Shown here: positions 1 through 64,000 of the stretch, piece after piece
Position numbering within the stretch: position 1 is the first letter of the stretch
Layout of the letters: every line of letters starts with the position of its first letter
NCBI RefSeq assembly: GCF_003268635.1
Contig: NZ_CP029639.1
Location: forward strand, 6,182,001 to 6,246,000
DNA: 64,000 nt
Direction of reading: 5' to 3'
Source of the DNA: Paenibacillus sp. DCT19
GTDB lineage: Bacteria; Bacillota; Bacilli; Paenibacillales; Paenibacillaceae
The notes under the pieces: model-generated
Database searches by the model: none
What the model was told of the DNA's origin: nothing
Seen by the model: only the letters and a program-made list of their open reading frames with translations
Program-made: the position numbers and the translations under genes

Positions 1-768
1 GAGAGCCATCGCGATAATCAAAAAGACCGCAATGGTCGAGCCCATTCCCCAGTCTTGGGTAACGAGAAAATGTTGCTCAATCGCTGTCCCCAGCGTAATC
101 ACTCGGTTCCCCGCAATTAGGCGGGTAATCATGAACAGGGACAATGCCGGGATAAATACAGCCTGGCAGCCCGATTTCACACCGCTAAGTGTCAACGGGA
201 AGATGACTCTGCGGAAGGTCAGCCAAGAAGAAGCACCCAGATCCCGCGCTGCATAGATCAGCGATGGATTCATCTCTTCCAGTGCATTGAAGATCGGCAA
301 GATCATGAATGGAATGAAAATGTACACCGACACAAAGATAAAACTGAAATCGGTAAACAAGATCTGCTGTGACCCAATGCCGATAACCTCCAGCAAGGAA
401 TTGGTTAGACCATACGTGCCGAACAAACCGATGAAGGCGTAGGCTTTTAACAGCAGGTTAATCCAGCTTGGCAAAATAATGAGCAGCAGCCAGAGCTGCT
501 TATGCTTCGTCCGAGTCAGCAGATACGCCGTCGGATATGAGATCAACAGTGAGAATACGGTAATGAGCAGTGCGTACCAGAATGAACTGAGCGTCATCTG
601 CATATAGACCGGGGTGAAGAAGCGGGCATAATTGCCCAGCGTAAAGTTCCCCTCGACATCGAAGAAAGAGTAATAGACAACGAGCAGAACCGGGGCGACA
701 ACGAACAACACCATCCATAGCACATATGGAATTAGATACGCATTGCGTGCACTCGCCTTAGTCTGCAT
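1..768 (-). CDS. potB: Spermidine/putrescine-type ABC transporter permease, 3' end cut by window
   Basis: This is an inner-membrane permease of a PotABCD-type importer. Reading leftward from ATG at 766-768, the frame stays open for 256 codons to the window edge, so the C-terminus is missing. The N-terminus has a membrane segment (about residues 11-29), several further hydrophobic segments follow, and the binding-protein-dependent transport motif is present as [13 protein letters not shown] near residue 190, where the permease docks on the ATPase. The start overlaps the last 11 bases of the upstream ATPase gene, which indicates translational coupling in one operon. Family assignment is confident; the polyamine substrate is inferred from family resemblance only. 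Confidence 0.85.
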
Positions 769-1867
769 GAACAGCCTCTTGATACGCTTCTAGTCGTTTA
801 TCGAACTCTTCTTCCGTCTCGTTGAAACGCATAACGTGGATCGCTTCCGGGTCAAAATATAGACCGATTCGTGCACCTACGTCAGCTTTCTTCGTGGAAT
901 GCACTAACCATTCATTTCCAGCATCATCGTAAGTAGAGATCTCGTAGTGAACCCCGCGGAATAGCTGGGAGTCTACGTTGACCTTCATTTTCCCTTGCTC
1001 CTCGGTCGTGATCTCCAGATCCTCCGGACGAATCACAATCTCAACAGGCTCATCTTGTTGTAAGCCCTGATCCACACATTCATACTCTGCACCAGCAAAC
1101 TCCACCACAAAATCCTGCTTCATCTTACCGGATACAATGTTAGACTCCCCGATGAAATCTGCGACAAAACGGTTGATCGGCTCATCATAGATGTCATTTG
1201 GTGTTCCGCTCTGCTGGATCACACCACCGTTCAGGACAAAGATCTCATCTGACATCGCGAGTGCTTCCTCCTGATCATGCGTGACAAAAATAAACGTGAT
1301 CCCCAGCCGTTGCTGCAATTCACGCAGCTCATACTGCATTTCTGTACGAAGCTTCAGATCGAGTGCTGATAACGGCTCGTCCAGCAACAAGATTTCAGGT
1401 TCATTGACGATTGCACGAGCAATGGCAACACGTTGTCTCTGACCACCAGACATCTCACCTATTTCACGGTTTTCATAACCGGATAGGTTGACGAATTTGA
1501 GTGCTTCCAATACTTTGCTGCGAATTTCAGCCGTTTTCATTTTTTTGATGCGCAAACCAAAAGCGACGTTCTCAAACACATTCAGATGTGGGAATAATGC
1601 GTAATCTTGAAATACCGTGTTCACTTGCCGCTGATGGGCAGGCACACTGTTAATTAAGGCACCGTTAAAATAAATACTGCCCTGTGTTGGCGTTGCAAAG
1701 CCAGCAATCAGTCGCAATATGGTTGTTTTACCACAGCCTGACGGCCCTAGTAACGTATAAAATTTACCTCGCTCGATCTCAAAGCTAACTTGCTTCAATA
1801 CAGCTTCATCCTGATCGTATTGCTGAGTTACCCGGTCAAACCGGATAATCGGTTGTTGATCTGACAT
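758..1867 (-). CDS. potA: Spermidine/putrescine-type ABC transporter ATP-binding protein
   Basis: This cytoplasmic ATPase energises the importer whose permease follows. Residues 41-49 are the Walker A loop (GPSGCGKTT), 139-146 the ABC signature (MSGGQRQR), 159-165 the Walker B segment (ILLLDEP), and His197 the switch histidine. Residues after about 240 form the C-terminal TOBE-like regulatory region typical of PotA/MalK-type ATPases. The length of 369 residues is normal for PotA. The start is preceded by AGGGGGCG. It is the first gene of the leftward pot operon visible here. A 232-bp RepA repeat lies in its upstream region. The substrate could be another polyamine-like compound. Confidence 0.9.
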
Positions 1868-2001
1868 GCCATTTCGCCCCCTTAAACTTGAGGTTTATCC
1901 TAAAGAACCTTATCCATTATACACAACTTTGATTCAGCCATGTTTCGAATAAGGTTAATGTAACTTATTTTTTTTCGTTTTAAAAGTCATTCCGTTAAAT
2001 A

Positions 2002-2233
2002 CTATATAAATTGAACTAAAGAATATTTACACTTGCCACTCCAATGACAGAACAACCTTACGATCGCTGTTATCCCCAGATTTTTTTGATTCCCTCTATA
2101 AGGGGAAAATCCGGGGATAGCTTATGCTTCCGATGTAGCTTTCTTGCAGAAAGCTTTCAGGCGACCGCTCCGCTTCTTCAGGTTATTTCTGTCCTCTCCG
2201 TTTCCGTGTAAATGTTTAGTTCAATTTATATAG
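2002..2233. repeat. RepA copy 1, dispersed intergenic repeat with terminal inverted repeats
   Basis: The ends form a perfect 19-bp inverted repeat (2002-2020, CTATATAAATTGAACTAAA, against 2215-2233). Inside are the family core GATCGCTGTTATCC at 2062, an A/T-rich hairpin closed by ATCCCC/GGGGAT, and the inner inverted pair GACAGAA/TTCTGTC. It is the longest copy (232 bp) because it carries extra sequence around 2120-2160. No coding potential is seen. Related copies lie at 15822, 18284, 27152, 45148 and 62300. Confidence 0.85.
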
Positions 2234-2337
2234 ATCCAAGACGTTCCTCTTCATCTATAAGTGTCGACATTTCAGATATCTGGCAAACATGTGAAGGGCA
2301 ATAATGTAGGGATTTAAGTTCCTATTACAAATAAATA

Positions 2338-2366
2338 TTGACCGCTGTAAAATTATAGTATTATAT
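2338..2366 (+). promoter_or_regulatory. Sigma-A-type promoter of the peptide-receptor gene
   Basis: TTGACC (2338-2343) and TTATAT (2361-2366) are separated by 17 bp in a very A/T-rich stretch, 60 bp upstream of the chosen receptor start. Spacing is ideal and the -35 box differs from consensus at one base. It is inferred from sequence only. Confidence 0.6.
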
Positions 2367-2425
2367 TTGATATAAATGGTTTTTAATACTAAATTATGGA
2401 TTTATATATAAAGGCGGTGTCTTGC

Positions 2426-3817
2426 ATGCAAACTAACACCATACGAACAGAAGTGTTGCAATACATACAAGATCATAATCTAACGCAAAGTGAGTTCTCG
2501 ACACGGGCCAATATTAATTCAGGTTCGTTCAGTAGACTCATTAATCAAAATAAACCATTCTCCATGAGCCAGCTTGACGGTATCACGAAAGCTATGGGGC
2601 TGGGAGAGGATTATTTCTATTCTCGATTTGTAGGGGAATGTTTCACACTGACCGCTCCAGATTGGCGCAGATTACGTCCCTTCCTAATCCGTTGTGCAGA
2701 AGTGGGACGTCTGGATTGTACTGAACTGATCCTGAGTAACCTGTTGGATAACACGAATTATGGAAGTTTACTTTTTGAAGTTGCGGAGGAGTTGTTTCAT
2801 AGGCAGTACAAAGACGCCGCCAAATTAATATATGAAAGTGTAAGTGTCATCGAGAAATATCAGCATTCTGAGCGTCTGGCTCTATGCCAATATCGTCTAT
2901 TCTCCCTCTCAATAAGCGATAACCTGGCATTAAATCTGCGCGCCGCTACACGATTTGAACCCTACGCGAATCGCCTGGAGGAAACCGATCAACTGGAAGC
3001 TATCAAACATCTCTCTCACGTCTATGTTTCACTGCATGAATGGCATAAGGTCGACACACTTTCCGAAGAAATGTATCGTCTCGCTTCTATTCAATATGAA
3101 CTATCACTCCATCCCAAACGCAAAACTTCGGAGTATAAGAAGCCTTTTCGACCTTTTTATTTCTATATGCTGTATGCACGCTTGCTTCAATCCGCAGTGT
3201 ATGAGCAATATGAAGATTACGAGAAAGCAATGGAATATACCCTGCTATATACCAATGCAGACGAATGGATTCGAGATACTTCTGATGAAGCTCAATTAAT
3301 TATTAGACAATTCAACGACTTTTCAACGGCTAACCAATACCTACTCCGATTATTTATGGGAGAACTGGACTATCTATCTAAATATGTCGAGTATATTGCA
3401 TCGCAACCTGATGAAATTCCGCATGCACTCTGTAATATTGTGAGAGTTGCCAACAAGTTTAATATTAATATTGATGGTATTCTGGATCGCTTCCAAGATC
3501 ATGTTCCATATAGGAAATATAATTGCGCATTTGGTGAATACAATGGACCTATTAAAGCGGATGAATATGCATCACTTTTAGTCAATCTAGCGAAATATTT
3601 CTTACAATATGATCGTGTCCTTGGGATCGATATTCTACTTGAGGGATTAGAATTTTCTGGTAGTATTAAAAGTGACTCTATAACGATTAAATGCCTTACT
3701 CTATTCAATCAATATAGAGAATTAGCAAACCATGAACAATTGAATAAATTTAATAATTTGAATAGTGAGGTGTATCTGTCACATGAAAAAAATTCTCTCA
3801 ACGCTCATTCTAAGTAG
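2426..3817 (+). CDS. RRNPP-type peptide-responsive HTH regulator (AloR/AimR-like)
   Basis: This is a cytoplasmic DNA-binding receptor predicted to be controlled by an imported signalling peptide. Residues 17-60 form an XRE-type helix-turn-helix (LTQSEFSTRANINSGSFSRL region). The remaining roughly 390 residues are helical and hydrophobically patterned, consistent with degenerate TPR repeats. The 463-residue length and layout fit the RRNPP group (PlcR, NprR, AimR, AloR). I chose ATG 2426 because AAGGCGGTG lies 6 bases before it, whereas ATG 2396 has no ribosome binding site. The 3' end overlaps a 36-codon gene for a secreted peptide, the hallmark of receptor-pheromone pairs. The target genes are unknown. 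No phage genes surround it, so a lysogeny role as in AimR is not supported. Confidence 0.8.
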   Translation: MQTNTIRTEVLQYIQDHNLTQSEFSTRANINSGSFSRLINQNKPFSMSQLDGITKAMGLGEDYFYSRFVGECFTLTAPDWRRLRPFLIRCAEVGRLDCTELILSNLLDNTNYGSLLFEVAEELFHRQYKDAAKLIYESVSVIEKYQHSERLALCQYRLFSLSISDNLALNLRAATRFEPYANRLEETDQLEAIKHLSHVYVSLHEWHKVDTLSEEMYRLASIQYELSLHPKRKTSEYKKPFRPFYFYMLYARLLQSAVYEQYEDYEKAMEYTLLYTNADEWIRDTSDEAQLIIRQFNDFSTANQYLLRLFMGELDYLSKYVEYIASQPDEIPHALCNIVRVANKFNINIDGILDRFQDHVPYRKYNCAFGEYNGPIKADEYASLLVNLAKYFLQYDRVLGIDILLEGLEFSGSIKSDSITIKCLTLFNQYRELANHEQLNKFNNLNSEVYLSHEKNSLNAHSK

Positions 3818-3893
3818 TGTACTTCTTACTGTTGATGCCCCCATATCTGAAATAATAATGAAACTTATGATACATGGTGTTGGAGGAGGATGA
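3783..3893 (+). CDS. Secreted signalling pro-peptide, 36 aa (AloP/Phr-like)
   Basis: This short gene overlaps the receptor gene by 35 bp in another frame and is preceded by AGTGAGGTG with 11-base spacing. It encodes a positively charged start (MKK), a hydrophobic secretion segment (residues 4-17, ILSTLILSSVLLTV), then a short pro-region and a Gly-rich C-terminus MIHGVGGG. In RRNPP systems the C-terminal 5-8 residues are released outside, re-imported by an oligopeptide permease and bind the receptor. The His-Gly-x-Gly-Gly pattern resembles the mature peptide SHGRGG that I recall for a P. polymyxa Alo system. Mature boundaries are unknown. The predicted partner is the receptor at 2426-3817. Confidence 0.75.
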   Translation: MKKILSTLILSSVLLTVDAPISEIIMKLMIHGVGGG

Positions 3894-3934
3894 TAACCTC
3901 TATTTATTCCATTTTAATAACACTCCCAGTACAT

Positions 3935-3968
3935 AAGGCGTCCACCAGGACGTCTTTTATTTTTTTGA
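3935..3968 (+). terminator. Rho-independent terminator of the receptor-peptide operon
   Basis: A stem AAGGCGTCC / GGACGTCTT with a 4-base loop is followed by a T-rich tract (TTTTATTTTTTT). It lies 42 bp after the peptide gene and closes the two-gene unit. Confidence 0.8.
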
Positions 3969-4084
3969 TTTTTCTTCTCTCCTGATCATTTGGCACATAC
4001 AATGTCGTGAATATGTCTATTTATACGTACATGTCCCTCAGCTTTTTGCTGCATGATCTCTTGATCGAGAGAGGAGTCTTATTG

Positions 4085-5359
4085 GTGGATATCCGACGTA
4101 ACCTCGTTTTGCTTATGCTCATTTGTTTTCTCAGTCAGATGGGCGGTTTCATGATCATCCCTCTGTTTCCTTTATTCATTGAAGAATTCGGGATGAGCGG
4201 ATGGATGATGGGCATTATTTTTGCACTCTTTTATGTCGGGAAAGTGCTGGGTGGTATCCCCTCTGCCGCTGTATATCGCAAGCTGGGGGGCAAGAAGGCT
4301 CTGATCCTCATGCTCCTGATGCTCGCTGTCTGCATGGCGGGTTTTGCTGTCTCATCTACTGCTCTGCTCTTCGGTGTATTGCGGCTGCTTCAAGGAGTCG
4401 CCTCTACGGGTCTTACAGTAGTTGTACGATCCATCATCGGAGATGAAGGCAATGTAAGCAACCGGGGTTTATATAATGGCTACATTAGCAGCAGTGAAGG
4501 CGGCGGTATGGTTCTTGGCCCCGTCATTAGTGGCTGGTTAGCATTACACTGGCCTTTATCCGTCCCTTTTTGGCTGGTTACACTCTGTTGTCTTATGGCT
4601 ATGGGTGCAGCATGGGGCATGAAGGGCAGGAGCACCACAAACCTGGGTATACAAGCAACACAAGATCTGAATACACATAACCCTTCCTCTCCTACTACAG
4701 ATACACCCCCTATCCCCACCGGTGCTACTGCATTCATAAACCCTGATCTTGATCAAAGTAACCTCCCTGACACAGATAACTCGGCACTATCGCAGAGACA
4801 ACAATTTATCGGGTATGCCACCGTTCACTTTCTTGAGATGAGTGCCTATGCTGTATTCCTAACCTACTTCGCTCTGTACGCGGCTCATATTATGCAGTGG
4901 AACCCACTCCAGACCAGTCTAGCCTTCACCGTTGCGGGTCTCTCCACACTGGCAGCAGCACCCTTTGCAGGCTATTTATCTGATCGAATGGGCGATCGTT
5001 TATTGTTATGTATGCTCGGTATGCTGATGATCGGCATTGAAGTGATTGTATTTCTGAGCACGGCATCTTATTTATGGGTATACGTGGGCATGTTAATTGG
5101 AGGCGTAGGCGGCGCATGTTATATGGATTCGTTCTTCGCACACGTCGGTGACCACATTCCAGAGAAGAATCGGAGTAACGTGATTGGAAAAATTGTGTCT
5201 GCTGCGGAGATCGGCTCCATCGTGTCTCCGATCATCGCTGCATTACTCGTGGAGTACAGCTCTCTATACGCCGTATTCGTGTTCAATCTGCTGTTGATTG
5301 CCGCCGCCATTGGGGTTCAAGCTGTCATGCGTAGCCGTTACCGAGTGCATCAAAGGTAG
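4085..5359 (+). CDS. MFS transporter
   Basis: This is an integral membrane carrier of the major facilitator superfamily, probably an exporter. About twelve hydrophobic segments are visible in two halves, separated by a polar, Thr/Pro-rich loop of roughly 50 residues. The first half contains YVGKVLGGIPSAAVYRKLGG and the second YLSDRMGDRL, both the MFS loop 2/3-type motif. An upstream in-frame ATG at 4007 has no ribosome binding site, while GAGAGGAG at 4069-4076 fits GTG 4085 (or TTG 4082), so I start there. It stands alone, with terminators on both sides. Substrate cannot be read from the sequence; drug efflux is a common role. Confidence 0.85.
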   Translation: MDIRRNLVLLMLICFLSQMGGFMIIPLFPLFIEEFGMSGWMMGIIFALFYVGKVLGGIPSAAVYRKLGGKKALILMLLMLAVCMAGFAVSSTALLFGVLRLLQGVASTGLTVVVRSIIGDEGNVSNRGLYNGYISSSEGGGMVLGPVISGWLALHWPLSVPFWLVTLCCLMAMGAAWGMKGRSTTNLGIQATQDLNTHNPSSPTTDTPPIPTGATAFINPDLDQSNLPDTDNSALSQRQQFIGYATVHFLEMSAYAVFLTYFALYAAHIMQWNPLQTSLAFTVAGLSTLAAAPFAGYLSDRMGDRLLLCMLGMLMIGIEVIVFLSTASYLWVYVGMLIGGVGGACYMDSFFAHVGDHIPEKNRSNVIGKIVSAAEIGSIVSPIIAALLVEYSSLYAVFVFNLLLIAAAIGVQAVMRSRYRVHQR

Positions 5360-5399
5360 TCCTTCTTCTTCCTTTACTCATCATTGAAATATGTTGATT

Positions 5400-5432
5400 G
5401 GAGCAGCATTACTGTGCTCCGATTATTTATTT
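5400..5432 (+). terminator. Terminator after MFS gene
   Basis: Stem GGAGCA / TGCTCC with a 9-base loop is followed by GATTATTTATTT. The T tract is interrupted, so strength is uncertain. Confidence 0.5.
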
Positions 5433-5469
5433 GCATTTTGCAAATAAATGCAGTAGATTGAATTCAATC
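5429..5469. promoter_or_regulatory. Two palindromic operator candidates before the marR gene
   Basis: A perfect 17-bp palindrome ATTTGCA-TTT-TGCAAAT (5429-5445) and a perfect 14-bp palindrome GATTGAATTCAATC (5456-5469) lie 50-90 bp before the MarR start. MarR proteins commonly bind such sites and repress their own operons. Assignment to this MarR is inference. Confidence 0.5.
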
Positions 5470-5519
5470 AGATCAATTGTAACAACTACAATGACTATGA
5501 AGCCAAGGTGGCGATCTCC

Positions 5520-5996
5520 ATGAATCAGACAATTTCAGAGCAACAAGTGAATGACGCTTTATTTTCATTTTTACAGAGCATTTATCTATTCGAACAGCGA
5601 GAGGTTGAACGATTCCACGTCGATTGGAATGAGGTGTATTTACTCCAGCTTCTAATTCGATACCCAGGTATGCGTATATCCGAGATTTCGAATCGAATGA
5701 GAGTGAAGGACTTTGTAACAAGCCGAATGGTGACCAAACTTGAAAAGGCAGGGCTGGCGAATCGAATCGCCTCCAAGACCGATAAACGAGTCGTTGAGGT
5801 GTTCATCACCTCCGAAGGCAGAGCCAAGATTATATCCATTGAGGATTTTAACTATTCAACGGTATCCTCCAGTCTTCACCACTTCACCCCTGAGCAGATC
5901 CATATGCTGCTGAACACCATTGGGCAGCTCGACACACTTCTGAATCTCAAGCCGGAAGGAGAGAAGCAGGATGACCACAACGACACTAAACGATAA
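5520..5996 (+). CDS. MarR family transcriptional regulator
   Basis: This is a winged-helix DNA-binding protein of about 158 residues. The central region has the MarR recognition-helix/wing pattern (ISEISNRMRVKDFVTSRMV, then LANRIASKTDKR with the basic wing DKR). ATG 5520 is chosen because AAGGTGG lies 8 bases before it; GTG 5508 is an alternative. The 3' end overlaps the next gene by 26 bp, so it is translationally coupled to the SDR and decarboxylase-like genes and probably controls them together with itself through the palindromes upstream. The inducer is unknown. Confidence 0.85.
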   Translation: MNQTISEQQVNDALFSFLQSIYLFEQREVERFHVDWNEVYLLQLLIRYPGMRISEISNRMRVKDFVTSRMVTKLEKAGLANRIASKTDKRVVEVFITSEGRAKIISIEDFNYSTVSSSLHHFTPEQIHMLLNTIGQLDTLLNLKPEGEKQDDHNDTKR

Positions 5997-6765
5997 GAAA
6001 ATCATAGTTACCGGCGCCTCCTCCGGAATAGGGCTAGAAGTTGTAAAGCTGCTTCTCCAGCAAAATTGCACCATCGTTGCCGCAGCCAAAGAGATCGGCG
6101 GTCTAACGCCAGACGATGTTCAGTTATTTGCCTATGTCGGTGACCTGTCCACACAAGAAGGGATCGACCAGTTATTCGATTACGCCCTTGATGTCATGGG
6201 TGGCATTGATATTTTTATCGCGAACGCAGGCTTTGCTTATTATGAGCTGCTCGGCTCGCCAGACTGGCAACATATCTCCAACATCTTTAATATCAACACC
6301 TTCGGAGCGATCTACAGTGCACAGAAGATGAAGCAGCTTCTTGGGGATCATCCATATACCGTTATGTGCACAGCCAGTGGAATGGGAATTCTGCCACTAC
6401 CGGGATATGCACTGTATAGTGCAACGAAGGCGGCGCTTCGTGGATTTGCCGAGGCATACCGATATGAGCTGAACACAGGCCAACACTTTCAAGTCATATA
6501 TCCCATCTCCACCCGTACCGATTTCTTCAAAAATGCAGGTAATAGCCCTATGCCGTGGCCTTCACAAACGGCGGCAGCCGTCGCTTCTGCTCTGGTCAGA
6601 GGGTTAGGCTCAGGGAAAAGAGACATCTACCCTTCGTTCACTTTTCGTTTAATGAATACACTTAATCGCATTTTTCCATTTGTTTTACGTTTATACGCCA
6701 ATCATGAAAATGCAAAATTACAACAGTGGGTTCAGCAGAAGCACAGAGAGGAGAAATTCAAATGA
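5971..6765 (+). CDS. Short-chain dehydrogenase/reductase (SDR)
   Basis: This is a classical SDR oxidoreductase using NAD(P)H. Residues 15-21 are the cofactor loop GASSGIG, 85-87 the NAG motif, and the catalytic residues are Ser136, Tyr149 and Lys153 (YxxxK in GYALYSATKAAL). The 264-residue length is normal, with a hydrophobic segment near residues 220-235. It sits in the middle of a three-gene operon: its start overlaps the marR end and its stop overlaps the next start by ATGA. The substrate is unknown; the neighbouring acetoacetate decarboxylase-like gene suggests a keto-acid or ketone pathway. Confidence 0.85.
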   Translation: MTTTTLNDKKIIVTGASSGIGLEVVKLLLQQNCTIVAAAKEIGGLTPDDVQLFAYVGDLSTQEGIDQLFDYALDVMGGIDIFIANAGFAYYELLGSPDWQHISNIFNINTFGAIYSAQKMKQLLGDHPYTVMCTASGMGILPLPGYALYSATKAALRGFAEAYRYELNTGQHFQVIYPISTRTDFFKNAGNSPMPWPSQTAAAVASALVRGLGSGKRDIYPSFTFRLMNTLNRIFPFVLRLYANHENAKLQQWVQQKHREEKFK

Positions 6766-7403
6766 ATCATTATCCAGCTCCCTGGCAGCTCCAGGGCTCA
6801 GGTTATATATTAATCTATCGTTTCACTAAGGAATTTGTAACGCAGCATGGGCGGGTGCCTGCTTTTCTAGAAGGTCAGTTCAGTGGGGGACTGGGAAGTG
6901 TGATGCTCGTGAATTACGAGTCTTCTGACGCCGGGCCGTATGGAGAGCTGCTCTTCATCCCAGGAAAGTTCCAGCACCAAGGTCGCAAACTTAATACGAT
7001 TAGCAAAATATATGTATCCACGTCAGATAGTGTAGATAATGGCTGGGAGAACTGGGGCATTCCGAAGGAACTTGCCGCGTTCTCATTCCAGAAGCTGGCT
7101 TCTGGTAAAGAACACGTGCAAGTTAGCCAAGCCGGGGTATCCATTGCTGATCTAACCTTATCTGCATTTGGTCCGAGCTTCCCCGTTAACACACGACTAC
7201 TACCGTTCCCACTCGTTCAGCAGCATCAACAGCAATGGTATTACACACAATTTTCCGGCAAAGGAAAAGGCAGACTCGCCAAGATTGACGAGCTATCCAT
7301 CAATGCTGCATTGTTCCCTGACATCTCGCTCTGCAAGCCATGGGCGGTGCTTAAGGTTGATCCGTTTGCAATCACCTTCCCTGTTACCACCATCCAGAAG
7401 TAA
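6762..7403 (+). CDS. Acetoacetate decarboxylase family protein
   Basis: This 213-residue protein resembles the acetoacetate decarboxylase (ADC) fold family, with the motifs PYGELLFIPG and WGIPKELAAF that line the active site in that family. The catalytic lysine of true ADC is probably represented by the Lys of GIPKE, but I cannot verify function. Start ATG 6762 overlaps the SDR stop (ATGA) and follows GAGAGGAG at 6747-6754. It is the last gene of the MarR-SDR-ADC operon. Related family members act as lactonases, hydratases or aldolases, so decarboxylation should not be assumed. Confidence 0.7.
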   Translation: MNHYPAPWQLQGSGYILIYRFTKEFVTQHGRVPAFLEGQFSGGLGSVMLVNYESSDAGPYGELLFIPGKFQHQGRKLNTISKIYVSTSDSVDNGWENWGIPKELAAFSFQKLASGKEHVQVSQAGVSIADLTLSAFGPSFPVNTRLLPFPLVQQHQQQWYYTQFSGKGKGRLAKIDELSINAALFPDISLCKPWAVLKVDPFAITFPVTTIQK

Positions 7404-7477
7404 GAAGCTGACAGCTCATTGAGGCATCTCCTACCTGCTGGATTGAGCCATAATACATCTTCAGTTCATTTCTCCTC

Positions 7478-7520
7478 AAAAAAAGAACCCGCTCGCACCA
7501 GATTAATGGGCGAACGGGCA
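7478..7520 (-). terminator. Terminator of nos (leftward)
   Basis: On the minus strand GCCCGTTCGC pairs with GCGAGCGGGT and is followed by seven T (7484-7478). The full-length nos stop codon (7503-7505) falls in the hairpin loop. Confidence 0.75.
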
Positions 7521-8713
7521 TTTCGGGGATCGATCTGAATCTGATGGTAACTGCTCATCCCTAGTCGATGCAGCAGCTCCATCCTGATTGTCTAACGTAG
7601 TCTCAGCATTAGCTCCAGCTAGATTTATCACTGGATCTTGACGAAAAAAGTTCGGTTTCACAATCTCATTTCGGTATGAGCTATGGAAAATATGCGTTGT
7701 CGCGGGAGAGACAGGCGGTATGAGCCATACCCAATCCCCGTCAGCTCTCGTCCAGCCTTCTCTTCCCGTTGCTCAAATAAAGCAAACTGTGAGGCCGCTG
7801 TGTGGTGATCTACGATGCTTACGCCAGCTTTCTTGAACGAATGTAGCACAGCAACATTCAGTTCAACGAGTGCCCGATCTTTCCACAGAGTCGTCTCACT
7901 GTTCGTGCTCAGGCCTAGCGCCTTCGCCACCACAGGTAGCATGTTGTATCGGAACGTATCTGCCAAGTTACGCGCACCGATCTCCGTTCCCATATACCAG
8001 CCGTTAAATGGTGCGGCGGGATAGGATATTCCCCCAATCTCCAGCCGCATGTCAGCAATCATCGGTACACCGTACCAACGCATACCAAGCTCAGCGATTT
8101 CAGGACGTTCTGGATGCTCAATAGTGACTTCTACGATATCCTCTTCAGGTACCGGATACCACTCTGGATGTCCATCCTGAGCTTGCATAATGATGGGGAG
8201 CACATCATACGCCGTACCAGCTCCCTGCCATCCAAGCTCCATTGCAGCACGAGTTAGCTCCAGAGAAGCGGGGTCACCTACGATACCTTCGGCAGTTTCA
8301 TACCCTGCATAACGAATCAACTGATGATTCCAGATACGTACAGGTGCTCCGTGTGGTCCAGCTGGAGGAAGAATCGTGATCGTAGGTATAATTTTACCGC
8401 CATTGGAAGCCACCCGAATATGATGGAGCACGGCATCGGCAGCAGTTGCGACTGTATCTGCATGACGAGCGTCAATGATACGCAAGCTGTCCCAGAATAA
8501 TCGTCCAATACAGCGATTGCTATTACGCCATGCCATTTTGCACCCTTGTTCCAGTTCTTCTAAAGTGTGCGTATATGTGCCCTTTTCCTCGATTTCATGT
8601 TGAACAGCATTAAGCCGGGTCTCCGCGTCTTCACGCGAATAACCCAGCTCATCGTAACATCTATATATAAAGTGTTCTGCTTCTTCCTTCAATTCTCTTA
8701 GGCCTGTCCGCAT
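7503..8713 (-). CDS. nos: Bacterial nitric oxide synthase oxygenase, frameshifted near C-terminus
   Basis: This haem enzyme oxidises arginine to citrulline and NO using a partner reductase; bacterial forms lack the fused reductase. Cys68 in [11 protein letters not shown] is the proximal haem ligand, and [17 protein letters not shown] carries the arginine-binding Glu. The uninterrupted frame ends at 7658 with 26 unrelated residues. Adding one G at the C-run 7736-7739 (minus-strand GGGG) restores the expected [17 protein letters not shown] tail, which contains the pterin-site Trp, and the frame then runs to 7503. The restored protein has an unusual roughly 40-residue polar tail ending CPFAH. 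I treat the shift as a probable sequencing error. Monocistronic. Confidence 0.85.
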
Positions 8714-8920
8714 CGTTCATTCCACCATTCTATCCATCTTGAATGCCCTCATTATACGGTAAGCAAATTCAATTTGTAAGCGAACAGACAGTTTGTTCAC
8801 GGACTCTACACATCGCTGTCAGGCTATAGGATAACCTTGCACCGTTTAGCAGTTTATTGGAGACAAGTTAGGATTACGCTGTAGGGTTTTGGTTTTAGGG
8901 ATCACGACTTCAAAGAACCG

Positions 8921-9400
8921 TTATTTTCCCAGAAAAGCATTCAGCATCCATACTTCTTTGTCCAATCCAGCCGTGAAACCAATCAGCATGTCCTCAGTTG
9001 CTTTGTCATCTGCTGCACTCGCTGCTTGGATACCTTCGTTAATCACGTTCAACATCAGGCGCAGATCCGCAACAACAGCTTCAACCATACGTTCTGCAGT
9101 GAATTGCCCTTGAGCCTCTTCAATCGGAGACAAACGCAACTGTTCCGACATCGTCGCTACTGGGCGTCCACCGATGGTCAACAAACGCTCTGCTGCTTCA
9201 TCCATATGAGCTGTAGCCAAATTGTACAGTTCTTCGAATTTGGCATGTAATGTGAAGAAGTGTGGTCCTTGAACATACCAGTGGAAATGATGCAATTTCG
9301 TGTACAGTACAGACCAGCCTGCGATCTGACGGTTAAGTACCTCGTGAAGTTCAGTTGTTTCAGTTACAAATGGGTTGGTTTTAGTTTGCATTGTGCTCAT
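8921..9400 (-). CDS. dps: Dps family DNA-binding ferritin-like protein
   Basis: This 159-residue protein forms the dodecameric Dps cage that stores iron and protects DNA from peroxide. The intersubunit ferroxidase site is visible as LHHFHWYVQGPHFFTLHAKF with the conserved HxxHWxxxGxxFxxLH pattern, followed by HMDEAAERLLTIGG (D, E ligands). Length and motifs are typical of MrgA-like Dps. It is monocistronic, and a PerR-like palindrome lies 86 bp upstream of the start, which fits the peroxide control known for mrgA in Bacillus subtilis. Confidence 0.92.
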   Translation of the reverse strand: MSTMQTKTNPFVTETTELHEVLNRQIAGWSVLYTKLHHFHWYVQGPHFFTLHAKFEELYNLATAHMDEAAERLLTIGGRPVATMSEQLRLSPIEEAQGQFTAERMVEAVVADLRLMLNVINEGIQAASAADDKATEDMLIGFTAGLDKEVWMLNAFLGK

Positions 9401-9485
9401 GGAATTAATCCCCTCTCGAATTCATTATTTTAAGTTAATGTGTAGTGAATATGGAATTACTTACGTTGTCGTTGTCACTTCTTTA

Positions 9486-9504
9486 ATTTAGACTTAATCT
9501 AAAT
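9486..9504 (-). promoter_or_regulatory. PerR-box-like operator upstream of dps
   Basis: ATTTAGA-CTTAA-TCTAAAT is a perfect 7-5-7 palindrome. Its inner 15 bp (TTAGACTTAATCTAA) match the B. subtilis PerR consensus TTATAATNATTATAA at 10 of 14 arm positions. A Fur-family regulator is therefore likely; PerR specifically is inferred from the dps context. Confidence 0.55.
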
Positions 9505-9602
9505 CTTGTTTTAATTATAACACCAGCTTACTCACTTGGCTAGGCTTTCGGCTATGTTATGAAATGAAGATTCTATGAAGGGAACTTCATCTTCTGAGCA
9601 TT

Positions 9603-9640
9603 AAAAAAGCAGCCCATCGTATGTTATCGATTGGACTGCT
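9603..9640 (-). terminator. Terminator of HAD hydrolase gene (leftward)
   Basis: On the minus strand AGCAGTCCAATCG pairs imperfectly with CGATGGGCTGCT and runs into six T. Confidence 0.75.
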
Positions 9641-9707
9641 GTATATCATTCAATTCATTTTACAACCTCAATAGATGGTATCTATAGAAAAGTTACACTG
9701 ATATCTA

Positions 9708-10445
9708 TCAGGAAATCTCAGACAAAAGAACACGTTTGATGTCCTCATACGTTTGCGCAACATGATGTGGTTGGTGATCTGATTCAGGCATGGCTTCACG
9801 ATGATTAAACCAGATAACGCTCCATCCGGCATCCACTGCACCTACGACATCGTTACGCCATGAGTCTCCAATGTAGAAGCTGTTAGAGGGCGTTGTGCCT
9901 GTTAGCTCGTTTACATGTTCGAATAGTCGCCGATCTGGTTTGGCATAACCAATGGTGCCCGAGATGAAGATTCGTTCCTCTGGGATCAATCCAATTACAT
10001 CTAATGCTTCCAGCTTGGTACGTTGGTGTGCTCCAGGTCCGTTCGTGATCAAGCCAACGACATGCCCCTCGGCTGACAGTCTCCGAATCAGATCGTACGC
10101 GCCTTCAAAAGGTAATATCCGAAACTGGCAGCTTAGATATTGCTGCTGCAATGCTTCTGCTTGTCCTGCTTGTAGTGACACACCGAACTCTTCTAAGGTC
10201 AGCTCGAACCGGCGACGACGCATCCGTTCCATAGCTGCCGGTTCCGGTACAGCGGACAATCCCTCCTGCTCCGATAACCAATCACTATAGTAGCGAAAGC
10301 GATGATATGCCTCGCTGTAGGGAAAATCGTCCGGTAGGCCAAGAATATCCTGAAGCGCCCCGCGTAATGGTTGTAGATGATCATATAACGTATCATCCAC
10401 ATCGAAAAATACAGCCTTCTTAGCATTCGAATTAGATGTCATCAT
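9708..10445 (-). CDS. HAD superfamily hydrolase (YjjG/Gph-like)
   Basis: This is a phosphatase of the haloacid dehalogenase superfamily. Motif I is DVDDTLYD (nucleophile and acid Asp near residues 15-17), motif II is ITNGPG, motif III includes the Lys of YAKPDRRLF, and motif IV is IGDSWRNDVVGA. An alpha-helical cap lies between motifs I and II (about residues 25-110), as in C1-cap members that act on nucleotides or sugar phosphates. The substrate is unknown. Two adjacent ATG codons (10445 and 10442) follow GAGAGGGAG. Monocistronic with its own terminator. Confidence 0.85.
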   Translation of the reverse strand: MMTSNSNAKKAVFFDVDDTLYDHLQPLRGALQDILGLPDDFPYSEAYHRFRYYSDWLSEQEGLSAVPEPAAMERMRRRRFELTLEEFGVSLQAGQAEALQQQYLSCQFRILPFEGAYDLIRRLSAEGHVVGLITNGPGAHQRTKLEALDVIGLIPEERIFISGTIGYAKPDRRLFEHVNELTGTTPSNSFYIGDSWRNDVVGAVDAGWSVIWFNHREAMPESDHQPHHVAQTYEDIKRVLLSEIS

Positions 10446-10643
10446 TAAGACTCCCTCTCTCGTCTCTATATAATTGAGATAAACGTATGAAACAATATTC
10501 CTTCTATAATAAGCTACAGAACAGCGAACGAATTCATTAACATATTAGAATAATGTGGGAATACACTCCGTTGAATGTTATAATTAAGTTTCTATGAATA
10601 CCTTATTTAACGACTCCAAGGAACCCTACAAGGAGGTATATTC

Positions 10644-10886
10644 ATGAAATTTTTCTCATACCCGACTGAATATAAGCGTATTGTGTACCATCTGATTCTA
10701 AACTGTAGCCTTCTGCTCTTTGCCGCGGCAGTGATGGTCTACGCTTTTTATAATTTCCCTTCTGCTTCAACATTCAACTATGTACTCATTGCAATACCTA
10801 TGGCAGGTAGTACCGTAAGATCAGTATACTATGTGATAAAGCTCAGGAAAATGAGATCTGCTCAGAGTTCTGCATCCGAACTATAA
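10644..10886 (+). CDS. Small two-helix membrane protein of unknown function
   Basis: The 80-residue product has two hydrophobic segments, about residues 15-38 (LILNCSLLLFAAAVMVYAF) and 45-65 (YVLIAIPMAGSTVRSVYYVI), and a basic polar tail. A strong AAGGAGG precedes the ATG, and a terminator follows 27 bp after the stop, so it looks like a real single-gene unit. I do not recognise the family. Confidence 0.7.
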   Translation: MKFFSYPTEYKRIVYHLILNCSLLLFAAAVMVYAFYNFPSASTFNYVLIAIPMAGSTVRSVYYVIKLRKMRSAQSSASEL

Positions 10887-10912
10887 TAATCATCCTATCA
10901 TACAGGATCGTC

Positions 10913-10961
10913 AAAAAAAGGTAAGTACACGGTATTCTCTCTACCATGCACTTACCTTTTT
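10913..10961 (+). terminator. Terminator after the small membrane protein gene
   Basis: AAAAAAAGGTAAGT pairs with ACTTACCTTTTT, with a second inner stem GGTA/TACC. It is symmetric and could work in both directions. Confidence 0.75.
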
Positions 10962-11004
10962 GTATATTCCTCAGAACCCAGTTACTGAATTTCAAATGAA
11001 TTTC

Positions 11005-11063
11005 AACTTCGATGCTGATGATTCCATTGGGTTTCTTTCTAATCAAAAGCGGATCTTTGAACA
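11005..11063. repeat. RepB remnant, right end only
   Basis: This degenerate stretch matches the right end of RepB (CTTCGATGCTGA, then AATCAAAAGCGGATCTTTGAAC) as found at 16126-16184. It starts directly after the stop codon of the leftward adenine deaminase gene. The left half of the element is absent. Confidence 0.6.
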
Positions 11064-11067
11064 ATCG

Positions 11068-12867
11068 CTATTGTACGATTAGTGGTACAACCTTACCTGC
11101 ATTCACATCAATCAGCCCGTGATCGGTAATTTTGAGTGCTGGACTCACGGCAAGGGAATGGGTGCTAATCGACATAATCGGATTATAATGCACATAACCG
11201 AGCGATAACATGGCAGCCCGTAATTCCTTCACTTGATGGGATACAACAGCCAGCGGTTCCTCGGTCAGAATACCACCTACCGGAAGCTCCAGATGACTGA
11301 GCACTTTGCCATCCTCAACAACGCAGAATCCCCCTTGGCTCGAAATCACCTTGTTAGCTGCCATAATCATATCTTTGCGGTTACGTCCAACGACGAGAAG
11401 GTTGTGATTGTCGTGGGAATACGTTGTTGCGATGGCACCGCGTTTAATCGTATCTCCACCAATCAGACCATGTGCATGATTACCGTTCACCCCATAACGC
11501 TCAAAGGTGGCAATCTGTCCATATTCACTCTCTTCCCACAAGAGCTCATCTCCCGTTACCTGTATCTGCGCAATATGTTCTTCCACAAAGGTCGAGCCAT
11601 CCTTCACCATCATAACCCGGCATGGGTACGAGGATTCACCCGCATGGTCTTCATTCGCCTTCGGCTTGTCTTCTGCCTGAAGAGCATCTACAACACTACC
11701 CGTACCTACTCCTGAACCACTAACTTTAGGATCGGATAAACGAATTGCAAAGTCCTCTTCATCAAGCGGCTGCAATTGCACACTATGGTAGAAATGAGCT
11801 GGGAACTGCCCAATGATCCGTTCTTGTGTATACGGTTCGTAATCATCGTAAGCCTTACGACCTTTTTTGTAGACCTGATCGACACGCAACATTTCAAGGT
11901 CGGACAACAGTACGTAGTCTGCTACCTTACCTGGTGCGATACTGCCACGATCCGTCATTTTCATCCGAGCTGCAGGAGTAGACGTTGCCGCGTAAATCGC
12001 ATCTTCTGGGCGCATTCCCATACCAATCGCTTTACGTACAAGATGATCCAGATGTCCTCGCTCCACCAGACTATCAGGCATAACATCATCTGTTACAAAA
12101 CAGAAATGCTCCTTCACATCATGCTGAATTAGATACTCCATCACTTCCGGTGTCATGGATTTCTCTTGGATTTCAATAAACATGCCCGCAGCAATACGAG
12201 CCTGTAATCCCTCAATACTCTGATGTGTATGATCCGAATCAACCCCAGCATAGATCAGTCGGTGCAGATCCAGACCTAATAGCTTCGGTGTATGCCCCTC
12301 AATGACAAGCTCCGGGTAGTTCTTCCGAATGTGGCGAAGAATCTGATTCGTTTTGCAGTCTGGGTCGCGAATGACATCCACATAGTTCATAATCTCACCC
12401 AGACAGATGATCTCTCCGGTTGCCAATAATGTATCCATATCTTCGATCTCGATGGAACCACCTGTCGTTTCCATTGGAGTCGCCGGCACAGAACTTGGGA
12501 TCGCATAGAACATGTCCACCAACGTCTCCCGACTTGCCGCCATCATCTCCTGCACACCTTCCAGACCGAACACATTAGCCATCTCATGTGGCTCAGGCAC
12601 AATGGAAGTCACCCCAGAGCGGATCAGTCCGTGTGAAAATGTAGCTGGCGTTACCATTGTACTCTCAATGTGCAGATGAATATCAATCAAGCCTGGAATC
12701 ATATAACGACCACGTGCATCAATGACTTCATCGGCATTAATGAGCTCCGACCCGCCTGAACCGATATATAGGAATCGACCGTCCAATACAGCGACGTTAT
12801 TTTTTTCGAACCTTTTATAATAACTGTTATACACATTTACATTCACAATTAGTTGATCTGCACGCAT
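11068..12867 (-). CDS. ade: Adenine deaminase (amidohydrolase family)
   Basis: This metal-dependent amidohydrolase is predicted to convert adenine to hypoxanthine and ammonia for purine salvage. The N-terminal metal motif is IDIHLHIES (HxH), with further ligands in VIEGHTPKLLG and DSDHTHQSIEG. The C-terminal domain contains the conserved NGNHAHGLIG and YSHDNHNLLVVG motifs of the adenine deaminase C-terminal family. At about 599 residues it is near the usual length; an insert around residues 380-420 is low in complexity. I start at ATG 12867 because GAAGGAG is 9 bases before it; 12873 and 12894 are in-frame alternatives. It is the last gene of the leftward importer/nucleoside hydrolase operon. 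It could be a YerA-type paralogue with a different substrate. Confidence 0.8.
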   Translation of the reverse strand: MRADQLIVNVNVYNSYYKRFEKNNVAVLDGRFLYIGSGGSELINADEVIDARGRYMIPGLIDIHLHIESTMVTPATFSHGLIRSGVTSIVPEPHEMANVFGLEGVQEMMAASRETLVDMFYAIPSSVPATPMETTGGSIEIEDMDTLLATGEIICLGEIMNYVDVIRDPDCKTNQILRHIRKNYPELVIEGHTPKLLGLDLHRLIYAGVDSDHTHQSIEGLQARIAAGMFIEIQEKSMTPEVMEYLIQHDVKEHFCFVTDDVMPDSLVERGHLDHLVRKAIGMGMRPEDAIYAATSTPAARMKMTDRGSIAPGKVADYVLLSDLEMLRVDQVYKKGRKAYDDYEPYTQERIIGQFPAHFYHSVQLQPLDEEDFAIRLSDPKVSGSGVGTGSVVDALQAEDKPKANEDHAGESSYPCRVMMVKDGSTFVEEHIAQIQVTGDELLWEESEYGQIATFERYGVNGNHAHGLIGGDTIKRGAIATTYSHDNHNLLVVGRNRKDMIMAANKVISSQGGFCVVEDGKVLSHLELPVGGILTEEPLAVVSHQVKELRAAMLSLGYVHYNPIMSISTHSLAVSPALKITDHGLIDVNAGKVVPLIVQ

Positions 12868-13050
12868 TGGCATAATCTCCTTCTTCACAAGCATCTCGGC
12901 GTGATCCGGATGAGCAGTCTACCTACAATGTGCTGCACTGCGCTTTTATCTACAGTTCCGCACTACGATGCACCTTGCCCTAACCGGATTCACCGCTAAT
13001 ATGCCTTCTTTGCTGCTTTACTTCCTGTTGCTGTCAATTACATTCAATGA

Positions 13051-14127
13051 CTATTCCACTAACACAAGTTTATCCTGTGGGAAAATCAGACTCACTCGCT
13101 GTCCGCTAAGATAAGGCGTCTCCATCTCTTGGTTAGCTGTGAAGTCGCCAAGTTCCGTCTCAATGACATACTGGTAACTACGACCGAGGTACGTACTCAC
13201 CTTCACGATGCCTGGCAATGCATTAGCGAGATCCGCGGATGTGTCTCCACTCACGATCAGATCATCCGGGCGAATCGCGCCTTTGCGAGCACCGGCACGA
13301 GCGGTACCCGGATGTGCAGTAGCATTAAACGTACGGCCTCCCGCATGCAACGTAATCATATCCCCTGCATCCGTGCGATCCGCAAATTCAATAAAGTTAT
13401 GGAATCCGATAAATCGTGCTACAAACTCCGTTGCCGGATATTTAAAAATTGTCTCTGGGCGGTCGAGCTGCTCGACCACGCCTTTGTTCATGATCGCTAC
13501 CTGATCGGAAATCGAGAAACACTCTTCCTGATCATGAGACACATAGAGCGTAGTGATGCCCAGCTCCTGCTGAATCCGGCGAATCTCGACCCGCATGTTG
13601 AGTCGCAGGTTAGCATCCAGATTACTGAGCGGTTCATCAAATAGAAGCAGATCCGGTTCAATCACCAGTGCGCGGGCAATCGCCACACGTTGACGCTGTC
13701 CACCGGACAGTTCCGTCGGGAAGCGTTTCTCGAATCCAATCAAGTTAACTACTTCAAGGATGCGCATCACACGTGAGGAGATATCCTTGTCCTTCACCTT
13801 GCGCATCCGCAGGCCGAAGGCCACATTATCATAGACAGACAGATGCGGGAACAGCGCATAGCTCTGAAATACAAATCCGAAGTTCCGCTTGTTCACCGGA
13901 ACCTTCGTGTAATCCTTGCCGCCGAACATAAACTTGCCCTGTGATGCTTCCAGGAATCCGGCGATGAGGCGCAGCGTAGTTGTTTTGCCGCAACCGCTCG
14001 GTCCGAGCAGGGAGAGCAGCTTACCATTTTCCAGCTCCAACTGAAAATCCTTCAGGATTGTCTGCTTATCGTATGCCACGGATACGTGGTCTAGTGTCAG
14101 CAATGCCATAGCGTTCTGCGCCTCCAA
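13051..14127 (-). CDS. ABC transporter ATP-binding protein (PotA-like), purine-salvage operon
   Basis: This is the energising ATPase of the second PotABCD-like importer in the window. Walker A is at residues 42-50, the signature LSGGQRQR at 140-147, Walker B around 160-166 (LLLFDEP) and the switch His at 198. The C-terminal 110 residues are TOBE-like. The upstream permease gene ends on the preceding base, so the genes are coupled. Position between permeases and adenine deaminase, with nucleoside hydrolase in the same operon, suggests the substrate is a nucleoside, base or related compound rather than a polyamine; this is inference. Confidence 0.88.
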   Translation of the reverse strand: MEAQNAMALLTLDHVSVAYDKQTILKDFQLELENGKLLSLLGPSGCGKTTTLRLIAGFLEASQGKFMFGGKDYTKVPVNKRNFGFVFQSYALFPHLSVYDNVAFGLRMRKVKDKDISSRVMRILEVVNLIGFEKRFPTELSGGQRQRVAIARALVIEPDLLLFDEPLSNLDANLRLNMRVEIRRIQQELGITTLYVSHDQEECFSISDQVAIMNKGVVEQLDRPETIFKYPATEFVARFIGFHNFIEFADRTDAGDMITLHAGGRTFNATAHPGTARAGARKGAIRPDDLIVSGDTSADLANALPGIVKVSTYLGRSYQYVIETELGDFTANQEMETPYLSGQRVSLIFPQDKLVLVE

Positions 14128-14919
14128 TTAACGTTTAGTAAAGTATGAAAATCCGCCCATGATCCGTTCGATCACGAACATTAAGAGTCCTGTCAGTACC
14201 ATCAGCAGCACGGAAATGGCTGCAATCGTTGGGTCAAAATAATTCTCCACGTACGTCAGCATCTGAATCGGCAATGTACTCACACCTGGGCCAGTCATGA
14301 ACACGGAAATATCCACGTTGTTGAACGATTCCAAGAAAGCAATAAGTACCGCCGCCAGAATACCGGAGCGTATGTTAGGCAGCACCACCTGAAAGAACGT
14401 TCTTAGACGTCCTGCACCCAGACTAAGTGCCGCTTCCTCCACTGCAAAATCAAAGCTCGACAGACTTGAAGCAATAACCCGAATAATAAACGGAAGCATA
14501 ATAATCGTGTGTCCAATCAACAATCCCAGAACCATTGGAAGGTGATAAATCACGATCAGATATTTCATTAACGTGAAACCAAGCACGATCCCCGGAATCA
14601 ATACCGGTGATAGGAATACGGCATTCAGCAATGATTTGCCTTTGAAATCGTAACGACTGAGTGCATACGCAGCCGGAATCCCTAGCGCCAGTGCCAGCAA
14701 GTTCCCCAGCAGGGAGATAATGATGGACGTCTGGAATGTGCGGAGGAAACCGCCTGTGTTAAAAATATTTTCGTACCAGCGGAAGGAGAATCCCTCCGGT
14801 GGGAATTTGAGTACCGTTCCCGGTTCAAACGAAGTGACCGATATGATCAGAAGCGGGCCCAGCAGAAAGATAAAGACCAGCAGACTGAACAGGCCCAGCC
14901 CGATATGTTTCTCCCGCAT
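14128..14919 (-). CDS. ABC transporter permease (PotC-like)
   Basis: This 263-residue inner-membrane permease has about six membrane segments beginning at residues 8-28, and the ATPase-docking motif EEAALSLGAGRLRTF near residue 160. It resembles PotC (second permease of spermidine/putrescine systems). It lies 4 bp after the other permease gene and abuts the ATPase gene, consistent with one transcript and a heterodimeric channel. Confidence 0.88.
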   Translation of the reverse strand: MREKHIGLGLFSLLVFIFLLGPLLIISVTSFEPGTVLKFPPEGFSFRWYENIFNTGGFLRTFQTSIIISLLGNLLALALGIPAAYALSRYDFKGKSLLNAVFLSPVLIPGIVLGFTLMKYLIVIYHLPMVLGLLIGHTIIMLPFIIRVIASSLSSFDFAVEEAALSLGAGRLRTFFQVVLPNIRSGILAAVLIAFLESFNNVDISVFMTGPGVSTLPIQMLTYVENYFDPTIAAISVLLMVLTGLLMFVIERIMGGFSYFTKR

Positions 14920-14923
14920 ATGT

Positions 14924-15745
14924 CTACCCCTTCGGATTTAAAGTTTTGGCCATTTTGTTCATGACACCGACCACGACGAATGTAATCACAATCATAATCG
15001 CGGCAACAACCGAGGCCAGATACCAGTCGTTGAGAGTCATGGCGTTCTGATACAGGAACGTGGCAATTACACGCTGTTTCCCTCCAAGGAGGGCAGGTGT
15101 CGTATATGCCGTCAGACTGCCGACAAATACAAGCACGGCTCCGATGACAAGCCCTGGCACAGCCAGTGGGAACACAACCCGGCGGAATGCAGTGAAGCGG
15201 GATGCACCCAGGCTTTGTGCTGCTTTGAGCAGGTCACCATCAATGTTCTCCAGTACGCCGACCAGGGAAATAATCATGAGCGGCAAGAATAGATGTGTCA
15301 GACCAATCATCATCGCTGCCGGCGTGTACAAAATATCCAGCGGCTTGTCCACGATCCCCAAACCAACGAGCGCGTTGTTAATCAGCCCTTTACGTCCAAG
15401 GATAATCATCCAGCTGAACGAGCGCACAACCGGGCTCGTCAAGAGTGGGAAGATCGCCAGTGCCAGCAAAATGCCTTTGCGGCGCGGCGCTTTCCGAGAA
15501 ATATAATAAGCTGTCGGGAATCCGAGCACCACGCAGACAATCGTGGTGACCACACTGACCTGCAGGGTGGTAAGCAATATTTTCAAAAAGTAAGGGTCTC
15601 TGAAAAAATGCATGTATCCTTCAAACGTGAAGGAGTTTTCCTGAAAAAAGGTCGACCCGATCGTCAGGACAATCGGAATGATCATGAATGCCGCCAAAAA
15701 TATGAATCCCGGCAGCAATAGCCAGTAGATTACTGATTTTTTCAT
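14924..15745 (-). CDS. ABC transporter permease (PotB-like)
   Basis: This 273-residue protein starts with a membrane segment (residues 6-30) and carries the docking motif LKAAQSLGASRFTAF near residue 180. It pairs with the PotC-like permease immediately downstream. Upstream, 450 bp separate it from the nucleoside hydrolase gene, and that gap is filled by one copy each of RepA and RepB. Whether the transcript crosses the two structured repeats is not known. Confidence 0.88.
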   Translation of the reverse strand: MKKSVIYWLLLPGFIFLAAFMIIPIVLTIGSTFFQENSFTFEGYMHFFRDPYFLKILLTTLQVSVVTTIVCVVLGFPTAYYISRKAPRRKGILLALAIFPLLTSPVVRSFSWMIILGRKGLINNALVGLGIVDKPLDILYTPAAMMIGLTHLFLPLMIISLVGVLENIDGDLLKAAQSLGASRFTAFRRVVFPLAVPGLVIGAVLVFVGSLTAYTTPALLGGKQRVIATFLYQNAMTLNDWYLASVVAAIMIVITFVVVGVMNKMAKTLNPKG

Positions 15746-15821
15746 CGTTCTACTCCTGACATAAGAAAAATTTGAGTCATTCCAAAAACAAGTGTTGGTT
15801 ATCTCCGCATCAGCCGTTCCG

Positions 15822-15945
15822 GATACGAATCGTTCTTCCGATCGCTGTTATCCTTGGATTTTCTTGATCTCCTTCTTCTTAGAAGGAAAAATCCAAGGAT
15901 AAAGGCGAGCGCTTCGCTTCTCCAGAATCGATTTCGTCCCCTCCA
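15822..15945. repeat. RepA copy 5, degenerate, core only
   Basis: The core GATCGCTGTTATCC (15840), the hairpin TTGGATTTT / AAAATCCAA, the stretch AAGGCGAGCGCTTCGCTTC and CGTCCCCTCC match other RepA copies. The terminal inverted repeats are too diverged to define, so the limits are approximate. It sits inside the importer/nucleoside hydrolase operon. Confidence 0.7.
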
Positions 15946-16019
15946 CTAAGCGGGATCAAGTTAAGAACTTATTTTAATATCGATCTTAACTTTCCTCTTT
16001 GGATAAAAATATTAACGAG

Positions 16020-16183
16020 TTCAAAAAATCCGGTTTTCAGTGCCGAGAAGATGGGATGAAGATAGAAATGGAGTAGCGGAGCGTAGGCAAAACTACGTGA
16101 GCAACTGACATTTCGGCTGAATCCCATCTTCGATGCTGAGATGCCGACAGGCATCCTTCGTAATCAAAAGCGGATTTTTTGAA
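16020..16183. repeat. RepB copy 1, complete
   Basis: This 164-bp element has 18-bp ends TTCAAAAAATCCGGTTTT (16020) and AAAAGCGGATTTTTTGAA (16166) forming an inverted repeat with one mismatch. Inner inverted pairs are AGATGGGAT/ATCCCATCT and GTAG..CTAC. About 90% of it is shared with the copy at 31484. Its right end lies 12 bp from the stop codon of the nucleoside hydrolase gene. A leftward 61-codon frame inside it is conserved only because the repeat is. Confidence 0.85.
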
Positions 16184-16195
16184 CAACCTCTAAAT

Positions 16196-17134
16196 TTACG
16201 AATTTAATGCGTTGATAAACAGTTCTAGGAAGCTTTCCGCATCTACCGTTTCGCAGACGAGGGTGTTGGGCTGTTGTCCCAAACGGTTTTGGAAATCACA
16301 CACCATCTGACCGTCACACAGACGGCTCGCGGTTTCGACATCCACGTAATACGACTTGCGTCCAACCAGTTCCGGAGCGAGTGCTACGCCAACAGCTAGT
16401 GGATCATGCAGCGCACATGCTCGTACACCATTCATTTGTTCGTAACGATTAATATAAATCTCCGTACTCTGAGCTACATATGCGCGTAGTACAGGATCTG
16501 TGAGGCGTTCAATGGTAGCTTCATTCAGCAACGTCTGGCGTGTAACATCTAGTCCTACTTGTGTGAGCTTCTCAATTCCTGCCTGCACAACGATACGTGC
16601 AGCCTCTGGATCGGCGTACGTATTGTACTCCGCTACCGGTGTCACGTTACCGTGCCCCCGTACAACACCACCCATGAAGATGACTTCCTTCAATAAAGAA
16701 GGCAGCTCCGGACATTTAATTAGCGCCAGCGCCAAATTCGTAAGTGGTGCCGTCATAATCAGGGTGAGTTCACCTGGGTATAGTTTAGCCTGCTCCACGA
16801 TAAAGTCTGGGCCGAACCCTGGATCGGCCTGCTTGGACACTGCCGGATCAGGCAGCGCACCACCCAATCCGTCCTGTCCATGCACACGATGTTCATAATG
16901 AGACTTCCGAGTCAGCGGACTCGCTGCTCCAGCAATCACCGGAATGGCAGGCGCACCTGCCAGCTCCAGTATTTTGCACGTATTCTCCGTTGCCTGCGCT
17001 AGAGATACATTGCCGCAGACAGTCGTGATGCCGAGAATATCTAGCTTCCGGCTTTTGACAGCCAGTAGAATCGCCAGCGCATCATCAATACCTGTATCTA
17101 CATCCAAGATGATGGGATTAGACGTTTTACTCAT
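16196..17134 (-). CDS. Inosine/uridine-preferring nucleoside hydrolase
   Basis: This enzyme hydrolyses the N-glycosidic bond of nucleosides to base and ribose. The N-terminal Ca2+-binding Asp cluster LDVDTGIDDA (about residues 10-19), the HGQDGLGG motif and the later ALHDPLAVGVAL segment (conserved HD) are all present. At 312 residues it has the usual length. It follows the substrate-binding lipoprotein gene by 31 bp and precedes the permeases, so imported nucleosides could be cleaved and adenine then deaminated by the enzyme at the operon end. Confidence 0.9.
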   Translation of the reverse strand: MSKTSNPIILDVDTGIDDALAILLAVKSRKLDILGITTVCGNVSLAQATENTCKILELAGAPAIPVIAGAASPLTRKSHYEHRVHGQDGLGGALPDPAVSKQADPGFGPDFIVEQAKLYPGELTLIMTAPLTNLALALIKCPELPSLLKEVIFMGGVVRGHGNVTPVAEYNTYADPEAARIVVQAGIEKLTQVGLDVTRQTLLNEATIERLTDPVLRAYVAQSTEIYINRYEQMNGVRACALHDPLAVGVALAPELVGRKSYYVDVETASRLCDGQMVCDFQNRLGQQPNTLVCETVDAESFLELFINALNS

Positions 17135-17165
17135 CTATGCTCTACTCCTTGTCGTTACGTTTGTT

Positions 17166-18239
17166 TTATTGGGCAATCTCACGATTCCAACGATCTGTCC
17201 AGCCTTTAGCTTGTTGGTTTACAAACTCCATATCCAGCTTGTTCAACTTCTCAACCACGTCTGCTCCGTATGTCACACCTTCAGCTTCTTCAGCATTCAG
17301 TTCTACTTTTGTGTTTACTGGAGAATCCACTTTGGCTTTAGCTGATTTCGCTTGAACGTCCTGACTGAGCTGCCAGTTGATGAACTCTTCAGCGAGTTCT
17401 TTGTTTTTGCTGCCTTTAACTACGTTGATCGTGTTCATAACGGCATAAGCACCCTCGCTAGGTGTTACAAACTTCGCATTAGGCACAGCTGCCTTCAAGT
17501 CTTTGAAGTACATTTCCATAATTGGACCGCCTGCAATCTCTTCTTGGGAGAACATGTTCACATACTCCGAAGTTTGCGTGTAGAATTTCACGACATTTCC
17601 GCTAAGCTCTTTCAGCTTCGTGAATGCGGCATCTTCATTAAACGTATCATTACCTGCAACACGGGATGCTGCATCGAGTACCATTGGGCCAGCGGTTGCT
17701 GTAATGTTCGGAATCGTCAGGTTATTTTCAAAAGCGGGATCCCATAGATCGCTCCAAGAAGTAACTTCTTTGGCAACCATGTCTGGGTTATACGCAATCC
17801 CCAATTGTCCAACGGTGTAAGCAGGGCCGTAATCTTCACCAAGTGGAGCTTGGGCAATCTCATAAATATCATTGATGTTCGGAATTTTGGAGCGGTCGAT
17901 TTTCTCAAATAGGCCTTCGTCAATGCCTTGCTGTGCATAGTAGTCAGACAGATAGATCACATCTACGCTGGATGTACCCTGACGGATTTTGTTCAAGCGC
18001 TCAGCATTGTTGCCCACTTCCAGCACGATATCTACATTATGTTCTTTTTCAAATGGACCAAATACTTCTTGATTGAAGAAATCTTCCGAGAAACCCCATG
18101 TGGAGATAACCAGTTTCGTTGGAGCTGTTCCTCCATTGCCTGATCCGCCTGCTGCATCATCTGTGCTGCTGCCACAACCTGCAAGTAATACCGAAGTCAT
18201 CGCTACTGTCGCCAAACCACTAATCCATTTTTTCATCAT
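17166..18239 (-). CDS. Extracellular solute-binding lipoprotein (PotD-like)
   Basis: This is the surface receptor of the importer. A signal peptide ends in the lipobox LLAGC (Cys22), followed by a Ser/Gly-rich linker and the two-lobe PotD/PotF fold, with segments such as STWGFSEDFF and YNPDMVAKEVTSWSDLWDP. At 357 residues the length is typical. It is the first gene of the leftward operon; a RepA copy occupies its upstream region about 45 bp away. The ligand is unknown; purine nucleosides or bases are suggested by the neighbours. Confidence 0.88.
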   Translation of the reverse strand: MMKKWISGLATVAMTSVLLAGCGSSTDDAAGGSGNGGTAPTKLVISTWGFSEDFFNQEVFGPFEKEHNVDIVLEVGNNAERLNKIRQGTSSVDVIYLSDYYAQQGIDEGLFEKIDRSKIPNINDIYEIAQAPLGEDYGPAYTVGQLGIAYNPDMVAKEVTSWSDLWDPAFENNLTIPNITATAGPMVLDAASRVAGNDTFNEDAAFTKLKELSGNVVKFYTQTSEYVNMFSQEEIAGGPIMEMYFKDLKAAVPNAKFVTPSEGAYAVMNTINVVKGSKNKELAEEFINWQLSQDVQAKSAKAKVDSPVNTKVELNAEEAEGVTYGADVVEKLNKLDMEFVNQQAKGWTDRWNREIAQ

Positions 18240-18283
18240 GATCTTAATCCCCCTGATATGTGTGATTTATAACGCAATTTATG

Positions 18284-18466
18284 AAGTTGAATTAGCTTGA
18301 TAACACAATTAACGAAGAAATCAGAAAGGACCTGAAGAAGCAAAGCGTTCGTATTATCACCAGATTCCGCCTCCAGAAAGAGTATTCATAGGAATCAGGG
18401 GATAACGACGATCGAAAGGTTTTCTGTTTTCGGAGCATTTGTGTTATGACAGGGCTAATTCAACTT
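18284..18466. repeat. RepA copy 6, inverted orientation
   Basis: Ends AAGTTGAATTAGC (18284-18296) and GCTAATTCAACTT (18454-18466) are a perfect 13-bp inverted repeat. The core appears reversed as GGGGATAACGACGATCG. The element lies between the binding lipoprotein start and the terminator of the next leftward gene. Confidence 0.8.
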
Positions 18467-18514
18467 AAAAAAACAAAAAGAAAAGCATTCTTGTGTGAAC
18501 AAGAACACTTTTCT
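18467..18514 (-). terminator. Terminator of the MpsC-like gene (leftward)
   Basis: On the minus strand a 16-bp stem (AGAAAAGTGTTCTTGT against ACAAGAATGCTTTTCT) with a 4-base loop is followed by TTTTTGTTTTTTT. It lies 158 bp beyond the gene. Confidence 0.75.
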
Positions 18515-18672
18515 TCGTAAACAAAGGAAAGCGACACCCGTAGCCGGTACATCATCGGTTTCTGCTTCAGAATCAATCCAAAGACAGACGCCATCGTATG
18601 AAATTGTCAGAATCCATATGAATCTCAGGTACAAAGGCAGTATGCATCAACAGGAAAACCCCACTAATCCAT

Positions 18673-19017
18673 CTATGCTTGTTCCAAAATCACATTGGTA
18701 ATGGCCCACTGCGTGGACGCATCATAATCCCTTAAAACAGCTTCAATTGGCAAACCCATGTGTTGCTCTAACTTCTCCCTGAATTTCTTCTTATATAAGA
18801 CAGACATGCGGAAGTCCACTTCCAGCTTCAAGCCGGGGGCCTCCCCTTCCAGGGCGTCAGAGCGTGGCGAACGTCGGTGCTTCGCGAAGAAGGTTACAAT
18901 ATTCTGATCTACGGTCACTCTCAGGAGAGTTGTCCCGAAGCCGAACAGTTCCTTCGATATTTCATTATAGTATTGGCACATCTTTTTCTTGCTCTCATTA
19001 CTGTCCAGCAGTTCCAT
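18673..19017 (-). CDS. DUF2294 / MpsC-like protein
   Basis: The 114-residue soluble protein matches the DUF2294 (MpsC) pattern: YNEISKELFGFGTTLLRVTV near the start and FRMSVLYKKKFREKLEQHMG in the middle. MpsC is named for a cation-translocating membrane-potential system in Staphylococcus, but the family is widespread and its biochemical role is unclear. No mpsAB homologues are adjacent. Transcribed divergently from the zinc-ribbon gene. Confidence 0.7.
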   Translation of the reverse strand: MELLDSNESKKKMCQYYNEISKELFGFGTTLLRVTVDQNIVTFFAKHRRSPRSDALEGEAPGLKLEVDFRMSVLYKKKFREKLEQHMGLPIEAVLRDYDASTQWAITNVILEQA

Positions 19018-19429
19018 GAACTCACCTACATCATTTACTACCGTACATTAAACGTATTAACACGTCTGATTATACATAAATGTTCTGTGTTGGGCAACCC
19101 AAAAGATGAACTTCACCTACAAATATCTCATAAAAGCGAACATTACATGAATTGAAACGTATTTATATCTGTACTTAACGTGATTGAACAAAGGATTGAA
19201 CTGGTAAAAGTATACCCGCAGACTACGTTCTCTATCCATTACATTCGCTGCAGAAAGAACGATCATACTTACGATGGACATAAACTGTACAAGAACTAAA
19301 TATGATCATAAATACAAACTTCATTTTCATAAATCCCTTGTAGAATTCAATGGAAGTCATGGACAAACTTCCACATTAACCCTTAAAATAAGACAAAATG
19401 TCTAAATAAATGAAATGGAGGCTTATATC
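19018..19429. other. Divergent intergenic region, nothing distinct seen
   Basis: This 412-bp A/T-rich stretch separates the MpsC-like gene and the zinc-ribbon membrane protein gene and must hold both promoters. I see no convincing promoter pair, hairpin, repeat or small gene in it beyond the GGAGG before ATG 19430. Confidence 0.5.
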
Positions 19430-20359
19430 ATGAAATGCCCAGTATGTAATCATGAAAATGAAAATGCTAGCTTTTGCGAGAGGTGCGGATCGAACCTGAC
19501 CGAGGTTGCTTCGACTTCTTCCCCTGCTGGCGCTTCACCAGATTACGAATCTGCTGCTGCATCGGAGTCCGAATATACGCGTTGGTCAAGTAAACAAGAC
19601 TCTCCTAATCATGCACCTCAAGATTCCAGCTCGAATACATCAGCACCCATTCCAATTCGGCAACCGCAAGAACAAGCGCACACTACCGAAAATCAGGCAT
19701 CCGGTGATCAACAGAACAATCAATGGAACAATATGATGCAAAATGAGAAAGTTCAGCAAGCCAAAGAAGTAAGCAAACAATATGCATCTTATTTCCTTAG
19801 CGTTCTTGTTCGTCCTTACCAAGCAATGAAGAGCGTTGGTGAACAGCACTCATTCAATGGATGGTTGACGATGGCTTTAATCGCAGTTTTATCCTCTACA
19901 TACTTCTTAATTGCCTTTAGCTCTATGGAAATTCCCGGCATATTCATAAGTGGGTTCATCAGACCTCTCTTGCTTACAGCCATCATGCTAATTATTGCGG
20001 TAGCGTTAATGTATATCATTTTGAAAGTGGAGAAGCTTACGTTCCGTCCCAAAATTCTCGTAGCCCAGTACGGCGCATTATTGGTTCCAGCAGTGGCTGC
20101 ACTCGTTCTGGCGAACGTGTTCACGATCATTTCCTTCTCCTTCTCACTGTATTTTGTCGCGATTGCTTACATCATCGTCATTGTAGGCATGAATGCGGTT
20201 GTGTTCCAATATCCATTGAATCGTTCCAAAGCCGCAATCGACAGCATCTATACGGTGCTCATTGCCAACATCGTGCTAGTCTATGTCGTATATCGTTTGC
20301 TCTTGGAGACATTGCTTAGCATCCTGAGCTTGTTCTACTCTTCGTTCTGGCGGATGTAG
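19430..20359 (+). CDS. Zinc-ribbon protein with C-terminal membrane domain (Yip1-like)
   Basis: The N-terminus is a zinc ribbon (Cys3, Cys6, Cys16, Cys19 in MKCPVCNHEN and CERCG). Residues 25-110 are polar, Ser/Gln/Asn-rich and probably disordered. Residues 120-309 carry about five to six membrane segments starting after a YFLSVLVRPYQAMKSVGEQ segment, the entry motif of Yip1-type domains. ATG 19430 is chosen because GGAGG lies 9 bases before it. Function is unknown; such proteins are common in Bacillales and are thought to be membrane scaffolds. Monocistronic. Confidence 0.75.
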   Translation: MKCPVCNHENENASFCERCGSNLTEVASTSSPAGASPDYESAAASESEYTRWSSKQDSPNHAPQDSSSNTSAPIPIRQPQEQAHTTENQASGDQQNNQWNNMMQNEKVQQAKEVSKQYASYFLSVLVRPYQAMKSVGEQHSFNGWLTMALIAVLSSTYFLIAFSSMEIPGIFISGFIRPLLLTAIMLIIAVALMYIILKVEKLTFRPKILVAQYGALLVPAVAALVLANVFTIISFSFSLYFVAIAYIIVIVGMNAVVFQYPLNRSKAAIDSIYTVLIANIVLVYVVYRLLLETLLSILSLFYSSFWRM

Positions 20360-20400
20360 TCCTCTCCCTAGAGGTAATCGATGATCAATATGGCATTTCA

Positions 20401-20437
20401 AAAGGTTCTCTTGCTTCGGCAACGAGAGCCTTTTTGT
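20401..20437 (+). terminator. Terminator after zinc-ribbon membrane gene
   Basis: Stem AGGTTCTC-TTGC with a UUCG-type tetraloop (ttcg) and GCAA-CGAGAGCCT, followed by TTTTTGTT. Confidence 0.85.
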
Positions 20438-20550
20438 TATAACTATAGAGCAACTATAGTGTGGAACAGGACATATGATGAACTTGAAACTTGAATTCAC
20501 TTTGAAAAACATGTCATGTATATCGCACAAAGATTGCACGATCCACATGA

Positions 20551-20573
20551 TTACACTATAATGTGTAGTGTAA
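20551..20573. promoter_or_regulatory. Palindromic operator candidate 1 upstream of DUF3105 gene
   Basis: TTACACTA-N7-TAGTGTAA is a perfect inverted repeat with 8-bp arms. A near-identical site with the same arm core ACACTA and the same 7-bp spacer lies 145 bp downstream. Both precede the DUF3105 gene. The regulator is not identified. Confidence 0.55.
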
Positions 20574-20695
20574 ATTTGATATGATTTTATTTACGTATTG
20601 GACATCTAAGGAAGATGCCCATCCACCTTTCGCTCTCGCATCTAATCTGCGGTACATCTCGGTGTACTGGATCGGAAATAGAGTGTGTAACGCCA

Positions 20696-20720
20696 TTAAC
20701 ACTACGATATGTAGTGTTAA
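20696..20720. promoter_or_regulatory. Palindromic operator candidate 2 upstream of DUF3105 gene
   Basis: TTAACACTA-N7-TAGTGTTAA is a perfect inverted repeat with 9-bp arms, 42 bp before the gene start. It shares arm core and spacer length with the site at 20551, so one dimeric regulator probably binds both. Confidence 0.55.
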
Positions 20721-20762
20721 TGAATGATGATTTTATTTTAACGAAGAAAGAAGAGGATACTT

Positions 20763-21506
20763 ATGGATCCACATATGGATCACATGCAGATGAATCACGA
20801 GGCGGGTACATCCTACCTGTGGCTCATCATCGGCGCAGTCATTCTGTTGTTGTCTATCGTCGCCTACGTCTGGGCTTCACGCACGCAAGGTTCGATTGTC
20901 GCCCATATGAAGAAGGATGAGCGAGCCATCGTGAAAAGGAAAAGTCGAACCATTCGGATCACAGCGCACGCTATGCTCGGAGTATCCATCGTGGTGATCG
21001 CTCTCTTCTTCATGCAGGGTGCCTTTACCAAATACATTGTTGCAGATCTGAACGCCAATGCCACCATTGATGTGACGGATGATCCGTACTATGGAGCCAG
21101 CCATACGGAAGATCCGATCAACTATGAGATGACCATTCCAACCTCAGGGCCTCATAATCCACATGATATCAAGTTTGGGTTCTATACCGATTTCCCCGGT
21201 TATCCCTATCTGGTGCACAATCTGGAGCACGGGGATATCATTATTTATTATCGTGAAGATGCAACCGATCAGCTCAAGGATCACCTGAAGTACCTAACGA
21301 AGTTTCGTGAAGCAGGGGCAGGAATTCTTGCTGTCCCTAACAAGGACATTCCCGAAGGCAGCGAGGTCGTTGTGACCGCCTGGACGAAGACGATGAAACT
21401 CGCCACGTTTGACGATGCGAAGGTGGGTGCTTTTATTCAAAAATACATCAATCAAGGCCCCGAAAAGATCCCAGCCTCAATTCGCCAAGGCGGAGGAACG
21501 ATGTAA
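20763..21506 (+). CDS. DUF3105 domain membrane protein with His/Met-rich N-terminus
   Basis: The 247-residue protein has a short outer/N-terminal tail rich in His and Met (MDPHMDHMQMNHE), two membrane segments (about residues 18-38 and 65-85), and a C-terminal DUF3105 domain (about 100-235) with the family hallmark IPTSGPHNP and VHNLEHGDIIIYY. DUF3105 function is not established. The metal-ligand-like tail and the twin palindromes upstream suggest control by, or contact with, a metal such as copper; this is inference. AGAGGA precedes the start and a terminator follows. Confidence 0.8.
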   Translation: MDPHMDHMQMNHEAGTSYLWLIIGAVILLLSIVAYVWASRTQGSIVAHMKKDERAIVKRKSRTIRITAHAMLGVSIVVIALFFMQGAFTKYIVADLNANATIDVTDDPYYGASHTEDPINYEMTIPTSGPHNPHDIKFGFYTDFPGYPYLVHNLEHGDIIIYYREDATDQLKDHLKYLTKFREAGAGILAVPNKDIPEGSEVVVTAWTKTMKLATFDDAKVGAFIQKYINQGPEKIPASIRQGGGTM

Positions 21507-21540
21507 CATTTTACAGTTTGCATCTGATCAGGATAAACAA

Positions 21541-21577
21541 GCTCCCGAATGAACTGCATTCGGGGGCTAATTCTTTA
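21541..21577 (+). terminator. Terminator after DUF3105 gene
   Basis: GCTCCCGAATG pairs with CATTCGGGGGC around a 5-base loop and is followed by TAATTCTTT. Confidence 0.75.
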
Positions 21578-21595
21578 TCTATAAAATGCCGATAT
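21568..21595 (+). promoter_or_regulatory. Sigma-D (flagellar) promoter candidate for the chemotaxis receptor
   Basis: An exact GCCGATAT (21588-21595) with TAAT 16 bp upstream matches the B. subtilis sigma-D consensus (TAAA, about 15 bp, GCCGATAT) except for one base. Chemoreceptor genes are classic sigma-D targets. It would leave a leader of about 195 nt before the gene. Confidence 0.6.
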
Positions 21596-21800
21596 TTGAA
21601 GGTGTACGCCTATTTCATGGCACCTACCTTTTTGAACACGCATATGAAGCTGGCATATTGAATACAGCAATACACATACATATTCGTTTTATCCATGTTC
21701 AACCCAGCACAATGCACGTCTGATCCATATGTTGATAGTCGTTTCAATAGTGATCCATAGCTACAACCTTTACCGCTAAAAAGGGGGAGTAATACAACTA

Positions 21801-23519
21801 ATGAACAGTTTGTTTATGCGTATCTTTTTGTTTTTTTCATGTCTCATGTTAGCGGCTGGAGCCGTGCTTGGTGTGACGATGTACCGTTCATCCGCTGAAC
21901 TTGTTGAACAATCTATGGGAATGCAGGCTCAGGCGGTTGCCGAACGAGCTGCACAATCCATTGACGTGGCTCAATATGCACCACTCAGTACGGGACAGAA
22001 TGAAACTGACTACTACGGAACCCTGCGCGAACAGCTTAGCCAGCTTCGTGAAGCCAATGGACTGAAGTATCTGTACACTCTTGGTAAACGGGAAGAGAAC
22101 GGAACAGCCACGTATTATTACGTGGTCGACGGTGTGGCTGCTGACGTTTCGGAGGATGATTTTTCACCTTATGGATCAGTAGAAGAAACGCAATATGAAG
22201 GTATGCTGCAGGCTTTTGCCAATAACGAGTCTGTGCATGGGGAACTTACGCAGGACGAGTATGGAGCAACGATTACTGCCTATGTCCCAATTCACGGTAC
22301 AAACGGGGAAGTGCTTGGTGTTGTGGGTGCGGATCTAGACTCCACAGCGGTCTATGACCTGATGACACGGAATCGTATGACGATGATCTGGACAGCACTT
22401 GTCATTGTCTTGCTCAGCGTATTACTTGTATATGGATTCGCTCATTACCTCACACGCCCTCTCGTCAGACTCAAGAAGATCATCGCCCAAGTAGGAAAAG
22501 GCGATCTAACGGTCGATGTGGAGTTAGGACGTAAGGATGAGGTTGGTCAGCTCGCTACCGAGTTTAAACATCTCGTCACCGATACCCGCAATGTGATGGC
22601 AGGTATTCGCAAAAGCTCCGATTCCTTGCTCAAAGCCGCCGAAGGTGTATCGGTTCACTCCAGAGCAACGGCCGAAGCCAGCCAGCGGATTGCCAAGCAT
22701 ACCGATCATACGGCTCAGGGAGCCACTGAACAGGTTGCCCGGGCGGGCGAAGTGACGATTGCGATGGAGGAAATTACACGTAGTATGCAGCATATCGCTC
22801 ACTCCGCGTCGCTCGTTGCGGGTGTATCCCAGGAAACAACCCTTAATGCGGTGCAAGGACAAGCGAACATTAACACGGCGATTGATCGGATGGACAAAAT
22901 CCATCAAGCGAACACGCAGATGTCCCTATCCACCTTGCAGCTGGAGCAGTACTCCAGCAAGATTGAATCTGTTGCTCTGCTGATGAAAGGCATTGCGTCC
23001 CAGACCAGTTTGCTTGCGCTCAATGCCAGCATTGAAGCTGCTCGTGCTGGAGAACATGGCAATGGATTCGCCGTGGTGGCTTCCGAAGTGCGTAAGCTCG
23101 CCACCGAATCTGAGCAGTCTTCCCTGCATGTGTCCGAGTTAATTGCAGAAATCACACACCAAACTCAAGTCTTGTCTGAGCATATGAGTGCAAGTACAAC
23201 CGAAGTCCAATCAGGACTCGTCGTTGTACAGGAAGCAGGTCGTTCGTTCACTTCAATCCATTCTGGAATTGATACGATCAACGAACGTTTACATGAGGTG
23301 TCTGCTGCTTCAGAACAGCTCTCTGCGAGTGCAGAAGAAATTTCAGCCTCTGTCGAGAATATGGAGCACATCTCGCGTGAATCCTCATCCAGCATTCAAG
23401 AGGTGTCTGCCGCAACTGGCGGCCAATTGCAATCGATGGGTGAGATCAGCGCGTCAGCTGAGAGTCTACGTGTATTGTCCAGTGAATTGAACGGACTGAT
23501 TGCCCGCTTCAAGATATAG
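21801..23519 (+). CDS. Methyl-accepting chemotaxis protein
   Basis: This membrane chemoreceptor signals to CheA/CheW. TM1 is at about residues 5-27, an extracellular Cache-type sensor domain at 30-190, TM2 at about 195-217, a HAMP domain at 218-270 ([12 protein letters not shown]), and the cytoplasmic signalling coiled coil to residue 560. The hairpin tip is well conserved: [19 protein letters not shown]. At 572 residues the length is standard. AAGGGGGAG lies 11 bases before the ATG. A sigma-D-like promoter is upstream and a strong terminator follows. The ligand is unknown. Confidence 0.93.
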
Positions 23520-23563
23520 AGCGGGACAACAAGCTTTGCATGAAGAGCTGCGCTTCCATGCGA

Positions 23564-23617
23564 AATAAGCCGCCCAGCAGAGAAAGGAATTCATTCCTCT
23601 CTGCTGGGCGGCTTATT
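23564..23617. terminator. Bidirectional terminator between convergent MCP and nucleoside hydrolase genes
   Basis: A 20-bp stem (AATAAGCCGCCCAGCAGAGA against its complement) with a loop of about 14 bases that itself holds GGAATTCATTCC. It lies between convergent genes and has A/T-rich flanks on both sides. Confidence 0.85.
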
Positions 23618-23657
23618 GTATTTAATTAGATGGAGACTCGCCTATGGGCTGTCCGAA

Positions 23658-24611
23658 TTAATAACGCTGCGGAGCAGCTTTTTTGCCCAGATCCGTCATG
23701 TAAGTAAAGAATGCTTCTGGATCGGTATCGTACACCAATTGTACTGGACGTCCGTCTGCCTGCTCTACAGTGCGACCTTGGCTAGGCCCATCCGGGATCA
23801 CGATGCAGTTTACCGTTTTCTTCTTCACGATATCCTCGCGACCTACGGAAGCTGTTGTCAGTACATCCCACAGATAATACGTGGAGTTCGTCTCACTGTA
23901 CACCAGTGGAGGACAACCTGCATAACAGTTACCCAAGAAATCCACACCCTCGAAGCGACGTTCTGCGGCCCAGCGGTTACGAACTGCTGGCGTGAGAGGT
24001 ACTTTGTTCGTGCTTTCAAGTGCAACCAGATCAATCTGAATGCCGCTTTCCCATACACGATATGCTGCCTCTGGGTCCCAGAATACGTTCCATTCTGCTG
24101 TACCATCATGTTCTGGCTCTTCGACGTTACCTTTTTCAAACGTACCGCCCATCCACACCAGCTTGTCGATTTTCTCTTCAATGTCTGGTGCTTCATCCAG
24201 CGCACGCGCAAGATCAGTCAACGGTCCAGTGAACAGAAGCAATGTTTTGCCTTCGGTATTACGAACCTTTTCAATCAAGTGCTTATGTGCAGGAAGAGTG
24301 GATAATGGAGCTTCCATTTTGCCAGACTCGTTCAATACTGGAAGTGCATCTACATAGAAGGAGTGCAATCTCCATGCTGCCGGGAATGGGTTCTTCCCTC
24401 TGGAATTCGACTTGGACACTTCTACGGAATAGGTTCCGAAACGATCAATTATTTTGCGACTGGCATCCGTTGCTGGCTCCAGATATCCATCTGCCGGAAT
24501 AACAGATACCCCGGTTACATTCACATTATCCATTTGCAGAAGCATGAACAGCGATACGAGGTCATCCACACCGCCGTCATGGTTAAAGTACACATTAAGT
24601 TGATTCGTCAT
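23658..24611 (-). CDS. Nucleoside hydrolase family protein, divergent
   Basis: This 317-residue protein has the inosine/uridine nucleoside hydrolase fold, with the N-terminal Asp cluster as NHDGGVDDLV instead of the usual DTDPGxDD, then LLFTGPLTDLARAL and KLVWMGGTFEKGN, and an EWNVFWDPEAA motif equivalent to the family's EfN-x-DPeAa segment. I start at ATG 24611 because GGGGAAGG lies upstream; an in-frame ATG at 24698 would add 29 residues unlike the family. It has only one gene in its unit and is separate from the purine operon, so its substrate may differ. Confidence 0.8.
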   Translation of the reverse strand: MTNQLNVYFNHDGGVDDLVSLFMLLQMDNVNVTGVSVIPADGYLEPATDASRKIIDRFGTYSVEVSKSNSRGKNPFPAAWRLHSFYVDALPVLNESGKMEAPLSTLPAHKHLIEKVRNTEGKTLLLFTGPLTDLARALDEAPDIEEKIDKLVWMGGTFEKGNVEEPEHDGTAEWNVFWDPEAAYRVWESGIQIDLVALESTNKVPLTPAVRNRWAAERRFEGVDFLGNCYAGCPPLVYSETNSTYYLWDVLTTASVGREDIVKKKTVNCIVIPDGPSQGRTVEQADGRPVQLVYDTDPEAFFTYMTDLGKKAAPQRY

Positions 24612-24832
24612 GCTAGCTTTCATCCTTCCCCTGGTTGTCTCATTGTTGTTCATTACATTCGGCCATGCTAGACCAACGTTCACTCTATTATGTCCCAAAA
24701 CTTGTGTGTACGTAAACCTTCCTGCCCAAAGAGAGCGCTTCTCGTCCTTAGATCTACCTCATATTTTACAGTTCCACCATTCCATCACAGATTAGGTGAT
24801 AGAAACTGGACAACGTACCTATATCATCATTC

Positions 24833-24874
24833 AAAAAAACATGGACAGCGGTTAGATCGTAACCGCCATCCATG
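24833..24874 (-). terminator. Terminator of MMPL transporter gene (leftward)
   Basis: On the minus strand CATGGATGGCGGTTA pairs with TAACCGCTGTCCATG and runs into seven T. Confidence 0.85.
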
Positions 24875-24901
24875 CTATATAACCGAGTCATAGGATAGAG
24901 A

Positions 24902-27124
24902 TTAAACCTGCTTCTCTTCCTGTTTCTCCGCAATCGGAACGTATTTGCCTGGCCAAAATGCCCATTTTCCTAGCAATGTCGTAATTGCTGGTACCATGAA
25001 TGGACGCACCAGGAACGTATCCAGCATTACACCTACAGCCGTAATAATCCCGAACTGCACTAATACCTGGATCGGCAATGTTGCTAGTACCGCAAACGTT
25101 CCTGCCAAGATCAGACCCGCAGAGGTGATGACCGATCCGGTCTCGCCTACACCTTCCTTAATGGCTTGGCGAAGCGGCATCGTTTTGCGTTTCTGCCAGA
25201 TGCTTGAGATCATGAAGATGTTGTAGTCTTCACCCAGTGCCACAAGGAATACGAAGGAATACAGCGGAATCGCTCCTTGAATCGCATCGGCGCCAAGCCC
25301 GTAATGGATGATGAGCCACCCCAGTCCCAGTGCTGAGAAAAAGGATAGAACGACAGTTGCAATTAGATATGCTGTTGCGACTACAGAACGCAGGTAGAGC
25401 AGCAATAACAATGTAATCATGCCGATGACCACCGGAATAATGATCTTGGCATCTCGCTCTCCAGCTACTTCAATGTCATATTGCTCAGCCGTCTGACCAT
25501 CAATCCATACGTGCGTATCTGCGTTTGATATTCCCGCATCTTTCAATGCCTGTTCGGCCGTTGCTCGAAGATCTGGAATGTGCTGCATTGCTTCCATCGA
25601 GTACGGATTCAGATTGAACTCTACATCATAGGCTGTAATGTTCGCATTCTCCGCACCCTGCTGTGCATAGCCAACTTTACTTACATAATCGAGTGCTTCA
25701 AGTTTGGATTGTAGATCCGTCTCCTGACCCTCGGCATCAATGATGACTTTCACCGGAGCCAATTCTCCTTGGGAGAACTGTTCTCCAATAACGGTGAAAC
25801 CTTCACGAGAAGGAACATCTTCCGGGAAGGAAGATAACAGGTCATATGTGAATTTGATCTGTGTTGAGAATGTCGCTAGTCCACCTAGGAGCACCAGGGT
25901 TACGATCAGCACAGTCCACGGCTTCGTAACAACTGTACGCCCGATCCAGCTTTCTTTCACTTTGCGCGGAGCTGGAGCTGGTTTGCCTTTTTTCTTGGCA
26001 CGTTCTACTTCCATCTCATGTGTACGCGGTACGAACGGGTAGAACGACCCCCGACCGAAGATAGCGAGCAGCGCTGGAACCAGCGTCAGACTTGCAATAA
26101 ACATGATGAAGATGGACAAACTGAAAGGTACGGCAAAACGGTGATATGCCCCGTATTCAGCGAGTAACAGTACAAGCAATGCCGCAACGACAGTGAATCC
26201 GCTCATCGCAATGGCACCGGATGAACCCGTAATCGCCTGGAAGAGAGCTTTCTTTTTGTCCGGCTCATGGTAGAGAATTTGGCGGAATCTAGAGATCATG
26301 AACAGACAGTAATCCGTTCCCGCCCCGAACAAGAGTACCGTCATAATTGAAATGGACTGAGCATCAACGGTGATCCATCCTTGATCTGCCATGAATCCCA
26401 GAATCGGACTCGTCACCATATATGCGAACCCTACTGCGATAATTGGAATAATCGCGAGTACCGGGGAACGATAGATTAATAACAACAACACAAGTACGAG
26501 TATAACTGTAGCAATGAGCAGCGATACATCAGCAGAAGAGAATAATCCGCTGGCATCAATGGATATGCCGACTGGTCCTGTAACGCGTGCGCTGAGTGAA
26601 CTTGCATCATCAACCGCTACTTCAAACGGGTTCACTCCGAAGATCTCTGCCGTTTTCTCCTGCAGTGCATCGATGCCTTTCTCCAGCTGCTCCGCATCGG
26701 CTCCTTCGTTGAAGAAGAGCGGCATAACAAGCGTGCTACCATCTTCGGACAGTTGTCCTTGAATTGCCTGTGGTGGCAATTGATACAGCGGTACTACCGC
26801 TTGCTGCTCTTCCACTGGGTCTTGATCCAGTCGCTCTGTCAGCGCTTGAATCTGCTTAATATGTTCATCCGTGAGTCCACCAGCCTGATGCCATACAATC
26901 AATGCTGGCAAGCCTTCCCCACCAGGGAATTCTCTCTGAGCTACTACAGCAGCTTGCACAGATGGTTTAGAATCGCTCAGATCCTGAGCATTATTCGTTT
27001 CCCGATCATTCACAGCCGGCCAAACTAAACCGAGTACTACCGCTATGATGATCCACACCAAAAGTGTTACCCACTTACTTCGTTTGCCAGCAACCCAGCG
27101 GCCGTAACCCGAACCTTCTTGCAT
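24902..27124 (-). CDS. MMPL family RND-type transporter
   Basis: This 740-residue membrane protein has the MMPL/RND layout: TM1 at about residues 17-37, an extracytoplasmic domain to about 190, six membrane helices, a second extracytoplasmic domain, and six further helices. The motif GAGTDYCLFMISRFRQ near residue 270 and its counterpart ALGEDYNIFMISSIWQ near 640 carry the Asp residues of the proton relay. B. subtilis YdgH is a comparable protein. The substrate may be a lipid or a drug. A tetR gene is transcribed divergently and probably represses it; a RepA copy and a palindrome separate them. Confidence 0.9.
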   Translation of the reverse strand: MQEGSGYGRWVAGKRSKWVTLLVWIIIAVVLGLVWPAVNDRETNNAQDLSDSKPSVQAAVVAQREFPGGEGLPALIVWHQAGGLTDEHIKQIQALTERLDQDPVEEQQAVVPLYQLPPQAIQGQLSEDGSTLVMPLFFNEGADAEQLEKGIDALQEKTAEIFGVNPFEVAVDDASSLSARVTGPVGISIDASGLFSSADVSLLIATVILVLVLLLLIYRSPVLAIIPIIAVGFAYMVTSPILGFMADQGWITVDAQSISIMTVLLFGAGTDYCLFMISRFRQILYHEPDKKKALFQAITGSSGAIAMSGFTVVAALLVLLLAEYGAYHRFAVPFSLSIFIMFIASLTLVPALLAIFGRGSFYPFVPRTHEMEVERAKKKGKPAPAPRKVKESWIGRTVVTKPWTVLIVTLVLLGGLATFSTQIKFTYDLLSSFPEDVPSREGFTVIGEQFSQGELAPVKVIIDAEGQETDLQSKLEALDYVSKVGYAQQGAENANITAYDVEFNLNPYSMEAMQHIPDLRATAEQALKDAGISNADTHVWIDGQTAEQYDIEVAGERDAKIIIPVVIGMITLLLLLYLRSVVATAYLIATVVLSFFSALGLGWLIIHYGLGADAIQGAIPLYSFVFLVALGEDYNIFMISSIWQKRKTMPLRQAIKEGVGETGSVITSAGLILAGTFAVLATLPIQVLVQFGIITAVGVMLDTFLVRPFMVPAITTLLGKWAFWPGKYVPIAEKQEEKQV

Positions 27125-27151
27125 TGTCTTCTCATCTCCCTATCCTGATAT

Positions 27152-27344
27152 ATATATAGATTGATCTAAACTATTTACACTAGCCACTTCGATGACAGAA
27201 TAATGTTCCGATCGCTGTTATCCCCAGATTTTTTTGATTCCCTTCTCAAAAGGGAAAAATCCCGTGATAAAGGCGAACGCTTCGCTTCTTCAATTATTTC
27301 TGTCCTCTCCGTTCTGGTGTAAATATTAGCTCAATCTATATAGA
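27152..27344. repeat. RepA copy 2
   Basis: Ends ATATATAGATTGATCTAAA and TTAGCTCAATCTATATAG form an imperfect inverted repeat. The core GATCGCTGTTATCCCC, a hairpin TTCCC/GGGAA, and the inner pair GACAGAATAA/TTATTTCTGTC are present. It occupies the intergenic region between the MMPL and tetR genes. Confidence 0.85.
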
Positions 27345-27356
27345 ACTTATTATAGA

Positions 27357-27374
27357 AATGAACCGTGGGTCATT
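27357..27374. promoter_or_regulatory. TetR operator candidate
   Basis: AATGAACC-GT-GGGTCATT is an 18-bp palindrome with one mismatched pair, just upstream of a TATAAT (27376-27381). Its place between the tetR and MMPL genes suggests it is the regulator's binding site. Confidence 0.45.
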
Positions 27375-27474
27375 GTATAATCGAATTAATTATATATACC
27401 GGAAGGTTAATTTTGCAATACTAAAATTATGAACAATTTTGAACAGTAATCTTTTACGTAAAGAGGTATCCACA

Positions 27475-28098
27475 ATGAACTCTAAACAACGCACTTCCCG
27501 CTCACCTGGCAGACCGAAGGCTGGCTCTGATCAAGCATCAACGCAGTCGAAAATTCTGATGACGGCATCCAAGCTATTCATGGAACACGGATACGAACCT
27601 GTATCCCTACAACAGATCGCGTCCCAATGTCATGTGACCAAGGCATCTATCTATTACCACTTCTCCAGCAAACCTGAGCTTTTCACAACAGCCATTACCC
27701 GTATGATGGCTATGGCGATGCAGCAGACCGCACGACGGCTAGATGAGCCCGGATCGTTGCGGCAACGGCTTCAGAATGTAGCCGAGGTGAAGATGGAGCA
27801 ATCTCATATTGATACAGAAACGATGATGCGCGAAGCCGAAACCTATCTAAACGAAGAGCAACTCACCCAGATCCGTGCGGCCGAGTTACAGATCTATGAG
27901 GTGCTGGCTGTACATTTCCAGCGCGAGATGGATAATGGTTACCTCCGCCCTGCGAACCCCATGCTGCTCGCTCATGCATTTACGTCCCTGCTCATGCTTG
28001 CGAATCGGGAAGATGTACGCAACATGCATGCCAGCATTGCAGCGCTTGCCCAGCAACTTGTCGGCCTATTTCTGGATGGCGCTGTTCAAGGGAACTAA
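27475..28098 (+). CDS. TetR/AcrR family transcriptional regulator
   Basis: This 207-residue repressor has an N-terminal TetR helix-turn-helix (about residues 20-65) with the typical segment VSLQQIASQCHVTKASIYYHF, here running to YYHFSSKPELF. The C-terminal helical domain would bind an inducer. ATG 27475 is preceded by AAGAGGTA; the upstream in-frame TTG at 27439 has no clear site. It is divergent from the MMPL transporter, and pairing of TetR with an MMPL exporter is a common local-repressor arrangement. The stop lies 2 bp from the stop of the convergent MocR-like gene. Confidence 0.88.
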   Translation: MNSKQRTSRSPGRPKAGSDQASTQSKILMTASKLFMEHGYEPVSLQQIASQCHVTKASIYYHFSSKPELFTTAITRMMAMAMQQTARRLDEPGSLRQRLQNVAEVKMEQSHIDTETMMREAETYLNEEQLTQIRAAELQIYEVLAVHFQREMDNGYLRPANPMLLAHAFTSLLMLANREDVRNMHASIAALAQQLVGLFLDGAVQGN

Positions 28099-28100
28099 GA

Positions 28101-29573
28101 TCAAGGAGAGCTGCGCCATGCCTTCGCGAGTGCTTCAATCCCATGGTCAATTTGGGTGGCTTCAATACCCGCAAAACCAATGATAAATTCCTTTTTGCCA
28201 TCCTTCGGACTGCTGGCTTCTCCCCATAGATACTCCGTGGAACTCACTTGTACACCCGTCTCAGCTGCTGCGCGTACCAATACTGGGGCTGTCTGAGATG
28301 ACGTTATACGCAATACCAGATGAAAGCCTGCATTCTGTCCGCTAATCTCGGCTTGCTCGCCAAAATGTCTGCGAATGGATTGAACGAGGAGATCATGTTT
28401 TCGTTTATAGAGGTTTCGCATTTTGCGGATATGCTTGCCAAGCTCTCCTTCACGCATAAATACTTCTAACGTCCGCTGGATGAGCCGGGAAGCCGACTGT
28501 TCAAACAGGACATCTTGGTACATCTCCCGGAAACCATGCATCAATTCCATTGGAAGAACCATGTAGTGTATACATAAGGCAGGGGCAAGCACCTGGGAGA
28601 AACCGCCCATATAGATGACACGACTATCCTCGCGCAACCCTTGCATCGATGGTATCGGACGTCCATGGTATCGAAACTCGCCGTCATAATCATCCTCAAT
28701 GATGTATGCTTGTTCACGCTCTGCCCAATCCAGCAATGCCAATCTTCGTGCAATCGGCATCGTCATGCCCATCGGGAATTGATGTGAGGGGGACACACCG
28801 ACCAGCTTAACTCCAGAACGTTCCAATGCTGTGATATCCAGACCTTCCTCATCAAGTGAAATGGGCACAACCTGATAACCATAATGACGGAATGTGCCCG
28901 GCAGCAAGCGATAACCCGGACGTTCAACTCCAATCGAATGCATACCGCCTAGCTTAAATAGCGTTTGTACAAGCAGTGTCATTAACAAATGCTGCTCCGC
29001 ACCCACCACTATCTGTTCTGGCGAACATCGCACACCCCTGAACTGTCCAAGATAGGTGGCAATCTCACAACGTAATCCCCATTCTCCTTGGGGATCACCA
29101 TAAAACAACAGCTCATCCGCCTCTTCGCGCCAGATTCGATTCATATATTGCTGCCACTTCGCATACGGAAACAGACTAAAATCATTACGCGACATATGAA
29201 AGTCATACGCCATATTCTTGATTGGGCGAATTGCAGACTGATCCGTATCCGGATACTGGGGTTGCTCGGGTGTGATCCTATGATGCAGCTTGTTATCCAT
29301 CGGAAGCTGAATCGCCCCGTAACCATCCATCAAAGCTCGTACACGAAAGCCTCTACGAGGCTGGCTGTACACATATCCTTCTGCAATCAATTGCTGATAT
29401 GCCCATTCGACTGGAGTCGAACTGATTCCCAACATTTCGGCCAGTTTACGGATAGAAGGTAGCTTGGCATCCTCCGCCAATTCACCACGCATAATCTCCC
29501 GTTTGATATGATCTGAGAGTTGTACATAGACGGGTCTACTCGTGTTTTCCTCCAATGTCGGCATTTGCTTCAT
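28101..29573 (-). CDS. MocR-type GntR/aminotransferase-like regulator lacking the PLP lysine
   Basis: Residues 14-78 are a GntR winged helix (SIRKLAEMLGISSTPVEWAY, then the RRGFRV wing). Residues 120-490 are a fold-type I aminotransferase domain, with the IIEDDYDGEF motif whose Asp would contact the PLP ring nitrogen. The usual S-K Schiff-base lysine in the TFSKxLAPxLRLGY block is replaced: the sequence reads GGFSQVLAPALCIHY with Gln327 (codon 28593-28595), and the phosphate-site Arg is also lost. It may sense a ligand without PLP or have become a plain repressor. It is divergent from an acetyltransferase gene; a promoter/palindrome region lies between them. Confidence 0.85.
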   Translation of the reverse strand: MKQMPTLEENTSRPVYVQLSDHIKREIMRGELAEDAKLPSIRKLAEMLGISSTPVEWAYQQLIAEGYVYSQPRRGFRVRALMDGYGAIQLPMDNKLHHRITPEQPQYPDTDQSAIRPIKNMAYDFHMSRNDFSLFPYAKWQQYMNRIWREEADELLFYGDPQGEWGLRCEIATYLGQFRGVRCSPEQIVVGAEQHLLMTLLVQTLFKLGGMHSIGVERPGYRLLPGTFRHYGYQVVPISLDEEGLDITALERSGVKLVGVSPSHQFPMGMTMPIARRLALLDWAEREQAYIIEDDYDGEFRYHGRPIPSMQGLREDSRVIYMGGFSQVLAPALCIHYMVLPMELMHGFREMYQDVLFEQSASRLIQRTLEVFMREGELGKHIRKMRNLYKRKHDLLVQSIRRHFGEQAEISGQNAGFHLVLRITSSQTAPVLVRAAAETGVQVSSTEYLWGEASSPKDGKKEFIIGFAGIEATQIDHGIEALAKAWRSSP

Positions 29574-29619
29574 TAATCCTACACCTCGTCCCTCATCTGT
29601 CCTGCCCGAATTTTAATAA

Positions 29620-29655
29620 CTGCACATTTTGCAGTATACAGTACTAGACTATAAT
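29620..29655 (+). promoter_or_regulatory. Promoter/operator between mocR-like and acetyltransferase genes
   Basis: The palindrome CTGCA-CATTT-TGCAG (29620-29634) overlaps a possible -35 TTGCAG (29629-29634), with TATAAT at 29650-29655. The spacer is only 15 bp, which is short and would suit an activator- or repressor-controlled promoter. MocR regulators usually bind the shared divergent region. Confidence 0.4.
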
Positions 29656-29689
29656 CAGGGGAGCCAGTTTACAAATAGGAGGAATAACA

Positions 29690-30292
29690 ATGTCCCAACC
29701 CACCCAATCAACTCAAACAACTCAAACATCTATACATATCCCACGTCTTCTAGAAAGTGAACGTATCTATCTGCGCCCATTCGAGCAGGCCGATGTGGAT
29801 ACCTATTTCCCCGGATTATTCAACAGCGAGGCTCGTCGGCTTACAGGAACACAGAATAGTTTTACACGTACACAAGTCGAACGTTATGTAGAGAATGCAG
29901 CCCAGGATGATTCCAGGCTCATGTTGTTGATTGCTTTACAAGAAACGGATCAAGTCATCGGTGACATCGCCCTGATGGACATGCATTCCAAAAATCGTAG
30001 TGCACATATTCGCATTGCCATCGACAACACGCAGTATCAAGGTAAAGGTTATGGGAGCGAAGCGATGCTGCTTATGCTCGATTATGGTTTTGGCATATGC
30101 AATCTGCATCGGATTGAGCTTGAGGTGTACGCTTTCAACGAACGCGCCATTCGTACATATGAGAAGCTTGGGTTCCAACGTGAAGGAATCAGCCGAGACG
30201 TACTATTCTACAACCATCAGTATCATGATGCGATTCGCATGAGCATGCTGGAAGGTGAATACCGAGAAAGGTACTGCGTAGATCAAGCTTAG
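29690..30292 (+). CDS. GNAT family N-acetyltransferase (RimJ/RimL-like)
   Basis: This 200-residue protein has the RimJ/RimL layout: the ESERIYLRPFEQADV start, a Q-x-x-G-K/G-x-G acetyl-CoA loop (YQGKGYGSEA), and the closing ANE-like segment NLHRIELEVYAFNERAIRTY with KLGFQREG. The first 18 residues are Thr/Gln-rich and low in complexity. AGGAGG is close to the start. It acetylates an amine on a small molecule or protein; the substrate is unknown. Divergent from the mocR-like gene, which may control it. Confidence 0.88.
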   Translation: MSQPTQSTQTTQTSIHIPRLLESERIYLRPFEQADVDTYFPGLFNSEARRLTGTQNSFTRTQVERYVENAAQDDSRLMLLIALQETDQVIGDIALMDMHSKNRSAHIRIAIDNTQYQGKGYGSEAMLLMLDYGFGICNLHRIELEVYAFNERAIRTYEKLGFQREGISRDVLFYNHQYHDAIRMSMLEGEYRERYCVDQA

Positions 30293-30331
30293 ATTAGCCC
30301 CCATGATGTGCAAAAGAAAGAAACCGGGATT

Positions 30332-31228
30332 CTAAAACTCATCTCCGGTCAGAAAAGTCAGATGACCCGCCAACACCGACAGTTCGGCGGGTGTCTTCAT
30401 ATATAATTCGCCATCTGTATCGGCCAGCATAGGCGTTGCAGTTTCCAGCTTCAAGCTGGTTGCCTTGAAATAACTGATGCTCTCATGCTGAGGCTGCCAT
30501 TCTCCCTCTGGCTTATGAGCTAAGATCTCCCGTAGCAAAGGGATACCTGTATCATGGATAATGAGCACATCCAACTTACGATCCTGAAGGGAATCTGCTG
30601 CAAAAGGTAACGTGTTGGTGCCCAGAAAACGCCCGTTCGCAATATAGATCATAACCGCTTCACCCTGCATTTTCTCCCCGTCTGCCACTAATTGATAGCG
30701 GAATGGCTCTGCATGGCTTATCGTTTGTAAGGTGCTGATGAAGTAACTAATCTTGCCTAGTGCACCTTTTAATTGATCATTTATATTTTGTGATGTATCA
30801 CTGATTAATCCGATTCCATAAAAGTTCGTAAATACTCGGTCATTGGCTCGTCCAAGATCAATAGACATCTGGTGTCCTTTCAACATTTCCTGTGCAGCTG
30901 TTTCCACATCTGGAGAAATACCTAGCGAACGCGCAAAATCATTACAGGTACCTCCTGGCAATATGCCAACAAGTGGAGGCTGTTTAAGGTCCGCCAATCC
31001 ATTCACGCATTCATGAACCGTACCATCCCCGCCAAGAATAAATACTACATCGAACTGTTCCCCACGCTCCCGGCATAGTCGCTCACCTTCACCAGGCTCG
31101 TCCGTTCGAACAATAACAAGCTCGCGAACTGCTGGTGCTAGTATGCCTGATGCAATGCCTAATGAGTCAACTCGACTGGCTTTCCCCGCATGCTGATGAT
31201 GAATTAACAAGGCTTTGTTAAACTCCAT
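30332..31228 (-). CDS. Diacylglycerol kinase family lipid kinase (YegS/BmrU-like)
   Basis: This is a soluble or membrane-associated lipid kinase of the DagK/YegS fold. The nucleotide-binding motif FILGGDGTVHECVNGL (about residues 55-70) and the LPGGTCNDFARSLGI segment are characteristic. At 298 residues it has the family's usual length. I start at ATG 31228, 4 bases after GGAGGAAAC; an upstream ATG at 31282 would add a non-family extension. Its exact lipid substrate is not readable from sequence. Confidence 0.85.
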   Translation of the reverse strand: MEFNKALLIHHQHAGKASRVDSLGIASGILAPAVRELVIVRTDEPGEGERLCRERGEQFDVVFILGGDGTVHECVNGLADLKQPPLVGILPGGTCNDFARSLGISPDVETAAQEMLKGHQMSIDLGRANDRVFTNFYGIGLISDTSQNINDQLKGALGKISYFISTLQTISHAEPFRYQLVADGEKMQGEAVMIYIANGRFLGTNTLPFAADSLQDRKLDVLIIHDTGIPLLREILAHKPEGEWQPQHESISYFKATSLKLETATPMLADTDGELYMKTPAELSVLAGHLTFLTGDEF

Positions 31229-31483
31229 CGCTGTTTCCTCCATTCTAGCATGTGAACTTAGACTCTCGAAGAGAATAGACACATCCTATGCTTGTTAACC
31301 CTTTACCCGTTGTGATGAAAAATGTAACCACAGTTATACCATGCTTATCCTCAGAAAGGCCGCTGTTCATTTTGAAGAAAGCCTCTTATCCACGATGGAT
31401 AAGGTTGACTATTTTTGCTATGCTCATGTATGAGAGCCATGTTTGTTCCACAACTTATTGGAAATAAGCTCTATAAGTGCATG

Positions 31484-31647
31484 TTCAAAAAGGTCGGTTT
31501 TCAGTACCGAGAAGATGGGATGAAGATAGAAATGGAGTAGCGGAGCGTAGATTAAGCTACGTGAGCAACGGACATTTCGGCTGAATCCCATATTCGAAGC
31601 TAAGATGCCGTCAGGCATCCTTCGTAATCAAAAGCGGACTTTTTGAA
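31484..31647. repeat. RepB copy 2, complete
   Basis: This 164-bp copy has ends TTCAAAAAGGTCGGTTTT and AAAAGCGGACTTTTTGAA (inverted, two mismatches), and shares about 90% of positions with the copy at 16020. Unlike the other copies its right end faces the start of a rightward gene 100 bp away. The region 31283-31483 before it shows nothing else that I can define. Confidence 0.85.
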
Positions 31648-31749
31648 CAACCTCTATAATTGTAGTCCTATAATTTACAGTGACAGAGGTACCATTCAAA
31701 CTCGTTCAAAACGGTTATATGTATACCATAAACGAATGGAGGGATTGCT

Positions 31750-32361
31750 ATGATTCCAGCAACATTGGAACAATTGGAGCAAGTTCGCAAAGAATGCCGC
31801 ACCATGGTTCGAAAAAGAGCCACCGCTTCCTTCGGCACCACACTCGTTCCGTTGCCTGGTACAGATGTGCTCGCCGATGTAGGAATGCTCATGCAGCTCT
31901 TGCCTGCCATTAACAATAAATTCGGATTATCACAAAAACAGCTTGAAGGCATGGATCCGGAGACCAAATCCATGATCTACGGATTCGTGATGTCCATCGG
32001 CTCCAAAGTGATTGGACGAATGGTCACCAAAGAACTGGTCGTCCAAATCTTGAAGCGCATTGGCATACGTGTAGCTACCAAATCAGTCGCCAAATTTGTA
32101 CCCATTGCTGGGCAAGGATTAGCCGCAACGCTCAGCTATACAGGAATGCGTTATGTCGGGAACAAACACGTTGATGACTGCTATGAGGTCGTTAAACGTA
32201 TGATTGAACAACGCGAAGCCATCCCAGGTGAAATGCCTCCTTCTGCGCTGAGTACATCGGATAAGGATGAAGCTACGCTTCAATTGCATGACTCCACAGA
32301 AGTCACTAAAGAGAACAAGGATAAGAGCAGCGCAGTTACGGGCAAAGCCAATCAAGACTAG
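31750..32361 (+). CDS. Uncharacterised protein with hydrophobic central region
   Basis: The 203-residue product has a hydrophobic N-terminal half with TLVPLPGTDVLADVGMLMQL and a later VPIAGQGLAATLSYTGMRYVG segment. These helical, Gly-rich stretches recall the membrane-associated C-terminal domain of DUF697/YcjF-type GTPase partners, but I am not certain. The last 45 residues are charged and probably disordered. A clear GGAGGGATTGCT precedes the start and a strong terminator follows, so expression as a single gene is likely. Confidence 0.6.
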   Translation: MIPATLEQLEQVRKECRTMVRKRATASFGTTLVPLPGTDVLADVGMLMQLLPAINNKFGLSQKQLEGMDPETKSMIYGFVMSIGSKVIGRMVTKELVVQILKRIGIRVATKSVAKFVPIAGQGLAATLSYTGMRYVGNKHVDDCYEVVKRMIEQREAIPGEMPPSALSTSDKDEATLQLHDSTEVTKENKDKSSAVTGKANQD

Positions 32362-32450
32362 TATTTCAATAGTCTGACCAACGAATTCATGCATGTATAT
32401 TGTATGTTTCAGATTGAATGGGGCTTTAATGAAAACATTATAAGCTGAAG

Positions 32451-32507
32451 CCAAACAAGACTGAGCTCCCACTAGGGTTGCTCAGTCTTGTTTGGTTATT
32501 GTTTTTC
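32451..32507 (+). terminator. Terminator after the uncharacterised gene
   Basis: A perfect 16-bp stem CCAAACAAGACTGAGC with its complement, followed by TTATTGTTTTT. Confidence 0.9.
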
Positions 32508-32547
32508 TTTATATATCAACGATCTAACTTAACCTAACTTAAATATC

Positions 32548-34425
32548 TTAGATCGCCTGCGGCTGTTGCTCTGCGAACTGGCTATTATACAGATCCGCAT
32601 AGAAGCCCTGTCGATCCATTAACTCCTCATGGTTACCCTGCTCAATGACATTACCATGATCCATCACGAGGATAAGATCCGCACCACGAATGGTGGACAG
32701 TCGATGGGCAATGACGAAGCTGGTGCGATCCTGCATCAGATCATTCATCGCTTTCTGGATGAACACTTCTGTCCGTGTATCGACACTACTTGTTGCCTCA
32801 TCCAGAATGAGGATAGCTGGGTTAGCCAGAATCGCTCTAGCAATCGTGAGCAGTTGCTTCTGTCCTTGGGAGATGTTCGATGCTTCCTCGTTCAGTACCG
32901 TATCATATCCGTCAGGAAGGGTGCGAATGAAATGATCGGCATGCGCGGCTCTTGCAGCCTCATATACTTCCTCACTTGTTGCCCCTTCACGTCCATAAGC
33001 AATGTTGTCACGGATGGTTCCGTTGAACAACCAGGTATCTTGAAGCACCATCCCAAACAAGCTACGCAGCTTGCTGCGCTCCATATCCTGAATGTTCACA
33101 CCATCAATCGTAATTTGCCCGTCTTGAATTTCATAGAAACGCATGAGCAAGTTAATCAATGTCGTTTTACCAGCACCCGTTGGCCCAACAATAGCCACCG
33201 TCTGACCTGGCTTCACATCAATGTTCATATTACGGATGAGTAACTCATCGTCTTTGTATCCAAAATTGACACCTTGGAAAGCTACAGCACCTTGCGGTTG
33301 CTGCAATGCCACAGGTTTGTTAGACTCAGGGACTTCTTCTTCTTCATCCAACAATTCGAATACCCGCTCTGCCGAAGCAATGGTGGATTGAATAATATTC
33401 GAGATGTTCGCAATCTGGTTAATCGGCTGTGTGAACTGACGAGAATATTGCGTGAAGGCAAGAATATCCCCGATGGTAATCGCGCCTCGTGTAACAAAGA
33501 TCCCGCCGACCACACAGATTAGAACATAACCTAAGTTACCGACAAACGACATCAGCGGCATAATAATCCCCGAGATAAACTGGGCTTTCCAGCCTGATTC
33601 ATACAGCTCTTCATTGACCTTTTCGAACTGTTCGACAGATTGATTTTCACGCCCAAATGCTTTGACGACCTTATGTCCTGTATACATTTCCTCTACATGA
33701 CCATTCAGCTCACCGAGTGATTTCTGTTGTCCAGCAAAATGCTTTTGTGAACGGGAAGCCACGGCTACCACCACAACTACACTCAGCGGCAGAGTCAAAA
33801 GCGTAATTAATGTCATCCACGGACTAATGGTGAGCATCATAATGATGACCCCAACAATCGTAACGACAGAGGTAATAAACTGCGCCAAACTTTGCTGTAA
33901 CGTATTACTAATGTTATCCACATCGTTCGTTGCCCGGCTTAATGTCTCCCCGTGAGTACGGGAATCAAAATATTTAAGTGGCAAGCGTCCAACCTTCGCA
34001 CTGATCTGCTCACGCATGTCGTACACAACACGTTGTGCCACGCCAGCCATTAAGTACTGTTGGACATACATAAATGCAGCACTGAACAGATATAACCCCA
34101 CAAGCAGATACAACACTTTGATTAATGCAGGAAAATCAACCCCTGCACCTTGTACGCCCTGATAGATGGCAATAGCGCCTTCACTTAATATATTCGTACC
34201 TTCTGCCATAATTTTTGGACTGATAATACTGAAGACGGTACTTAAAATAGCTGCGATAAGAACCCCTAGGAGCCGGAAACGGTGTGGCTGCAGATAGCGA
34301 ACCAACCGACGAAGTGTACCTTTGAAATCCTTCGCTTTCTCCACTGGGGGACGCATTCCCATGCCGCCACCAGGAGGACCGGGCATACCGGATTTGGGCG
34401 CCTTGCGTTCTGTACGTTCACTCAT
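32548..34425 (-). CDS. ABC exporter subunit with canonical NBD motifs (heterodimer partner 2)
   Basis: This 625-residue half-transporter has a polar Gly/Pro-rich N-terminus, six membrane helices (about 50-340) and a nucleotide-binding domain. Walker A is GPTGAGKTTL, Walker B ends LILDEATSSVD with the catalytic Glu, and the switch is IAHRLST with His. The signature is non-standard (ISQGQ). Its start overlaps the partner's stop by ATGA. With the partner it forms an asymmetric heterodimer resembling the B. subtilis YfiBC/YheIH multidrug exporters. The MarR gene at the operon head suggests drug-responsive control. Confidence 0.9.
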   Translation of the reverse strand: MSERTERKAPKSGMPGPPGGGMGMRPPVEKAKDFKGTLRRLVRYLQPHRFRLLGVLIAAILSTVFSIISPKIMAEGTNILSEGAIAIYQGVQGAGVDFPALIKVLYLLVGLYLFSAAFMYVQQYLMAGVAQRVVYDMREQISAKVGRLPLKYFDSRTHGETLSRATNDVDNISNTLQQSLAQFITSVVTIVGVIIMMLTISPWMTLITLLTLPLSVVVVVAVASRSQKHFAGQQKSLGELNGHVEEMYTGHKVVKAFGRENQSVEQFEKVNEELYESGWKAQFISGIIMPLMSFVGNLGYVLICVVGGIFVTRGAITIGDILAFTQYSRQFTQPINQIANISNIIQSTIASAERVFELLDEEEEVPESNKPVALQQPQGAVAFQGVNFGYKDDELLIRNMNIDVKPGQTVAIVGPTGAGKTTLINLLMRFYEIQDGQITIDGVNIQDMERSKLRSLFGMVLQDTWLFNGTIRDNIAYGREGATSEEVYEAARAAHADHFIRTLPDGYDTVLNEEASNISQGQKQLLTIARAILANPAILILDEATSSVDTRTEVFIQKAMNDLMQDRTSFVIAHRLSTIRGADLILVMDHGNVIEQGNHEELMDRQGFYADLYNSQFAEQQPQAI

Positions 34426-36149
34426 GCGATCTCCTCCTCTGTAAGCTGGGACGATACAATTTCACGATACACTTCGTTGTTCGCGAGCAGCTCTTGATGT
34501 GTTCCTGAACCAACAATTCGACCTTCATCCATGACAAGAATCCGATCAGCATCCATAACCGTGCTCACCCGTTGAGCAACGATCAGCACTGCCGCTTCCG
34601 TCGTCTCTGATTTCAGTGCAGCTCTGAGCTTAGCATCTGTCTTGAAATCGAGTGCAGAGAAGCTATCGTCGAAGATATATACTTCAGGGCGACGCACTAG
34701 TGCGCGTGCAATGGACAAACGTTGTTTTTGTCCACCCGAAACGTTATTACCACCTTGTGCAATCAGGCTGTCATAGCCATCTTTCATCTCGGAAATGAAG
34801 TTCTCTGCCTGCGCCGTTTGAGCCGCATGTACAACTTCCTCCATCGTGGCATCATCCTTACCATGACGGATATTCTCTGCGATGGTTCCGGTAAACAGCA
34901 CTGCCTTTTGCGGCACAAATCCAATAATCGCTCGTAAATTTTCCTGTTTCAGTTGACGCACATCCGTCCCATTCACTCGCACAGTACCTTCGGTAACGTC
35001 ATAGAATCGCGGAATAAGGCTCAATAATGTGGATTTACCTGAACCCGTACCACCGATAATTGCCGTGGTCTCCCCAGGACGAGCCGTAAAAGAAATATTG
35101 GATAACGCAGCATTCTCCGCACCCGGGTAACGGAATGTAACATTATCGAATTCAATCGTTCCTTGAAGTGCATTCATCTTACGTGGCTGCGTTGGATCAC
35201 TCAGATCTGGCTGCATATCAAGCACTTCGTTAATCCGCTCTGCTGAAGCCGATGCTCTTGGAATCATGACAAAGATCATGGAGACCATAATGAGGGAGAA
35301 CATAATCTGCATCGCATACTGGATAAACGCAATCAGTGAACCGATATCCATATTCCCGCTATCGATTCGCATACCACCAAAGTATAGAATGGCGATCATC
35401 GAGAAATTCATAACAAGCATCATGATCGGCATCAGTGTTGCCATAAGTACATTGACCTTAATGGAGACATCTCTTAGATCGGTATTGGCTCCATTAAAGC
35501 GAGCACGCTCATGTGCTCCACGATTGAAAGATCGAACAACCCGAATACCCGTTAATTGCTCACGTAACACCAGATTGAGTCGATCAAGCTTCTTCTGGAT
35601 TTTTTTGAATAGTGGCAGCCCCTTCGAACCAATCAGTGCAATGGCACCACCCAATACAGGAAGCACAACGAGGAAAATGGTAGATAATTTAGCATCCTGA
35701 GATACCGCCATGACAATACCACCGATACACATCAATGGAGCCATAATCATCATGCGCAGCATCATCGTTAACACATTCTGAACCTGTGTAATATCATTCG
35801 TAGTTCTGGTAATAAGCGAAGCTGTGCCCATCTTATCGAACTCCTGCAGGGAGAAGTTCTCTACGTGGCGGAACACTCTGCTACGAAGTTGTTTGGCAAA
35901 TCCCCCTGCCGTGCGCGAAGATAGGTAACTGGCAATAATGGAACAGGCGGTTCCAGCAATGGCGATGAGTAGCATAAAGCCACCGATCTTCCAGATATAA
36001 GGAATGTCTCCCCGAATGATCCCTTTATTCACGATGTCTCCCATCAGGGTAGGCAGGTATAGTTCAGCCAGAGACTGCAATAGCACCAGACCTAGAATGA
36101 AATAAACGGAAATTTGGTATGGCTTCAGCATACGAAACAGTTTCATCAT
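34422..36149 (-). CDS. ABC exporter subunit with degenerate catalytic residues (heterodimer partner 1)
   Basis: This 575-residue half-transporter has six membrane helices (about 15-310) and an NBD. Walker A is GGTGSGKST and the signature is VSGGQKQR, but the residue after Walker B is Asp rather than Glu (IFDDSFSALD) and the switch His is Gln (VAQRVST). In heterodimeric exporters this gives one non-hydrolysing and one active site: its intact signature completes the active site with the partner's Walker motifs. The start overlaps the marR stop by ATGA, so three genes are translated in sequence. Confidence 0.9.
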   Translation of the reverse strand: MMKLFRMLKPYQISVYFILGLVLLQSLAELYLPTLMGDIVNKGIIRGDIPYIWKIGGFMLLIAIAGTACSIIASYLSSRTAGGFAKQLRSRVFRHVENFSLQEFDKMGTASLITRTTNDITQVQNVLTMMLRMMIMAPLMCIGGIVMAVSQDAKLSTIFLVVLPVLGGAIALIGSKGLPLFKKIQKKLDRLNLVLREQLTGIRVVRSFNRGAHERARFNGANTDLRDVSIKVNVLMATLMPIMMLVMNFSMIAILYFGGMRIDSGNMDIGSLIAFIQYAMQIMFSLIMVSMIFVMIPRASASAERINEVLDMQPDLSDPTQPRKMNALQGTIEFDNVTFRYPGAENAALSNISFTARPGETTAIIGGTGSGKSTLLSLIPRFYDVTEGTVRVNGTDVRQLKQENLRAIIGFVPQKAVLFTGTIAENIRHGKDDATMEEVVHAAQTAQAENFISEMKDGYDSLIAQGGNNVSGGQKQRLSIARALVRRPEVYIFDDSFSALDFKTDAKLRAALKSETTEAAVLIVAQRVSTVMDADRILVMDEGRIVGSGTHQELLANNEVYREIVSSQLTEEEIA

Positions 36150-36687
36150 GGCGTATCGTCTCCTTGTGCATTTGCTTCTGATTCTTGGGGAACTTTGCTA
36201 TCAAAAAAGGAGTACACCTTCGTAAGCAACGCAGCTAACTGAAGGCTGTCTTCCTCGCCTAAATGCTCGACAAGCTTATTGAAAATTTCCATGCGCTCTT
36301 CGTGAGCAGCCCGAATGATTGCCCGGCCTGCCTCAGTAATCGTAATGCGCACTGCACGTCGATCCTCTGGATCCATCGTTCGTTCTACTAAACCTTCATC
36401 CTCAAGTCCCGTATGACGGGTGTAATGGTTGGTGACTTCACGCGAAGCAAAGCACTAATCTCCGAAACCTTCAGTCCCGGATGATTAGATTTGAAGGAGT
36501 GATTGAAGTCAGGCGGATTATCCTGCCAATTCAGACGTTCTCCCGGATGCATACCGTGAAGCAAACACCCCAGTACCATAATTTCATTGTGATTGCGCCC
36601 ATGCGGTTTATGTTGTCTCCATTTGCCCTTATTAAACTGCATGATGGAATATAAAAGCTTCTGAGCGACCGGATCTATGCCAGCCAT
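36146..36687 (-). CDS. MarR family regulator of the ABC exporter operon, split by a one-base shift
   Basis: Two frames together make one MarR protein of about 180 residues: 36687-36388 gives the N-terminus and first part of the winged helix (LKVSEISALLRVKSPTITPVIRDL), and 36376-36146 gives the wing and C-terminal dimer helix (MDPEDRRAVRITITEAG). Adding one base near 36401-36404 joins them as VIRDLEDEGLVERTMDPEDRR, exactly the family pattern, with the conserved DxRR wing. I consider this a likely sequencing error but cannot exclude a real mutation that would derepress the exporter. A 19-bp perfect palindrome lies 93 bp upstream. Confidence 0.75.
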
Positions 36688-36779
36688 ATGGTCTTCCCCT
36701 TATCAGGCGATCATGCCTGTTGAATTCAATTACCGTAGTATACCTATTATATAGTACTACAATTAAATAGATGACCAAT

Positions 36780-36798
36780 TAATTAGGTAACCTAATTA
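36780..36798. promoter_or_regulatory. MarR operator candidate upstream of the exporter operon
   Basis: TAATTAGGT-A-ACCTAATTA is a perfect 9-1-9 palindrome in an A/T-rich promoter-like region before the marR-exporter operon. Such sites are typical of MarR dimers. Confidence 0.6.
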
Positions 36799-36850
36799 TA
36801 TTTCCGACAAATATGAAAGTCAACTCTGTTCTATTTTGTTCCAAAACACC

Positions 36851-36880
36851 AAAAAACCACGGCATAAGATCGCCGTGGTT
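36851..36880 (-). terminator. Terminator of uxaC (leftward)
   Basis: On the minus strand AACCACGGC pairs with GCCGTGGTT around an 8-base loop and is followed by TTTTGG. It ends 46 bp after the uxaC stop. Confidence 0.8.
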
Positions 36881-36925
36881 GGGAAATGTAATTTTAAATG
36901 GTCGAGTTAATCGTATACGTTCGAA

Positions 36926-38368
36926 TTAGCTCTGGGAAGCCGAAGCCGTCTGCAGTGCAGGGGAGAACGGGAAATACGTCTTAGCATTGTTGTAGGCAAT
37001 GCCTTGTACAATCTCACCTAATAGCTCCATATCTTGCGGAGCTTCGCCCTGCTCAGCCCACTCGCCGATTAGATTACATACTAAGCGGCGGAAATATTCA
37101 TGCCGAGTATAGGATAAGAAGCTGCGTGAATCGGTCAGCATGCCGACAAAGCGACTGATTAAGCCCACGTTCGCAAGTGCTCTCATCTGAGCTAACATGC
37201 CGTCCTTGGTATCATTGAACCACCAAGCAGCACCAAGCTGAATTTTACCTGGAATACCTCCGCCTTGGAAGCTGCCCATAATTGCGGCGAGCACTTCATT
37301 ATCACGTGGGTTCAGAGAATACAGAATCGTTTTGGGCAGTGCCTGCTCTTGCTCAAGCGCATCCAATAGACCGATTACAGCCGAAGAAAGTGGTGTATCA
37401 TTCACGGAATCATATCCGGTATCTGGCCCCAGCTTCGCAAACATCCGGCTGTTATTATTACGAGCGGCATTGATATGGAACTGCATCACCCAGCCCCGAT
37501 CGGCATACAGCTTCCCTAGGAAGGTCAGCGTCACCGTCTTGTACTTATCCTCTTCCTCACGGGTGACTTTCTGACCCGCAAATGCTTTGGCAAAAATCGC
37601 TCCTGCCTCTTCACGTGTTGCTTCGCCAAATGGAACATAATCGAGCGCATGGTCAGACACACGGCCGCCAACAGAATGGAAGAATTCCACTCGGGATTCT
37701 AGTGCCGCAAGGAAGGAATCATAGTCCTCAATTGCCGTACCCGCAGCTTGAGATAGCTTGCCTACCCATTCGGTAAAGGATTCCCGATTCAACTCCAGTC
37801 CTTTGTCAGGACGGAAAGACGGCAACACAGCCGTTTCGAATCCTTCGATCTCCTTAATCTTGAGATGGTATTCCAAGGAATCGCACGGATCATCCGTCGT
37901 ACATACCACTGTCACATTGGACTTCGTGATTAAGTCTCGCGCACCGAACCCTTCACTGTTCAGCTTGGCATTTACTTTTTCCCAGACGGATGGTGCGCTC
38001 TTCTCGTTCAATACTTCATAGACACCAAAATAGCGCTGTAGCTCCAGATGAGACCAAGCGTACAATGGGTTGCCAATCATCATCGGTACGGTTTTGGCAT
38101 ATGCCAGAAAACGATCATAGTCGGTAACACCCTCGCCGCCCGTGATGTATTGCTCTTCAATTCCGTTTGCGCGCATGAGACGCCATTTGTAATGATCTCC
38201 ATATAACCAGGCTTCTGTGATGTTGCCAAAGGTCTTATTCTCATAAATCTCCTGAGGACTGAGGTGGCAATGATAGTCAATAATCGGCATGTCTTTGACG
38301 TAGTCCTCATATAACCTTACCGCCGTTTCGTTGTGCAGCAGAAATTGTTCATCAAGAAAAGATTTCAT
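36926..38368 (-). CDS. uxaC: Glucuronate isomerase
   Basis: This enzyme interconverts glucuronate and fructuronate (or galacturonate and tagaturonate), the first step of hexuronate breakdown. The amidohydrolase-like metal motif is DYHCHLSPQEI near residue 33, with FGNITEAWLYGDHYKWRLMR, VVCTTDDPCD and QFHINAARNNN further along, all typical of UxaC. At 480 residues it is slightly longer than the Escherichia coli enzyme. No other hexuronate genes are beside it. A catabolite-control site lies 96 bp upstream of the start. Confidence 0.93.
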   Translation of the reverse strand: MKSFLDEQFLLHNETAVRLYEDYVKDMPIIDYHCHLSPQEIYENKTFGNITEAWLYGDHYKWRLMRANGIEEQYITGGEGVTDYDRFLAYAKTVPMMIGNPLYAWSHLELQRYFGVYEVLNEKSAPSVWEKVNAKLNSEGFGARDLITKSNVTVVCTTDDPCDSLEYHLKIKEIEGFETAVLPSFRPDKGLELNRESFTEWVGKLSQAAGTAIEDYDSFLAALESRVEFFHSVGGRVSDHALDYVPFGEATREEAGAIFAKAFAGQKVTREEEDKYKTVTLTFLGKLYADRGWVMQFHINAARNNNSRMFAKLGPDTGYDSVNDTPLSSAVIGLLDALEQEQALPKTILYSLNPRDNEVLAAIMGSFQGGGIPGKIQLGAAWWFNDTKDGMLAQMRALANVGLISRFVGMLTDSRSFLSYTRHEYFRRLVCNLIGEWAEQGEAPQDMELLGEIVQGIAYNNAKTYFPFSPALQTASASQS

Positions 38369-38463
38369 GTATCATGCACGCTCCCTTTAGGTGAGTTTAC
38401 GTTCATATGGGTTCACTTCCCACCTTGTACGCTACACTGTTTGCCACCAAAGTTCAATACAAA

Positions 38464-38479
38464 ATGATAGCGTTATCAA
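38464..38479. promoter_or_regulatory. Catabolite-responsive element (cre) candidate
   Basis: ATGATAGCGTTATCAA agrees at every defined position with the CcpA/LacI-type consensus WTGNNARCGNWWWCAW. It sits between uxaC (96 bp from its start) and the rightward MBL gene (95 bp from its start). Carbon catabolite repression of uxaC would make sense; a local LacI-family regulator could also use such a site. Confidence 0.6.
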
Positions 38480-38573
38480 AAAAGGTTGATTTAGGCATAT
38501 ACGGTTGAACAAGGTATACTGGTTTTAATCACAATTATGCTGATCTGAAGATCGCATGTAAGGAGATGAAGGC

Positions 38574-39320
38574 ATGAAAATTACATTTCTCGGTACAGGA
38601 GACATGTTCAGTGTAGACCAACACCATAACAGTGTATTGGCTGAATTCGGTGATACCCATCTAGTGATCGATTTTCCAGAATCGAACGCGAAGGCATTGA
38701 AGCAATATGGCTTGCCGATGACAGATATACATAACGTCTTCATTACGCATTTGCACGAAGACCATATTAACGGTGTACAGATGCTTGGATACTATGCTCA
38801 GATTGTGGGTGACCGGAAACCACGTCTGTTTATCCATGAAGAGCTGGTCGATCCGCTGTGGAGCATTCTCTCTCCTGGTATGCGTTATACGACAGATGGG
38901 GAACGTACGATGAGTGATTATTACGATGTGGTTCCACTACCCGATGGAGGAACGTTCGAGCTGGGCGGTGTTACGTTTGAAACGTTCCGTACGCAGCATG
39001 TACCGGGAATGGTCAGCAATGGGCTGATGGCCAAACCTTACTTCTACTACAGTGCAGATAGCACACTTGACTGGAAGCGTGTGGAAGAGGTTGCCGAGAA
39101 TGTGCAGCTTATATTCCATGAATGCCATATGCATGACCTCGTTATCAAGTCACATACCTCTTTGAAGGATCTGGAGCAATTGCCTGCTCAAGTTAGAGCG
39201 AAGACTGTGCTCATGCATTATCACGATGAGTATGCGAATGCCGACAAGCGGGCTGAATTCAATCAACAGCATGACCTACGAATGGCGGGTACACTGGAAT
39301 CGTTCGAGCTTGATACGTAG
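38574..39320 (+). CDS. MBL-fold metal-dependent hydrolase (RNase Z-like fold)
   Basis: This 248-residue metallo-beta-lactamase fold protein has the metal motif FITHLHEDHINGV (His59, His61, Asp63, His64), a later ECHMHDLVIKSH segment with the third-site ligands, and a terminal MHYHDEY. The start LGTGDMFSVDQHHNSVLAE recalls the RNase Z/arylsulfatase-type subgroup. Function cannot be pinned down: it could be a phosphodiesterase or sulfatase. TAAGGAGATG precedes the ATG. Single gene. Confidence 0.82.
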   Translation: MKITFLGTGDMFSVDQHHNSVLAEFGDTHLVIDFPESNAKALKQYGLPMTDIHNVFITHLHEDHINGVQMLGYYAQIVGDRKPRLFIHEELVDPLWSILSPGMRYTTDGERTMSDYYDVVPLPDGGTFELGGVTFETFRTQHVPGMVSNGLMAKPYFYYSADSTLDWKRVEEVAENVQLIFHECHMHDLVIKSHTSLKDLEQLPAQVRAKTVLMHYHDEYANADKRAEFNQQHDLRMAGTLESFELDT

Positions 39321-39409
39321 GTAAGTATAGGAGATTGCGTTGTTCCTCAAGCTTTCCTTTTCCTATACACCAATACACCAGCATATTTAACAAAATAAAT
39401 GCCTACATC

Positions 39410-39462
39410 GACACTTGTCCCACTTCCAATGCTCTACTGGAGCGAGACAAGTGTCTGTTCTT
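39410..39462. terminator. Terminator between convergent MBL and lipoprotein genes
   Basis: GACACTTGTC pairs with GACAAGTGTC, with a long 26-base loop, followed rightward by TGTTCTTATT. It could serve both genes. Confidence 0.55.
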
Positions 39463-40069
39463 ATTCATTAGAAAGTGACTCCATGTATGCCTGAGCCTCT
39501 GTGGATGGCTCTGCCTGAATATAAAAGTAATCTTCCGTTCGTTCGTCTTCTGAGCCATACGAAATTTTAATGTACATACTCTGATAGTCAGAAAGGGCGC
39601 TCCGGCTGATATCTGCTTTGGGCTTCAATATGTAACTCCGACCTATGCTTAATCCGAGCGGTTCATTGTTCGGTTCTAGGTTAATTTCATAATCATTCGA
39701 TGTATTGGTGTTCAGCAGATCCGTTGCGTCGATCACATTCATCATAGCGGGTGCAAGCGTAAAGGATTGAATAACGTTGGCAAGTGGGATCTGCACATCA
39801 TTCACAAGAACATCATAGGTGATCCGATCTCCATCTGCCTCATGACTCACATTAACGGTCGCTGTCAGCGTGTATTTATCAGACATAGTCTGCTGAAAGG
39901 AATCTCGATTGTTCTTGATGCGCTCCTCGAGATCTCTCCTTTCACTGTTTAGTGTATAGGAGTCGGTGCGTTTCACCTGGCCCATCGCCGAATCAGAGGT
40001 ACATGCAGTTAAGCACAGTATGAGCATGATCATGCATAATGCTGTCCATATTGGCCTGCTCAATGTCAT
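39461..40069 (-). CDS. Lipoprotein of unknown function
   Basis: The signal peptide ends in the lipobox CLTAC (Cys23), so the protein is anchored outside the cell. The remaining roughly 180 residues are polar, with a Lys/Arg/Glu-rich helix (residues 40-65) and a beta-rich C-terminal part. I do not recognise a domain. ATG 40069 follows GAGGGGAGG; an in-frame ATG at 40087 is less well placed. Total length is about 202 residues. Confidence 0.65.
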   Translation of the reverse strand: MTLSRPIWTALCMIMLILCLTACTSDSAMGQVKRTDSYTLNSERRDLEERIKNNRDSFQQTMSDKYTLTATVNVSHEADGDRITYDVLVNDVQIPLANVIQSFTLAPAMMNVIDATDLLNTNTSNDYEINLEPNNEPLGLSIGRSYILKPKADISRSALSDYQSMYIKISYGSEDERTEDYFYIQAEPSTEAQAYMESLSNE

Positions 40070-40210
40070 CCCTCCCCTCGTCTTCATTGGTGTTGATTTA
40101 TATATAACTCAAGCCGATCGAACGACCATCGAAAAGTTTAATTCATTTATACATTTGGCTTATAATACCAATTAAGGATATCACAAATAGATAAGGATGG
40201 GTTACTTTTT

Positions 40211-40381
40211 ATGCGTATGACCCTACCTATACCTTCTCCTATCCTGTTCCTATTCCCGATCTTGTTATCTCCTCTTTTCTTCTCTAGCTCACACGTACCC
40301 AGCACAAAAAGGGCTTCCACGCCAGCCATTCAGGCTAACGCGCAACCCCCTTCTACACTTGAGCTATTGTCCTTGATGTAA
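40211..40381 (+). CDS. Possible small secreted or membrane peptide, 56 aa
   Basis: An open frame starts at ATG 40211 after AAGGATGGG (11-base spacing) and encodes an N-terminal hydrophobic, Pro-rich segment (ILFLFPILLSPLFFSSS) and a polar C-terminus ending LELLSLM. It is in an otherwise empty 332-bp gap upstream of the divergent lipoprotein gene and ends 21 bp from the convergent amylase stop. A TATAAT at about 40160 could serve it. No homologue is recognised; it may be a chance frame. Confidence 0.25.
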   Translation: MRMTLPIPSPILFLFPILLSPLFFSSSHVPSTKRASTPAIQANAQPPSTLELLSLM

Positions 40382-40401
40382 GGCTATTACAGTACTAACA
40401 A

Positions 40402-41880
40402 CTAGGATGACGTTGAGGTATGTTCCTCATCTGGCAGAGCCCATACCGCTACACTTCCACCATTAACATGGAACGTCGCCCAGCCATCTTCCTCAATCGT
40501 TACACTCTCCTCGCGGCTATGTGTAAGATCCGTCCAGACCTCTCCAGCCCGATGTTCACCAATAAACATACGCTTCTCCCCATCGTCTCCGTTGGAGATC
40601 ACCACAGCACAGCCGGAGCCCTCGAACTCCTCCGCACCACGGCGCACCCAACCAATCGTATTGGCATGGTCGAAGTAGTCTTCCTGCTCGCCATACGCCT
40701 TATGACAGCGTGCATAGAGCAGAATGTCTAAGATCTCTTTTTTCCCCTCAACAGGTTCAGGGCCACCGATGCCGTAATAATCTCCGTAAAAGACTACCGG
40801 GTACCCGTCACGACGCAGTAGCGTCAGTGCATATGCACTTGGTTTGAACCAATCCCCAACCCAGGATTCAAGTGCCTCATGCGGCTGAGAATCGTGATTA
40901 TCTACAAATGTCACGGCATGCGTAGGATGTGTGTGCACTAAAGTATCTTCGAAAATTTTGGAGAGATCGAAATCTCTACCCGCCAGAGACGCCTCATGCA
41001 ATTTATAGTGTAGGGACACATCGAATAGATCGATCTGATAATCCACCGTATCCAAGAACTGCCGGCATGCATCCAGATTGGGGTTCCAGAACTCGCCTAC
41101 AATGTAGAAATCCTGACCCCGTTTCCGTATCATCTCGGCAGCGAATGCTTTGATGAACTCATGATTGATATGTTTGATCGCATCCAGACGGAAGCCGCCA
41201 CATTGCAACGTATCAATCAGCCATTTGCCCCACTCGATCATTTCGTCTTTGACTTCCGGATGATTATAGTCGATGTTGGCGAACATGAGATAGTCGTAGT
41301 TACCAAACTCATCGTCGACGTTTTCATTCCAATTCTTGCCCTCTTCGGCAATACGGAATACACCTGTGCGCTCTTGCCTTGCATCAAAATCCGTTCCGTT
41401 GAAATGCTTATAGTTCCATTTGAAGGAGGAGTACTGGTCTCCCCGACCCGGAAAATCAAACTTGGTCCAGCCCTCGATCTCAAAAGGCTTAGATATCTCC
41501 TTCATTCGATCATTCGGATCGACCTCAACCACGGGGAATACTTCCGTCTCGTCCGCGCCTGCCTTATGATTCATCACGAGATCGACATAGACGACAATGC
41601 CATTCTTCTGGCACTCGGCAATCGCCTCCACCAATTCTTGCTTCGTGCCATATTTGGTGCGTACAGTGCCCTTTTGATCGAATTCGCCCAGATCGTATAG
41701 ATCGTAAACACCGTATCCGGTATCCTCGGCCGACACTGCTTTGGTTACAGGGGGTACCCACACCGAGTCAATTCCTATGGCCTTTAGCTCAGGAGCCATC
41801 TCGGCCAATCGCTTCCAGTGGTTTCCGTCTGCGCTAAGATGCCATTCAAAAAACTGCATCATCGTATGGTTTCTTTTCAT
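40402..41880 (-). CDS. Cytoplasmic alpha-amylase (GH13)
   Basis: This 492-residue glycoside hydrolase cleaves alpha-1,4-glucan links. Conserved GH13 regions are DLVMNHKAG (about 98), GFRLDAIKHI (nucleophile Asp, about 234), IVGEFWN (acid/base Glu, about 263) and FVDNHDSQ (about 328). There is no signal peptide, so it should act on internal maltodextrins or glycogen, as in AmyA/AmyS-type enzymes that begin MQFFEWHLSADG. ATG 41880 follows GGAGG; the frame extends to 41961 without support. Single gene. Confidence 0.92.
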   Translation of the reverse strand: MKRNHTMMQFFEWHLSADGNHWKRLAEMAPELKAIGIDSVWVPPVTKAVSAEDTGYGVYDLYDLGEFDQKGTVRTKYGTKQELVEAIAECQKNGIVVYVDLVMNHKAGADETEVFPVVEVDPNDRMKEISKPFEIEGWTKFDFPGRGDQYSSFKWNYKHFNGTDFDARQERTGVFRIAEEGKNWNENVDDEFGNYDYLMFANIDYNHPEVKDEMIEWGKWLIDTLQCGGFRLDAIKHINHEFIKAFAAEMIRKRGQDFYIVGEFWNPNLDACRQFLDTVDYQIDLFDVSLHYKLHEASLAGRDFDLSKIFEDTLVHTHPTHAVTFVDNHDSQPHEALESWVGDWFKPSAYALTLLRRDGYPVVFYGDYYGIGGPEPVEGKKEILDILLYARCHKAYGEQEDYFDHANTIGWVRRGAEEFEGSGCAVVISNGDDGEKRMFIGEHRAGEVWTDLTHSREESVTIEEDGWATFHVNGGSVAVWALPDEEHTSTSS

Positions 41881-42080
41881 TACAAACAGACCTCCTTTAG
41901 TGCTTACGAAGCGGACCTCGGAGTGTATACGTATCCCGTAGTTCGTTCGGTTGCTAACCAAGTAATAACCCGCTAGACCCCCTATTCAATCATGCGAGCA
42001 GAAAAATATAACCACTAGCCATGCTATGACAGAGCACATGTAGAGGTCAGTGTTGCCTCCTGATTTTGTTTCAGCCCAGC

Positions 42081-44416
42081 TTACCTGGCCTTATTCGGGT
42101 GAATCAGCGTGTAGTCTCTCCACTCCTCCGGTAACAGCGAATGATACGGTTCCTGCGTGAACCGGTCGTCAATCAATACCAGAATGCCGTGGTCTTGCTC
42201 AGTACGAATGAGCCTGCCACCTGCTTGCAGCACTTTGTTCATACCTGGGAAAATATAAGCATAGTTGAACCCTCTGCGCCCTGTGCGATCAAAATAATCT
42301 TTAAGCACATTGTTCTCTAGACCAATCTGCGGTAACCCTGCACCGACCACCACGACGCCGTTCAGTCGATCACCAGGTAAATCCACACCTTCGGCAAATA
42401 CGCCGCCAAGAACAGCAAAGCCCAGTCGAGTTCGCTCCGGATTCGGCTGGAACGCGTTCAAGAACTGATCCCGCTCCTCTTCACTCATACCTTGTTCCTG
42501 CATGACAGCATCCACCTGGCTCCCTGCAAACACTCGCATATACGTCTCATGCACTTCACGCATGTACGGATAGGAAGGGAAAAAGACCAACAAATTATGA
42601 CGCGGGCGTTCAGCAACAAGTTGATCGAGTAGCTGAGCAATGGCAAGCCGTGATGCTTCTCGATCCTTGTAACGAACAGATAATGGCATGAGGCGCACGT
42701 CCAACTGTTCGCGAGAGAATGGGGAAGGCACCTGTAACGTATAGTCCTCTTCCCCTGCTCCCAGCATATCCCGGTAATAGCTCATCGGAGATAGCGTTGC
42801 TGAGAAATGCACGACGCTGCGGAAACCTTTGGCCGTCTGACGAAGCAGGGCGGACGGATCCAGACAAAATAGCTTAATTCGCACTTCACTGCGCTCACAT
42901 TCTGCATAAGTCATGAACCGTTCATCATACAACTTGGCGATGCGCAGGAAATTCTGAGCGGTGAAATAGCCATCCAGCAGCAATTCATCTATCTCAGCAT
43001 GCCCCGATCCTCCCTCCAGAAGACACTGCTCGGCAGCCATCACAAACGGTTCAAGCAGATCAATAAGCTCTTCCGGCATTTCTTGGTTATACAATTTATC
43101 CTCATCTCCGCCATTCTTGCGGATGGTTAGCAGGTACGTATCCACACCACCGGCACGATCAGAGATGGCTTTAGCCGCAGGCACACTGCTGGCTAATTCT
43201 TTGAATTCTCTTTTTAGTTCAAGAAAAACAGACTTCACCAGCTCAGCCGAGAACATATTCCGGCCACGATCCACTAGATTGTGCGCCTCATCCACCAGAA
43301 CGACGGTTCTGCGCTTCTGTTCCTCCAGCATGCGTTTTAACGAGATCCGTGGATCAAAAATATAATTGTAATCACAGATGACTGCATCAGCAGCATAGGC
43401 TGCGTCGAGTGAGAATTCAAACGGACAGACGCGATGCTTGCGAGCGTACTGCTCAATGACAGGGCGCGTCATTAATGTCTCATGTTCCAGCATGTCCAGT
43501 ACTGCTCCATTGATACGGTCATAGTATCCCTCGCACATGCTGCACTGCCCTGCATCACAGGATTCTTCTTCTTTGAAGCAGATTTTGTCCTTGGCGGTTA
43601 GGCTGATCGCATGAATGTTTAATCCCTGAGCCTGCATTCGTGCGAAGGCTTCTTCTGCGGTAGCTCTTGTTGTCGTTCTTGCCGTCAGGTAGAACAGCCT
43701 TTCAGCCTCACCCTCTCCAATGGCTTTGACCGCAGGAAAAAGCACCGACATCGTTTTGCCAATGCCCGTGGGGGCCTTCGCCATCAACCCTTGCCCTCAC
43801 GGATCGTCTGGTACACGGCTCCTGCTAACTTCCGTTGTCCTTCCCGGTATTTCTGAAAAGGGAACCCAAGCGCGCGTACACTAACATCACGCTTCTCTTC
43901 ATATGCAGCAATCATCTCTGCATAAGGGGCGTAGCCAGCGATAACCTCTGCCGCAAATTGCTCAAGCTCATGCCGCTCCATCATGCGCCGGAATCGTCGC
44001 TCTTCGCTGTTCACCGTGTGCACATATGTTAATTGCACCTGCATTCTTGGCTCATCATTCACTGCTGCATACATATAAGCGTACATGATCGCCTGCGCCC
44101 AATGTACCGGAAGACCTTCGCCCAGCTCATCCAGAGGGCCAGCCGTAGACTTGATCTCATCTACCGTTAACTGCCCTTCAAGACGAATGATGCCATCGCA
44201 GCGCCCTTCAACAATATAAGTCAGGTCACCATGTTGAAGTTCTGCCTCTAGCACCACTTCCTTCTGGTCTTCCTCGGTGTACCCCTTCTGAACGCGCTGG
44301 TGGATTCTGGTTCCTTCCTGCATGGATGCATTGGTGCGGAATCCTGGCCGGATACTGCCACTACGATACACATATTCCACCAAAGGACGCACCGATATTC
44401 GAATAGTAGTTGTCAT
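42081..44416 (-). CDS. Nuclease-helicase: PD-(D/E)XK domain fused to an XPD/DinG-type helicase, split by a one-base shift
   Basis: Two frames form one protein of about 778 residues. The first (44416-43784) is a Cas4/AddB-like nuclease with GRCDGII and VDEIKS (the D..ExK core), ending KYREGQRKLAGAVYQTIREG. The second (43787-42081) starts directly at the helicase Walker A (KAPTGIGKT) and has four Fe-S-type cysteines (CFKEEESCDAGQCSMC), the box VDEAHN, and the C-terminal QAGGRLIRTEQDHG motif VI. A helicase cannot start at Walker A without its Q-motif region, and adding one G at 43788-43790 fuses the frames exactly there. It probably acts in DNA repair. The start could also be ATG 44434. Confidence 0.82.
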
Positions 44417-44543
44417 ACGATCACCCGTTCTCATAGTATTCTCTATACTTTATCATAAATAGACACATCCTCGTCTATCCCATAATTGGACTCGTCCTAT
44501 TTCGATGTGCTATGTTGTGGAAGATATGACTAGGGCATATTGA

Positions 44544-45071
<528 letters not shown>

Positions 45072-45105
45072 CTAGAACAAGATATACATCACGTGTTGTC
45101 CTGAT

Positions 45106-45134
45106 GACCTCATCCTATTTGGATGGGGTCTGTT
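45106..45134 (+). terminator. Terminator after hmoB-like gene
   Basis: GACCTCATCC pairs with GGATGGGGTC around TATTT and is followed by TGTTTGGGTT, a poor T tract. Confidence 0.55.
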
Positions 45135-45147
45135 TGGGTTATATAGG

Positions 45148-45343
45148 CCTATATAGATTGAACAAGGCATTTACACGAGAACGAAAAGGACAGAAATAAC
45201 ATGGAGAAGCGGAGCGTTCGCCTTTATCCCCGGATTTCCCCTTTGGAAAAGGAATTCATAAAAATCTGGGGATAACAGCGATCGGAAGGTTGTTCTGTCA
45301 TTGGAGTGGTCAGTGTAAATATTTATAGTTCAACCTACATAGG
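45148..45343. repeat. RepA copy 3, inverted orientation
   Basis: Ends CCTATATAGATTGAAC (45148) and GTTCAACCTACATAGG (45328-45343) are a 16-bp inverted repeat with two mismatches. The core reads GGGGATAACAGCGATCGG, the reverse of the other copies. It lies 75 bp before the LTA synthase-like gene. Confidence 0.85.
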
Positions 45344-45418
45344 TACTTTTTTGACACAGGAACCCTCTAGATAGGATAATTATTGTTAAACGAAACTTCG
45401 GAAGGGAAGGCGGTACGT

Positions 45419-47409
45419 TTGTCACGCAGTTCACTCACCCGGTTTCTAAAAGGACCGTTTATATGGTTTACCCTGATTATGATCCTCAAAAGCTCACTTG
45501 CCTGGATCGTCATCTTCGATGATATCCCGCTGTGGAAACCCTTGCTCACGGAACTACCCATGATCTGGGCTTGCTTCTGTCTGATTGAATGGTTTGCAGC
45601 CAAACGGCGAATGTGGTTATACCTTGGGCTTAATCTACTGCTGTCAGGCATCTTCTTCGCCGCGATTATGTATTACAAATATTACGGTGTCATCGTCAAC
45701 TATCATGCCCTCGCTCAGGTGAACCAGGTTACGTCTGTTAAGAGCAGTATGTTCTCTCTGCTTGACCCGTATTATCTCTTTATTTTCACAGATATCGTTA
45801 TTATCGGTGGCTTGTTAATCCGTCGCCGGATGAAATTCGGTAAACCAGAACACCCCGCTGAGAAGCTGGTGGAGCGAAAAACGAGAAGGCGGATCGCGTC
45901 TGTTGTTCTAGTGATGTCACTCGTCATAGGTATGCTCAACATCTACCCTAACCGGGCAAGCATGAGTGAGATTACCCAAGCAGAACAGATGGGCATTCTT
46001 GGCTACGAAGCCTTTACCATTCTGGCAGATCGTCCAGATCAGCCTGTGCCTGTCAATCAGATCACTCAAGATCGAATTGAGGAACTGAAGCAGACAACCG
46101 AGCTGCCAGCGATCAATCTATCAGGAGCAGCCAAAGGGCGTAATGTAATCATGCTGCAGCTGGAATCGTTCCAGAATTTCCTGATCGGACTCCAAGTTGA
46201 TGGACAAGAGATCACACCTCATCTCAACCAGTTGGTAAGGGATAGCATGTATTTTCCGAATTTCTATCAACAGGTGGGACAAGGAAATACGTCGGATGCA
46301 GAATTTGTGGTGAACACGTCGTTCTATATTCCGCCCAATGGTGCAGCGGCTACCGTATATGCAGACAAAGCGCTCCCTAGTCTACCCAAACTCATGTCTG
46401 CCAATGGGTATCAAACGGCTACTTTTCACACCAACGATGTGCGATTCTGGAATCGGGATCAACTCTATCAGGCTCTGGGCTTCGACAAGTATTATGACAT
46501 TAATTATTTCGGTACGGATGATACCATCGCCTTCTCTGCTTCAGATGATGTGTTATACGAGAAAACGCTGGATCAACTAGAAGCTATGCAGTCCGCTGGC
46601 TCACCCTATTACGCTCATATTATTTCAATGTCGGCGCACCATCCGTATCATTTGCCAGACAGCAAGATTAGTTTAGAATTGCCTGCTCGATATCAAGATA
46701 CGTTGCCTGGCGATTATCTCATCTCCCAGCATTATGCTGACCAAGCAGTTGGGGCATTTATAGATGGGCTCAAGGAACGTGGATTGTGGGATAACAGTCT
46801 GCTCGTAGTATATGGAGATCATCTTGGACTTCCCATCTACTCCCTAGATCCCGATGACGAAGTGTTAATGGAAGAACTCTATGGACGAGCCTATACTTCG
46901 GTGGACATGATTAACATTCCCCTCATCGTTAACGCGCCAGGAATAACCCCTGCTGTGCAACTCGAACAGCTCGGGGACAGGTGGATATTTTGCCAACGAT
47001 TGCGGGACTTACTGGCGTATCTCTGCAAGATCAGCTTCATTTCGGACAAGATCTGCTGCGAGAAGGGGGAAACCTGCTGCCAGAGCGATATTACCTGCCT
47101 TCCGGTTCTGTCCTCAATGACGCGTCCTTATTCGTTCCAGCCACAGGCTACGGGGACGGGATGCATTATTCTCTTGCACATGCAGGTAGACATGACGCAC
47201 CTCAATGGAATATTCCGAGCGAGCCATTGTCCCATCCTAGTGCGGATGAAGCTTCGACCACTTTAAGGGGCTCATCCAGCTCTACCGAGTTACCATCTAC
47301 ATCTTCTGCCGGATATGTAACCAAGGATCAATATGACCGAGCACTACAGCTTATGCACTTATCCAATAGTTATCTGATCCAGTTACCCGAGCATCGCGGA
47401 GCGAAATAG
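45419..47409 (+). CDS. LTA synthase family sulfatase-fold protein, split by a one-base shift
   Basis: This polytopic membrane enzyme transfers glycerol phosphate to build lipoteichoic acid or related polymers. Five N-terminal membrane segments lie at about residues 10-190, then the extracellular sulfatase-type domain with Thr291 nucleophile in GQGNTSDAEF, SMSAHHPYHLP, and YGDHLGLP. One frame runs to 47266, but after 46976 it stops resembling the family; adding one G at 46973-46976 restores VDILPTIAGLTGVSLQ and a frame to 47409. The start is probably TTG 45419 after AAGGCGG; the frame opens at TTG 45383. The final about 60 residues are Ser/Thr-rich. A RepA copy lies upstream. Confidence 0.82.
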
Positions 47410-47452
47410 CCAAGTCATGTAGATGATAACCTCTTCTAAAAGTGCAACCAGT

Positions 47453-47500
47453 AGCGACCTTGCCTCCATAACATAGGGGACTGGGTCGCTTTATTTATTT
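47453..47500 (+). terminator. Terminator after LTA synthase-like gene
   Basis: AGCGACC pairs with GGTCGCT across a long loop and is followed by TTATTTATTTG. Confidence 0.6.
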
Positions 47501-47593
47501 GATAGAACCATAGAACGCCCCACTCTTTGAGTGGTCACTCGACATTCAGACTTGCCTACCATTCTAGCAAGGAATGAATATGTTCCATTTGTG

Positions 47594-47636
47594 AAAAAAA
47601 TAACCCGAACCCTAAAAAGTCAGGGCTCAGGTTATT
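47594..47636 (-). terminator. Terminator of the acetyltransferase operon (leftward)
   Basis: On the minus strand AATAACCTGAGCCCT pairs with AGGGTTCGGGTTATT around an 8-base loop and is followed by seven T. It ends the GNAT-GNAT-hydrolase unit. Confidence 0.8.
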
Positions 47637-47643
47637 GGGCTTA

Positions 47644-48315
47644 TTACAAAGGCAACAATGGAACGGTTGTACGTGCAGACAGTTTGTCCACCATCTCCAG
47701 CCATTCCTTCGGTTTGTTCGGCAATACCGCATAGTAACGATTCAGGAAATCAGCTACGAGGCTCGCTGGCAGTTCACCTTGGTTCTCATCACTTGGCATG
47801 AAGCACAGATCAAGTCCGCCTACAGCTTCGCCATCGCCTTGCCAGGATGGATGAACGTAAGGGAAGTCCAAGCGTTGGTAACCGAGGTGTGACAGCACTT
47901 CACGACGAACATACGGATTCATCGGTTTAATACCACCAAACTCATGGTCTTGATCCAGATAAGGATTGTAAATCTCAGCGAACATACCGAACAGCTCTTT
48001 GCCATTCGCCGCTGCCAGACTCTTCAGATCACGCTCGCGATGGCGAGCAAGGAAACTACCGATGCCCAATCCTTCACGACCGATAATCGTAAAATCAGTC
48101 ATAGCAACGTTCCAATCCTCATAGTAGCGGTATTCTGTAGCGCCAACTACATTACCTTCATGAACAGCAACGAACACCCGGATGCCCGGATCTTCCAGTG
48201 GCTCTTCCCAGAGTGGGAAATCCAATACTTCCTCTGCCGGGAAAATCTCTTGCATTAGCTTGTGCATCTGAGCGAACAATGGGTCTTTAATCGATGTTAT
48301 ACGCGTAAATTCCAT
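47644..48315 (-). CDS. GNAT family N-acetyltransferase
   Basis: This 223-residue protein has a GNAT fold: VFVAVHEGNVVGATEYRYY (strands 2-3) and a degenerate acetyl-CoA loop GREGLGIGSFLARHRERDL. The C-terminal half is longer than in minimal GNATs and contains FGGIKPMNPYVRREV. ATG 48315 follows AAGGAGG at close range; an upstream ATG at 48354 would start in the RepB remnant. It is the last gene of a leftward trio with another GNAT and a carbon-nitrogen hydrolase. Substrate unknown. Confidence 0.78.
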   Translation of the reverse strand: MEFTRITSIKDPLFAQMHKLMQEIFPAEEVLDFPLWEEPLEDPGIRVFVAVHEGNVVGATEYRYYEDWNVAMTDFTIIGREGLGIGSFLARHRERDLKSLAAANGKELFGMFAEIYNPYLDQDHEFGGIKPMNPYVRREVLSHLGYQRLDFPYVHPSWQGDGEAVGGLDLCFMPSDENQGELPASLVADFLNRYYAVLPNKPKEWLEMVDKLSARTTVPLLPL

Positions 48316-48340
48316 ATGACCATATTCCTCCTTAATATAG

Positions 48341-48394
48341 ATGCCCTCAGGCATCCTTCGTAATCAAAAGCTTACTTTTTAAACAACCTCTATA
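48341..48394. repeat. RepB remnant, right end only, overlapping a gene 3' end
   Basis: ATGCCCTCAGGCATCCTTCG, then TAATCAAAAGC and TTTTTAAACAACCTCTATA match the right terminal part of RepB. Its outermost bases supply the last codons and the TAA stop of the leftward GNAT gene ending at 48379. Confidence 0.75.
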
Positions 48395-49062
48395 AATGGG
48401 TTGCTCCACTCCATTAATGCGGCGTAATCACAAGACTCTTCATCATCCAGATAATTGGCCGTCACACCTACCGGCATACGTCCACAACGTAGCAGGAATG
48501 ATATGACGGGATCATGCAGTTCTCCTGCAACGACTTGCTCTAGATATTGCTCCGCAGACATCTGCTCTGCCACGAGATGGTATCCCGGCATTCTGCCAGC
48601 ACCAAGCAGTCGATCCATTCCTTGATGAATAACTAATTGATACATCGCCTGCATCATTAACTGGGCAAGTCCCCATTTGCGATACTTCGGACGCACGCAC
48701 AGATCCACGATGTACAACGTATTACCATCGGGCTGATGATTGCGGATATAACCATCATCTGTAACCTCAGTCCACGAATGATTAACTGGTTGAGCTGGGT
48801 CCCATTGCATTCGAAGTGACGTCATGGACCCTGCAAGTTCCCCATCCACTTCAATACAGATGGCTCCGTCCGCATAATGCGTAACATGACTCGCCAGTTG
48901 TTCATGGTTCCAGAGCAGCTCCTCCGGGTAGGGTGGAGGGAAGCTCTCTGCCTGAATGCGGATCAATTCATCAAAGTCCGCTTCCGCATAAGTACGAATG
49001 ACTGCTCTCACCGGCTTGCGCTGGCGATCCGGGCCGGTGATTCGTATTTCTTTATGATACAT
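48379..49062 (-). CDS. GNAT family N-acetyltransferase (hydrolase-linked)
   Basis: This 227-residue GNAT shows the core strands VDGELAGSMTSLRM and YIVDLCVRPKYRKWGLAQLMM, with the acetyl-CoA loop in RPKYRKWGLA. Acetyltransferases of this type occur next to, or fused with, carbon-nitrogen hydrolases in many bacteria, and here the hydrolase gene ends 32 bp upstream. The stop codon and last codons lie in the end of a RepB remnant, so the original C-terminus may have been replaced by insertion. Substrate unknown. Confidence 0.8.
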   Translation of the reverse strand: MYHKEIRITGPDRQRKPVRAVIRTYAEADFDELIRIQAESFPPPYPEELLWNHEQLASHVTHYADGAICIEVDGELAGSMTSLRMQWDPAQPVNHSWTEVTDDGYIRNHQPDGNTLYIVDLCVRPKYRKWGLAQLMMQAMYQLVIHQGMDRLLGAGRMPGYHLVAEQMSAEQYLEQVVAGELHDPVISFLLRCGRMPVGVTANYLDDEESCDYAALMEWSNPFIEVV

Positions 49063-49094
49063 CCTGACCGACTCCTCCTCTCAGGCAGTTCAAT

Positions 49095-49952
49095 CTATTC
49101 CCAATCGGTATACAGATCTGTACGGCGGTCACGCCACGTAGTTACCGAACCACGCTCACGCACCTCATACAGCAAGTCTAGATCCAGATCAGCGGTTACG
49201 ATCATATCGTTATTGATCTCACCTTCAGCCAGAATACCGCGTGGTGGGAAAGGTACATCGTTCGGTGTAATGATTGCAGCCTGTCCATAGTTGGCACGCA
49301 TGAAGTCTACTGTTGGCAGATTACCCACCGTTCCAGTCAGCACCACATAGACTTGGTTCTCTACCGCACGAGCATGACTTGTATAACGCACACGGTAGAA
49401 TCCATGACGGTCGTCCGTGCAGGAAGGACAGAAGATCACATCGGCACCCTTCGCTTTAGCCATACGCACGATCTCTGGGAATTCAATATCGTAACAGGTT
49501 AGCATCGCAATGCGGCCTTTATCCGTGTCGAACACTTCTAGCCCATCCCCAGCAGCCATGTTCCACTCTTCCACTTCTGTTGGCGTAATATGAATCTTCG
49601 CCTGGCGGGCGATACGACCATCTGGATAGAACATGTGAGCCGTATTATACAGCTTGCCTTCACGGCGAATGACGTGTGTACCGCCGATCAGATACATGCC
49701 ATATTTGGCAGCGAGCGACGTGAACAATTGCTCATATTGCTCTGTAAAACTTGGCAGATCCTCAATCGTTAATGCATTTCCTTGTTCGTCCCCAATGGAC
49801 ATTAATTGGGTGGTAAAAAATTCGGGGAACAGCACAAATTCGGTTCCGAATTCGTCGGCTGTCCGTATGTAATGCTCTGCCTGTGCAGCGAACTGCTCAA
49901 ACGAGCTAATCGTCTGTAATTGATACTGTACAGCGGATACCCGCAGTTTCAT
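49095..49952 (-). CDS. Carbon-nitrogen hydrolase (nitrilase superfamily)
   Basis: This 285-residue enzyme hydrolyses amides or nitriles through the Glu-Lys-Cys triad: Glu44 (LFPEFFTT), Lys119 (AKIHITPTEVEEW) and Cys153 (LTCYDIEFPE). The SCTDDRHGFYRVRYTSHARA segment is typical of the subgroup linked to GNATs. ATG 49952 is chosen because GGAGGTGGCG precedes it; a longer frame to 50000 lacks a site. It is first in the leftward hydrolase-GNAT-GNAT operon. Substrate unknown; an omega-amidase-like role is possible. Confidence 0.87.
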   Translation of the reverse strand: MKLRVSAVQYQLQTISSFEQFAAQAEHYIRTADEFGTEFVLFPEFFTTQLMSIGDEQGNALTIEDLPSFTEQYEQLFTSLAAKYGMYLIGGTHVIRREGKLYNTAHMFYPDGRIARQAKIHITPTEVEEWNMAAGDGLEVFDTDKGRIAMLTCYDIEFPEIVRMAKAKGADVIFCPSCTDDRHGFYRVRYTSHARAVENQVYVVLTGTVGNLPTVDFMRANYGQAAIITPNDVPFPPRGILAEGEINNDMIVTADLDLDLLYEVRERGSVTTWRDRRTDLYTDWE

Positions 49953-50154
49953 GACGCCACCTCCAAAATTAGTTAGATCCATTTCATACCATATCAACAT
50001 GATTCTGATGTAACTATCTATAGATAGATTGAACCGTTCTGATCAATACCTAGCCCTGATTGAAGTAGCTGAAGATATTTATGAAATGGATTCTATTCTG
50101 CTCTCATTGTAACAACGAAATGCACGAATTTCTATTTTCATTTGTACAAGCGCC

Positions 50155-51039
50155 CTACTTATTCAGCATAGACTGGGTGAACCCAATCCACTCCCTCGTG
50201 GCAAAAGAAAGATACCGATCCTTCCGCCAGATCATGCCAAGCTGCCATGGGATTACAGGCTCCGTCACGGGGATAATTCGAACACGCATATGATCGACCT
50301 CTCGGCAGATCGTCTCTGGTAGCAATGCTACGCCCAGGTTGGCTGCCACCATCGCACTGAGTAGATCCCACTGGGAGCTCTCATAGACAACCCGTGGCTG
50401 AAACCCTGCATCCTGACAAGCGGCAATAATGCGATCATGTAACGCAAAATCCTCTCGGAATAACACAAATGCGTCCTGCTCCAGTTCACGAAGTGCAACC
50501 GATGGTTTGCCCGCAAGTGGGTGTGTAGGATGCACCAACAGATTAAGCTTCTCTTTTACAAACACAAAATGATCCAAAACCTCATCCATCGTAGGTAATA
50601 CAGCCACCCCGATATCAAGTGCACCGCTTATGACGTCAGCCTCAACCTTTTTCGCTCCGTCTTCGAATAATTGAATACTCACTTGCGGATAAGCTTTGTG
50701 GAATTCACCAATAATCATCGGAAAAAAGCTGGACCCAACCATCGGCGGTAGTCCAATCCGCAAATGCCCCTTCTTCAGGTTCATCAGATCGTCCAATTCG
50801 GACGATAGACTGCGGAAGGACTTCTCAATCTCCACGGCCTGACGGAAAAAAACATGCCCTGCATCTGTCAGTTGAACCTTTTTGCCATAACGGTCCAACA
50901 GGGTGACACCTAACTCATCTTCTAAGCTTTTGACCGTCTTACTAATCGTTGGTTGTGTGATGAACAAAACTTCAGCGGCTTTGGTGAAGCTCTGTTGCCG
51001 AGCAACCTCTAGAAAATATTGCAAATGGCGGATATCCAT
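50155..51039 (-). CDS. LysR family regulator (CidR-like)
   Basis: This 294-residue LysR protein has the N-terminal winged helix MDIRHLQYFLEVARQQSF with TQPTISKTVKSLEDELG, and a periplasmic-binding-like effector domain (about residues 90-294). It is divergent from an LrgA/LrgB pair, the arrangement of cidR-cidABC in Bacillus and Staphylococcus, where CidR activates the operon during acetate/overflow metabolism. I chose ATG 51039, where LysR homology starts. A palindrome with 7-bp arms lies in the divergent region. Confidence 0.88.
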   Translation of the reverse strand: MDIRHLQYFLEVARQQSFTKAAEVLFITQPTISKTVKSLEDELGVTLLDRYGKKVQLTDAGHVFFRQAVEIEKSFRSLSSELDDLMNLKKGHLRIGLPPMVGSSFFPMIIGEFHKAYPQVSIQLFEDGAKKVEADVISGALDIGVAVLPTMDEVLDHFVFVKEKLNLLVHPTHPLAGKPSVALRELEQDAFVLFREDFALHDRIIAACQDAGFQPRVVYESSQWDLLSAMVAANLGVALLPETICREVDHMRVRIIPVTEPVIPWQLGMIWRKDRYLSFATREWIGFTQSMLNK

Positions 51040-51093
51040 CGTCTGATTCCAGCCTCTCATAGATAAATGGAATAGAAAACATTCTTAATATGC

Positions 51094-51124
51094 ATTTTAC
51101 TCATGAAAGGATGCAATGTAAAAT
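51094..51124. promoter_or_regulatory. LysR binding-site candidate
   Basis: ATTTTAC-N17-GTAAAAT is an inverted repeat between the LysR start (51039) and the LrgA-like start (51203). Such interrupted dyads fit LysR tetramer sites, though the spacer is longer than the usual T-N11-A. Confidence 0.35.
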
Positions 51125-51202
51125 TTGTGATATCAAAGCAAGTTTCATTTGTTTTCATAAAAAACGAACGCACCCACGTTGATGATATAAGGAGGGATTC
51201 AT

Positions 51203-51574
51203 GTGAAGAAATGGGGTCTTGGCATTCTCCAGGTTGCGATCTTGATGGCCTTCTCACTGCTCATGAACCAGCTTGCTGGTGCTCTCCATCTGCCTGTACC
51301 CGGCTCAATTCTTGGTATGGTTGCCCTCTTCCTGCTGCTTCAGACTGGCGTTGTGAAACTGCGCTGGATCGAGGTCGGAGCCGCCTGGTTGCTGGGTGAG
51401 CTACTATTGTTCTTCATACCTTCCGCCGTTGGAATTATGAATTACATGCCTATGTTAGAGCATGATGGATTGCAAATTTTATTTATCGTACTGCTTAGCA
51501 CATTTCTGGTCATGGTCTGCACAGGCCTCGTTGCCACTCGGATTGCCAAACGAAAGGAGCGTCACACGGGATGA
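51203..51574 (+). CDS. CidA/LrgA family holin-like protein
   Basis: This 123-residue membrane protein has four hydrophobic segments and the family motif LPVPGSILGMVALFLLL near residue 35, with LLFFIPSAVGIMNY in the middle. CidA/LrgA proteins are holin-like and affect murein hydrolase activity, autolysis and export of metabolites. The start is GTG after AAGGAGGGA. The stop overlaps the LrgB-like start by ATGA. It is probably controlled by the divergent LysR. Confidence 0.9.
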   Translation: MKKWGLGILQVAILMAFSLLMNQLAGALHLPVPGSILGMVALFLLLQTGVVKLRWIEVGAAWLLGELLLFFIPSAVGIMNYMPMLEHDGLQILFIVLLSTFLVMVCTGLVATRIAKRKERHTG

Positions 51575-52250
51575 TTGGATTCCTATGCTTGCTGTTAACT
51601 GTCGGAATTTACTGGATTGCCAAACGAATGTATCGCAGCCTGCCCAAAGTGTATCTGTCTCCGCTGCTCATTACGCCTCTTCTTGTCGTTGGTGTACTGC
51701 TTGCAACTGGCACAGATTATGCCGCCTACAGCAGTGGTGGCAAGTGGCTTAGTTTATTATTGCAGCCTGCAACGGTTGCCTTTGCGGTGCCGCTCTATAC
51801 CTTTTTCCATATTCTCAAAAAACATATTTCGGAGATTGTCTTCAGTGTCATGACAGGCTCTATCGTTGCCGTTCTCTCTTCTGCCCTGCTCGCCAAATGG
51901 ATGCGTCTTGACCCCGGGCTGGTGCACAGCCTTATCCCAAGATCCATCACCACGCCGATTGCCATGAATGTCTCGGCTACGATTGGTGGAATTCCTGCAG
52001 TGACTGCCGTATTCGTGATTATCACAGGGCTACTCGGTGCCATTATGGGCCTTCCATTGTTAAAATGCTTCGCATTGATGGAGAGATTGCTCGCGGAACA
52101 CTGCTTGGAACCGGTGCCCATGGAACGGGAACCTCGAAAGCATTTGAGCTGAGTTCGTTGACTGGAACCATATCAAGTATCTCCATGGTACTTGCCGCGT
52201 TGTTCACTTTAGCCGTTGCGCCTCTTCTCTCCAGTCTTATTTTCCCATAA
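51571..52250 (+). CDS. CidB/LrgB family protein, split by a one-base shift
   Basis: This polytopic membrane protein partners the LrgA-like protein. The first frame (to 52152) covers the N-terminal helices and the RSITTPIAMNVSATIGGIPA motif but then becomes non-hydrophobic. The last conserved part, IARGTLLGTGAHGTGTSKA, lies in another frame ending at 52250. Adding one A in the run at 52062-52065 joins them as LPLLKMLRIDGEIARG and yields about 226 residues, the normal family length. I treat the shift as a probable sequencing error. Confidence 0.85.
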
Positions 52251-52355
52251 TAGATGGAATTATCCCTATTTTTTGAAATATTATTGTTGTATTAAAGCCC
52301 TTTCTTCCTTACAATAAGGACAGGTTTTAATTGCTAATATTGCGGGGGAGATGCG

Positions 52356-52874
52356 ATGAAAAGAACCGGAATGAAGAGATCTCTGGACCGCCTTGGACGA
52401 ATTGTCCTTCCCAAAGAAATGCGGGATACGATGGAAATCCATATCGGCGATCCTCTCGAGTTTTTCATTGAAGGGAAAGAGTTGATTTTGAGAAAGTACA
52501 AATCAACATTGTGTATTTTTTGCGGTGACGTGGATACGGAAATGTATTTCAAAGAGCAATTCATCTGCCGGACTTGTGCAATTCAATTAAAGCACCCAGA
52601 TGACACTCCCGACTGGTTCGTACCTCAGACTAAACAGGCTCCTGCACCCGTGGAGCGTCCTGCTGGCAAACCCGCTACTAACTCATCTTCAGAATGGGAA
52701 GAAGGCCAAGCAGCTACAGGAACCGAATACCCGGATCTTCGTCCGAAAACGGCACGTATGCTGCAACAAATGAAGGAAATTGTTGAACAGAATCCTGGTT
52801 TAGCCCAACAGCAAATTGCCGAGAAGTTAGGCATTAGCCAAGGTCGTGTCTCTCAGCTCAAGAAACTGCTATAA
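52356..52874 (+). CDS. AbrB-type regulator with zinc-finger-like centre and C-terminal HTH
   Basis: Residues 1-50 are an AbrB/SpoVT swapped-hairpin DNA-binding domain (SLDRLGRIVLPKEMR). Residues 53-74 contain CxxC-N14-CxxC (Cys53, 56, 71, 74), a probable zinc site. Residues 85-125 are a Pro/Ala-rich linker, and residues 140-172 form a second helix-turn-helix (QIAEKLGISQGRVSQLKKLL). At 172 residues it is about twice the length of AbrB. GGGGGAG precedes the start. Its targets are unknown; AbrB-like proteins control the transition to stationary phase. Confidence 0.82.
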   Translation: MKRTGMKRSLDRLGRIVLPKEMRDTMEIHIGDPLEFFIEGKELILRKYKSTLCIFCGDVDTEMYFKEQFICRTCAIQLKHPDDTPDWFVPQTKQAPAPVERPAGKPATNSSSEWEEGQAATGTEYPDLRPKTARMLQQMKEIVEQNPGLAQQQIAEKLGISQGRVSQLKKLL

Positions 52875-52965
52875 GAGGTTGTTCAGTCTATTGAACCTGT
52901 ACTAAAATATAATGCATATATTATTAATATTTTTGGAGACCTTCCGATTCCGGAAGCCCGCCTGC

Positions 52966-53002
52966 AAGAGAACCCGTTGATCACTGTGGGTTCTTTTTTT
53001 TG
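52966..53002 (+). terminator. Terminator after the AbrB-type gene
   Basis: GAGAACCC (52968-52975) pairs with GGGTTCTT (52988-52995) and runs into TTTTTT. It ends just before the Crp-like gene. A 12-bp match to the RepB end (AGAGGTTGTTCA) starts at 52874 on the AbrB-type stop codon. Confidence 0.75.
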
Positions 53003-53035
53003 ATTAATACATCCTATGGATTGGAAAGGAATCGT

Positions 53036-53731
53036 ATGGATAACATTCAATATTTATCCCAATTTAATCTCATGGCTTGCCTATCGGAATCCGACCTGAT
53101 TGAAATGGACAGCATGACGTCGATCACGACCCTCCCCAAAGATACATTGATACAAACTCCCGACCAGTTTAAAGAAGGGTTCTATTTTGTGAAAAAGGGA
53201 ACCGTTCGCCTATACACGATTAATGTAGAGGGTAAGCAATTTACACTGGATATGTTGGGTGAAGGTAACGTGTTTGGAGAGATGAATGGCATTTCACTTG
53301 GCACTCGTATGCTGTATATCGAAACAATGGAGGAATGTGACATATGCCTGATGAACAGGCAACGATTTGAAAAATTTCTTATCGAACATCCCAGATTCAT
53401 GATGAACCTAATGAAAGTGCTGAGTGAGCGCATCCAGAGTATGAGTGAGCTGACACAGAAGTTCGCTCTGGGGACTCTCCATGATAAAATCATGCATAAT
53501 CTCATTCGGCTCGCCGCTCAGGTTGGATCAAGCGAAGAAGGCGAATACTTCCGAATGAATTGTGCCATTACTCATCAGGAGATCGCTTGGATGGCGGGAG
53601 CCACCCGGGAGTCCGTTACCGTTGCACTTCAGGAGCTTTTGAGAGCAGGCCGCATTCGTACCGGATATAAGACCATATCGGTACATCGCGAAGAAATGGC
53701 GGCCAACCGCAGTAGAAGCTCACAATTGTAA
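53036..53731 (+). CDS. Crp/Fnr family transcriptional regulator
   Basis: This 231-residue protein has an N-terminal cyclic-nucleotide-binding-type beta barrel (about 15-125; FYFVKKGTVRLYTINVEGK, GEGNVFGEM), a dimer helix, and a C-terminal Crp winged helix (ITHQEIAWMAGATRESVTVA). The Arg/Ser pair of the cAMP phosphate-binding cassette is not clearly conserved and there is no Fnr-type N-terminal Cys cluster, so the signal is unknown. ATG 53036 follows AAAGGAA; a start at 53000 would lie in the terminator region. Confidence 0.87.
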   Translation: MDNIQYLSQFNLMACLSESDLIEMDSMTSITTLPKDTLIQTPDQFKEGFYFVKKGTVRLYTINVEGKQFTLDMLGEGNVFGEMNGISLGTRMLYIETMEECDICLMNRQRFEKFLIEHPRFMMNLMKVLSERIQSMSELTQKFALGTLHDKIMHNLIRLAAQVGSSEEGEYFRMNCAITHQEIAWMAGATRESVTVALQELLRAGRIRTGYKTISVHREEMAANRSRSSQL

Positions 53732-53805
53732 GGTTCATTACATCTCTGACCCTCCACACAATGTATCGTGTAGATTAACTACACACTTTTAAGGAGGATA
53801 TCCTA

Positions 53806-54642
53806 ATGAGCCACAAAACAGCTCAGCCTACAACTGAAGACATTCTTTCGCGCAAAGGTGCACGCACCGCCAAGGACATTCCCAAGCATGTCCTTCAGCT
53901 ATTACAAGCTGGGCAGATCGAATCTGTAAATCTGACGGAATGGCTGGCGGTGGATCACCTGCTTCTATTTCAACAGATTATTGTTGAATGGAAACTACAT
54001 AACGAAAGCCATGAAATCATTGAACAGCTAGCTCGAATGAAGGAGCATCGTATTATGAAGATCATTCCCGCTATTGCCAGTGGATGGCTGCAAATTATGG
54101 ATAATCAAGATCTTCATGGACGATCGTCCCTCTTCTCCGCCCTTGCCGAGCATCGCTCGGATGGTGTACGCTGCTGGGCTGCATATATCATTGGACTGGA
54201 TCCTCGTCTGAATCTAGCAGATAAATTAGAGCGAATCACTCCATTTGCAGCTGATCATCATTTTGGCGTGAGAGAAATCGCCTGGATGGCTGTTCGATCC
54301 CCTGTCACCGCCGAGCTGTCAGAAGCATTAGAACTCCTCGCCCACTGGGTAACCCACCCAGACCCACTTATTCGACGCTTCGCCATAGAAGTGATAAGAC
54401 CGCATGGTGTCTGGTCCAAACATATTCAGCAGCTAAAAGAACAACCTGAGCTCGCCCTCCCCCTGCTTGAGCATGTAAAGTCAGATACGGTTAAATACGT
54501 ACAAGACTCCGTCAGTAACTGGCTGAACGATGCCAGCAAGTCCAATCCTGATTGGGTTCGTCAGATATGTAACAACTGGGCTGAACAATCGGATACTAAG
54601 CATACACGGCGAATCATTACACGTGCACAACGTAGTCTATAA
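53806..54642 (+). CDS. DNA alkylation repair protein (HEAT-repeat, AlkC/AlkD-like)
   Basis: This 278-residue all-helical protein matches the HEAT-like DNA glycosylase family that removes alkylated bases. Recognisable segments are LIRRFAIEVIRPHGVWSKH and the C-terminal VKYVQDSVSNWLNDASKSNP followed by DWVRQICNNW, typical of the AlkC side. AAGGAGG lies 9 bases before the ATG. Single gene between the Crp-like regulator and a convergent doxX-like gene. Confidence 0.8.
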   Translation: MSHKTAQPTTEDILSRKGARTAKDIPKHVLQLLQAGQIESVNLTEWLAVDHLLLFQQIIVEWKLHNESHEIIEQLARMKEHRIMKIIPAIASGWLQIMDNQDLHGRSSLFSALAEHRSDGVRCWAAYIIGLDPRLNLADKLERITPFAADHHFGVREIAWMAVRSPVTAELSEALELLAHWVTHPDPLIRRFAIEVIRPHGVWSKHIQQLKEQPELALPLLEHVKSDTVKYVQDSVSNWLNDASKSNPDWVRQICNNWAEQSDTKHTRRIITRAQRSL

Positions 54643-54705
54643 AGCGGAGCCATTCACCATGCTTGTGATTAGCCTTTGCGGTTGGACGGCTCTAGTGACA
54701 TAAAT

Positions 54706-54750
54706 CAAAGAGAGGATTGCTGTAAGATAAACAGCAATCCTCTCTTTGAT
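54706..54750. terminator. Terminator between convergent repair and DoxX genes
   Basis: An 18-bp stem CAAAGAGAGGATTGCTGT with its near-perfect complement ACAGCAATCCTCTCTTTG around a 7-base loop. It lies between converging genes and may stop both. Confidence 0.75.
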
Positions 54751-54771
54751 ATGCCTATGTGAAATTGAAAG

Positions 54772-55140
54772 TTAAGCTTGTACCGCTTCAATATCCGTAT
54801 CTTCCATCTGACGCAGACTTACAATCAGAACAACAATATTAGCTACCAGCAGCACCGCTGGGAAAGGAATAGCTCCATACTGTCCATAGATCAAGTGGCT
54901 TCCTACAGCCCCAATCAGTATAAACGTCAGCAAGCCAGCAGCCAGAACACGGGTACGTGGAATTAACAATCCAACGGCACTCAGAAGCTCAACCCCGCCG
55001 ATCAGATACATGGTCCATTTTGGATAAGAGAAGCTGTCAAAGGTCTGTACCATCATATCCGCACCTACAACCTTGTTATACCCCGTCATTACAAATACAC
55101 CTGCAAGCACAACTAATAAAATATATCCTAAAATTCTCAT
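54772..55140 (-). CDS. DoxX family membrane protein
   Basis: The 122-residue protein has four membrane segments and the DoxX pattern VFVMTGYNKVVGADMMV at residues 16-32 and LIGGVELLSAVGLLIPRTR in the middle. DoxX-like proteins are small quinone-related or thiol-stress-linked membrane proteins of uncertain biochemical role. An HxlR regulator gene is transcribed divergently about 400 bp away, a frequent pairing; HxlR proteins often respond to aldehydes or thiol stress. Confidence 0.82.
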   Translation of the reverse strand: MRILGYILLVVLAGVFVMTGYNKVVGADMMVQTFDSFSYPKWTMYLIGGVELLSAVGLLIPRTRVLAAGLLTFILIGAVGSHLIYGQYGAIPFPAVLLVANIVVLIVSLRQMEDTDIEAVQA

Positions 55141-55539
55141 ATGTATGTTCCTCCGTTTTAATATGTCATGTTAGTTGTTGTACTAATCGTACTTCAATCT
55201 AAAGGTCTCTTCGTCTTCATTCTATGTAAAGGTTACCGAGGTAACTCTATCTTTCGCTTCAGCTAAAGGTGATACATCCCAGCATAATTATATGTATACA
55301 TATAATACAGACTAAAAATCATTAACTTACTTTTATGAAGTGAGTATATAATAATAAGATTATTTAATCAAGTAATTTTTTGATAAATGGTGTATAATAC
55401 GTACAAAAGGTATGTTACAGTATTATTAGTAGTAACTTAGTAACTTGCGTTGACTTGATTGTCCTTTATTTTCGTTAGAGTGGCAGAGAGCCAATTCTTT
55501 ATATACATGAACTATGTCATCTATCTTCCTTGAATCGAG
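55141..55539. other. Divergent doxX-hxlR intergenic region
   Basis: These 399 A/T-rich bases contain the doxX promoter leftward and the hxlR promoter rightward. I see a TATAAT at 55393-55398 without a good -35 box, and the tandem AGTAACTTAGTAACTT at 55430-55446 that could bind a regulator. No gene or repeat family member is seen. Confidence 0.4.
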
Positions 55540-55872
55540 GTGAACACGTTGAGATTGAGAAAAGTGAAGTCCCCAAGTCCCTGTCTGATCACACAAGCCA
55601 TGGATATTATCGGTAAGAAGTGGGTGCTGTTGATCATGTATCAACTCTTATCTGGACCCAAACGGTTTACGGAGCTTGAATCGGAGATGGCTATTAGCGG
55701 ACGACTATTATCCGAGCGTCTGAAAGAGATGGAGACGGAAGGCATTGTCACAAGGCATATGTATCCTGAAATTCCTCCTCGGGTTGAATACGAGCTAACA
55801 CCTAAAGGTAGAGCCATTGAACCCGTCATTAATCAGATTTATGGATGGTCGTCTGAATGGTTGAAACGATAG
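55540..55872 (+). CDS. HxlR family transcriptional regulator
   Basis: This 110-residue winged-helix regulator has the HxlR signature: a Cys near the start (SPCLITQAMDIIGKKWVLLI), FTELESEMAISGRLLSERLKEM with the usual helix-turn-helix, and the wing PPRVEYELTPKGRA. The N-terminal Cys is redox-active in several family members. The start is GTG 55540, or TTG 55549 given the GAGGTGA just upstream. It probably regulates the divergent doxX-like gene and itself. Confidence 0.87.
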   Translation: MNTLRLRKVKSPSPCLITQAMDIIGKKWVLLIMYQLLSGPKRFTELESEMAISGRLLSERLKEMETEGIVTRHMYPEIPPRVEYELTPKGRAIEPVINQIYGWSSEWLKR

Positions 55873-55963
55873 CATCATCCAGTTGGTTAAGCCATCTTAT
55901 CCGCCAAAGTAATTGTCGTTATTGAGCTTGCTTAGCGATTGGCTGAATAAATATGTGCAACAC

Positions 55964-56020
55964 GAAGACGCCTGACTGCGGTAGATCCTCGGATCACTTC
56001 CGCTGTCAGGCGTCTTTCAT
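55964..56020. terminator. Bidirectional terminator between hxlR and oxidoreductase gene
   Basis: GAAGACGCCTGAC pairs with GTCAGGCGTCTTTC, with inner stems GCGG/CCGC and GATC/GATC. It lies between convergent genes. Confidence 0.8.
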
Positions 56021-56097
56021 TACCTTTATATTCACCGATGTAATTTAATTAATAATCAAAGAATATGAATTACGCTTTAACGAGCTTTACCTGCGCT

Positions 56098-57102
56098 TTA
56101 ATGAGAAAGCTCCTTCAGGGGCTGTAATTGCACGGGCAATCCAGACTCGGCTGACGCTAATGCTGCGGTCGTAATCTCTTGGGTGCGACATGCATCTGCA
56201 TAATCGGAGAGAATGCGTGAACGATCCCCTGTGCGAAGAGCGTGGATGAATGCTTCATTTTCCCGTTCATATGGATTATGCCCTGCCGGAATTTCCTGTC
56301 CTGCCATTGCATGACGAGCTGCACTTGGAAGCAGAAGACGTTCCGGTGTCCAATCCCACACGCCTGCTTCGGTATAGAACTGTAGCCCTGCACCGCCCTC
56401 ACCATCGGGTAGTAAGCAAGTGTTCGCAATACTGGCAATCGCACCACTCTGCAGCTTGATGGATACATTAGCTACATCCGATACCGTAACATGGTCGTGC
56501 TTCTCATGCATGATACGCTGAGCGGCAACAGCATACACCTCAGTCACTTCACCTGCGCAATACCGTAATAAGTCCACAATATGTGTAGTCTGTTCTACGA
56601 ATTGACCTCCGGAGCCCTCTTGTCTACGCCACCAAGCCACGCCAGGCATGCCGCCCATCCAGCGTCCAAGCGCCATACCGACTGTCTGCTCTTGGATCGC
56701 TTCCCTTAGTACCTGAGCTGCCTCTTGGTATCTGAAGTGATAGCCTACGGAGGTTAGCAATCCCGTCTTTTGTACTTGTGACAAGATTTGTTTCGGGATA
56801 TCCATGCCTGTGCTGAGTGGTTTCTCCACCAGGAATGGGATGTTACGACGTATCAGTTCAGCTTCTATTGAACCGTGAGACATTGGAGGTACACAGATGT
56901 AGACAGCGTCTAACTTCTGACCGTCCAACATATGCTCCAGCTCACCATAACCAGCAGCATCATATACAGAAGCCATTGCCTCCGCTTTCTCTTGTGTTGT
57001 ACCAAGAACGGCAGCGACACGTACACCTTCCATTTTTGCTAGAATATCTGCATGAACCTTACTGAACCAACCTGTTCCAATGATTCCGATCTGCAATGTC
57101 AT
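56098..57102 (-). CDS. Gfo/Idh/MocA family oxidoreductase
   Basis: This 334-residue NAD(P)-dependent dehydrogenase has the N-terminal Rossmann motif IGIIGTGWFSKVHADIL (GxGxxG-type) and the EKPLSTG motif with the conserved Lys of the family near residue 93, followed by the C-terminal alpha/beta domain (GGQFVEQTTHIVDLLRYC, with the conserved His). The family oxidises sugars or inositols. Placement after glpD on the same strand, 67 bp apart, allows co-transcription but no metabolic link is obvious. Confidence 0.88.
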   Translation of the reverse strand: MTLQIGIIGTGWFSKVHADILAKMEGVRVAAVLGTTQEKAEAMASVYDAAGYGELEHMLDGQKLDAVYICVPPMSHGSIEAELIRRNIPFLVEKPLSTGMDIPKQILSQVQKTGLLTSVGYHFRYQEAAQVLREAIQEQTVGMALGRWMGGMPGVAWWRRQEGSGGQFVEQTTHIVDLLRYCAGEVTEVYAVAAQRIMHEKHDHVTVSDVANVSIKLQSGAIASIANTCLLPDGEGGAGLQFYTEAGVWDWTPERLLLPSAARHAMAGQEIPAGHNPYERENEAFIHALRTGDRSRILSDYADACRTQEITTAALASAESGLPVQLQPLKELSH

Positions 57103-57169
57103 GGATGTAGCCCCTTTCTAAATTACGCGCTTACATGTTCCATTCGACCCCCAGTGTCGAAATCCTGCC

Positions 57170-58828
57170 TTACTTTTTGCCAGATGCCTCCAGCAGCAAG
57201 CGATCCAGTTCCTGTCTATACCCTTCTGTCTGTTCATCTGTCCACAATAAACGTTCGCTCATATAACGAACAACAGCGGTCTTCCACGCTCGAACTTCGT
57301 TAATACGGAAAAATAAATCACCCGTTCTCCTTACGAAGAAATCGGCAGGAGTCACCGTCATTTCTTCTTCTATCGAATACTTGAGCATTAACAACAGCTC
57401 CGGTGGCAACCCATGCCACTCGGCTTTCGTTCGTGGATCGGGCATCCGATCATAGAGAGCATCCACATTTGAACCATAGGTACGTGCCAGCCGTTCAGCC
57501 GCACGGCGCTCTAACCCAAGTGCAACGCCATCCTTAATTTTACGTTCTGCATAGGATTCGAATCCAGCAGAACCGCCTACATTGCCTCCGGAGATCGGCA
57601 TCTTTTTGGTCAAGCACGCCTTCACCGATCGCCCTGTTTCCTTCTCCAACTGGCGAGCAGCCAAATCTACGACCATTTCAGCCATTTTACGATACCCCGT
57701 TAATTTACCTCCAGCAATCGTAATCAGCCCTGAAGGCGATACCCAAACCTCATCCTTACGAGAAATTTCAGAGGGATCTTTACCCTCTTCATGGATGAGT
57801 GGGCGCACCCCTGCCCAGCCAGACTCTACATCCTCCGCACGAATATTCATCTGAGGGAACATGCCGTTGATCGCATGGATCACGTAATCTCGATCAGATT
57901 CAGAAATCAATGGATGTGCCGGATCATCCGTATACACGGTGTCTGTTGTGCCTACATAGGTTTTGCCATCTCGCGGAACCGCAAATACCATCCTTCCGTC
58001 AGGTGTATCAAAATAAACAGCCTGCCTTAACGGAAATCGTGAACCGTCGAACACTAAGTGAATGCCTTTGGTCATCTGTAAAGTCTTGCCTTCACGGGAA
58101 CCATCCGCCTTACGCAGCTCATCCACCCACGGACCTGAAGCATTGATGAACTTGCTTGCTCGAAGCTGATAAGAATGACCATGAATTTGATCCGTCGCCT
58201 GGATACCGATGATTTGACCGTTTTCTTTAATGAATCCGTCCGCTTTCACATAGTTCACAGCCTGCGCCCCAAAACGTACCGCTTCTTTCATTACTTCAAT
58301 GGTCAGCCTTGCATCGTCCGTGCGATACTCAACGTAAAGTCCGCTGCCTAACAGTCCCTCTTTGCCCAGTAAAGGCTCCATGTCTGCTGTTGCCCCGGCA
58401 TTTAACATTTTGCGCCGTTCACTATACTTCACGCCGGCTAATCGGTCATACACCATTAATCCCAGGGATGTACTGAACCGACCGAAAGTACCTGCCGTAT
58501 AGATCGGCAACAACATCGGTTCAGGTGTGGTCACATGCGGTCCATTTTCATATACGACAGCTCGCTCACGACCTACCTCAGCGACCATCTTCACTTCAAA
58601 CTGCTTCAAATACCGCAGACCTCCATGAACCAGCTTAGTGGAACGACTGGAGGTTCCCGCCGCAAAATCCTGCATTTCCACAACGGCTGTCTTCAATCCA
58701 CGGGAAGCTGCATCCAGCGCAATACCTGCTCCCGTGATGCCACCTCCAATAACCAATATGTCAAAATGTGCATTCGCCATGTCTTGCAAATATGCCGTAC
58801 GATTGATCGCTGAGAAAGAAGCCGTCAT
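57170..58828 (-). CDS. glpD: Aerobic glycerol-3-phosphate dehydrogenase
   Basis: This membrane-associated FAD enzyme oxidises glycerol-3-phosphate to dihydroxyacetone phosphate and feeds electrons to quinone. The FAD-binding motif is VIGGGITGAGIALDAASRG, followed by TSSRSTKLVHGGLRYL, and a C-terminal cap domain (about 400-552). At about 552 residues the length is normal. ATG 58828 has GGGAGTGAG at 5 bases; ATG 58843 is in frame. A transcription terminator lies in the leader 45 bp upstream, the layout controlled by GlpP in B. subtilis. Confidence 0.94.
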   Translation of the reverse strand: MTASFSAINRTAYLQDMANAHFDILVIGGGITGAGIALDAASRGLKTAVVEMQDFAAGTSSRSTKLVHGGLRYLKQFEVKMVAEVGRERAVVYENGPHVTTPEPMLLPIYTAGTFGRFSTSLGLMVYDRLAGVKYSERRKMLNAGATADMEPLLGKEGLLGSGLYVEYRTDDARLTIEVMKEAVRFGAQAVNYVKADGFIKENGQIIGIQATDQIHGHSYQLRASKFINASGPWVDELRKADGSREGKTLQMTKGIHLVFDGSRFPLRQAVYFDTPDGRMVFAVPRDGKTYVGTTDTVYTDDPAHPLISESDRDYVIHAINGMFPQMNIRAEDVESGWAGVRPLIHEEGKDPSEISRKDEVWVSPSGLITIAGGKLTGYRKMAEMVVDLAARQLEKETGRSVKACLTKKMPISGGNVGGSAGFESYAERKIKDGVALGLERRAAERLARTYGSNVDALYDRMPDPRTKAEWHGLPPELLLMLKYSIEEEMTVTPADFFVRRTGDLFFRINEVRAWKTAVVRYMSERLLWTDEQTEGYRQELDRLLLEASGKK

Positions 58829-58872
58829 CCGTCTCACTCCCATTCATTCCCTTTATTTTATCCGCAAAAGAA

Positions 58873-58926
58873 CAAAAAAAAGACCACGTCATTCGCTACA
58901 GCAATTGCTGAGCGGTACGTGGTCTC
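58873..58926 (-). terminator. glpD leader terminator, likely GlpP antitermination target
   Basis: On the minus strand AGACCACGT pairs with ACGTGGTCT, with inner GCT/AGC and CAGCAATTGCTG helices, followed by eight T, all upstream of the glpD start. GlpP binds the glpD leader RNA and prevents termination in the presence of glycerol-3-phosphate in B. subtilis. It could also be the simple terminator of glpK 290 bp upstream. Confidence 0.7.
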
Positions 58927-59218
58927 TCCCGATCTCCAGACATCATTTTTTAACTTGTAACCCAATCCTAACACACATTTTGAACGGCGTGAAGTCCTGA
59001 AATGACACATTATTCAAAAAAATTTTAAATTTTTCATAATGACAAGGATGGATTTTCAAACTGAACCACTAAGGCTTAACTTTTCCTAATAGTGGGTATA
59101 TGGATTTTGTTACACAGGAAGATATCCCCTGTAATTTATGCATCATTTTCCACCAGTAAATCTCAGCCATTCCATATGTTTAATAAAAAAGTGCAAATGT
59201 ATTTTTTCCTACTGCCAC

Positions 59219-61296
<2,078 letters not shown>

Positions 61297-61378
61297 GCGG
61301 CTCCCCCTACGTAAATCAGATGCCTATATTGTATATTCCATGCTCTGTTAACGGCAAGCGATGCAGGTTATTCAGACC

Positions 61379-61422
61379 CAAAAAAGCTGCCGTCCCCTCA
61401 CGAGGAGGTGATGACAGCAGCG
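61379..61422 (-). terminator. Terminator between ribA and glpP (leftward)
   Basis: On the minus strand GCTGCTGTC pairs with GACGGCAGC, with an inner CCTC/GAGG helix, then TTTTTTGGG. It lies 93 bp past the ribA stop and 83 bp before glpP. It may end ribA or act as a second GlpP-controlled leader terminator. Confidence 0.75.
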
Positions 61423-61514
61423 TTTATCTAAACTCACATTGCTCTAACGATAAGCATTCCATTATCGAAACCCTTGTCGATCATTTCTAAACGGTACCAG
61501 CCTACACGTATACG

Positions 61515-62264
61515 TTAAGCTTGTGCGTGCGGAAGCAACGTATCCGTGTCCGCCAAGTGACCAGAACGGCTCACTTTGGTCTGCAAATACTTTTCGTTAA
61601 AGGCTGAACGATCACCCCATAGCGGAACACGTCCACCTACGTTCAATCCCGCCTCTTGCAGTGCAGCAAGCTTACGAGGATTGTTCGTAATCAAAGTAAC
61701 CGGTGTTGAACGAAGCGCACGCAATACAGCAATCGCATCATCATAATTACGTGCATCATCAGTGAATCCAAGTTGCAGGTTCGCATCGACCGTATCCAAG
61801 CCTTCTTCCTGCAACAGATAAGCCATAGCTTTGCTGAACAGACCAATACCGCGACCTTCATGGTTAGCAAGATAGAACAGTGCACCCGCACCGTGAGCAG
61901 CGATCATCTTCATGGATTGCTCCAGTTGGAAGCCGCAGTCACAACGTTTGCTGCCAAAAATGTCGCCTGTATGACAGATGCTATGCATCCGAATCAAAGC
62001 TTCTTGTGCTTCAGCGAAATCGCCGTATACCAACACGCTGGATTGTTGACGCTCTGCAAGCTCTGCCGTAGCAAGTGATTCAATCAGTTCGCCACTTTCC
62101 ATCGCTCGATCAGACTTCAACCAGCTATACCACTGGAATGTGTGTGTCTCTCCATCCAGGTTGACCGGAAGCTTAATCGGTCCCACGAGGTATATGAAGT
62201 CTTTTCCACTCGGAAAAGTCTGAATTTTAGGGGCAAGTAGCTTTATAATATGTGAATTAATCAT
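61515..62264 (-). CDS. ribA: GTP cyclohydrolase II
   Basis: This 249-residue enzyme opens GTP to start riboflavin synthesis. The zinc ligands are in CHTGDIFGSKRCDCGFQLE (three Cys), with the catalytic NHEGRGIGLFSKAMAYLLQ and the closing ITNNPRKLAAL. It is a stand-alone RibA without the RibB domain and has an N-terminal extension of about 55 residues. No FMN riboswitch is seen upstream, only a RepA copy, so it is probably not part of the main rib operon and may be a paralogue. Confidence 0.9.
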   Translation of the reverse strand: MINSHIIKLLAPKIQTFPSGKDFIYLVGPIKLPVNLDGETHTFQWYSWLKSDRAMESGELIESLATAELAERQQSSVLVYGDFAEAQEALIRMHSICHTGDIFGSKRCDCGFQLEQSMKMIAAHGAGALFYLANHEGRGIGLFSKAMAYLLQEEGLDTVDANLQLGFTDDARNYDDAIAVLRALRSTPVTLITNNPRKLAALQEAGLNVGGRVPLWGDRSAFNEKYLQTKVSRSGHLADTDTLLPHAQA

Positions 62265-62299
62265 GTTTGTTCCTCCTGTTAAGCCATCTCATCGTACTC

Positions 62300-62491
62300 T
62301 ACATAAGTTCAACTTAAAAATGTTAACACTAACCATTCCGATGACAGAATAACCTTCCGATCGCTGTTATCCCCAAATTTTATTGAATCACTCCTCCAAG
62401 GATTAAATTCGGGGATAAAGGCGAACACTTCGTTTCTTTAGGTTATTTCTGTCCTCTCCATTATCGTGTAAAACGTTTAATTGAACGTATA
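62300..62491. repeat. RepA copy 4
   Basis: Outer sequences TACATAAGTTCAACTTAA and TTTAATTGAACGTATA are diverged inverted ends. The core GATCGCTGTTATCCCC, a hairpin AAATTT..AAATTC closed by CCCC/GGGG, and GACAGAATAA/TTATTTCTGTC are well preserved. It lies between divergent ribA and the binding lipoprotein gene. Confidence 0.82.
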
Positions 62492-62590
62492 TTCACTGGC
62501 AGCACTATCCGAGAATGTATCTTCATTCTCGTGTGAGTGTTTGAGCAAATATATAGGACAGTACGTATCTATATTTTTGTTATTATCATT

Positions 62591-62661
62591 AGTTACTTTA
62601 TGTAAGTTAGTTTAGAATAAAAATTATCATGTGTCAAGTAACTTTTAAATTTAAAGTAACT
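62591..62661. promoter_or_regulatory. Direct and inverted AGTAACT repeats upstream of the binding lipoprotein
   Basis: AAGTAACT occurs directly at 62636 and 62654 (18 bp apart), and the 10-mer AGTTACTTTA (62591) is the exact complement of TAAAGTAACT (62652-62661). The array ends about 160 bp before the gene. It could bind an AraC-type response regulator, which commonly controls such sugar-binding genes in Paenibacillus. Confidence 0.35.
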
Positions 62662-62824
62662 GTTAAAATAAGTGCAATATACTTTTCGAATAACTTCTCA
62701 TATCGTCACAAATTCTTGTTTCATTTGAGGAATAATGGGTATGAGTTTAGAAACTACTCATACACTTATGTTGTAGTCCAAAGTAACATCATGCCTTGAA
62801 CATATCGATGAGGGGGTTATGCAC

Positions 62825-64000
62825 ATGATCCGCCGGAAAAGAACATACTGGGTAGCTGTCATCCTGGTCTGCGTCCTGCTGGTAAGCGGATGCTCCATCT
62901 GGTCGGAACCAAACGATTCAGCGAACAACAAAAAGGTAGCGCTTACATTATGGTATTGGAATCGTTCTATCGACGACAAGCTGATTGCCAAGGCCAAAGA
63001 GAAATTCCCTAATATTGAGCTGACTGCTCAGAAAATTGGCGGTGATTTCAAAGCCAAGCTAAAGACGACACTTGCCGCACGTTCAGGTGAGCCGGATATC
63101 GTAGCCCTAAACGATTGGATCATGGAGCTTTTCCCCAGTGAAGATCGCTTTTATAATTTGTATGACCTTGGAGCAGGTGAAATAGAGGATCAATATTTAG
63201 AGTGGAAATGGAAGCAAGGCGTCACGCCAAGTGGACAGATGATTGGATTCCCTATGGATACCGGGCCGACCGCACTATTTTATCGTGCTGATCTATTCAA
63301 GGAAGCCGGACTTCCCTCAGAACCGGAAGAGGTTGCTCGTCAAATGGATAGCTGGGACGCTTATGCAGCAGCAGGAGAGAAATTGAAGGAAGCACTCGGA
63401 GGCAAGGTTTTTCTGACCGATAATATTGGAAGCGTTTACAATCAAGTGTTGTCCCAAGGGACTGAGCGTTACTTCCGACCTGACGGCTCCTTTATTGGCA
63501 TGGATTCCCCTCTGGTGCGCAAAAGCTGGGATACTGCGGTAGCCTTTAAGCAAAAAGGACTGCTCGCCAATGCAGATGGCTGGACGCCAACCTGGAATGC
63601 AGCGATGAATAATGGTGAGATTGCCTCATTTGTCGGTGCGGTGTGGATGAAACAGGTGTTGCAGGAGGCTGCTCCTGATACATCGGGTCAATGGCGTGTA
63701 ACGCGAGCACCTGGCGGAGATGGGAATAACGGCGGCTCGTTTCTATCTATTCTGAAATCCAGTAAACATCCCCAAGAAGCATTCGAGCTTATTCGCTGGC
63801 TGCAAAGCCCTGAAAATCAATTGGAGCAATATCAAACGTTAAACTTATTCCCATCGGCACCGGGGTATTCGATCAACCAGCTATGAAGGAAGAGGAACCT
63901 TTCTTCGGCGGGCAAGCGACAGGACCTGTATTTGCTGCCTCAGCACAGCAGGTTCCGGATGCTTTCTTCGGAGAACGTTATCCATCGGTACACAATATCA
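62825..64000 (+). CDS. ABC transporter extracellular substrate-binding lipoprotein, frameshifted and cut by window end
   Basis: This is a family-1 sugar-type binding protein. A signal peptide ends in the lipobox LLVSGC (Cys23); the mature part has LTLWYWNRSIDDKLIAKAK and IGFPMDTGPTALFYRADLF, typical of carbohydrate-binding components. The open frame stops at 63886, but adding one G in the run 63862-63865 continues in frame as FDQPAMKEEEPFFGGQATGP to the window edge, so the stop is probably a sequencing artefact. ATG 62825 follows GAGGGGG by 8 bases; ATG 62819 is too close. The rest of the operon lies beyond the window. Confidence 0.82.

Follow-up and report, generated by a model that had tools for sequence, protein, structure and literature searches.

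A Paenibacillus AloR-AloP pair whose receptor 3' part and peptide gene appear to be one exchanged specificity cassette, with persisting peptide-less alleles

Peptide signaling through AloR receptors has been described in Paenibacillus polymyxa, where the published signal of AloR13 is SHGRGG and where expression of the gene downstream of the alo13 pair is increased by the receptor and decreased by the peptide (Voichek et al. 2020, PMC7425212, in its accessible parts). AimR and AloR have been placed in one structural clan, and PlcR and NprR in families different from that of AloR (PMC12700828, in the sections available to us); two further papers, PMC9765709 and PMC13220807, are taken from their accessible parts to concern AloR. 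An open question in quorum sensing is how a receptor and its peptide can acquire a new specificity in step, with no nonfunctional intermediate. One possible answer that can be read from sequence is that both lie on a single exchangeable piece with visible borders.

Here, a receptor-peptide pair in the one-contig, 6.67-Mb genome of Paenibacillus sp. DCT19 was analyzed; the window is the 64,000-nucleotide stretch that contains it. We consider it very likely that the locus is an AloR-AloP quorum-sensing pair in which the 3' part of the receptor gene and the peptide gene form one exchanged specificity cassette, and that peptide-less alleles of it persist. Gene content, membership of the family and the pattern of evolution are observed directly. 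The features of the locus are as follows.

2338-2367, + strand: sigma-70-like promoter, TTGACC-18-TATATT, 10/12 matches in a consensus scan
2389-2402, + strand: 5' leader element CTAAATTATGGATT, spotted by eye in alignments
2426-3817, + strand: aloR-type receptor gene, 463 aa, helix-turn-helix (HTH) plus helical-repeat domain (ATG 2426, stop 3817)
2462-2599, + strand: HTH region, residues 13-58 (Pfam match; helices in the structural model)
3181-3924, + strand: candidate specificity cassette, comprising the receptor 3' part (from about residue 252-272) and the peptide gene; borders approximate
3764-3772, + strand: Shine-Dalgarno-like AGTGAGGTG of the peptide gene, within the receptor gene, read from the sequence
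3783-3893, + strand: aloP-type pro-peptide gene, 36 aa, signal-like N-terminus (ATG 3783, stop 3893)
3870-3890, + strand: predicted mature signal IHGVGGG, length uncertain (6-8 residues), proposed from AloP13 SHGRGG and the C-termini of 77 peptides
3935-3966, + strand: terminator-like hairpin (3935-3956), then a T-run, from a sequence scan

The first-pass annotation had listed a promoter, a 463-residue receptor, a 36-codon peptide gene overlapping it by 35 bp and a terminator, and all are present at these positions. The overlap spans 3783-3817, in different frames, and the pro-peptide, MKKILSTLILSSVLLTVDAPISEIIMKLMIHGVGGG, has a KK plus hydrophobic start and ends in MIHGVGGG. The pair is followed by an MFS gene; no spo0E-like gene follows. 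Orthologues were found in 6 of 75 genomes of the genus (E values up to 1e-150). The promoter is conserved in an orthologue alignment and its pattern is present at the receptor promoter in four of the six, and an element like the one at 2389-2402 recurs before the Shine-Dalgarno sequence of many related receptors.

Two other features of the window were recorded. The element at 2002-2233, 230 bp long and bounded by perfect 19-bp terminal inverted repeats, is a MITE-like repeat: the genome holds at least 40 copies (40 scored of 154 candidates), a copy is also found in Paenibacillus sp. Root52 (L071), and Paenibacillus tundrae (L007) has an empty site consistent with TA target duplication. On the minus strand, an ORF at 7658-8713 encodes 351 aa that we take to resemble a bacterial nitric oxide synthase oxygenase domain.

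The assignment of the receptor to a family was approached by sequence and by structure. A Pfam search gave HTH_26 (E 8e-4, 20 bits, below the cut-off of 22), NCBIfam one weak irrelevant match and PHROGs weak regulator matches. The AlphaFold2 model (pLDDT 89.6, pTM 0.83) consists of HTH-like helices and an all-helical solenoid, for which the best Foldseek matches in the PDB were eukaryotic TPR proteins; NprR, Rap and AimR were among the structural matches and ranked no higher than unrelated TPR proteins, so the fold alone does not show RRNPP membership. A profile search of PDB sequences returned only HTH proteins and chance matches, and no sequence relation to PlcR or NprR emerged from a PDB search. 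Features of AloR systems that are present include an N-terminal HTH, C-terminal TPR-like repeats in the model, and a downstream short ORF with a putative secretion signal, of 36 aa here and 32-50 aa in AloR-AloP.

The more specific evidence came from P. brasilensis, whose AloR13 orthologue, compared in place of AloR13 of strain ATCC 842, is 32.2% identical to the window receptor over 453 columns (query 3-449 of 463, E 9e-72), values within the rule by which AloR is named in the accessible part of PMC10075063. This orthologue was recognized by its peptide ending in SSHGRGG and its neighboring spo0E-like ORF, the latter named from reading the protein and not from a search, and was located with a looser coding pattern; an HGRGG coding pattern had given only frames unrelated to alo in 17 genus genomes. 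The 32% identity and the HGxG peptide end support the first-pass proposal of an RRNPP receptor-pheromone pair resembling the P. polymyxa Alo systems. By these comparisons the pair is assigned to AloR-AloP, a known RRNPP subfamily of the Paenibacillaceae, as a further member.

Relatives are concentrated in the genus. A protein search returned 384, and among the 120 listed the names are nearly all Paenibacillus, the exceptions being a compost metagenome and a Salmonella label. The latter (P0014), a partial receptor with 76% identity, comes from a 1.8-kb contig labeled Salmonella enterica and is probably contamination. Bacillus sp. FJAT-27264 (L043) is a non-Paenibacillus name among the related loci. 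The type strain of P. polymyxa, ATCC 842, carries on a plasmid a receptor 37.6% identical to that of the window; the product of the short gene downstream of this receptor is signal-like but lacks HG. Eight receptor matches, fragments included, were counted in P. polymyxa ISL-58 (L055). Relatives also occur in 35 plasmid records and in one phage record, Brevibacillus phage SecTim467 (L180, 65001-71290), whose receptor is 27% identical, is preceded by an annotated Spo0E-like gene and has behind it an overlapping 45-aa ORF that is not signal-peptide-like. A mobile origin was considered for the window locus and set aside: the locus is chromosomal and has the same neighbors in its orthologues.

The first-pass annotation had proposed collecting Paenibacillus homologues and looking for a short signal-peptide ORF at the 3' end of each. 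Among 78 distinct loci, representing the best 80 of 200 relative-encoding places in one scan of species genomes, 56 have an ATG-initiated signal-like ORF of 25-60 aa at the receptor end, the signal being judged by a home-made hydrophobicity rule and not by SignalP, and in 49 this ORF carries HGxG inside its last 14 residues. On the reverse strand of the same segments the counts were 5/78 and 0/78, and in dinucleotide shuffles 6.7% and 0/1,560. In L057, L060, L061, L062, L066 and L069 HGxG lies further in, which brings the total to 55/78 under a looser rule that was not applied to the shuffles. The most frequent start position lies 38 bp ahead of the last base of the receptor stop codon. As for the remaining loci, the ORF of L038 begins beyond the limits of the scanned segment, peptide ORFs lie further downstream in L035, remnants are found in L008, L050 and L055, the receptor frame of L036 stops early, and the others have none. 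All four intact receptors found in the window genome have an HGxG peptide.

These counts bear on the reading that the short ORF is a chance frame within or behind the receptor gene. It is indeed short, overlaps another gene and, in searches with the 36-aa peptide, matches no NCBIfam or PHROG family. Set against the shuffles, which produced no HGxG ending, and a pN/pS of 0.45 in the non-overlapping codons of the peptide gene (54 non-independent pairs of peptides with 60% identity or more), this reading is scarcely credible. In 73 of 77 distinct peptides, all chosen for HG, a G stands two places after HG, and in 68 the segment that begins with H and runs to the C-terminus has 5 or 6 residues.

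The pattern of divergence along the locus was examined against the orthologue of Paenibacillus sp. Root52. The 5' flank is identical at 902/925 positions, the receptor 5' part (2426-3160) at 682/735, the 3' part (3161-3814), where 49 further bases are gapped, at 431/605, and the 3' flank (3925-5356) at 1322/1431. In percentages, this amounts to 93-98% for the promoter and the 5' part of the receptor, 71% for its 3' part and 92% past the peptide gene. The two receptor parts differ with a Fisher p of 5e-26. The max-chi2 statistic reached 120.7 at 3239 (residue 272), compared with values of 24.9 or below in 2,000 codon permutations, and 30-bp windows place the border at ∼3181-3240. On its 5' and 3' sides, respectively, dS is 0.29 and 1.87 and dN 0.025 and 0.222, with the split set at residue 245 after the profile had been seen; such a jump in dS is not expected from selection on the protein alone. 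Root52 lacks the peptide gene, and the comparison is therefore one of a peptide-bearing with a peptide-less allele. A similar increase was observed between G021 and G041 (dS from 0.14 to 0.60), and the window protein is 94-97% identical to P0003, P0004 and P0007 over residues 1-245 and 62-72% over residues 246-445. The cassette interval listed above was drawn from the identity profile against Root52, the max-chi2 maximum, the dS jump and the same pattern at a second alo locus.

This second locus (L121, G000:C1:405500-414500; peptide end IHGTGDL) offers a larger sample. The promoter pattern of the paralogue, which lies at 405.7 kb, was found in 48 of 75 genomes with at most 3 mismatches, as compared with 0/75 for the reversed control. 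The window genome and 20 of the other 47 were compared, 12 being chosen for two copies, and in 21/21 a peptide with HG near its end is present. Close pairs were defined by an author-chosen cut-off (pS <0.45 in residues 1-245), which retained 36 of 210; pairs share genomes and are non-independent. Peptides were called different when at most 5 of the last 7 residues were alike. In the 26 different-peptide close pairs, mean pN is 0.002-0.011 and pS 0.10-0.34 up to residue 200, and 0.23-0.40 and 0.69-0.89, respectively, over residues 201-440. By contrast, pS in the 10 close pairs sharing a peptide end goes from 0.12-0.31 to 0.07-0.14. The C half has the higher pS in 25/26 different-peptide pairs, one pair showing no rise, vs 1/10 same-peptide pairs. 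The borders are sharper in these 21 genomes than at the window locus. In G056/G058, for example, identity is 95-99% to residue 200, 55-63% thereafter, 51% in the peptide, 40% in the next 60 bp and then 90-99%. When all 210 pairs are taken, the correlation of peptide identity is no stronger for the C half (rho -0.36) than for the N half (-0.40); as a proxy, peptide identity fails to separate the halves, and the contrast is limited to the 36 close pairs.

A profile of this kind might also be produced if the receptor 3' part and the peptide had diverged in place through rapid social or positive selection, without recombination. Diversifying selection is expected in the peptide-binding part, and in some different-peptide pairs, e.g. 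G006/G043, pN is raised and pS is not. Divergence in place is nevertheless judged unlikely, given that synonymous divergence jumps together with the 3' part, that pS is lower in the C than in the N half of 9/10 same-peptide pairs, and that identity regains the flank level past the peptide gene at the window locus and in three of the five different-peptide pairs profiled (not in G034/G064 or G001/G003). The trees of the two halves also conflict, with the caveat that both groups were picked after looking: four THGGAGL genomes are grouped with full support in the C tree, a group rejected by the N data (AU p 0.0185), and the C data reject four rows adjacent in the N tree (p 1e-61).

Of the pairs that the 80 receptors of the wider set can form, 59 are close in residues 1-200 (pS <0.5); some of these jump and many do not. 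Jumps are seen in L012/L018 (0.09 to 0.77), L038/L039, L015/L019, L019/L031 and L023/L024, and in L012/L018 the 3' part differs while the peptide end is nearly identical. Overall, we regard it as probable that the receptor 3' part and aloP are swapped as one cassette by homologous recombination, with the promoter, HTH and first helices staying near-constant. This reading includes a fixed locus at which peptide-less cassettes spread as well and at which one regulatory output would be coupled to a new private signal in one step.

Among the six orthologue genomes, the peptide gene is intact in two, those of the window and G021, and broken or missing in four, through three kinds of loss. A deletion has removed it from G034 and G064, which agree in the receptor end and the junction; that of G041 has a frame-shift in an A-run; and that of G006 has lost its start, the C-terminal coding end still being readable. 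The first-pass annotation had counted homologues without a short ORF as evidence against the pair. Such homologues do occur, in these four genomes, and to that extent its expectation failed; it held in the wider set, where 55/78 loci keep a peptide ORF, and the four losses are for this reason read as repeated loss. Peptide-less receptors nevertheless appear to be retained: between L071 and L007, dN is 0.064 and dS 0.556, a ratio of 0.11, which points to continuing constraint on the receptor. In P. polymyxa, aloR5, aloR14 and aloR18 set precedents for peptides that are absent or degenerate (PMC7425212, accessible parts).

The same losses, the purifying selection on the receptor and the published precedents would also suit a window receptor that acts as a peptide-independent regulator, its peptide gene being a relic left open by chance in this strain. 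We hold this to be improbable. The window peptide gene is complete, with a signal-like start, a Shine-Dalgarno sequence and an HGxG end, as it is in G021 and in P. campinasensis (L076), whose receptor is 62% identical and whose peptide gene is intact. Between the window and G021, 8.0 of 17.7 synonymous and 14.0 of 48.3 non-synonymous sites differ in peptide codons 15-36, a sign of weak constraint. The persistence of peptide-less alleles with a conserved receptor, as part of the AloR-AloP reading, is supported by comparison.

A candidate operator was sought in the receptor promoters. Of 78 related receptors, 42 have TTGACCnn[TC]G[GT] in the 190 bp upstream of them, vs 12 of 3,900 shuffles, with 11 matches in 1.09 million bases elsewhere in the same loci; it is absent upstream of the other 36. 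The -35 element and spacer of the window promoter, TTGACC..TGTAAAATT, may accordingly be viewed as a candidate AloR operator and, we infer, the likeliest binding site. The orthologue promoter pattern, searched with at most 3 mismatches, matched only receptor promoters, in four of six genomes, with no second site; a stricter pattern had no match, and a looser one with 2 mismatches gave 5 matches in the window genome vs 3 in the reversed control. For the window receptor no target beyond possible autoregulation is supported by these searches. Nor was a near copy of the aloR13 promoter found at spo0E (up to 6/24 mismatches). Given the 36 loci without the operator, its absence from spo0E and the lack of a second site, both the direction and the target of regulation are stated here conditionally, as what we infer.

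At the second alo locus, the promoter is identical in 28/30 bases to that of an ABC-2-like transporter operon at 411.2 kb, 5.5 kb beyond the receptor locus. This operon is a candidate AloR target, and the identity suggested an operator common to AloR and its target. The transporter follows the second promoter copy in G000, G034, G035 and G064. As a general rule the idea was rejected, since elsewhere the second copy mostly precedes a tandem second aloR. When 61 loci were scanned for a second copy of their own promoter, L025 (3 mismatches) and L020 (5) had one and the rest were at background. Tandem aloR genes (L160-L179) with ∼50% protein identity and nearly identical 30-bp promoters were observed in many of the genomes fetched, and one tandem copy in the window genome (L124, G000:C1:5999626-6000989) is split into two frames and hence broken.

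The observations can be accommodated by the following model. A single promoter would drive both the receptor and the 36-aa pro-peptide, the start of which lies inside the last codons of the receptor gene. By homology, the pro-peptide would be exported and trimmed to its C-terminal 6-8 residues (approximately IHGVGGG); after re-import through an oligopeptide permease, this peptide would bind in the helical-repeat groove of the receptor and alter DNA binding. By analogy with AloR13 the mature peptide would switch the receptor off, and the receptor may bind its own promoter at the candidate operator. Different cassettes would have been recombined onto a near-constant promoter-plus-HTH half. Natural chimeras with the same HTH half and a different sensing half and peptide would be suited to tests of specificity, crosstalk and peptide-less cheating. 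The comparison also yields 77 distinct predicted Alo peptides around an HG core (selected for HG).

In comparison with AloR13-AloP13, the window pair has a homologous receptor, the same receptor-then-peptide order and an HG-rich peptide end (SHGRGG vs IHGVGGG; PMC7425212, accessible parts), but an MFS gene stands here where spo0E stands there, and the aloR13 promoter spacer differs. The accessible parts of PMC7425212, PMC10075063 and PMC12700828 contain nothing on recombination or pherotype exchange for Alo, and as far as the literature searched reaches, cassette exchange is an undescribed property of the family. AimR-AimP (arbitrium, of Bacillus phages) likewise pairs an RRNPP receptor, built of an HTH and helical repeats, with a peptide gene behind it. 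PlcR-PapR and NprR-NprX of the Bacillus cereus group share a transcription-factor receptor and an imported C-terminal peptide (partly PMC7425212, accessible parts).

Rap-Phr of the Bacillus subtilis group also has its peptide gene behind the receptor, and the diversification of its pairs has been studied in detail; there, recombination of Rap homologues was sought and not found, the authors reporting no evidence of divergence by recombination (PMC5199041, in its accessible parts), whereas a cassette pattern is seen in Alo. If the exchange proposed here is true, a regulatory output can be rewired to a new private signal in one step, a route not found for Rap-Phr. In ComQXP and agr, which use membrane histidine kinases, pherotype polymorphism takes the form of a signal gene and sensing part that vary together while the output part stays constant, and ComRS of Streptococcus suis reportedly has transferable pherotypes. 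In Alo, unlike ComQXP and agr, the border lies inside a cytoplasmic DNA-binding receptor.
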